Shown here: in pieces, positions 1 through 26,874 of the stretch
Position numbering within the stretch: the first letter of the stretch is position 1
Layout of the letters: every line of letters begins with the position of its first letter
DNA from: a virus
Strand: one strand, 5' to 3'
DNA length: 26,874 bases
IMG/VR virus record: IMGVR_UViG_3300021957_005217
Location: 1 to 26,874 of that record
Made by a program: the position numbers and the translations under genes
The notes under the pieces: generated by a model
Told to the model about the DNA's origin: nothing
Databases searched by the model: none
Seen by the model: the letters and a program-made list of their open reading frames with translations, nothing else

Positions 1-16
1 GACAAACTAAAATAAT

Positions 17-670
17 ATGAAACCACTAAACCTAATCCTAACCGGTGCTATCGCAGCAGCAACATTTACAGCATCACAAGCAGCTGTAACGTTAACATTG
101 GATAATGCTTTTGTAGCTAGTGATCCAGATTACACGATGACTCTTACCTTTGAAGAGACTAATCGTGCTAATGAAGTTAAGGTAACATTCAAAGCAGTTA
201 ATGTTGGTAGCCACTATGTTGATGGTGTTGCTCTTAACCTTCCAGAAGGACTTAACTACCAAGCAATTCAACTTGGTGGTGTAACTGCTGAAGAAGGTTT
301 CTTCCAAGCACCTAACATGCTTAAGCAAAGGGACAATCTACTTGGACCTAATGGTAACAATATTGGCATCTTCGATATCGGAGCTGGATTTGCTACCGGT
401 CGTAACAAGCCAGATAACGTTCTATTTACTACAAATGATTCAGTATCGTTCCTTGTTACCAGTACTGCAAATGGTGCTACCTTAAGTGTAGCAGACCTTG
501 CTGAGACATTTGATACGCCAACCGATACTTGGGTAGCAGCTGCTTCAGTTATTACCGCACCTAACTATTGTGCATGGTATACAGTAGGTTCAGCTACACC
601 AGTACCAGAGCCATCAACCGCTCTACTTGGACTTATTAGCCTTGCAGGACTTGCTCGTCGTAAACGATAA
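17..670 (+). CDS. Secreted PEP-CTERM-anchored protein
   Basis: A 217-aa exported protein. Residues 1-22 form a Sec-type signal peptide (MKPLN start, then an Ala/Thr-rich hydrophobic stretch ending SQA-A). The C-terminus carries a textbook PEP-CTERM signal: VPEPS at about residues 196-200, a short hydrophobic helix (ALLGLISLAGLA) and a final ARRKR basic cluster. In hosts with an exosortase, such proteins are cut at PEP and handed to the cell surface or extracellular polymer. The middle (residues 23-190) is beta-rich with no family I recognise. The protein is therefore expected to act at the envelope of the infected cell, not in the virion, though this is inference. It stands alone, is followed by a strong terminator, and converges with phoH. 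The start follows an A/T-rich stretch without a ribosome binding site. An acquired host gene is likely. Confidence 0.85.
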   Translation: MKPLNLILTGAIAAATFTASQAAVTLTLDNAFVASDPDYTMTLTFEETNRANEVKVTFKAVNVGSHYVDGVALNLPEGLNYQAIQLGGVTAEEGFFQAPNMLKQRDNLLGPNGNNIGIFDIGAGFATGRNKPDNVLFTTNDSVSFLVTSTANGATLSVADLAETFDTPTDTWVAAASVITAPNYCAWYTVGSATPVPEPSTALLGLISLAGLARRKR

Positions 671-689
671 CATTTAACCCCCAACTAAG

Positions 690-723
690 AGAGCCGCTAC
701 TTGATTGTAGCGGCTCTTTTTTT
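690..723 (+). terminator. Rho-independent terminator after the PEP-CTERM gene
   Basis: An 11-bp perfect stem (AGAGCCGCTAC at 690-700 pairing with GTAGCGGCTCT at 707-717) has a 6-nt loop and runs into seven T residues (717-723). It ends transcription of the PEP-CTERM gene and lies between it and the convergent phoH gene. On the minus strand the stem is not followed by a T tract, so it looks one-way. Confidence 0.92.
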
Positions 724-731
724 GTTTAAAT

Positions 732-1457
732 CTATCCAAGTCTTTCGCAGATATATCTCAAGATCTTACTACGAACAATCTCTGCATTACCAAACTTAAA
801 GGTGTAAATACCTTTCTCTTCACATTCAATACTATTGAATCTATCGAAGACATTCTTAAAGCCTGATTGCTTAACATCAGATTGTTTACCATCACCAAGT
901 ACAATGTATCTACTATTGCGACCAAAGCGAGTTAAGATTGTAGTTAGCTCACCCTTAGTAAGGTTTTGAGCTTCATCAACAATAACACATGTATTGTTAA
1001 ATGTAAGACCACGAACAAAGTTAACAGGTATTGCATCAATCAAACCTTTCGATTTGAGCATGCCACATGTACCTGGACCACAAAGTTCAGTTACCTTCTC
1101 AATAAGAGGCATCATATACGGAGAGAACTTATCATCAATCTCACCTGGGAGTGAACCTAAGCTCTTATCTGCTGACTCAACTACTGATCGAATATAAACT
1201 ATCTTCTCAACATCTTCGTTTTTTAGCATTTCAAGAGCGGCATACACAGCAATGTATGTCTTAGCGGTTCCAGCAAGACCATCTACAAAGGTCATTTGCG
1301 TACCACCCTCGTGGATTGAGTCGTAGAAGTCACGATGCTTTGGCTTCATATAGAATGGCTTTCTAATCTTGAAATCCATCAACCACTCTCCATTAAAGAT
1401 ATCTTCACCAATTTCCGGATCAATATCCACAGCTTGTTTCTTAGAACGTCTGCTCAT
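732..1457 (-). CDS. phoH: PhoH-like P-loop ATPase
   Basis: A 241-aa PhoH-family ATPase. The Walker A region reads GLAGTAKT (about residues 60-67), a variant of the usual GxAGTGKT in which the glycine before the lysine is alanine. Walker B is CVIVDEAQN (about 157-165). The block YIRSVVESADKSLGSLPG and the GDGKQSD block near the C-terminus are typical of the family. PhoH is a very common auxiliary gene in marine phages. It is a predicted RNA/NTP-dependent ATPase whose role in infection is not settled. It lies on the minus strand, divergent from queE, and ends facing the PEP-CTERM gene. The ATG is preceded (minus strand) by AGTATTAATAG, a weak relative of the start-proximal promoter motif seen elsewhere in the window. 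Confidence 0.93.
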   Translation of the reverse strand: MSRRSKKQAVDIDPEIGEDIFNGEWLMDFKIRKPFYMKPKHRDFYDSIHEGGTQMTFVDGLAGTAKTYIAVYAALEMLKNEDVEKIVYIRSVVESADKSLGSLPGEIDDKFSPYMMPLIEKVTELCGPGTCGMLKSKGLIDAIPVNFVRGLTFNNTCVIVDEAQNLTKGELTTILTRFGRNSRYIVLGDGKQSDVKQSGFKNVFDRFNSIECEEKGIYTFKFGNAEIVRSKILRYICERLG

Positions 1458-1493
1458 CTATTAATACTTAGTCAACATACTCAGCTATACCAG

Positions 1494-1514
1494 CAACTAT
1501 AGTTGACTATAGTT
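1494..1514. repeat. Palindrome and tandem direct repeat between phoH and queE
   Basis: CAACTATAGTTG (1494-1505) is a perfect 12-nt palindrome. ACTATAGTT occurs twice in tandem with a 10-nt period (1496-1504 and 1506-1514). It lies just upstream of the queE promoter in the divergent phoH/queE gap. One helical turn of spacing fits a protein-binding operator, but no regulator is known. Confidence 0.45.
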
Positions 1515-1526
1515 TGCGGAGATCAG

Positions 1527-1554
1527 TTGAATCTATAGAATAGTATGTTATAAT
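1527..1554 (+). promoter_or_regulatory. Sigma70-like promoter of queE
   Basis: TTGAAT (1527-1532), a 16-nt spacer and a perfect TATAAT (1549-1554). The ATG of queE begins 9 nt after the -10 box, so the transcript would have almost no leader. Confidence 0.8.
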
Positions 1555-1563
1555 ATAGTTGAA

Positions 1564-2322
1564 ATGGACTTAGATAAAGAAACTTTAATCCTTTCTGACG
1601 ATAAAATCTTTTATACCATCGAGGGTGAAGGTGAATTCGTTGGTCAGCGATCCCTATTTATGAGGATGGCGATGTGTAACCTAACTTGTATTGGGTTTGC
1701 ATCTGAAGACTCTCCTCATGGTTGTGACTCTTATGTCTCTTGGACTGTAAAGAACAAGATGACCTTCAATGAGATCTTCAAGTTAATGGAAGACAATAAC
1801 TGGATTGAGAAACTCGAGAAGGGTACTATCTGGAAACTTACTGGAGGTGAGCCTCTTATTCAACAAAAGCAATTGCTTAAGCTTGTAGATGAATTTATTT
1901 ATCGATATGGATTCGAACCTAAGATTGACTTTGAGACTAATGCTACCCTTATGCCTAATCCAAGATGGCATGATGAGTTTGGTGCTACCTTTACTACCTC
2001 ACCTAAGCTAACTACTAATGGTGATCCAGAAGAGAAGACTTATAAGCCAGAGGTACTAAAGTATCATAGAGAGATTGGTTCAGGCTTTAAGTTTGTTATC
2101 AATGACCCTGATGCTGATATCAAAGAGGTTTGGAATAAGTATGTTGAAGATGAGCATGGCATTAATGTACCTCGTGAGCGTATTTGGTTTATGCCTTGTG
2201 CTGGATCTCGTGAAGAGCATATTGAGAATGCTATAGCTGTTGTTGAGTATGCTAAAGCAATGCATGTTAACTTCTCACCTCGACTTCACTTATTAGTCTG
2301 GAATATGGCTCTTAAGGTGTAA
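1564..2322 (+). CDS. queE: 7-carboxy-7-deazaguanine synthase (radical SAM)
   Basis: A 252-aa QueE-family enzyme. QueE converts 6-carboxytetrahydropterin to 7-carboxy-7-deazaguanine on the way to preQ0 and needs SAM and a 4Fe-4S cluster. Visible marks are YTIEGEGEFVGQRS (substrate/Mg region, residues 17-30), the cluster cysteines C38, C42 and C54, the SAM-binding GGEPL (about 94-98) and a SPRLH...W C-terminal motif. The usual CX3CX2C cluster motif is here CX3CX11C, with an insert between the second and third Cys. The next gene is folE2, which makes the pterin precursor, but QueD and QueC are absent from this window. The ATG at 1564 is set by the promoter just upstream. An alternative is a related radical SAM enzyme of unknown substrate, which is less likely given the conserved N- and C-terminal motifs. 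Confidence 0.85.
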   Translation: MDLDKETLILSDDKIFYTIEGEGEFVGQRSLFMRMAMCNLTCIGFASEDSPHGCDSYVSWTVKNKMTFNEIFKLMEDNNWIEKLEKGTIWKLTGGEPLIQQKQLLKLVDEFIYRYGFEPKIDFETNATLMPNPRWHDEFGATFTTSPKLTTNGDPEEKTYKPEVLKYHREIGSGFKFVINDPDADIKEVWNKYVEDEHGINVPRERIWFMPCAGSREEHIENAIAVVEYAKAMHVNFSPRLHLLVWNMALKV

Positions 2323-2328
2323 TAATAG

Positions 2329-2356
2329 TTGATAACTAAAATCTATACTCTATAAT
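2329..2356 (+). promoter_or_regulatory. Sigma70-like promoter of folE2
   Basis: TTGATA (2329-2334), a 16-nt spacer and TATAAT (2351-2356). The folE2 ATG starts 8 nt further on, so the predicted leader is 0-2 nt. Confidence 0.82.
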
Positions 2357-2364
2357 ATAATTGT

Positions 2365-3405
2365 ATGTCAGATAACAAAAGTAACTACGAATGGCTCGGT
2401 GAGGATGAACTCTCGGGTGAAAAAGATAAGATCGCTCGTGAGATCATGGGTGGTGAATTGGCTGAAGGTTATGTACCTCCTTCGAGGGTATATGACGATC
2501 AGCTTAAGACCGATAAGAAGTATATCTCTTCTCTTCCTGATCTTCAGAATGGACCATCAAGCTTAATTCAAGGTGCTGCTGTACCTATTCAACAAGTTGG
2601 TATTCATAACTTCCGTTTGCCTCTTACTTATAAGAAGCGTGATGGTAAGACTGTTACCCTTGAGACTTCAGTAACTGGTTCAGTTAGTCTTGAGGCTCAT
2701 AAGAAAGGTATTAACATGTCTCGTGTGATGCGTTCTTTCTACGATCATAAGGATGAAGTATTCTCTATTAGTAAGATCCAAGAAGTGCTTGAGACTTATA
2801 AAGAGAACCTTGAGACCTTTGACTCTCGAATCATGCTTAAGATCTCCTATCCTATCAAGCAAAAGAGCTTGCGTAGTGGACTTGAAGGCTATCAATACTA
2901 TGATGTAGTCTTTGAAGGTGACCTTACTAAAGAAGGTGAGTTCAAGAAGTATATTCACTTTGACTTTGTTTATTCTTCTGCATGTCCTTGTAGCTTTGAG
3001 CTGAGTGAGCATGCTGAGAAGTATCGTAACCGTGCTACTGTGCCTCACTCTCAGCGCTCTGTCGCTCGTGTAAGTGTTAAGTTTGAAGATATGCTTTGGG
3101 TAGAAGACCTTCAAGAGCTCTGCCTTGCCGCTCTTCAGACTGAGACTCAGGTAATGGTTAAGCGTGAAGACGAGCAAGCCTTTGCTGAGAAGAATGGCTC
3201 TTATCTTAAGTTTGTTGAGGATGCAGTACGCCTTATGTATGAGAAGCTATCAGCTGACTCTCGTATTGTTGACTTTAAAGTCATTGCCTCTCATAACGAA
3301 TCTCTTCATAGTCACAATGCAGTGTCAGTAATCACTAAGGGAGTACCTGGTGGCTTTAGTGCTGGTGTTGCTCGTGACGTATTCGAATCTACTGGTTTGC
3401 GTTAA
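2365..3405 (+). CDS. folE2: GTP cyclohydrolase IB (FolE2 type)
   Basis: A 346-aa member of the GCYH-IB family. It converts GTP to 7,8-dihydroneopterin triphosphate, the entry step to folate and 7-deazaguanine synthesis, using a metal that need not be zinc. Family marks are PIQQVGI (74-80), KGINMSR (114-120), SACPCSFEL (205-213, metal-ligand Cys), PHSQRS (227-232, metal-ligand His), KFVEDAVR and ESLHSHNAV near the C-terminus. Most family members read KGxHMSR, so Asn at 116 in place of His is unusual. The first 65 residues form a charged, phage-specific extension. Pairing with queE suggests supply of pterin for 7-deazaguanine. A role in folate for thymidylate synthesis is the alternative. Confidence 0.88.
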   Translation: MSDNKSNYEWLGEDELSGEKDKIAREIMGGELAEGYVPPSRVYDDQLKTDKKYISSLPDLQNGPSSLIQGAAVPIQQVGIHNFRLPLTYKKRDGKTVTLETSVTGSVSLEAHKKGINMSRVMRSFYDHKDEVFSISKIQEVLETYKENLETFDSRIMLKISYPIKQKSLRSGLEGYQYYDVVFEGDLTKEGEFKKYIHFDFVYSSACPCSFELSEHAEKYRNRATVPHSQRSVARVSVKFEDMLWVEDLQELCLAALQTETQVMVKREDEQAFAEKNGSYLKFVEDAVRLMYEKLSADSRIVDFKVIASHNESLHSHNAVSVITKGVPGGFSAGVARDVFESTGLR

Positions 3406-3425
3406 CTCGTAGTTATAAACATACC

Positions 3426-3465
3426 AGAGCCCTTCTTGCTTATGTGAGAAGGGCTCTTCTTTCTT
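3426..3465 (+). terminator. Rho-independent terminator after folE2
   Basis: An 11-bp stem (AGAGCCCTTCT 3426-3436 with AGAAGGGCTCT 3447-3457) and a 10-nt loop, followed by a T-rich tail (TCTTTCTT). It closes the queE/folE2 unit. Confidence 0.88.
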
Positions 3466-3491
3466 GCAAATTTACAAACACTAAATAAATA
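3464..3491 (+). promoter_or_regulatory. Possible promoter of the P-loop kinase gene
   Basis: TTGCAA (3464-3469), 16 nt, then TAAATA (3486-3491), 8 nt before the ATG. This is a weaker match than the others. A second A/T element (TATAAA at 3490) overlaps it. Confidence 0.4.
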
Positions 3492-3499
3492 TAAACGTT

Positions 3500-4273
3500 A
3501 TGCGTATTGCTTTTACAGGTACAGCCAACTCAGGTAAGTCAACAATGGTCAAGTCTTTTCTTCATACATGGAAAGAGTATGAAACACCAACCAAAACATA
3601 TCGTGATGTTCTTGAAGAGAAAGGTTTAGAGCACTCCTCCAAGACTACTACCGAGACACAAACAGCTGTCCTCGATCATTTGATTGATACTATTCAAGGA
3701 AGGGATCTTAAAGATAAGATTGTTTATGATCGTTGTCCTCTTGATGCAGTAGCCTATACAATGTGGGCTAACGGTAAAGATATCGAAGGCTTTACTGATG
3801 AGTTTACTGAGAAACAAATCTCAATGTCTCGTGAGTCACTTCGCTCTCTTGATATCATCTTTATGACTCGCTTCAATGAAGCTACAATGAAGGTAGAAGA
3901 TGATGGATTGCGTGATGCGAACCTCGCATACATTAAAGAGATGGATAATATCTTTTACTCACTCTACATGCAATATATGGTTCATGCTGATGCAGATGTA
4001 TTCTATCCTAAAGGTGATTCACCTTGCTTGATTCTGCTACCAGATGATCCTCAAGCTCGTATTGATCTTGTTCAAGAGTATGTTACTCCAGAAGGTACAA
4101 TGTATGGGGAAGAAGAGTCTATTCTTAACCCAGAGAACATTGAGCAGTTAGAGACACTTGTAGCAGCACAAGCTGATGCACTTGAAGCAGAGAAGACTCA
4201 AGAAGAGCTAATGAAGCAATTTGGTATTGATCAACCAACACCTAAGTACGATCCTTATAAGATTAGGACTTAG
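3500..4273 (+). CDS. NadR/thymidylate-kinase-like P-loop ATPase
   Basis: A 257-aa protein with an N-terminal P-loop (GTANSGKST, residues 7-15) and a DRCPLDAVAY motif (about 79-88) like the DRxPLDxxAY segment of NadR-type (AAA_28) and deoxynucleoside/thymidylate kinases. The core spans about residues 1-185. The last 70 residues are acidic and Gln/Glu-rich, with heptad-like character from about 205 to 240. It is probably a nucleotide or ribosylnicotinamide-type kinase, but the substrate cannot be read from sequence. It converges with the next gene, and the two stop codons overlap by 4 nt at 4270-4273. Confidence 0.7.
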   Translation: MRIAFTGTANSGKSTMVKSFLHTWKEYETPTKTYRDVLEEKGLEHSSKTTTETQTAVLDHLIDTIQGRDLKDKIVYDRCPLDAVAYTMWANGKDIEGFTDEFTEKQISMSRESLRSLDIIFMTRFNEATMKVEDDGLRDANLAYIKEMDNIFYSLYMQYMVHADADVFYPKGDSPCLILLPDDPQARIDLVQEYVTPEGTMYGEEESILNPENIEQLETLVAAQADALEAEKTQEELMKQFGIDQPTPKYDPYKIRT

Positions 4274-4839
4274 AGTACCTCAAGAGTAAATCCAAGAGTA
4301 GTTGCTGACTTAGCAGCTACTGCTGTTGATAGATCTATTGCACTAAGGTCAAGGTAGTTGGTCTGCTTCTCTGATTCAACAAATTGTACAAGCTCACCTT
4401 CACCATTTAATGTTGCAGCTGATGGTATAACAAGGTAAGCAGCATTAGCAAAGTTAGTTACAAAGTTAAATCGAACAACTGAACCTTCAACTTCAACGGA
4501 TTGAATATTGCTACCTGATACTAACTTAGCACCTTGCTCATCATGAGCAGAGAGTGTTATAAGAGCTTTTGTAGTATTGCTTGTAACTTGTGCAACACTT
4601 GCTTCTACTGCAGCTGAAAGAGTATCGATATCTGCATACATTGTATTGATATCAGTAGAGTGCTGAGTAATGGTTGTACCGAACGTTGTATTGTCAAGAC
4701 CAATAACAAAGTTGTTGAAGTCCATAATGTTAGTACCATCATCTGTTTCGATGATCAACATATCACCAGCAGCAACCGAAAATGTTTCTGGAAGCTCTTT
4801 AATATTGTAGATGAGATTCTTATTATCAACGCAAGGCAT
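4270..4839 (-). CDS. Fibre-like virion protein (putative)
   Basis: A 189-aa protein, Thr/Ala/Val/Asp-rich, with no cysteine beyond Cys3. The N-terminal part contains AGDMLIIETDDGTNIMDFNNF (read in two parts: AGDMLIIETDDG, then TNIMDFNNF), a pattern I associate with small tail-fibre or virion proteins of marine myoviruses. Residues 60-100 look helical or coiled coil (DINTMYADIDTLSAAVEASV) and the C-terminal 90 residues look like a beta-sandwich head. It is a lone minus-strand gene with a late-type promoter octamer 5 nt before its ATG. That octamer argues for a late, structural role. Function is inferred only from composition and context. Confidence 0.5.
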   Translation of the reverse strand: MPCVDNKNLIYNIKELPETFSVAAGDMLIIETDDGTNIMDFNNFVIGLDNTTFGTTITQHSTDINTMYADIDTLSAAVEASVAQVTSNTTKALITLSAHDEQGAKLVSGSNIQSVEVEGSVVRFNFVTNFANAAYLVIPSAATLNGEGELVQFVESEKQTNYLDLSAIDLSTAVAAKSATTLGFTLEVL

Positions 4840-4844
4840 GCTAA

Positions 4845-4852
4845 TATTTATG
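4845..4852 (-). promoter_or_regulatory. Late-type promoter, minus strand
   Basis: On the minus strand this reads CATAAATA, close to the T4 late consensus TATAAATA. The ATG of the fibre-like gene follows after exactly 5 nt. It lies back to back with the promoter of the sugar operon. Confidence 0.7.
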
Positions 4853-4862
4853 TCGAAAACAG

Positions 4863-4890
4863 TTGATTCATACTTGTTTTAGGATATAAT
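4863..4890 (+). promoter_or_regulatory. Sigma70-like promoter of the glycosylation operon
   Basis: TTGATT (4863-4868), a 16-nt spacer and TATAAT (4885-4890). The ATG at 4897 is 6 nt beyond the -10 box, which places the transcription start on the start codon. It probably drives the six overlapping genes to 9569. Confidence 0.85.
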
Positions 4891-4896
4891 AAGGTA

Positions 4897-5703
4897 ATGA
4901 GTAAGATTGGTGTAGGAGTTATAACCTGTGATCGTATGGATATGTATCATGTCTGTATTAATTCAATCAAGGAAGACTGGTGTGATGAAATTGTTACTGT
5001 CGATGATGGTAGGAAAGACTATGTACTAGCTCCGAAAGGTGAATATATTAAGACTGATGGTGGTGTTGGTGTAGGAAAGGCTAAGAATGAAGCTCTTAAG
5101 CACCTTATGGATAAAGGATGTGACTATATTATTCTTGTTGAGGATGATATGAAGCTAACCAATAACATCTTTGAGGAGTATGTTAGAGCGCATAAGACAA
5201 CCGGCATCCATCACTTCATGTTTGCATACCATGGACCAGCTAACAAGGCAGGTATTAGTTATGGTAAGCCAGTTCCCCGTTTGGTATTTGACTACGGTCC
5301 ATTTGATGAGTGTCGTATTGCTCTCAACCAACATTGTGTAGGTGCTGTTACATTCTATACACGTGAGTCTCTAGAGAAGGTTGGTCTATATGATGAGAAC
5401 TTCACTAATGCATTTGAGCATGTTGATCACTCTTACCAGTTAGCTAAGCATGGCTTTAGTACCCCTTATTGGTGGTGGGCTGATATTGAGAATAGCTTAG
5501 ACTATGTAGTAGAGCAAAAGTGTTCTGAAGAGTCATCTGCTATTAGACCTCGTGCTGACTGGCAACCTAACATTCAAGAAGCCTTTGAATATTTTATGAA
5601 GAAGAATAATGTATCACCTGTACAGGTACCTGATACCCCTCAGCAAGAGGTTGTTAATATTATTAAAAAGTATAAGAAATTAATCAGTGAGCGATCTAAA
5701 TAG
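4897..5703 (+). CDS. GT-A fold glycosyltransferase (family 2 type)
   Basis: A 268-aa glycosyltransferase. The N-terminus (GVGVITCDRMDMYHVCINSI) matches the nucleotide-binding start of GT2-like enzymes, VDDGR (about 37-41) is the first acidic motif, and LVEDDM (about 89-94) is the metal-binding DxD-type motif. A GLYDENFTNAFEHVDHSYQL segment (about 168-187) is the usual C-terminal catalytic block with the acidic residue. No membrane segment is seen, so it would act in the cytoplasm on a nucleotide sugar. It is the first gene of the sugar operon and overlaps the next by 17 nt. Donor and acceptor are not readable from sequence. Confidence 0.82.
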   Translation: MSKIGVGVITCDRMDMYHVCINSIKEDWCDEIVTVDDGRKDYVLAPKGEYIKTDGGVGVGKAKNEALKHLMDKGCDYIILVEDDMKLTNNIFEEYVRAHKTTGIHHFMFAYHGPANKAGISYGKPVPRLVFDYGPFDECRIALNQHCVGAVTFYTRESLEKVGLYDENFTNAFEHVDHSYQLAKHGFSTPYWWWADIENSLDYVVEQKCSEESSAIRPRADWQPNIQEAFEYFMKKNNVSPVQVPDTPQQEVVNIIKKYKKLISERSK

Positions 5704-6397
5704 TGCCTATAACGGAGAAGGAGAAGATGACTTCTTCTCTTATATTAAAGATACCTGCAAGACTATTTTCGATGTTGGGTGCTTTGCTGGTACTTACGAA
5801 AATGGTGATCGTGCAGTTAATGTGTTCACCCATTTAGAAGATGTTGATGTTCATTATTTTGATCCTGTACCTGAATTTATTAATGAGGTTAGTAAACAGG
5901 TTAAAAATAGAGATCGTAGCTATCTAAATAAATTTGGCTTATCGAATAAAACAGGAGAGTTACCTTACTATACTGAAGTAATGTCTTTTGTAGAGCGTAG
6001 CAAAACATTACCTCACCGTAAGACTGAACCAGACCGTACGCTTAGTATTAAGAGAGGTGATGAGTATGTTAAAGACCATAATATTAAATCTATTGACTTT
6101 CTTAAGATTGATGTAGAGGGATTTGAAAAGGGTGTTATTGAAGGGTTCGGCAGCTTCATTAAAAATGTTAAAATTGTTCAATTCGAATATGGTGGTTGTT
6201 GGATTGATAATGAAGTAAAACTAGCAGAGGTTGTCAACCTTCTTAAGCAGGCAGGGTTTGCTAATTTTGGTAGAATATTTAAATCAGGTGTTATACCACT
6301 TGAAGAGTCATTACAAGATGATTATAAGTTTTCAAATATAGTCTGTCATAATACAAAGAATTACAAAAATTGGACAGATGACAAATTTAAAAAATAA
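5687..6397 (+). CDS. FkbM-family SAM-dependent methyltransferase
   Basis: A 236-aa methyltransferase starting at GTG (5687), inside the end of the preceding gene. TIFDVGCFAG (about 27-36) is the SAM-binding motif I. IDFLKIDVEGFEKGVIEGF (about 125-143) is the signature FkbM block, and VQFEYGG follows. FkbM enzymes put methyl groups on sugar hydroxyls and often sit in polysaccharide clusters, which fits the neighbours. It overlaps the next gene by 20 nt, indicating translational coupling. The likely role is O-methylation of a sugar in the glycan built by this operon. Confidence 0.83.
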   Translation: MSDLNSAYNGEGEDDFFSYIKDTCKTIFDVGCFAGTYENGDRAVNVFTHLEDVDVHYFDPVPEFINEVSKQVKNRDRSYLNKFGLSNKTGELPYYTEVMSFVERSKTLPHRKTEPDRTLSIKRGDEYVKDHNIKSIDFLKIDVEGFEKGVIEGFGSFIKNVKIVQFEYGGCWIDNEVKLAEVVNLLKQAGFANFGRIFKSGVIPLEESLQDDYKFSNIVCHNTKNYKNWTDDKFKK

Positions 6398-7145
6398 ATT
6401 AACATTTCTCATAGCAGCAAAAGTAGATCATGAAGATCGCATCCGTAATATCAGAACGACTTTGTCTTATCTCAGACATCACTTTGATGCTGATATTATT
6501 ATTAGTGAGCAAGATACTACAAGTAAGCTTCACGATATGTGCAAGGCTTTTCATTGTCGACATATTTATATTGAGACTGATGAGTTCTTTAACAGGCAGC
6601 GAGGAGTCAACCTTGCAGCAAAAGAAGCTACTACTCCAGTCATTGCTCATTATGACGCTGATATACTCTTAAGACCTGCTCAAATTAAAACCGCTACAGA
6701 AGCTATTGTTAGTGGGGCAGCTCAAATGGTTTATCCGTTTGATGGTAACTTTTATGATGTACCAGAAAAGTTCTTTAATGTTATTAATGAGACAAAAAAA
6801 CTTACTAACGTGAATCTCGATGAGTGTCAACTATTCAACTCACACTCTGTTGGTGGCGTTGTAATGTTTGATAGAGAGCATTACTGGAAGTGTGGTGGAG
6901 CCAACGAGCATTTTAAGAGTGTAGGGTATGAAGATAATGAGATTAATTCTCGCTTCAAAAAACTCGGTACAAAGATCATGCGTACGCCTTGGCCTCTATG
7001 GCACCTGACTCACTTTAGAGGTAATACATCATACGATCATAATCCACATGTTAACTTTAATAGAGATTACTGTCTTAAAATAGAAGCAATGAGTGAGGAA
7101 GAGTTACGTGAACATATTAATGAATGGGACTGGCACAAACTATGA
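6378..7145 (+). CDS. Glycosyltransferase, copy A (GT7C-like)
   Basis: A 255-aa GT-A glycosyltransferase. It has KVDHEDRIRNI at the N-terminus, a YDADILLRP block (about 93-101) with the DxD-type motif, and GGVVMFDREHYWKCGGANE (about 157-175) followed by VGYEDNEINSRF. The last segment resembles the galactosyltransferase C-terminal (GT7C) pattern that reads GGxxxxxxxxFxxxNGxxExxxGWGxEDxE. It is a close tandem paralogue of the next gene, with about 60 percent identity by eye over the first 127 aligned residues. The stop overlaps the next start as ATGA. Sugar specificity is unknown. Confidence 0.8.
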   Translation: MTNLKNKLTFLIAAKVDHEDRIRNIRTTLSYLRHHFDADIIISEQDTTSKLHDMCKAFHCRHIYIETDEFFNRQRGVNLAAKEATTPVIAHYDADILLRPAQIKTATEAIVSGAAQMVYPFDGNFYDVPEKFFNVINETKKLTNVNLDECQLFNSHSVGGVVMFDREHYWKCGGANEHFKSVGYEDNEINSRFKKLGTKIMRTPWPLWHLTHFRGNTSYDHNPHVNFNRDYCLKIEAMSEEELREHINEWDWHKL

Positions 7146-7894
7146 AAGATAAATTAACAATTGTAATTCCAATTAAGATCGATCACGAAGATCGGTTACG
7201 AAATGTCAACATCTCTGTTGCATATATTCGCCATTATTTTGATTGTGAGATTATTATCTGTGAACAAGATACAGAGAGTAAATTAATTGACCTTTGCAAA
7301 GAGCATAAATGTAAGCATCTCTTTATTGAGACAGATGAGTTCTTTAACAAGCTTAAGTTAGTTAATCTTGCTGTAAGAGAAGTTAATACACCAGCATTTG
7401 CCTTATATGATGCTGATGCTCTCCTAAGGCCTGAACAGCTCAAAGGGGCAACCAATGCAATTGTAAGTGGGAGAGCTCAAATGGTTTATCCGTACGACGG
7501 TAAGTTTTATGATGTACCTGAAAAGTTCTTTGATACTATTACAAGTACGAATGATCTTACAAAGATAGATCTTGACGAGTGTATTCTATTTAATCCTCAC
7601 TCTGTAGGTGGCTGTGTAATGTTTGATGTTAATCAATATTGGAAGTGTGGTGGCTCAAATGAAAACTTTAAGAGTGTAGGTTATGATGATCCAGAAATGT
7701 ATTCAAGGTTTCAAAAGCTTGGAACTAAAATAATGAGAACTGAAGCACCCTTATGGCATTTAACGCATTGGAGAGGTGAATCAAGCTTTAACCACAATCC
7801 ACATATTGAGCATAACAAAAGTATATATGCAAATGTGTTGAATATGACGCAAGAGCAGCTACAATCGTATGTAGATAATTTTAGCTGGGTATGA
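7142..7894 (+). CDS. Glycosyltransferase, copy B (GT7C-like)
   Basis: A 250-aa paralogue of the preceding gene. It has the same order of motifs: KIDHEDRLRNV, YDADALLRP, the shared AQMVYP.DG.FYDVPEKFF block, then GGCVMFDVNQYWKCGGSNE and VGYDDPEMYSRF. I chose the ATG at 7142 because it forms an ATGA overlap with the upstream stop and aligns with copy A. An in-frame ATG 18 nt earlier (7124) is possible. Differences lie mainly in helices around residues 55-75 and in the C-terminal tail, where donor or acceptor preference could have shifted after duplication. Confidence 0.8.
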   Translation: MKDKLTIVIPIKIDHEDRLRNVNISVAYIRHYFDCEIIICEQDTESKLIDLCKEHKCKHLFIETDEFFNKLKLVNLAVREVNTPAFALYDADALLRPEQLKGATNAIVSGRAQMVYPYDGKFYDVPEKFFDTITSTNDLTKIDLDECILFNPHSVGGCVMFDVNQYWKCGGSNENFKSVGYDDPEMYSRFQKLGTKIMRTEAPLWHLTHWRGESSFNHNPHIEHNKSIYANVLNMTQEQLQSYVDNFSWV

Positions 7895-8742
7895 TAACAA
7901 GCACAAGAATAGGAAGATATGGTAACCTCTGCAATAGCATGTTCCAGTATGCTGCTGTAGTTGCAATGGCAAAGAAGACAGGACTTGAGTATTGTATACC
8001 ACAAAACGAAACATACTACGAACCTAACTACGGTTGCAACAATACCTCCATATGGGATGGGTTTAAGATTAAGTCATCGGTATTACCAACTATAGAAACT
8101 TCAGCACCTAACCATGAACATCTAGTACCCAAGTTTAATGAGGTTGAGTTTCCTTTCGAGTATAAAGATATTCAAGTAGATGACTTTACAGACATGAAAG
8201 GTTTCTTTCAATCTGAGAAGTACTTTGAGAATGCTAATGATGAGGTGAGGAGGTCATTTGGATTTAAGGATGACCTACTAAAAGATCTACGTAAGAAATT
8301 TAAGTCAGGTCATTACCCGAGCCCACGTGAGTGTACATCCTTGCATATAAGGTTAGGTGACTATACACATAAGAGAGCTTATCACCCTGCACAACCAGCA
8401 TCGTATTGGAAGCAAGCAGTAGACGAAGCTGCTTTAGACTATATTGTTGTTTTCTCTGATGACATTGAACAAGCTAAGCGTATGTTTAAGGGCGATAAGC
8501 GTGTTATATATTCAGAAGAACAATGTCCTTTCGCCGCCCTCTACCACATGTCTCGCTGCAGGAATCATATCATCTGTAACAGTACCTTTGGGTGGTGGGG
8601 AGCTAAATTAGGGGAGTGGCATAATGAAGATGATAACTGGGCACCAGTTGATAAAACAATAGTAGCACCTAAAATATGGTTCGGACCTGCACACGATTTT
8701 AGCTCTGAAGACATTATACCGAACCGTTGGATAAAATTATGA
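7891..8742 (+). CDS. Alpha-1,2-fucosyltransferase-like enzyme (GT11)
   Basis: A 283-aa GT11-type protein. The N-terminal GRYGNLCNSMFQYAAVVAMAK is the family's opening GxLGNQxFQYA motif. LHIRLGDYTH (about 151-160) is the GDP-binding HxRxGD region. VVFSDDIEQAK (about 187-197) and CNSTFGWWGAKLG (about 230-242) are the later conserved blocks. GT11 enzymes move L-fucose, or close 6-deoxy sugars such as colitose, from the GDP sugar to an acceptor, normally a hexose. It joins the previous gene by ATGA and the next likewise. The GDP-sugar supply genes are about 1 kb downstream, which supports the assignment. Confidence 0.85.
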   Translation: MITSTRIGRYGNLCNSMFQYAAVVAMAKKTGLEYCIPQNETYYEPNYGCNNTSIWDGFKIKSSVLPTIETSAPNHEHLVPKFNEVEFPFEYKDIQVDDFTDMKGFFQSEKYFENANDEVRRSFGFKDDLLKDLRKKFKSGHYPSPRECTSLHIRLGDYTHKRAYHPAQPASYWKQAVDEAALDYIVVFSDDIEQAKRMFKGDKRVIYSEEQCPFAALYHMSRCRNHIICNSTFGWWGAKLGEWHNEDDNWAPVDKTIVAPKIWFGPAHDFSSEDIIPNRWIKL

Positions 8743-9569
8743 AGATATTCTTACAAGATGATTGTTTCGCGCATTGCGAATTCTCAAATAACCCACTACC
8801 AGTTAAGCAAAGAACAGATAAAGTTATCTGGGATAGATCTGATAACTATACTGAAGAAGATATTGTTGTATGGACTGATAGAAAGATTCCAAACGCAATT
8901 GATCGTAAGGGTCCTAACATTGCTTGGTTGATTGAAGCTATGCCTTATCATCAAGGTTACTACAACTTTGTTCATGAGAATAGAGATAAGTTTGATCAGA
9001 TATGGACTCATGATAAGCAGATGTTAGATAATTGCGACAATGCTAAATTTTTACCACTTGGTGGATGCTGGATTGATGAGTTTGATTGGGCAATGCATAA
9101 CAAGACGAAAGATTTTTCTATCATTGCATCGATGCATAAGTATTTACCAGGCCATAAGATACGGCATCAAATAGTTGCTGGTACTGAAGGTAAGGTTGAT
9201 CGTTGGGGTAGCGGCTATCAAGCAATGGATGATAAAATTGAAGGACTTAAAGACTATCGTTATACTTTCTGTATTGAGAACTTTCGAAAGGACTTTTGGT
9301 TTACAGAAAAGCTTATTGACTGCTTTGTAACTGGTACCCTTCCTATCTATTGGGGTTGCCCTTCTATTGGTAACTTGTTTAATCTTGACGGTATGTTATG
9401 CTTTGAAGAATTACAAGAGCTACCTAAGTTACTTAAAGGTTGTACTCCTGAATATTATGAGAGTAAGAAGGATGCCCTGAAGGAGAATTTTGAGTTAGCT
9501 AAACAATATAGACTTGCTGAGCTAAAAATACCTGACTATATCTATGAAGGTAACAAAATATTCAGTTAG
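8739..9569 (+). CDS. GT10-like fucosyltransferase
   Basis: A 276-aa protein. The key block is YRYTFCIENFRKDFWFTEKL then IDCFVTGTLPIYWGCPSI (about 174-211), the family-10 alpha-1,3-fucosyltransferase pattern of F.IENS....TEK....F..G..PIYWG, which binds the GDP sugar. The first half shows the acceptor-side Rossmann-like fold with a DKFDQIWTHDK segment. I placed the start at ATG 8739, which overlaps the upstream TGA (ATGA). A TTG four codons earlier is less likely. It is the last gene of the operon and ends just before the next promoter. Confidence 0.78.
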   Translation: MKIFLQDDCFAHCEFSNNPLPVKQRTDKVIWDRSDNYTEEDIVVWTDRKIPNAIDRKGPNIAWLIEAMPYHQGYYNFVHENRDKFDQIWTHDKQMLDNCDNAKFLPLGGCWIDEFDWAMHNKTKDFSIIASMHKYLPGHKIRHQIVAGTEGKVDRWGSGYQAMDDKIEGLKDYRYTFCIENFRKDFWFTEKLIDCFVTGTLPIYWGCPSIGNLFNLDGMLCFEELQELPKLLKGCTPEYYESKKDALKENFELAKQYRLAELKIPDYIYEGNKIFS

Positions 9570-9574
9570 TAGAG

Positions 9575-9603
9575 TTGACTATTCCAAGCTGCTTGTATAA
9601 ATA
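9575..9603 (+). promoter_or_regulatory. Hybrid promoter: -35 box plus T4-late octamer
   Basis: TTGACT (9575-9580) stands 15 nt before TATAAATA (9596-9603), the exact T4 late consensus. The octamer ends 5 nt before ATG 9609. It may be used both by the sigma70-type and by the late phage polymerase. Confidence 0.72.
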
Positions 9604-9608
9604 ATAGT

Positions 9609-9914
9609 ATGCCCATCGACAATACCACACCCGTAGTTGTACCAGCAGTGTCTGCAGTTCCAGAGTTGGAGTTTGATCAGCTATGGTTGCAGAGTATTAC
9701 AATTGAAGCACCTACACAAACTGAAGGAACCATCAACATTTCATCTGTTCCATATAGTAGTCTATCAGGAGCATTCGCAAATAACAATGAAGTAATTAAC
9801 ATCTATACAGATGAGCTTTGGTCAGCGGTAGGAGCACTTTCAACTGTAGCAATGGCAATGACAGCTATCTTTGCTGCTACGGAAGACTTGAGGACTTGGG
9901 TTGAAAATCAATAA
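9609..9914 (+). CDS. Small protein of unknown function, possibly virion
   Basis: A 101-aa protein that I do not recognise. It begins with a Pro/Val-rich stretch (PVVVPAVSAVPE), then a probable beta-strand region (FDQLWLQSITIEAPTQTEG, INISSVPYSS), and ends with an Ala/Met-rich helix (VGALSTVAMAMTAIFAATEDL, about 76-94) which is amphipathic to hydrophobic. No signal peptide is seen. The exact T4-late promoter octamer directly in front suggests late expression and so a virion or assembly role, which is inference. It separates the transferase operon from the nucleotide-sugar genes. Confidence 0.5.
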   Translation: MPIDNTTPVVVPAVSAVPELEFDQLWLQSITIEAPTQTEGTINISSVPYSSLSGAFANNNEVINIYTDELWSAVGALSTVAMAMTAIFAATEDLRTWVENQ

Positions 9915-9921
9915 TAATAAG

Positions 9922-9949
9922 TTGACATAATTACATTCACTATTATAAT
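9922..9949 (+). promoter_or_regulatory. Consensus sigma70 promoter of fcl
   Basis: Perfect TTGACA (9922-9927), a 16-nt spacer and perfect TATAAT (9944-9949). The GTG start is 7 nt beyond, so the mRNA should start at or one base before the GTG. This is the strongest promoter match in the window. Confidence 0.9.
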
Positions 9950-9956
9950 ATAGGTA

Positions 9957-10862
9957 GTGAGGGAAGATAGAATATTAGTGACCGGAGGAACCGGTATGGT
10001 GGGTAGGCATCTACAAGATCTTATCCCTAAAGCTACGTTTGTTGGTTCCAAGGACTATAACCTTGGTAATATATTTGCTGTACAAGCAATGTATAATGAT
10101 ATTGAACCAGATTGTGTCATTCATCTTGCTGCTAAGGTAGGAGGAATACAAGATAACATTGCAAATCCATTAGCATTCCTTGAGGATAACTTAGTAATGA
10201 ATACTAATGTTGTTAAAACTGCTAATGAGAATGGAGTTGAGAGGTTTATTGGCATACTTAGTACTTGTATCTACCCAGATAGACTTGAGGATAGTCAATA
10301 TCCAATGACAGAAGACTTGCTTCATGCTGGTCCTCCTACTCCAACTAACTTTGGTTATGGATATGCAAAGAGAATGCTCGGAGTTCATTTAGATACAATT
10401 AGGAACTCAACCGATAAGGATTATTTTTCCATTATTCCAAGCAATCTTTACAGTGAATATGACCATTTTGATGATGATACAAAGGCACATTTTGTAACTG
10501 CACTACTTAAGAAAATTAAAAACTCAAAAAATGGAATTGTTCCTTTATTTGGAACTGGGCTACCCTTGAGACAATTTATTCATGCTGAAGATCTTGCAAA
10601 AATTATTGCAAAGTGTGCAACGAGAAAGGAACAAACCATGACTAACTTCAATGTTTGTTGTGATGAGACACCAATGATCATGGAGATTGCAGAAGAAGGT
10701 CTTAAAGCAGCTGGTAGGGATTTGGAACTTCAGTTTGATGCATCTAAGCCTGATGGTCAATACCGAAAAGATTGTGATAACTCAAAGATGAGGGAACTCT
10801 TTCCAGACTTTGAGTTCCTATCACTTGAAGAAGGCCTACGTAGAGTTTATAAAAAATTGTAA
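9957..10862 (+). CDS. fcl: GDP-L-fucose synthase-like epimerase/reductase
   Basis: A 301-aa short-chain dehydrogenase/reductase of the GMER family starting at GTG. It has the NADP(H) site TGGTGMVG (9-16), IHLAAKVGGI (55-64), the catalytic set S102 and C104 in LSTCIYP, Y134/K138 in YGYAK, the conserved H178 and RQFIHAEDLAKI near 205. Fcl/WcaG turns GDP-4-keto-6-deoxymannose into GDP-L-fucose by 3,5-epimerisation and 4-reduction. The homologous ColC acts on the 3-deoxy substrate to give GDP-colitose. Because a ColD-like gene lies next to it, either reaction is possible. Its stop overlaps the next start by one base (TAATG). Confidence 0.85.
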   Translation: MREDRILVTGGTGMVGRHLQDLIPKATFVGSKDYNLGNIFAVQAMYNDIEPDCVIHLAAKVGGIQDNIANPLAFLEDNLVMNTNVVKTANENGVERFIGILSTCIYPDRLEDSQYPMTEDLLHAGPPTPTNFGYGYAKRMLGVHLDTIRNSTDKDYFSIIPSNLYSEYDHFDDDTKAHFVTALLKKIKNSKNGIVPLFGTGLPLRQFIHAEDLAKIIAKCATRKEQTMTNFNVCCDETPMIMEIAEEGLKAAGRDLELQFDASKPDGQYRKDCDNSKMRELFPDFEFLSLEEGLRRVYKKL

Positions 10863-11002
10863 TGAGTGAAAGAGATTGGAAATATGATACCTTCAAATTA
10901 GGAACATTTGGAGCAATAGTATTAGTTGTAACACTACCAGTTATTTTTATCGTGGCTACCATTGGCTCAGCTTTATCAATGTTATTCGGTAAGAAGAGTT
11001 GA
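10862..11002 (+). CDS. Small single-span membrane protein
   Basis: A 46-aa ORF with ATG overlapping the fcl stop by one base. The N-terminus is charged (MSERDWKYDTFK), followed by one strong hydrophobic helix (GAIVLVVTLPVIFIVATIGSA, about 17-37) and a short basic end (GKKS). It is predicted to sit in the inner membrane. The arrangement in the operon and clean coupling argue that it is real. The downstream degT promoter starts inside its last codons (10999). I do not recognise the family. It could be an anchor for the sugar enzymes or an unrelated host-takeover peptide. Confidence 0.6.
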   Translation: MSERDWKYDTFKLGTFGAIVLVVTLPVIFIVATIGSALSMLFGKKS

Positions 11003-11026
11003 TTATTGTAACGAGGCTTCTATAAT
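10999..11026 (+). promoter_or_regulatory. Sigma70-like promoter of the DegT-family gene
   Basis: TTGATT (10999-11004), a 16-nt spacer and TATAAT (11021-11026), with ATG 6 nt downstream (11033). Predicted leaderless. Confidence 0.85.
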
Positions 11027-11032
11027 ATTGGT

Positions 11033-12202
11033 ATGAGTATTGACCTCGTATCTGATACGATTGATAAAACTGACATCAGGCATCTTATTGAATGGCTTGA
11101 TAGTCCTGGTATGGATGTTCCACAACTAACTAAGGGACCCATTACTCCTATTTTTGAGCATAAGTTTGCCAATTGGTTAGGTAATAACAACTCCGTTTTT
11201 GTCAATAGTGGATCATCTGCTATCTTGTTAGGTCTTGCTGCACTTAAGTTTGGTGGTAAGCTAAAGAATAATAAGATTGTTGTACCTGATTTGAGCTGGG
11301 CTACTGATGTTAGTTCACCTCTTCTACTTGGTATGGATACTTATCTTGTTGATTGTAACATGCATAACCTCTCTGCCGATTGTGATCATCTTGAGCAATT
11401 ATTTAGAGAGGAAAGACCAGCAGCATTTATTCTTGTTTCGGTATTAGGACTTGTACCTAACATGCATCGCATTCACGAGTTATGCCAAAAGTATGATGTT
11501 CTATTGATTGAGGATGTTTGTGAGAGTATGGGTTCTAAGTGCATGGGTCAAAAGCTTGGTACATTTGGTATCATGAGCTTCTTCTCTCTATACTTTGGTC
11601 ACCATATCTCTACTATTGAAGGAGGTATGGTTGCAACTAACAATGCAGAAATCAATGATCTACTTCTTATGATGAGGTCACATGGATGGGATAGAGACCT
11701 TAGTAGTGAGAGAGCTGATGTTATTGCTGAAGAGAATGGTGTAGGTGAGTTTGATAGACTCTTCTCTTTCTACCTACCAGGGTTAAATGTTCGTGCTACT
11801 GACCTTCAAGCAGTTATTGGTTTGCGTCAAGTAGATAAGATTGATAACTTTGCTAAGATTCGTAATAAAAACTTCTTACACTTCAATGAGAGATTAGCTA
11901 ACTCAAATAGCTTGATTAAACCTAATCAACATCCTGGTGACTTTGTCTCAAGCTTCTGCTATCCTATATTGCTCAATAAACGTGATGAGTGTGTTGCAGA
12001 GCTTAAGGCTAATAACATTGCATGTAGGCCATTGATTGCAGGTTCAATTAGCAAGAGTCCAATGTGGAAGAAGTTTGGTAACTATACACCTAACAATAGA
12101 AATGCATCTACGATTGATAGACTTGGCTTCTATGTACCTAACCATCAAGGTATGACTACAAAAGATGTAGATAAGATCTCAGACATTATTTTAAAATACT
12201 AA
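11033..12202 (+). CDS. DegT/DnrJ-family enzyme, ColD-like sugar 3-dehydratase (putative)
   Basis: A 389-aa PLP-dependent enzyme of the DegT/DnrJ/EryC1/StrS fold. VNSGSSAILLGL (58-69) binds the cofactor phosphate, VPDLSWATD (84-92) is conserved, and IEDVCESMGSK (159-169) supplies the PLP-binding Asp. At the Schiff-base site the expected lysine is missing. The sequence reads LYFGHHISTIEGG (186-198), with His190/His191. This His replacement is the hallmark of the 3-dehydratases (ColD, RfbH/E1) that remove the C3 hydroxyl instead of adding an amine. RSHGWDRDL follows, also typical of that group. With gmd directly downstream and fcl upstream, the likely substrate is GDP-4-keto-6-deoxymannose, giving a colitose-type precursor. 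A 4-aminotransferase (GDP-perosamine) role is less likely without the lysine. Confidence 0.78.
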   Translation: MSIDLVSDTIDKTDIRHLIEWLDSPGMDVPQLTKGPITPIFEHKFANWLGNNNSVFVNSGSSAILLGLAALKFGGKLKNNKIVVPDLSWATDVSSPLLLGMDTYLVDCNMHNLSADCDHLEQLFREERPAAFILVSVLGLVPNMHRIHELCQKYDVLLIEDVCESMGSKCMGQKLGTFGIMSFFSLYFGHHISTIEGGMVATNNAEINDLLLMMRSHGWDRDLSSERADVIAEENGVGEFDRLFSFYLPGLNVRATDLQAVIGLRQVDKIDNFAKIRNKNFLHFNERLANSNSLIKPNQHPGDFVSSFCYPILLNKRDECVAELKANNIACRPLIAGSISKSPMWKKFGNYTPNNRNASTIDRLGFYVPNHQGMTTKDVDKISDIILKY

Positions 12203-13192
12203 ATGAAAACAGCACTAATAACAGGCATCAATGGGCAAGATGGTTCATATCTTGCAGAGTTACTTCTTGAGAAAGGTTATGAGGTATGGGGAACCATTCG
12301 TCGTAACTCTTCTCCAGAATATAATACAACTCGAGTAGATCATATCTTTAAGAGAGTTAATCTTGTATATGCAGACTTGACTGATATGTCTTCTCTTGTA
12401 AGTGTTTTACAAAAAGCTAAGCCAGTTGAGATTTATAATCTTGCTGCTCAATCACATGTACGAGTTAGCTTTGATGCTCCAATCTATACAGCAGAAGCTA
12501 CTGGACTTGGTACTCTTAACTTACTTGAAGCTATTCGTTTGACTTGTCCTAAAGCAAGAGTCTATCAAGCATCCTCAAGTGAGATGTTCGGTAATACAAT
12601 TGATGAGGATGGCTTTCAAAGAGAGACTACTCAACTCAATCCAGTAAGTCCTTATGGATGTGCAAAAGTATTCTCTTATAACATTTGTAACAACTACAAG
12701 AATAGTTACAATATGCATATCAGTAATGGTATACTTTTCAATCATGAATCACCAAGACGTGGTATCAACTTTGTAACTAATAAGGTTGTTCATGGTGCAG
12801 TAGATATTAAGCAAGGTCGTAAGAACACTTTGACTCTTGGTAACCTATCTGCAAGTCGTGATTGGGGTCATGCTAAAGACTATGTTAAGGCAATGTGGAT
12901 GATGCTCCAACAAGATGAGCCAGACAACTATGTTTGCTCTACTGGTGTATCGCATACAGTTCAAGATCTTGTTAACTATACTTTCGATGTACTTAGTGTT
13001 GATACAAATCTTATAAGGACTGCTCAACAGTTTGAACGACCAGAAGAACTACAGCATCTTAAAGGTGATTGTACTAAACTAAAAACTAAGCTTGGTTGGG
13101 AACCAACATACACTTTTGAGACAATGCTCGATGAGATGATATTTGTAGCTGCTAATAAGCTTAACAAAGATGTTGATACTCGCAAATTCTAA
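12203..13192 (+). CDS. gmd: GDP-mannose 4,6-dehydratase
   Basis: A 329-aa extended SDR. TGINGQDGSYLAELL (7-21) is the NADP-binding GxxGxxG with the QDG typical of Gmd. RRNSSPEYNTTR (33-44) binds NADP phosphate, LAAQSHVRVSF (80-90) is a Gmd hallmark, and the catalytic residues are in ASSSEMFG (123-130) and Y151/K155. GILFNHESPRRG (176-187) and GNLSASRDWGHAKDYV complete the family pattern. It forms GDP-4-keto-6-deoxymannose, the shared precursor of GDP-fucose, GDP-rhamnose, GDP-perosamine and GDP-colitose. GDP-mannose itself must come from the host or from genes outside this window. The ATG directly follows the upstream stop (TAAATG). The promoter of the next gene lies inside its 3' end. Confidence 0.95.
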   Translation: MKTALITGINGQDGSYLAELLLEKGYEVWGTIRRNSSPEYNTTRVDHIFKRVNLVYADLTDMSSLVSVLQKAKPVEIYNLAAQSHVRVSFDAPIYTAEATGLGTLNLLEAIRLTCPKARVYQASSSEMFGNTIDEDGFQRETTQLNPVSPYGCAKVFSYNICNNYKNSYNMHISNGILFNHESPRRGINFVTNKVVHGAVDIKQGRKNTLTLGNLSASRDWGHAKDYVKAMWMMLQQDEPDNYVCSTGVSHTVQDLVNYTFDVLSVDTNLIRTAQQFERPEELQHLKGDCTKLKTKLGWEPTYTFETMLDEMIFVAANKLNKDVDTRKF

Positions 13193-13200
13193 TATATAAT
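13173..13200 (+). promoter_or_regulatory. Sigma70-like promoter inside the gmd 3' end
   Basis: TTGATA (13173-13178), a 16-nt spacer and TATAAT (13195-13200). The next ATG is 12 nt away, giving a predicted leader of about 5-6 nt. The -35 box is within the gmd coding sequence. Confidence 0.75.
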
Positions 13201-13212
13201 AAAGACGTAACT

Positions 13213-13794
13213 ATGATTATTAAGCAAGAAAAATATAACGGAGACTTTATCCATAAGCGCTTTGCCTATGAGCAATTTCGTAAGGATGTATCTCCAGTAG
13301 GCAATATTGTTGCCTTCCGAGCTCCTATGGATGTAACTGAGAACCTTATTGACTTAGAAGATACTCTCTCTAATGACTTTATTGCTTCTGCAGATGCTAT
13401 TAACTTTTGTTGGGAGATTCCTAACCTTTGTCCTCTTGGTGCTGTATCCTTTCAACGACTTCTTAATACTGCTATAGCACAGATCTTGAGTAGGCATATT
13501 AGCGCTCCTATCGCAATGGATGGTGATGACCTTATGGTTCAGAAACGCTTCATTGGCTCTGATGGTGAGACTCGTGATGAAGGTAAGGTTAGTGTTTCAA
13601 TTACTTACTCACTTGAGAATGTTGCTGTTGGTCATACTGCTATCAATATTGATGCTGGTAAAGATGCTCCTGGGTTTGCTTTCTCTTCAAGGTTAAATGA
13701 TGAAAAAGCTCAAGAGTTTATGAATGAGGTTATTGCTTACTTCAATCATGAAGTTAAAGATCAATTTGTTGCAACAACTAAGATCGTAGTATAA
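13213..13794 (+). CDS. DUF366-like protein
   Basis: A 193-aa protein that I place, from remembered sequence patterns, in or near the DUF366 (COG2029) family. The blocks are IVAFRAPMDVTENLIDLEDTL (read as IVAFRAPMDVT, then ENLIDLEDTL, about 32-52), SADAINFCWEIPN (59-71) and AVSFQRLLN (77-85). The family has no firmly assigned reaction that I can state. The protein is soluble, with no signal peptide or membrane segment. It has its own sigma70-like promoter and is the first gene of a unit with the exostosin-like transferase. Because the window also has queE and folE2, a role in 7-deazaguanine chemistry is worth testing, but that is inference. Confidence 0.5.
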   Translation: MIIKQEKYNGDFIHKRFAYEQFRKDVSPVGNIVAFRAPMDVTENLIDLEDTLSNDFIASADAINFCWEIPNLCPLGAVSFQRLLNTAIAQILSRHISAPIAMDGDDLMVQKRFIGSDGETRDEGKVSVSITYSLENVAVGHTAINIDAGKDAPGFAFSSRLNDEKAQEFMNEVIAYFNHEVKDQFVATTKIVV

Positions 13795-14625
13795 ATGCTA
13801 GTTGAGTATTACGGAGTAGAAGATAACTTCTGCGAGTGGAGCTATATACATGGAGTCTTAGAGCATCTTAAATTGGATGATAACTTTAAGATTCATGTAG
13901 TAAGCACGACTCCGGAATGGGATTATAGAGAGAAAGTAGTACTCGATAAAGAAAAAAAGAATGTTATTATCGGGCTTGCAGATGAATGGTCGTCTGATAA
14001 CATTCCTCAAGAGTGGAAAGATAACGCTACTGTGTTCAAGGCTTACCTAAAGCCAGAACAAGAACAAGGCAACGTACATTCCTTCCCTCTTGGCTATAAC
14101 AAGAAGCATACTAAGCTTCCTAATAAGCCAATACAATCAAGACCTATAGATGTATTCTTTGCTGGTCATATGGCTTCAACAAATAGGAGACATTACCTAC
14201 GTTGGGTAATAGATTACTTCCAAGAAATGCCTAGGAGTAAGAGACCAAAACTAGACTTTAATATTACAAGAGGTTTCAATACTGGTCTAAATGGTAAAGA
14301 GTATTCACAAAAGTTACATGATGCCAAGATTGTAGTTTGCCCTGCTGGTAATGTAAGCATGGAGACATTTAGACACTATGAAGCTATGAGGAGTGGTGCA
14401 ATTGTTGTATCACCTAAATTGCCTGGTACTAAGATCTATAAGGATGCTGCTATTTGTCAAGTAGATGATTGGGAAGGTAACGTTGGTGATACAATCATGG
14501 ACTTGCTTTCTGATAGTGATATGTTACAATTAGTACAAGACCGACAACAACAGACCTATAACAATAGGTTCACTGCAACGTCAGTAGCTAAGTATATCAA
14601 TGAACTTCTTCCAGATACAAAATAA
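13795..14625 (+). CDS. Exostosin-like glycosyltransferase
   Basis: A 276-aa protein that resembles exostosin/GT47-type proteins in its second half: KEYSQKLHDAKIVVCPAGN then VSMETFRHYEAMRSGAIVV (about 164-202), the donor-binding block in which Glu contacts the nucleotide sugar. The first half contains DVFFAGHMASTNRRHYLRWV (about 120-139), matching the FxGxxxxxxR pattern of these enzymes. No membrane segment is seen. It starts directly after the upstream stop (TAAATG) and overlaps the next gene by 26 nt. It adds a seventh sugar transferase-type gene to the window, outside the main operon. Confidence 0.72.
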   Translation: MLVEYYGVEDNFCEWSYIHGVLEHLKLDDNFKIHVVSTTPEWDYREKVVLDKEKKNVIIGLADEWSSDNIPQEWKDNATVFKAYLKPEQEQGNVHSFPLGYNKKHTKLPNKPIQSRPIDVFFAGHMASTNRRHYLRWVIDYFQEMPRSKRPKLDFNITRGFNTGLNGKEYSQKLHDAKIVVCPAGNVSMETFRHYEAMRSGAIVVSPKLPGTKIYKDAAICQVDDWEGNVGDTIMDLLSDSDMLQLVQDRQQQTYNNRFTATSVAKYINELLPDTK

Positions 14626-14980
14626 ACTCTTCTTCTCTAATAAGAAGGAGCAACCAGATCCTCTTGATCAAGAGGGTGAGCAGGCTTTCGTACCCTTCCT
14701 ACTCAATAGGTGGTTAACGATGTATAGTAAAGAGACTGTTGGCTTTGTTAATGCTACTCTCAATAAGTATTGTGGTATCTTTGATACCGATAAGCAAAAG
14801 ACTTATAAGCTATACTACAACCTTATACCTCGTCTTAAGTTCAAGCGTATCACATACATTAAGAAGGTTAAGAAAGATAAGGATAAGGAAGAAGAGAAAG
14901 ATCAGCTTAAGATGATTGCTAAGAATAACTTTATGTCCTCTCGAGAGTTAGAGCAATATAAGGAGTTGATTAATTCATAA
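14600..14980 (+). CDS. 62: gp62-like clamp loader small subunit (putative)
   Basis: A 126-aa protein. The core (AFVPFLLNRWLTMYSKETV, then FVNATLN, about residues 29-55) and YYNLIPRLKFKRITYIKKV (about 72-90) fit the pattern of T4-type clamp-loader subunit gp62 in marine phages: PFxxNRxLSYxxxTVxxxNxMN followed by a Y..L....+.KRF.KW block. The C-terminus ends with a SSRELEQYKELI segment. gp62 works with gp44 to load the sliding clamp, but neither is next to it here. A charged Lys/Glu/Asp linker (KVKKDKDKEEEKDQ) sits in the middle. It overlaps the exostosin-like gene by 26 nt, with no other good start nearby. Confidence 0.58.
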   Translation: MNFFQIQNKLFFSNKKEQPDPLDQEGEQAFVPFLLNRWLTMYSKETVGFVNATLNKYCGIFDTDKQKTYKLYYNLIPRLKFKRITYIKKVKKDKDKEEEKDQLKMIAKNNFMSSRELEQYKELINS

Positions 14981-14993
14981 CAAGTAGTAAATA
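14966..14993 (+). promoter_or_regulatory. Hybrid promoter of the cochaperonin gene
   Basis: TTGATT (14966-14971), a 16-nt spacer and TAAATA (14988-14993), ending 5 nt before ATG 14999. The -35 lies in the last codons of the gp62-like gene. The geometry combines the early-type -35 with the late-type -10. Confidence 0.72.
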
Positions 14994-14998
14994 ATAGC

Positions 14999-15403
14999 AT
15001 GGCACAAAGAAGTATTGATACTCTAGCTACTCAACGGCATTTGATTGACCTCTCTACTCACTCAGAAGGTGATATAGGTCTTACGGATGACTTTGAGTTG
15101 ACAATGATTTTTGATGATATCCTTCTCGTAGAATATATTGACGAGAACGAGCATGGTGAGATCCAACGTAATGGAATTTATGTTCCAACTAATGCAGTAA
15201 CTAAAGCTTGGCGTAAGGCAAGAGTAGTTCTTGCAGGACCTAAAGCAGAATATGCTAAGAAGGGTGATATTGTTCTCTTTCCAAGTAACTTAGGAGTTAC
15301 TGTAGCTAATATTGATGTTCAAGGTACGGTAGTTAAGAAGGGCATCTTCTTGAATGAAGATCGTCTCTTTGGTATCTGTAACCTTAAAGATGCAGATAGC
15401 TAG
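14999..15403 (+). CDS. GroES-like cochaperonin (gp31/Cpn10 type)
   Basis: A 134-aa protein with the 10-kDa chaperonin fold. FDDILLVEYID (about 38-48) is the first strand pair, GIYVPTNAVTKAWRKARVVLAGP (about 59-81) contains the place where GroES has its mobile loop-to-barrel transition, and AKKGDIVLFPSNLGV (about 85-99) matches GroES GDxVxF. In T4, gp31 replaces GroES so that the host GroEL can fold the capsid protein gp23. It is 40-odd residues longer than bacterial GroES, with an N-terminal extension like other phage versions. The position in the middle of assembly genes fits. Confidence 0.75.
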   Translation: MAQRSIDTLATQRHLIDLSTHSEGDIGLTDDFELTMIFDDILLVEYIDENEHGEIQRNGIYVPTNAVTKAWRKARVVLAGPKAEYAKKGDIVLFPSNLGVTVANIDVQGTVVKKGIFLNEDRLFGICNLKDADS

Positions 15404-15764
15404 ACCAGCTCTTGATACGTTACTACGTAGTAATGTTTGTGAAGTACGCTTTGTAAGACGAGATCCAAGACCTGGTGACGGTCCTACAAGGCGTATGCTT
15501 TGCACTAAGGATTTGAGTATCCTTACCTCTCTTAATGGTAGAACTACTCTTCACTATAGGCCACCTCGAGGTGGTATGCAAGTCAATGAAGCAATGCAAA
15601 ACATTTGTGTTGTATGGGACATCTTCATGCAGGACTATAGAAACGTTGCGATGAATAGCTGCAACTTAATCCAAACTATTCCAGCAAATGAGTGGTGGGG
15701 TTATTTCAACGAGAATATATACCCGATGTCACCAGCTCAGAAAGCTAACTTTATGAACTCATGA
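15390..15764 (+). CDS. Small protein with Sm/SH3-like (WYL_2/DUF2693) fold (putative)
   Basis: A 124-aa protein. VCEVRFVRRDPRPGDGPTRR then MLCTKDLSIL (about 15-45) resembles the VxFxKxDGxxRxMxCTxxxxxI pattern of the small SH3-barrel proteins in T4-like marine phages annotated WYL_2 or DUF2693. NICVVWDIFMQDYRNVAMNS (about 71-90) matches the later VWDxexxxWRxF block. I chose ATG 15390, which overlaps the cochaperonin stop, because an upstream ATG (15354) lies well inside that gene and adds non-matching residues. The function is unknown and regulatory nucleic-acid binding is possible. The stop overlaps the next start (ATGA). Confidence 0.55.
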   Translation: MQIARPALDTLLRSNVCEVRFVRRDPRPGDGPTRRMLCTKDLSILTSLNGRTTLHYRPPRGGMQVNEAMQNICVVWDIFMQDYRNVAMNSCNLIQTIPANEWWGYFNENIYPMSPAQKANFMNS

Positions 15765-16114
15765 ATGTATCTACTGAAAACTTCTCTGATCACCTTAAGC
15801 CTTTCCTATTGCAGCGAGTGGCTATTTGTACAGATAAAAAGATTATCCGTAAAGGTAAGTTGAGGATTTTTCAGATCAAGCAACATTACGCGAAGCTTAC
15901 TTTAGAGGATGAAGTAAGAACACGCTTATATGAGATTCCATATCCTTACGAGATGTCAACTGATGGTAGAAAGCTTACTCTTTGTTACAAGCTTGAGAAG
16001 TTTCTTAATATTGGTGACCTCGAACTACAAGTTAAGTTTTTAGACTCAAGTAAGAGCTCTAAACTATATGACTCCAATGTCTATATTCTACCACTGGAAG
16101 ATGTCCAGTTTTAA
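15761..16114 (+). CDS. Hypothetical protein
   Basis: A 117-aa protein of no family that I recognise. It is basic at the N-terminal half (DKKIIRKGKLRIFQIKQHYAK) and predicted mostly beta, with alternating strands (KLTLEDEVRTRLYEI, RKLTLCYKLEKF, ELQVKFLD, NVYILPLEDV), no membrane segment and no signal peptide. It is coupled to the preceding gene by an ATGA overlap and is the last gene of the 14999-16114 unit. The next promoter begins 2 nt after its stop codon. Confidence 0.6.
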   Translation: MNVSTENFSDHLKPFLLQRVAICTDKKIIRKGKLRIFQIKQHYAKLTLEDEVRTRLYEIPYPYEMSTDGRKLTLCYKLEKFLNIGDLELQVKFLDSSKSSKLYDSNVYILPLEDVQF

Positions 16115-16115
16115 C

Positions 16116-16143
16116 TTGATTATGCTACATAGTATTGTATACT
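16116..16143 (+). promoter_or_regulatory. Sigma70-like promoter of the helicase gene
   Basis: TTGATT (16116-16121), a 16-nt spacer and TATACT (16138-16143). The GTG start is 7 nt beyond, so the transcript is predicted to be leaderless with GTG. Confidence 0.78.
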
Positions 16144-16150
16144 AGTTATA

Positions 16151-17779
16151 GTGATCGGTTCTATAACAAACAACTTCCCCGAGGGCTATACCCCTAACTC
16201 CTCTCAAGTAAAGCTTCTAAAGAGTATCGACGAAGCTTTTGCATCAGGTAAAAAGTTTATTATCTGTAATGCACCTACTGGTTCAGGTAAGTCTTTTATC
16301 TCTAAGACTCTTGGTAACGCTGCTGAGGATGCTCCAGATGAGTTTAGAGAGCTAGTTACATCTTATGCTGCCTTCAAGAGAGGCTCTTCTGGTTATAAGT
16401 ATCAAGAAGAGATGGATGAGACTGCTCCCTTTGGTTGTACTGCATTGACTATTACAAAGGCTCTACAAGATCAATACAAAGAGCTATTCGATGATGTAGA
16501 AGTTGTAAAGGGTAAGTCTAACTATCAATGTGTAGTAGATGAACGCTTTCCTGTAGATGTAGCTCCTTGTGTAAGCTCTCAGAACCTTAAAGCTGATTGC
16601 TGGGCTAAGTGTAAGTGTCCATACTATGAAGCTCGTAATAGAGCTCTTACATCGCAGTTTAATACCCTCAACTACAATATGTTCTTTGCTCTACCTGACC
16701 ATCTTAAGAAGAGGCAGTTCTTAATTTGTGATGAGGCTTCTGAGCTTGAGGATCAGCTTGTTAAAGAGTTTACTTGTAGAATTGAGTATAAGTTTCTTGC
16801 ACGTATGGATATTGCTCCTCGTATATTGACTTCGAGTATGAATGCTGTTAAATGGTTAACTGAGCTACAGGTTGACCTTACTGATAAGATTGACGATATT
16901 AAAGACATTCTCAAGAATAGTAAGACGCGTAATAAGAAGTCTCTAATGGACTTAACTACTAATATGCAAAGATTGCAGAACCTTAAAGGTAAAGTAGATC
17001 TTATAACTGACTCATGGAGCGAGAGTGAGTATGTTCATACTAAAGATAGAGAGAGTATTACCTTTATGCCTCTTAAGGTTAACAATCTTGCTAAGAGACT
17101 ATTTGACTTCGCTGATCAAGTCATCTTAATGTCTGCTACTATCATTGACCCGGATAACTTCTGTAAGAGTTTAGGTATTGATGACTACCAATACGTAGAA
17201 GCAGAGTCAAGCTTCGATGCTAAGAAGGCTCCTATTGTATGTAACCCTAAGTATAAACTTAACTATCACCTTATGGAGAAGAACCTTCCTAAAGTGATTA
17301 GACAAGTAGCTGAGATTTGTAAGCATCACGGTAATGATAAAGGTATTATTCATACTCATAACAATACTATTACTGCTAAGTTAAGTCACATGTTATATGG
17401 TGATAGGTTCTTGTATAGAGAGCCTGGTATTAAGAACGAAGATATCTTAGATCAACATATGCTTAGTGCTGACCCTACTGTATTAGTATCTCCCTCTATG
17501 TCTTATGGTGTAGACTTGAAAGGTGATCTAGCTAAGTTCCAGATCATCATCAAGGCTCCATTCCTACCTACTAAGGATGTAAGGATTGAGAAGCTAATGA
17601 AGTCTGACTTTAGTTGGTATCAGAATAAAATGCTATGCTCTCTTATTCAGTCCTGTGGTAGAGGTATTCGATCTACTGATGATGAGTGTATTACATATAT
17701 TCTAGATGGTACTATTGTTGAGAACATTGTGAGAGCTAAGCATAAGTTACCTAAATACTTCCTCGAACGCTTCGTCTAG
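16151..17779 (+). CDS. XPD/DinG-family helicase with Fe-S cluster
   Basis: A 542-aa superfamily-2 helicase starting at GTG. Walker A is APTGSGKS (41-48). Cysteines C127, C140, C150, C154 and C156, between motifs Ia and II, fit the 4Fe-4S domain of XPD/DinG/Rad3 enzymes. The DEAH box is DEAS (194-197), a small variant. MSATIIDPDNF (motif III-like, about 329), a SMSYGVDLKGD block (about 451-461) and QSCGRGIRSTDDECITYILD (about 500-519, motif VI) complete the family pattern. It is a 5'-3' DNA helicase in characterised members and may act in phage replication, recombination or repair. It is one of the few replication-type genes in the window. Confidence 0.88.
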   Translation: MIGSITNNFPEGYTPNSSQVKLLKSIDEAFASGKKFIICNAPTGSGKSFISKTLGNAAEDAPDEFRELVTSYAAFKRGSSGYKYQEEMDETAPFGCTALTITKALQDQYKELFDDVEVVKGKSNYQCVVDERFPVDVAPCVSSQNLKADCWAKCKCPYYEARNRALTSQFNTLNYNMFFALPDHLKKRQFLICDEASELEDQLVKEFTCRIEYKFLARMDIAPRILTSSMNAVKWLTELQVDLTDKIDDIKDILKNSKTRNKKSLMDLTTNMQRLQNLKGKVDLITDSWSESEYVHTKDRESITFMPLKVNNLAKRLFDFADQVILMSATIIDPDNFCKSLGIDDYQYVEAESSFDAKKAPIVCNPKYKLNYHLMEKNLPKVIRQVAEICKHHGNDKGIIHTHNNTITAKLSHMLYGDRFLYREPGIKNEDILDQHMLSADPTVLVSPSMSYGVDLKGDLAKFQIIIKAPFLPTKDVRIEKLMKSDFSWYQNKMLCSLIQSCGRGIRSTDDECITYILDGTIVENIVRAKHKLPKYFLERFV

Positions 17780-17780
17780 C

Positions 17781-17788
17781 ATTAAATA
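17781..17788 (+). promoter_or_regulatory. Late-type promoter before the gp15-like gene
   Basis: ATTAAATA, identical to the octamers before four other virion-type genes. It ends 9 nt before the TTG start codon, giving a predicted leader of about 4 nt. No -35 box is seen. Confidence 0.62.
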
Positions 17789-17797
17789 ATAGTAGCT

Positions 17798-18946
17798 TTG
17801 AAGAAATATACTTACAATTTTGAGATCAAGGATCTACTTACCCAGTTTATTGCCGCGTTTGACGATACAGTTATTAAGCGCTACAATAAAAATAGGGAAG
17901 CAGAGCAAGAGATTGCAGTACGATATGTGATGGCACCTAAGCAGCGCATCATGTATGATATTATTAACAAAGCGCAAAACTTAAAACTACCTGTTGTTAG
18001 TGTAGATCTTGCGGGAGTATCTTATGATACTGAACGAGTATTCAATAAGCTCGATGGTTTTGATAACTATGGTGAACAAACTCAGTCATCAATCAATACA
18101 CCAGTACCAGTTAACTTAGAGGTTAACATGTCTATACTTTGTAGGTATATGTCAGACATGGATCAGATCCTCTCTAACTTTGTACCTTATACTAACCCCT
18201 ATATTGTTCTCGCATGGAGAGAGCCAGTAGACCAATCATTGCTTAGTGCTGGTGAAGTACCATTCAATCCTATTGAGATTAGATCTGAAGTCCTTTGGAG
18301 TCAGAATATCTCTATGAACACTCCTACGGATACAACATATAGTGAGAAGTTTAGAATAGTTGCTGATACTTCGTTTACTATTAAGGGTTGGATGTTTAGA
18401 AATAAGAATGATAGATCTAATCCAATCTACTTCATTGACATGAACTTTATCAATGCTGATAAAGGTTATAGCTTTACTCCTGCTATAACATCAGTAGACT
18501 ACGAAAGTTTCTATGATAGCTTAACTGCTGATGCTGAGATTGAGACCTTATCACTTTCTGGTTACCCATTCACTGACTCAGTATTTTATAATGCTTCTGG
18601 CTACCCAATGCCAATTGATAGCCCAGTAACAATTACTACTCAAGCAAAGCAACTTAATAAGGGTACATTTACTCTTATTGGTCAGAACTATAATGAGACA
18701 GAGTTTGTTCTTCTCTCATCGACATCTGCTCTAACAGATACTCTAACATCAGTACCTACAACCTATACAGGTACAATTGAAGGATATCTATTACCACTTT
18801 CCAGCTATACTGTACAAAGCGATACAGTAATGAATATCAATCTCTCGAATCTAAATACTGCAGGAACATTCCAAGTAGTAGTCAAGAACCCAGCAGGGTG
18901 GACTTCTACCGGTGATTTGTCTGGAGTATCCTTCACCACAGAATAA
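17798..18946 (+). CDS. 15: gp15-like tail completion / sheath stabiliser protein
   Basis: A 382-aa protein. The first 225 residues follow T4 gp15: a short aromatic start (KKYTYNFEI), AVRYVMAPKQRIMYDI, LPVVSVDLAGVSYDTER (about 65-81), then NLEVNMSILCRYMSDMDQIL (about 107-126), matching T4 YELSIFTRYEDDMFQIV, and TSFTIKGWMFRNKND (about 192-206), matching FEVNGWMY. gp15 caps the tail end where it meets the neck. About 150 extra residues at the C-terminus look like an IPT/TIG-type beta-sandwich (GTFTLIGQNYNE..., ending VVVKNPAGW). The start is TTG, chosen because it follows the late promoter and aligns with gp15. T4 gp15 is about 270 aa. Confidence 0.75.
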   Translation: MKKYTYNFEIKDLLTQFIAAFDDTVIKRYNKNREAEQEIAVRYVMAPKQRIMYDIINKAQNLKLPVVSVDLAGVSYDTERVFNKLDGFDNYGEQTQSSINTPVPVNLEVNMSILCRYMSDMDQILSNFVPYTNPYIVLAWREPVDQSLLSAGEVPFNPIEIRSEVLWSQNISMNTPTDTTYSEKFRIVADTSFTIKGWMFRNKNDRSNPIYFIDMNFINADKGYSFTPAITSVDYESFYDSLTADAEIETLSLSGYPFTDSVFYNASGYPMPIDSPVTITTQAKQLNKGTFTLIGQNYNETEFVLLSSTSALTDTLTSVPTTYTGTIEGYLLPLSSYTVQSDTVMNINLSNLNTAGTFQVVVKNPAGWTSTGDLSGVSFTTE

Positions 18947-18949
18947 ATA
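18942..18949 (+). promoter_or_regulatory. Late-type promoter before the portal gene
   Basis: AATAAATA, sharing the TAAATA core, overlaps the stop codon of the gp15-like gene and ends 7 nt before the portal ATG. Confidence 0.55.
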
Positions 18950-18956
18950 ACTTAAG

Positions 18957-20747
18957 ATGGCCAACACGAACCCAACTAACGACGGAAGAGCTGCTACATT
19001 TGGTAGAAACCTTATGAGCTATGTCTCCAATCGCCTTCCGTATGCTTCACAAGAAGATGATGCACTTAATGATAAGTATAAGTACTTTGCAAAGAATGGT
19101 CAACAAAGAGCAGAAGCTCTTGTTAAGTCATCTGTAACTTCTGCTAATCCTTACAACAATATCCCTATTGGTGACTTTGGTAAGGATGGTTCTTTCAATG
19201 ATGTTATGTATGCATCACTTGATCAGGACAAAGGTGGTCGTATGCGTGACTATCGTATAATGGCTTCTAACAATGAGGTCTCAGAAGCTCTTGATGAGAT
19301 TTGTGACGAGATGATCAATCCAGATGAGAATGGTCGTGTTGTTAAGATTGGTTATGAAAACATCGAGCTTGATGTGGATCAAAAGACTGATCTTGATCGT
19401 GAGTTTGATAAGTATGTTGACTTCTATGATCTTAAAGCAAAGGGTTGGACTTACTTCCGACAGCTACTTGTTGAAGGAGAAGTCTTCTTTGAGCAGATTC
19501 TACATGATGACTATACTAAAGAGGGTGTTCTTGGTTTGATTAATATCCCAGCTGAGATTATTGACCCAGTTTATAACAACATCCAGAACATGCTTGTTAA
19601 AGGCTTTATCTATAAGAAGCCAATCTTTAGTGTGCAACAGCCTAATAAGGTTGAAAAGACCGAAATGATTCCAATGGAGCAGAATCAAATCGTTTATGCT
19701 AACTCTGGTGTCTATAATGAGACTAAAGACTTTGTTATTCCTTTCCTTGAAAATGCTCGTCGTCCTTATCGTCAGCTTTCTCTTATTGAAGATGCTATTG
19801 TTATCTATCGATTAGTAAGAGCTCCAGAACGTCTCGTATTTAACGTTGATGTTGGTAATATGGCTCCACCAAAGGCTGAAGCATATCTCCGCAAGCTTAT
19901 TCAGAACTATTGGTCAAAGAAGACCTTTGATAGTGATCAGTCTAATGTAGTTAACAAGTTTAACCCTCAGTCAATGCTTGATGCCTTTTGGTTTGCTAAG
20001 CGTCAAGGCTCAGATGGTACTTCTGTTACTCAGCTTCCAGGAGGTGCTAACCTCGGTGAGTTGACTGACCTTATGTACTTTATCAAGAAGCTTTACAGAG
20101 CTCTTAAAGTACCTGCTACTCGTATTGATCCAGAAGATCGCACCGTTGATCCATCAACTATCCTTCGTGAAGAGCTTAAGTTTGCTAAGTTTATTGTTCG
20201 TATTCAGCAAGGTATGGCTGCTGCAATTAAGAAAGGCTTTGTAACACATCTTAAGCTTAAAGGTATCTGGGATGACATGGGTCTTACAGAGACTAACGTT
20301 GATATTGCTTTCACTCCTCCTACTAACTACTATGAGATGAGAGAGAATCAGAAGCTAGAGCTTAAGGCTGCTAACTTCAATACTCTTGCAAGTAACGAGT
20401 TTGTCTCTGTTACATATGCTCAGAAGAAGTATCTTGGTTGGAAGGATAGAGACATTCTTGCTAACAGAGAGTTCATGCGTAAGGATGCTGAATTCCAATG
20501 GGAGATTGCACAGATTCAAGCCGCTGGTCCAATGTGGAAAGAGCAACTTGCTGCAGCTGCTGATGCTGGCGGTGAAGCCGGTGAAGGTGGCGACATTGGT
20601 GGTGGAGCTGCTGGTGGTGGCGGTGATGGTGGCATTCCTGAGTTCGGTGGAGGTCCTGCTGGTGGTGATGCTGCTGCAGGTGATGATGCCGGAGCTGAGC
20701 CAGCTGCTGAGGCTGAAGCTGATACTTCTGCAGATCAGGCTGAATAA
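18957..20747 (+). CDS. 20: Portal vertex protein
   Basis: A 596-aa T4-type portal protein. The dodecameric ring sits at one capsid corner and is the DNA gate and the starting point for head assembly. Diagnostic blocks are RDYRIMASNNEVSEALDEIC (about 95-114), LLVEGEVFFEQI (about 168-179), RLVRAPERLVFNVDVGNM (about 284-301), KRQGSDGTSVTQLPGGANLG (about 348-367) and RALKVPATRIDPEDR (about 384-398). Residues about 532-596 form a low-complexity Gly/Ala/Asp/Glu tail that T4 gp20 (about 524 aa) lacks. It follows the gp15-like gene in a late unit, and the next gene encodes the chimeric exoprotein-like protein. Confidence 0.95.
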   Translation: MANTNPTNDGRAATFGRNLMSYVSNRLPYASQEDDALNDKYKYFAKNGQQRAEALVKSSVTSANPYNNIPIGDFGKDGSFNDVMYASLDQDKGGRMRDYRIMASNNEVSEALDEICDEMINPDENGRVVKIGYENIELDVDQKTDLDREFDKYVDFYDLKAKGWTYFRQLLVEGEVFFEQILHDDYTKEGVLGLINIPAEIIDPVYNNIQNMLVKGFIYKKPIFSVQQPNKVEKTEMIPMEQNQIVYANSGVYNETKDFVIPFLENARRPYRQLSLIEDAIVIYRLVRAPERLVFNVDVGNMAPPKAEAYLRKLIQNYWSKKTFDSDQSNVVNKFNPQSMLDAFWFAKRQGSDGTSVTQLPGGANLGELTDLMYFIKKLYRALKVPATRIDPEDRTVDPSTILREELKFAKFIVRIQQGMAAAIKKGFVTHLKLKGIWDDMGLTETNVDIAFTPPTNYYEMRENQKLELKAANFNTLASNEFVSVTYAQKKYLGWKDRDILANREFMRKDAEFQWEIAQIQAAGPMWKEQLAAAADAGGEAGEGGDIGGGAAGGGGDGGIPEFGGGPAGGDAAAGDDAGAEPAAEAEADTSADQAE

Positions 20748-20771
20748 TTCAGTGCTAACACAATCTTAGAC

Positions 20772-20779
20772 ATTAAATA
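20772..20779 (+). promoter_or_regulatory. Late-type promoter before the 705-aa gene
   Basis: ATTAAATA, ending 6 nt before ATG 20786. No -35 box is seen. Confidence 0.6.
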
Positions 20780-20785
20780 TGTTTA

Positions 20786-22903
20786 ATGATCCCAACACAT
20801 CCTTTATTTGGTAGACTGCATGTAACGTTTGTTAAGCCAGGCTCTGGCTCAAGCTCAGAATCACCAGACCCTATCCCGGAGGTCGGAACAGAGGCTATCT
20901 TTGCATTTGGAGCAGATTGGAAGTATCTATCACAGACAGGTGATCCTGGTGACTTTACTGCAACTGATTATGATGATTCAGCTTGGCCTAGTGGTCCAGG
21001 TGAGTTAGGATTTGGTGATGGTGATGAAGCTACAAACATAGGTAAGACAGCTACTAACATTGCTTACTTCTTCCGTAAGACAGTTGACATTACTTCAGGT
21101 AGTAAGTATGATGAGTATGACTTGAGTATCCTTTTTGATGATGGTGTTGTTGTTTATGTTAATGGAGAAGAGCAAGCAAGATCAGTTAACTGGGCTTCAG
21201 GTGCTATTGCTTGGAATCAATTAGCTACTGGCACTATTGCTGATAACGAAGTAATACCTGCAACAATTCCTGCTTCAGCATGGAATGATGGTGAAAATGT
21301 TATTGCTGTTCAAGTTTCAAACAACCAATCAGGTAGCTCTGATGTATCATTTAACATGAGTGTGGATGCAGTTAAGAATGCTGTACCTTATAGCCACATT
21401 GCAGGTCAGTATGCTGTATTCAATACCGCATCAGCAGTAGCTAACATTGTAGCTGGTCCTACAAGTCTTGATGAAATTAGTGGTATGACCTCCTTGGCAC
21501 TTACAACTAACATTGGTACATTTGCAATGATTGATGACGATGTTGATGATAGAATATTCTTTATTGATAGAGATGGTGCATCGCAAGGTGCTATGGTTCT
21601 TGAGAGCTATACATGGGATGATGGTGAAGCAATGTTCGGTTATACAGATCAGACAACCAATGTTAAATACTTAATGATTGGTGAGATTGGAGATAATGGT
21701 GCTGCATTCGCGACCAGGTCACTTATTAGAACAGTTGAGCCAGAAGTTGATGGATCTACATTTACTATTGCTGCATCTGCTTATGAAGTGATTGATTACC
21801 AATTCCCAGCTACACCGACATTTGTTTCAAGTCCAGGTGCTGGAACAAACAGAGGTGACTCAGAGGCTGCATTTGTATGTCCTATTGATGAGAGGATTTA
21901 CATCATAACTAAGAGAGAGCCAAAGCCAAGAGTCTATTCTCTACCATTACAGAGCTCTTATACAGGTACTCAAACCTTGACATACCATGGAGAAATTAAT
22001 GGTGTTGAGAACATGACGACAGGTCCAAGCTCTCCAACTCCAACAACAAATGCTACAGAAGCAACATTAAGTCCAGACTTTACAAAGGTTCTTATTAAGA
22101 ACTACGACAAGGTATTCCAATACTACAGAACAGATAATACAATTCCATGGACAACAGTTCTTACAGTTTCTTCACCAGTTGAAGATGAAAACTATGTTGG
22201 TTTAGGTTCTGGTCCTGGTCAAGAGCCACAAGGTGAGGCAATGACTTGGGATCCATCTGGCAATGGTTACTATACTACATCAGAATACAACGGAGGTGGA
22301 ACACTACCACTTTACTATTACCCTCTTTCAGCTGCACAGCCTGGTGTATACATAATAGGACAAGGACTTGAAGGTTATACAGGTGGTGAAGATACATGGA
22401 TCTGGAGTAAAGCAGCCAATGTAAATGATAATAACTCTTCTGCAGCTACACTTATTTCTGATAAGAACCCAACTGATGAAAGATGGGGATTCACTAAGTT
22501 TGGTGGTCTCGATACCCTCTTTGCTGATAACACAACAGTTACAGTAACGGATGCATCATTTACATTCTATGTCGATACTGAGGGTCAAGGTATTGCATTC
22601 CATGAAGCACTCTCCGCTATTGATGCATCAACAGTAACATACACAACTGTGGATGGAACAATGTCTCCTGGTATTGGTTATGATGCTGTAGCAATGGCAG
22701 AAGATCCACTTGCTGATAACTTTGTAGGTAGTGTTACTGTTAACTTCCCTGTATCAACAGTTCAGAATTGGATTAGAACTCCTGAGCAGAACTTTGGTTT
22801 CTGGCACCTTGCTACTCACTCATCAGATGGTCAGCAACTTGGATCCTTTGAAGCAGCATCAATCAGTCAAAGACCAACACTTAACTTTACTATATCCGTC
22901 TAA
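20786..22903 (+). CDS. Chimeric exoprotein-like protein in the virion block
   Basis: A 705-aa protein without a signal peptide. Residues 36-197 look like a galactose-binding-type beta-sandwich (DLSILFDDGVVVYVNGEE, WNDGENVIAVQV), a module common in large secreted proteins of Verrucomicrobiota and Planctomycetota. About 205-510 match a bacterial beta-propeller family: LMIGEIGDNGA, RTVEPEVDG, EAAFVCPIDERIYIITKRE, EATLSPDFTKVLIKNYDKVFQY. From about 520 the pattern is DNRLRE-like: GLEGYTGGEDTWIW, ATLISDKNPTDERWGFTKF, VTDASFTFYVDT. The late promoter and position between portal and neck genes suggest a virion adhesin or decoration protein recruited from host-type exoprotein domains. It ends in a bidirectional terminator. 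Domain names are from recalled patterns. Confidence 0.65.
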   Translation: MIPTHPLFGRLHVTFVKPGSGSSSESPDPIPEVGTEAIFAFGADWKYLSQTGDPGDFTATDYDDSAWPSGPGELGFGDGDEATNIGKTATNIAYFFRKTVDITSGSKYDEYDLSILFDDGVVVYVNGEEQARSVNWASGAIAWNQLATGTIADNEVIPATIPASAWNDGENVIAVQVSNNQSGSSDVSFNMSVDAVKNAVPYSHIAGQYAVFNTASAVANIVAGPTSLDEISGMTSLALTTNIGTFAMIDDDVDDRIFFIDRDGASQGAMVLESYTWDDGEAMFGYTDQTTNVKYLMIGEIGDNGAAFATRSLIRTVEPEVDGSTFTIAASAYEVIDYQFPATPTFVSSPGAGTNRGDSEAAFVCPIDERIYIITKREPKPRVYSLPLQSSYTGTQTLTYHGEINGVENMTTGPSSPTPTTNATEATLSPDFTKVLIKNYDKVFQYYRTDNTIPWTTVLTVSSPVEDENYVGLGSGPGQEPQGEAMTWDPSGNGYYTTSEYNGGGTLPLYYYPLSAAQPGVYIIGQGLEGYTGGEDTWIWSKAANVNDNNSSAATLISDKNPTDERWGFTKFGGLDTLFADNTTVTVTDASFTFYVDTEGQGIAFHEALSAIDASTVTYTTVDGTMSPGIGYDAVAMAEDPLADNFVGSVTVNFPVSTVQNWIRTPEQNFGFWHLATHSSDGQQLGSFEAASISQRPTLNFTISV

Positions 22904-22919
22904 TAACAATAACTAAACA

Positions 22920-22957
22920 AAAAGAGAGCCAGCAGAAATGCTGGCTCCCTTTATTTA
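22920..22957. terminator. Bidirectional terminator between convergent genes
   Basis: A 9-bp stem (GAGCCAGCA 22926-22934 with TGCTGGCTC 22939-22947) capped by a GAAA tetraloop. The plus strand continues CCTTTATTT. The minus strand continues TCTCTTTTTG, a better T tract. It serves both the 705-aa gene and the minus-strand gene that ends at 22975. Confidence 0.85.
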
Positions 22958-22974
22958 TAAAGATTGGCTTTATA

Positions 22975-23343
22975 TTAACGTGATGGATTGTTACTGTAGA
23001 ATTGAGTTCTGTAGTAAACTATGCCAGCGGAAGCAGCAATAGCTGAAACTTGAGCAACGTTTGTAAGACCACGTAGAGTAACACTCTCACCAGTACCAAC
23101 TAACAGACCGTTAGCTGCGTCTGGATACTCCATGTCATATAGTGTAAGATCACCAGTAGTCTTGTTAATGATAATAACTTCTGAGCAAGGTTGGCCACCT
23201 GTAAGAGCAGGTGTAGCTGTATTTGTAAATGCAGGAATTGCAGCACCGGTAAGCATTGTCAAAGAAGTGGAGATGTTTTGATTGAATGATCTACAGATAT
23301 TGTAGTTAACATATCCGGATCCGTTATTGTAGTTATCAGCCAT
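22975..23343 (-). CDS. Small virion-type protein, minus strand (putative)
   Basis: A 122-aa protein, Asn/Thr/Ala/Gly-rich and predicted beta. Blocks are CSEVIIINKTTGDLTLYD (about 53-70) and LLVGTGESVTLRGLTNVAQVSAIAAS, followed by VYYRTQFYS at the end. This composition, with short polar loops, resembles decoration or head-fibre-type proteins of marine phages, but I cannot name a family. It is the only minus-strand gene in the right-hand module and has its own late octamer (ATTAAATA on the minus strand) 5 nt before the ATG, plus a shared terminator. Confidence 0.5.
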   Translation of the reverse strand: MADNYNNGSGYVNYNICRSFNQNISTSLTMLTGAAIPAFTNTATPALTGGQPCSEVIIINKTTGDLTLYDMEYPDAANGLLVGTGESVTLRGLTNVAQVSAIAASAGIVYYRTQFYSNNPSR

Positions 23344-23348
23344 ACATT

Positions 23349-23356
23349 TATTTAAT
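23349..23356 (-). promoter_or_regulatory. Late-type promoter, minus strand
   Basis: Reads ATTAAATA on the minus strand and ends exactly 5 nt before the ATG (complement of 23341-23343). Confidence 0.68.
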
Positions 23357-23405
23357 AGAGCTTAGCATATTTACAAGAAGTTTTATAGAGATTTTACAAC
23401 TATGT

Positions 23406-23413
23406 ATTAAATA
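23406..23413 (+). promoter_or_regulatory. Late-type promoter before the gp13-like gene
   Basis: ATTAAATA, ending exactly 5 nt before ATG 23419. No -35 box is seen. Divergent from the minus-strand late promoter 50 nt away. Confidence 0.68.
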
Positions 23414-23418
23414 ATGGT

Positions 23419-24576
23419 ATGGCAGCTTGCGAAATCACCCCTCTCTCAGCTTTTCTTTCCACCAATCTTAACAATAAGATTGATTGTTACGGGCGCTTAG
23501 GTGATCGTATGAAGAGGGCATTAGGTTATCCTCTTGTATCAGTAGAGATTCATCCTGATCAGTTGCATGAAAACATTCAGATTGCTATAGAATACTTCAC
23601 AAAGTTTGCAGGATATACAAGAGAGTATTTGATCTTTGACTCAGCTCTATATGAGACTAATAAAGGCATTCGTTTAGACATGCTCTATACTCTTGCTAAT
23701 ACTGATATGGATACTAACCGTAAGAAGATTGCTGGTACCAATCCATTAGGACCAGGTCCTGAGTTCTACGGTTCGACACCAGACATCGTCTATACAGCAC
23801 AAGCAGCTATATCAGGAACACTCTTCTCATCTAACTCAGCTCTTTCAGCAGACTTCGAAGATGGTATTGAAATTGGTGAGTTGTTTGATCACACTCTTGT
23901 AGATACACTTACAACATTTAGTGATACACTTTCCTCTACCTTTAAACCTAATAAGCGCAGAACAATAAGGACAGAAGGTAGTTGTGATGAGACTGAGCAA
24001 ACCCACTATCAGAATGCTTTTGACTATGACCTTATGGATTACAGAAAGGTTATATCAGTTACAGACTTTGAAGAAGGATCCAGTACAGGTATCAATACTC
24101 TCTTTACTATTGAGCAAACATTAGCTCAACAAACTTACTTTTCATATGCAATGGGTAACTATGGCTTTGATCTTGTATCATGGTATACAATGAAGGAATT
24201 CCTTGATACACGTGAGAAGATGCTTGCTTTGAGAAAGGATATTGTATTTGATGATAGAACCCAATACATGAAAATGTATCCACAACCTCGTAGTAATGAG
24301 CGTTTCTATGGTGTACTTGCATGTTATATTGAAAGACCTCTACGTGATCTTGTTAAAGAGCAATGGGTATATGAGTATGCATTAGCACTCTCTATGATTA
24401 CTGTTGGTAGAGTTCGTGGTAAGTTTGGTAGTGTTCAGCTTCTTGGAGGTGGTGCTCTTAACTATGACATACTTCAAGAAGGTATTGCTAAGAAAGCAGA
24501 GCTTGAAGAGACTCTTATGACTGGTGCTACATCAGGATTCGGTGATAATGATCCTATTGACTTCTTTGTTGGATAA
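23419..24576 (+). CDS. 13: gp13-like neck protein
   Basis: A 385-aa protein. The N-terminal MKRALGYPLVSVEIHPDQLH then ENIQIAIEYFTKFAGYTREY (about 31-70) fits the opening of T4-type gp13 (RxLGxPxxxVEL...Q....I..ALE.F...H). The C-terminal IERPLRDLVKEQWVYEYALA then MITVGRVRGKFGSVQLLGGG (about 301-343) matches the gp13 end, where the chain is K+xWG..L.KF..VQLPGG. gp13 with gp14 seals the filled head and joins it to the tail. It is about 75 residues longer than T4 gp13, with an insertion in the middle (about 95-200). The stop overlaps the next start by one base (TAATG). Confidence 0.75.
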   Translation: MAACEITPLSAFLSTNLNNKIDCYGRLGDRMKRALGYPLVSVEIHPDQLHENIQIAIEYFTKFAGYTREYLIFDSALYETNKGIRLDMLYTLANTDMDTNRKKIAGTNPLGPGPEFYGSTPDIVYTAQAAISGTLFSSNSALSADFEDGIEIGELFDHTLVDTLTTFSDTLSSTFKPNKRRTIRTEGSCDETEQTHYQNAFDYDLMDYRKVISVTDFEEGSSTGINTLFTIEQTLAQQTYFSYAMGNYGFDLVSWYTMKEFLDTREKMLALRKDIVFDDRTQYMKMYPQPRSNERFYGVLACYIERPLRDLVKEQWVYEYALALSMITVGRVRGKFGSVQLLGGGALNYDILQEGIAKKAELEETLMTGATSGFGDNDPIDFFVG

Positions 24577-25013
24577 TGAAAAAGAATAGTAAGTATCGTC
24601 AAGGTATATTTGTTCCAACTAACTTGGACAAGTTCATTGGCGAACGTGCTGTTTATAGATCTGGCTTAGAGTTAAAGTTTTTTCGCTTCTGTGATAACAA
24701 TGCTAATGTGTTAAAGTGGGGTTCAGAGAATATTAAGATACCATACTTCAATAAGTTAACTGGTAGAACACATAGATACCATATAGATAACTATGTCGTT
24801 ATAAGAGAAGGTGATCAAGTTACTAAGTATTGTGTAGAGATTAAACCATATAAGCAAACTCTACCACCTACAACCAAGTATAAGAAGAAGAGTAATCTTA
24901 TATACGAGCAGAAAGCTTACGTTACAAACCAGTGTAAATGGGAAGCTGCTAAGAAATATTGTGAAGGAAGAGGATATAAATTTTTAATCCTTACAGAAAG
25001 AGAGATAACATAG
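24576..25013 (+). CDS. 4: Head completion protein gp4 (nuclease-like)
   Basis: A 145-aa homologue of T4 gp4, which finishes heads after DNA packaging. Blocks in order are YRQGIFVPTNLDKFIGERAV (7-26), YRSGLELKFFRFCDNN (27-42), VLKWGSENIKIPYFNKLTGR (45-64), HRYHIDNYVV (66-75) and VEIKPYKQTLPP (86-97), then NQCKWEAAKKYCEGRGYKF (117-135). The E...D...EIKP spacing is that of a PD-(D/E)XK-type nuclease core. Length is close to T4 gp4 (about 150 aa). Placed directly after gp13 with a one-base overlap. Confidence 0.88.
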   Translation: MKKNSKYRQGIFVPTNLDKFIGERAVYRSGLELKFFRFCDNNANVLKWGSENIKIPYFNKLTGRTHRYHIDNYVVIREGDQVTKYCVEIKPYKQTLPPTTKYKKKSNLIYEQKAYVTNQCKWEAAKKYCEGRGYKFLILTEREIT

Positions 25014-25021
25014 GCTCTGGG

Positions 25022-25029
25022 CATAAATA
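25022..25029 (+). promoter_or_regulatory. Late-type promoter before gene 21
   Basis: CATAAATA, ending 5 nt before ATG 25035. The same octamer precedes the minus-strand fibre-like gene. Confidence 0.7.
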
Positions 25030-25034
25030 TATGT

Positions 25035-25700
25035 ATGTCACTTAAACTAAACCTTGTTTGTGAGAATCCTGATCTAAATGACCAATTTGAGGTTATTGAA
25101 GAGCAGACCAACAAGAACAGCCCATCTAACCTTTTTATTAAGGGACCTTATATGATGGCTGACGATGTAAACCGTAATAAGCGTGTTTACCCTCTTGATG
25201 AGCTTGAACGTGAAGTTGCCGTTTATAACGAGACTTTTGTTAAGCCTGGTCGTGCAATGGGAGAACTCAACCACCCAACTACAGCTGATGTTGACCTCGA
25301 AAGAGCTTGTCACATGGTAACCGAACTTACTCAAGATGGAAACGTCTTCTATGGTAAGTCTAAAGTACTTACTACACCTTGTGGACAAATTGTTCGCGCA
25401 TTAATCAATGATGGTGTTAAAGTTGGTATGTCTTCACGTGCTCTTGGTAGTCTTGAAGAAGGTTCTAACCATAATGTAGTACGTAACCTTAAGCTTGTTG
25501 CAGTAGATTGTGTTGCTGACCCATCCTACCCTAAAGCTTTCGTTAATGGCATCCTTGAATCTAAACAATGGGTTCTTGCTGATGATGGTAAGTATGAAGA
25601 AGCATATGAGCAGTTTGAAGAGGCTGTTGGTAAGCTTCCTAAGAAAGAAGTTGAGAAGTATCTTCTCGAAAGAATCATGGGATTCATTAACAAGATTTGA
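25035..25700 (+). CDS. 21: Prohead core protease
   Basis: A 221-aa T4-type maturation protease, which trims scaffold and capsid proteins inside the prohead. NLFIKGPYMMADDVNRNKRV then YPLDELEREV (about 33-62) is the typical N-terminal region. The catalytic His is in MGELNHPTTADVDLERA (about 76-92), the nucleophile Ser in VGMSSRALGSL (about 131-141), and the third acidic residue in VAVDCVADPSYPKAF (about 156-170). Length matches T4 gp21 (about 212 aa). It is followed by the 59-aa gene and gp22, the usual order of the prohead core genes. Confidence 0.93.
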   Translation: MSLKLNLVCENPDLNDQFEVIEEQTNKNSPSNLFIKGPYMMADDVNRNKRVYPLDELEREVAVYNETFVKPGRAMGELNHPTTADVDLERACHMVTELTQDGNVFYGKSKVLTTPCGQIVRALINDGVKVGMSSRALGSLEEGSNHNVVRNLKLVAVDCVADPSYPKAFVNGILESKQWVLADDGKYEEAYEQFEEAVGKLPKKEVEKYLLERIMGFINKI

Positions 25701-25724
25701 TTTCTAACTAAAACTAATTAAATA
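25697..25724 (+). promoter_or_regulatory. Hybrid promoter before the 59-aa core gene
   Basis: TTGATT (25697-25702, overlapping the gp21 stop), a 16-nt spacer and TAAATA (25719-25724, within ATTAAATA), 5 nt before ATG 25730. Same geometry as the cochaperonin promoter. Confidence 0.7.
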
Positions 25725-25729
25725 ACTGT

Positions 25730-25909
25730 ATGTCCGACGAACAAAAATTAGAGCCTACCAAGGAAAGCTCCACAAAAGCTAAGATTGTCAAGTTTATTGA
25801 TGCACTTTCTGACGAAAACTACGCTAGTGCGAATAAATATTTACAATCAGCTGTTGAAGATAAGTTGACAGATCGTATCCGTCAGGCAGCAGAAAAACCA
25901 CTCTTTTAA
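25730..25909 (+). CDS. Small prohead-core-type protein (59 aa)
   Basis: A 59-aa ORF beginning MSDEQKLEP and containing KIVKFIDALSDENYASANKY (about 19-38), then LQSAVEDKLTDRI. It is charged, helical, and without cysteine. It sits between gp21 and gp22 with its own promoter, where T4-like phages keep short core or scaffold partners (T4 places gp67 and gp68 before gp21). The A/L pattern with FI.AL....Y..AN.YL...V resembles small core proteins of marine T4-like phages. I rely on position and composition. The ATG is 5 nt after the late octamer, and gp22 starts 4 nt after its stop. Confidence 0.65.
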   Translation: MSDEQKLEPTKESSTKAKIVKFIDALSDENYASANKYLQSAVEDKLTDRIRQAAEKPLF

Positions 25910-25913
25910 AAAT

Positions 25914-26768
25914 ATGAACAAAGAAGAATTACCAAAAGACATCGAAGAGGTTCTCACCAATGAGAGTGTAGAAGCTATCGAGAATGCATTCAAAGAAAAG
26001 CTTGAGCTTTCTGTTGAAGCCGCCCTTACCCAACAAGATGACCTATATGCTGAGAAGCTTGAGACCCTTGTTGCAAGCATTGACAAAGACCATGCCCAAA
26101 AGATGGAGCGCCTTGTTGAAGCTGTTGATACAAACAATGCCAAGAAGCTAGCCCAAGTCATTACTAAGTATGAGACTGAGCTTAATGAAGGTGCTGTTGA
26201 ATTTAAAGAGACTCTAGTTGAGTCCATCTCCAATTACATTGAAGAGTATGTTGACGACGCAATTCCAGCAGAAGCCATCATGGAAGCTACCCGTAATAAG
26301 GAAGCTCTTAACGTACTTCACAATCTTCGCAATACACTTTCCGTTGACTCTTCCCTTATGGCAGAGAGCGTTAAGACCGCTATTGTTGAAGGTAAGACCG
26401 AGATTGATGAGCTTAAAGCTGAAATCGCTAAACTTAAAGCAAATAACGTAACCCTTACTGAAAGCTACAATGACGCTAAGAGCGCTGCTTTCCTTGAGTC
26501 TCGTACTGCTAAGTTTACTGATAAGAAAGCTGCTTATCTTAAGAAAGTTTTATCCGATAAGACTCCAAAGTTTATCGAAGAGAATTTCGAATACACCGCC
26601 CGCTTATTTGACCGTAAGGAAAAAGAGCAAATGGAAGTTATTCGTGAGGAAGCCATTAACCAACGCACTGTGAAGGTTAGTAAAGCTCCTAAACCAGTTG
26701 TTGTGGAAAAAGTTGAACCATCTACTCCGTCAAACCCTTACTTAAGTGGGTTGGATAAGATGAAGTAA
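25914..26768 (+). CDS. 22: Prohead core scaffold protein
   Basis: A 284-aa protein rich in Glu, Lys and Ala, almost entirely helical, consistent with T4 gp22 (about 269 aa), the main internal scaffold that gp21 later digests. Strong heptad-like stretches occur at about 30-110 (KLELSVEAALTQQDDLYAEK, LETLVASIDKDHAQKMERLV) and 160-195 (IDELKAEIAKLKANNVTLTE). The C-terminal third has PKFIEENFEYTARLFDRKEK, which matches the gp22 signature near the end. It follows gp21 and the small core gene and precedes the putative gp23 start. Confidence 0.9.
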   Translation: MNKEELPKDIEEVLTNESVEAIENAFKEKLELSVEAALTQQDDLYAEKLETLVASIDKDHAQKMERLVEAVDTNNAKKLAQVITKYETELNEGAVEFKETLVESISNYIEEYVDDAIPAEAIMEATRNKEALNVLHNLRNTLSVDSSLMAESVKTAIVEGKTEIDELKAEIAKLKANNVTLTESYNDAKSAAFLESRTAKFTDKKAAYLKKVLSDKTPKFIEENFEYTARLFDRKEKEQMEVIREEAINQRTVKVSKAPKPVVVEKVEPSTPSNPYLSGLDKMK

Positions 26769-26779
26769 TTCTACTTTAA

Positions 26780-26787
26780 CATAAACA
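26780..26787 (+). promoter_or_regulatory. Possible late promoter of the gp23 leader (weak)
   Basis: CATAAACA differs from the other late octamers by one core base. If used with the same geometry, transcription would start near 26793, inside the first leader hairpin, giving a leader of about 70 nt before the ATG at 26863. Hypothesis only. Confidence 0.3.
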
Positions 26788-26790
26788 ATG

Positions 26791-26831
26791 AGGTGCTAGT
26801 CACCTGAGTTACTTGGGCTTGCCCCATGAAG
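26791..26831 (+). ncRNA. Structured 5' leader of the putative capsid gene
   Basis: Hairpin 1 is AGGTG (26791-26795) with CACCT (26801-26805), loop CTAGT. Hairpin 2 is TGGG (26814-26817) with CCCA (26823-26826), loop CTTGC, possibly extended by CTT/AAG pairs. From 26833 to the ATG (26863) the sequence is unstructured and very A-rich. Neither hairpin is followed by a T tract, so they are not terminators. Possible roles are mRNA stability or translation enhancement of an abundant protein. No known riboswitch family matches by eye. Confidence 0.4.
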
Positions 26832-26862
26832 GTTGAAATACAAAAAATAGAAAATAAAAAAT

Positions 26863-26874
26863 ATGAATAAACCA
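26863..26874 (+). CDS. 23: Start of next gene, probably major capsid gp23 (partial)
   Basis: ATG AAT AAA CCA at the right edge, only four codons. The assignment rests on gene order (21, small core gene, 22, then 23 in T4-like phages) and on the long A-rich leader. No protein sequence evidence is available in the window. Confidence 0.4.

Follow-up and report, generated by a model that had tools for sequence, protein, structure and literature searches.

What does a T4-like phage gain from a protein that bears a bacterial surface-sorting signal? The question is raised by the plus-strand open reading frame at positions 17–670 of the window, a complete IMG/VR record that consists of one linear fragment of 26,874 bp. 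The frame encodes 217 residues, beginning with what resembles a Sec signal peptide and ending in a PEP-CTERM tail. Taken whole, the explanation that accounts best for this gene, and that on balance we favour, is that it is a moron of a probable Verrucomicrobiales phage whose product would be sorted by the host exosortase and would change the infected cell's surface, perhaps excluding competitors.

The phage and its PEP-CTERM protein

The window carries the genes of a T4-like phage, as the initial annotation had proposed. It encodes a gp20-type portal (Portal_T4, E 3.5e-103) and an S77 prohead protease (Peptidase_S77, E 5.4e-32), together with a sheath stabiliser, a head closure protein and a head-tail adaptor. 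The portal is only ~30% identical to the portals of cultured phages. Adjoining the portal gene, positions 20786–22903 encode a 705-residue protein that has a weak CBM-like stretch and no PHROG match. A sugar cassette (4897–13192) holds GT2/GT7-like, GT11 and GT10-like (fucosyltransferase) genes and genes for an FkbM methyltransferase, a GDP-fucose-synthase-like epimerase, a DegT aminotransferase and a GDP-mannose 4,6-dehydratase.

The 217-residue protein has three parts, all encoded on the plus strand. Residues 1–22 (MKPLNLILTGAIAAATFTASQA, positions 17–82) form a putative signal peptide, followed by AVT at a putative cleavage site placed by inspection; inspection also indicates that this architecture is common to all relatives, with differing residues. 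Residues 23–195 (positions 83–601) make up the mature, presumably extracytoplasmic domain, which is predicted to be beta-rich. The last 22 residues (196–217, VPEPSTALLGLISLAGLARRKR, positions 602–667) comprise the PEP motif (VPEPS), a hydrophobic stretch and a terminal basic cluster, RRKR. Pfam PF07589 (PEP-CTERM) matches residues 195–217 with 23.0 bits (E 7.8e-5), above its gathering cut-off of 20.7 bits. The NCBIfam model TIGR02595, which has a cut-off of 16 bits, scores just below it on the whole protein in hmmscan (14.5 bits) but above it in a six-frame genome search of the contig (19 bits) and on four relatives (20.9–21 bits). The frame encodes the apparent signal peptide and the PEP-CTERM tail that the initial annotation described, although agreement with TIGR02595 depends on the search used, and the end given there as ARRKR is present and reads more fully ...LARRKR.

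The mature domain is a different matter. No family match or known functional relative was found for it, and it has no detectable relatives beyond its own phage group. A scan of the genome collection returned no whole-protein relatives in cellular genomes, and cultured phages gave no match to the PEP-CTERM protein. Matches in 289 Verrucomicrobiales genomes, considered as whole-protein relatives, proved to be driven by the tail, with no evident common mature domain. A PDB sequence match to a tetracycline-modifying enzyme (E 0.04) was judged to be chance. The structure models of the domain are poor (mean pLDDT 53), so that the fold is uninformative on function; searches with these low-confidence models gave generic beta-sandwich matches only (Z 5.4–6.5), the weak hits being carbohydrate-binding modules, cohesins and adhesins. 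With low confidence, the modelled domain is probably a beta-sandwich.

The locus and its relatives

Among 2.9 million viral contigs scanned, four others from IMG/VR (L002–L005) carry the gene, 78–80% identical; together with the window they represent three distinct protein sequences. In L005, a 35-kb contig, the PEP-CTERM gene comes after a pyrimidine-dimer-glycosylase-like gene and is followed by phoH, queE and folE2, ordered as in the window, and L004 has this arrangement as far as phoH, which lies near the end of that contig. Window and L005 share 87% DNA identity across the 3.3 kb that hold the PEP-CTERM gene, phoH, queE and folE2. Both the window (1564–3405) and L005 (6599–7345) have 7-deazaguanine pathway genes (queE-like, folE2 and queD), which may point to modified phage DNA.

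Selection appears to act on the gene. By the NG86 method, dN/dS is 0.173/0.642 between the window and L005, 0.060/0.494 between L005 and L004, and 0.133/0.702 for the tail alone, the last on only 22 codons; the whole-gene ratios of ~0.1–0.3 are well below 1. Among the three distinct phage sequences the PEP motif and RRKR are invariant, the hydrophobic helix and the signal peptide are variable, and the mature domain (~170 residues) is 82–83% identical between relatives. Exact retention of the PEP motif and RRKR, with dN/dS well below 1, argues against a chance occurrence of the tail. The gene does lie at the contig's extreme left end (position 17), where one might suspect a chimeric assembly or a host gene that was captured and no longer works, but we regard the probability of either as negligible: four other contigs hold the gene in context, L004 and L005 have phage genes on both of its sides where the initial annotation had feared bacterial chromosome on the left, base composition is unchanged at the gene, and the dN/dS values are those of a constrained sequence.

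More distant relatives, fetched with phoH and the glycosylase-like gene as baits, lack the PEP-CTERM gene at this site. Five of them (L155, L156, L159, L160 and L161) show an empty site, at which phoH and the glycosylase-like gene point towards each other and overlap at their ends. Four others (L009, L010, L013 and L014) have a different phoH neighbourhood, again without the gene, and L009 ends shortly past phoH. The gap between the two flanking genes is ~1.0 kb in L005 and ~1.2 kb in L004, and is occupied by a gene for a 72-residue proline-rich protein and by the PEP-CTERM gene. Its right boundary in the window is the phoH-like gene (732–1457, minus strand; PF02562, E 3.6e-49). Between the convergent PEP-CTERM and phoH genes lies an intrinsic terminator (690–724, plus strand), read directly as an 11-bp perfect stem, AGAGCCGCTAC...GTAGCGGCTCT, followed by a T-run; this strong terminator is found within the insert in L005 as well as in the window. 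Because the distant relatives show an empty site with overlapping convergent flanking genes, we read the PEP-CTERM gene as part of an accessory insert (a moron) of 1.0–1.2 kb, with its own terminator, in one lineage of uncultured marine T4-like phages. Loss of the gene from the other lineages is formally still an alternative. Conservation at this locus is thus partial, the gene being kept in close relatives and absent from more distant ones.

The 72-residue protein encoded upstream of the PEP-CTERM gene (L005:9683–9901; L004:9571–9940) has a hydrophobic N-terminus and no family match; the window begins downstream of the region that matches its gene. L004 may encode extra tiny membrane peptides upstream of the PEP-CTERM gene. 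Many genes of these phages have promoter-like boxes, TATAAATA or AAGGAAC..TATAATTA, 5–12 bases before the ATG and no Shine-Dalgarno sequence (window positions 4839, 9609, 14999, 23343 and 25035; L005 positions 186, 4259, 7885, 9088, 13437 and 19707), an arrangement which suggests that phage mRNAs are leaderless or have very short leaders. The PEP-CTERM gene of L002–L005 departs from this pattern, with an A/C-rich leader in place of such a box.

The sorting tail and the host

A degenerate tail search over 84,980 species, one genome each, returned 25 confirmed loci, 23 of them with Verrucomicrobiota names; the peptide pattern derives from the phage tail itself, so that the search maps where that tail occurs and not the absence of PEP-CTERM from other groups. 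All of the Verrucomicrobiota loci that carry an order, family or genus name belong to the Verrucomicrobiales, and the names include Akkermansiaceae, Roseibacillus, Haloferula, Prosthecobacter and Luteolibacter. One locus outside the 23 is labelled Kuenenia (66% G+C), which is probably a binning error. PEP-CTERM matches number 5–30 per genome in eight tail-bearing genomes, and the exosortase (PF09721) is present in seven of the eight tail-bearing Verrucomicrobiales genomes tested.

The likeness is close. Host tails such as IPEPSSALLGLLGLAGLAFRRRR are nearly identical to the phage tails VPEPSTALLGLISLAGLARRKR and VPEPSSALLGLLGLGALARRKR, while the rest of the host proteins differs, and three Verrucomicrobiales genomes match at the DNA level within window positions 590–669. 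Verrucomicrobiales PEP-CTERM proteins (PF07589/TIGR02595; EpsH/Xrt exosortase) combine, as the phage protein appears to, a signal peptide, a small mature domain and a VPEPS-helix-RRKR tail. The leaders of their genes likewise have no Shine-Dalgarno sequence: the A/C-rich leader of the phage gene in L002–L005 resembles that of an Akkermansiaceae PEP-CTERM gene (L023). Unlike these proteins, the phage version is encoded by a T4-like phage and has a mature domain without a relative in the 289 genomes and the genome-collection scan. The PEP-CTERM tail matches Verrucomicrobiales tails, which points, if indirectly, to a probable host in the Verrucomicrobiales. An exosortase-bearing host had been predicted at the outset; the tail and the PF09721 matches support that prediction and narrow it to one order.

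Other routes to the host gave little. Phage G+C is ~38%, against 49–67% for most matching host loci, one of which (L034) also has 38%. No CRISPR-spacer-like match to the first 20 kb was found in 387 Verrucomicrobiales genomes, and a DNA search of Verrucomicrobiales genomes matched only a conserved GDP-mannose dehydratase region and the PEP tail. We found no tRNA in the window, no exosortase in the phage contigs G000 and G012 (both fragments), and no binning link to a host through phage genes in MAGs. A phage-like contig binned in a Verrucomicrobiales genome (L069, G305:C38) encodes a 44% identical PhoH, but was rejected as a host link because it is a different phage; this contig, distant from the window phage, features a second PhoH, a terminase with an intein-like insert and a portal. 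To our knowledge, few marine phages are known for the Verrucomicrobiales. The tail offers a sequence-only host signature for uncultured phages, pointing here to this order, and supplies a short, testable substrate for a poorly studied exosortase system.

A proposed role at the infected cell's surface

A signal peptide is a constant feature of PEP-CTERM proteins, and an exosortase is present in species that encode them (PMC3237569). The literature links these proteins to the cell surface, the matrix and aggregation (PMC9850573; PMC4960237), and in Nostoc punctiforme both motility and biofilm formation depend on an exosortase (PMC12188702). By extension, export and sorting by the host are to be expected of the phage protein, and it is quite likely, judging from its signals, to be an exosortase-sorted surface protein of a Verrucomicrobiales phage. 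Made during infection, it would be carried across the inner membrane by Sec and held in the membrane by its tail. The host exosortase would then recognise and remove the tail, so that the beta-rich domain ends up at the cell surface or in the exopolymer layer, which it may alter; we infer this processing and location from the two signals. The altered surface would hinder adsorption or DNA entry of competing phages, that is, bring about superinfection exclusion or receptor masking.

Exclusion or masking as the protein's purpose is a tentative proposal, drawn from analogy. Two considerations favour it: phages are well documented to use exclusion lipoproteins exposed at the surface (PMC3952083), and the cell in which the protein is made is one that the phage will lyse. 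Ltp of Streptococcus phage TP-J34 (PMC3952083) offers a comparison in presumed mode of working alone, no sequence relation being known: it too is a small accessory protein of a phage, exported by means of a signal and held by an anchor that the host processes, as is proposed for the window protein. However, the anchor of Ltp is a lipobox and that of the window protein an exosortase tail, and TP-J34 is temperate whereas the window phage is T4-like and presumably lytic. Superinfection exclusion tends to benefit temperate phages most, and T4-like phages are generally lytic; both points count against exclusion.

The main rival is that the displayed protein is an adhesin or matrix protein, which would make infected cells adhere to one another, to particles or to exopolysaccharide and so shift the place where progeny are released. 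Host PEP-CTERM proteins and exopolysaccharide are needed for flocs in Aquincola and Zoogloea (PMC9850573, PMC9012009), the weak fold matches include carbohydrate-binding modules, cohesins and adhesins, and the window contains a sugar cassette with fucosyltransferase and GDP-mannose-dehydratase genes. Yet those fold matches (Z 5.4–6.5, from a low-confidence model) go no further than a common beta-sandwich, no known adhesin proved related in sequence, and the cassette, at least 4 kb away, is only a candidate link. We consider this role unlikely, if worth keeping in view. It is more doubtful still that the tail is no more than a membrane anchor and leaves the protein, unprocessed by exosortase, in the inner membrane and exposed to the periplasm, where it could influence the timing of lysis, the entry of DNA or a protein of the envelope. 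A signal peptide and a C-terminal hydrophobic helix would suffice for that topology, and further small secreted or membrane peptides are encoded just upstream in L004 and L005; but an anchor alone needs neither a PEP motif that stays invariant while the helix varies nor a match to the host's sorting dialect. Very improbable, finally, is that the protein ties up the host exosortase, as a decoy substrate or an inhibitor, and thereby keeps the host's surface proteins from being displayed: it carries the substrate signal and could be made in large amounts during infection, but a pure competitor has no need of an entire conserved mature domain.

If exosortase sorting of the phage protein is real, phages exploit a whole host surface-sorting pathway, a use so far undescribed in the open-access literature, where we found no published report of a phage-encoded PEP-CTERM protein. 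The initial annotation likewise knew of no characterised example, but this protein does not stand alone. No Akkermansia-type tails were confirmed in viral contigs; a search with a general PEP-CTERM tail, however, turned up one prophage-like contig, L171 (IMGVR_UViG_2751185896_000001). In it, three PEP-CTERM genes (5616–8953; PF07589 31.5, 25.4 and 21.8 bits) are embedded among genes for packaging, flanked by a minor-tail-Z-like gene on one side and by genes for a terminase GpA and a lambda-type portal on the other. This contig differs from the window phage in G+C (62.5%), tail type (PEPSTWAMM...), mature domains and phage type. Three such genes in an unrelated contig suggest that phage-borne PEP-CTERM genes probably arose more than once. 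With slightly more doubt than confidence, we propose that lytic T4-like phages of Verrucomicrobiales display a protein through the host exosortase, and that phage PEP-CTERM genes form a recurrent, unrecognised surface-remodelling class acquired independently by T4-like and lambda-like phages.
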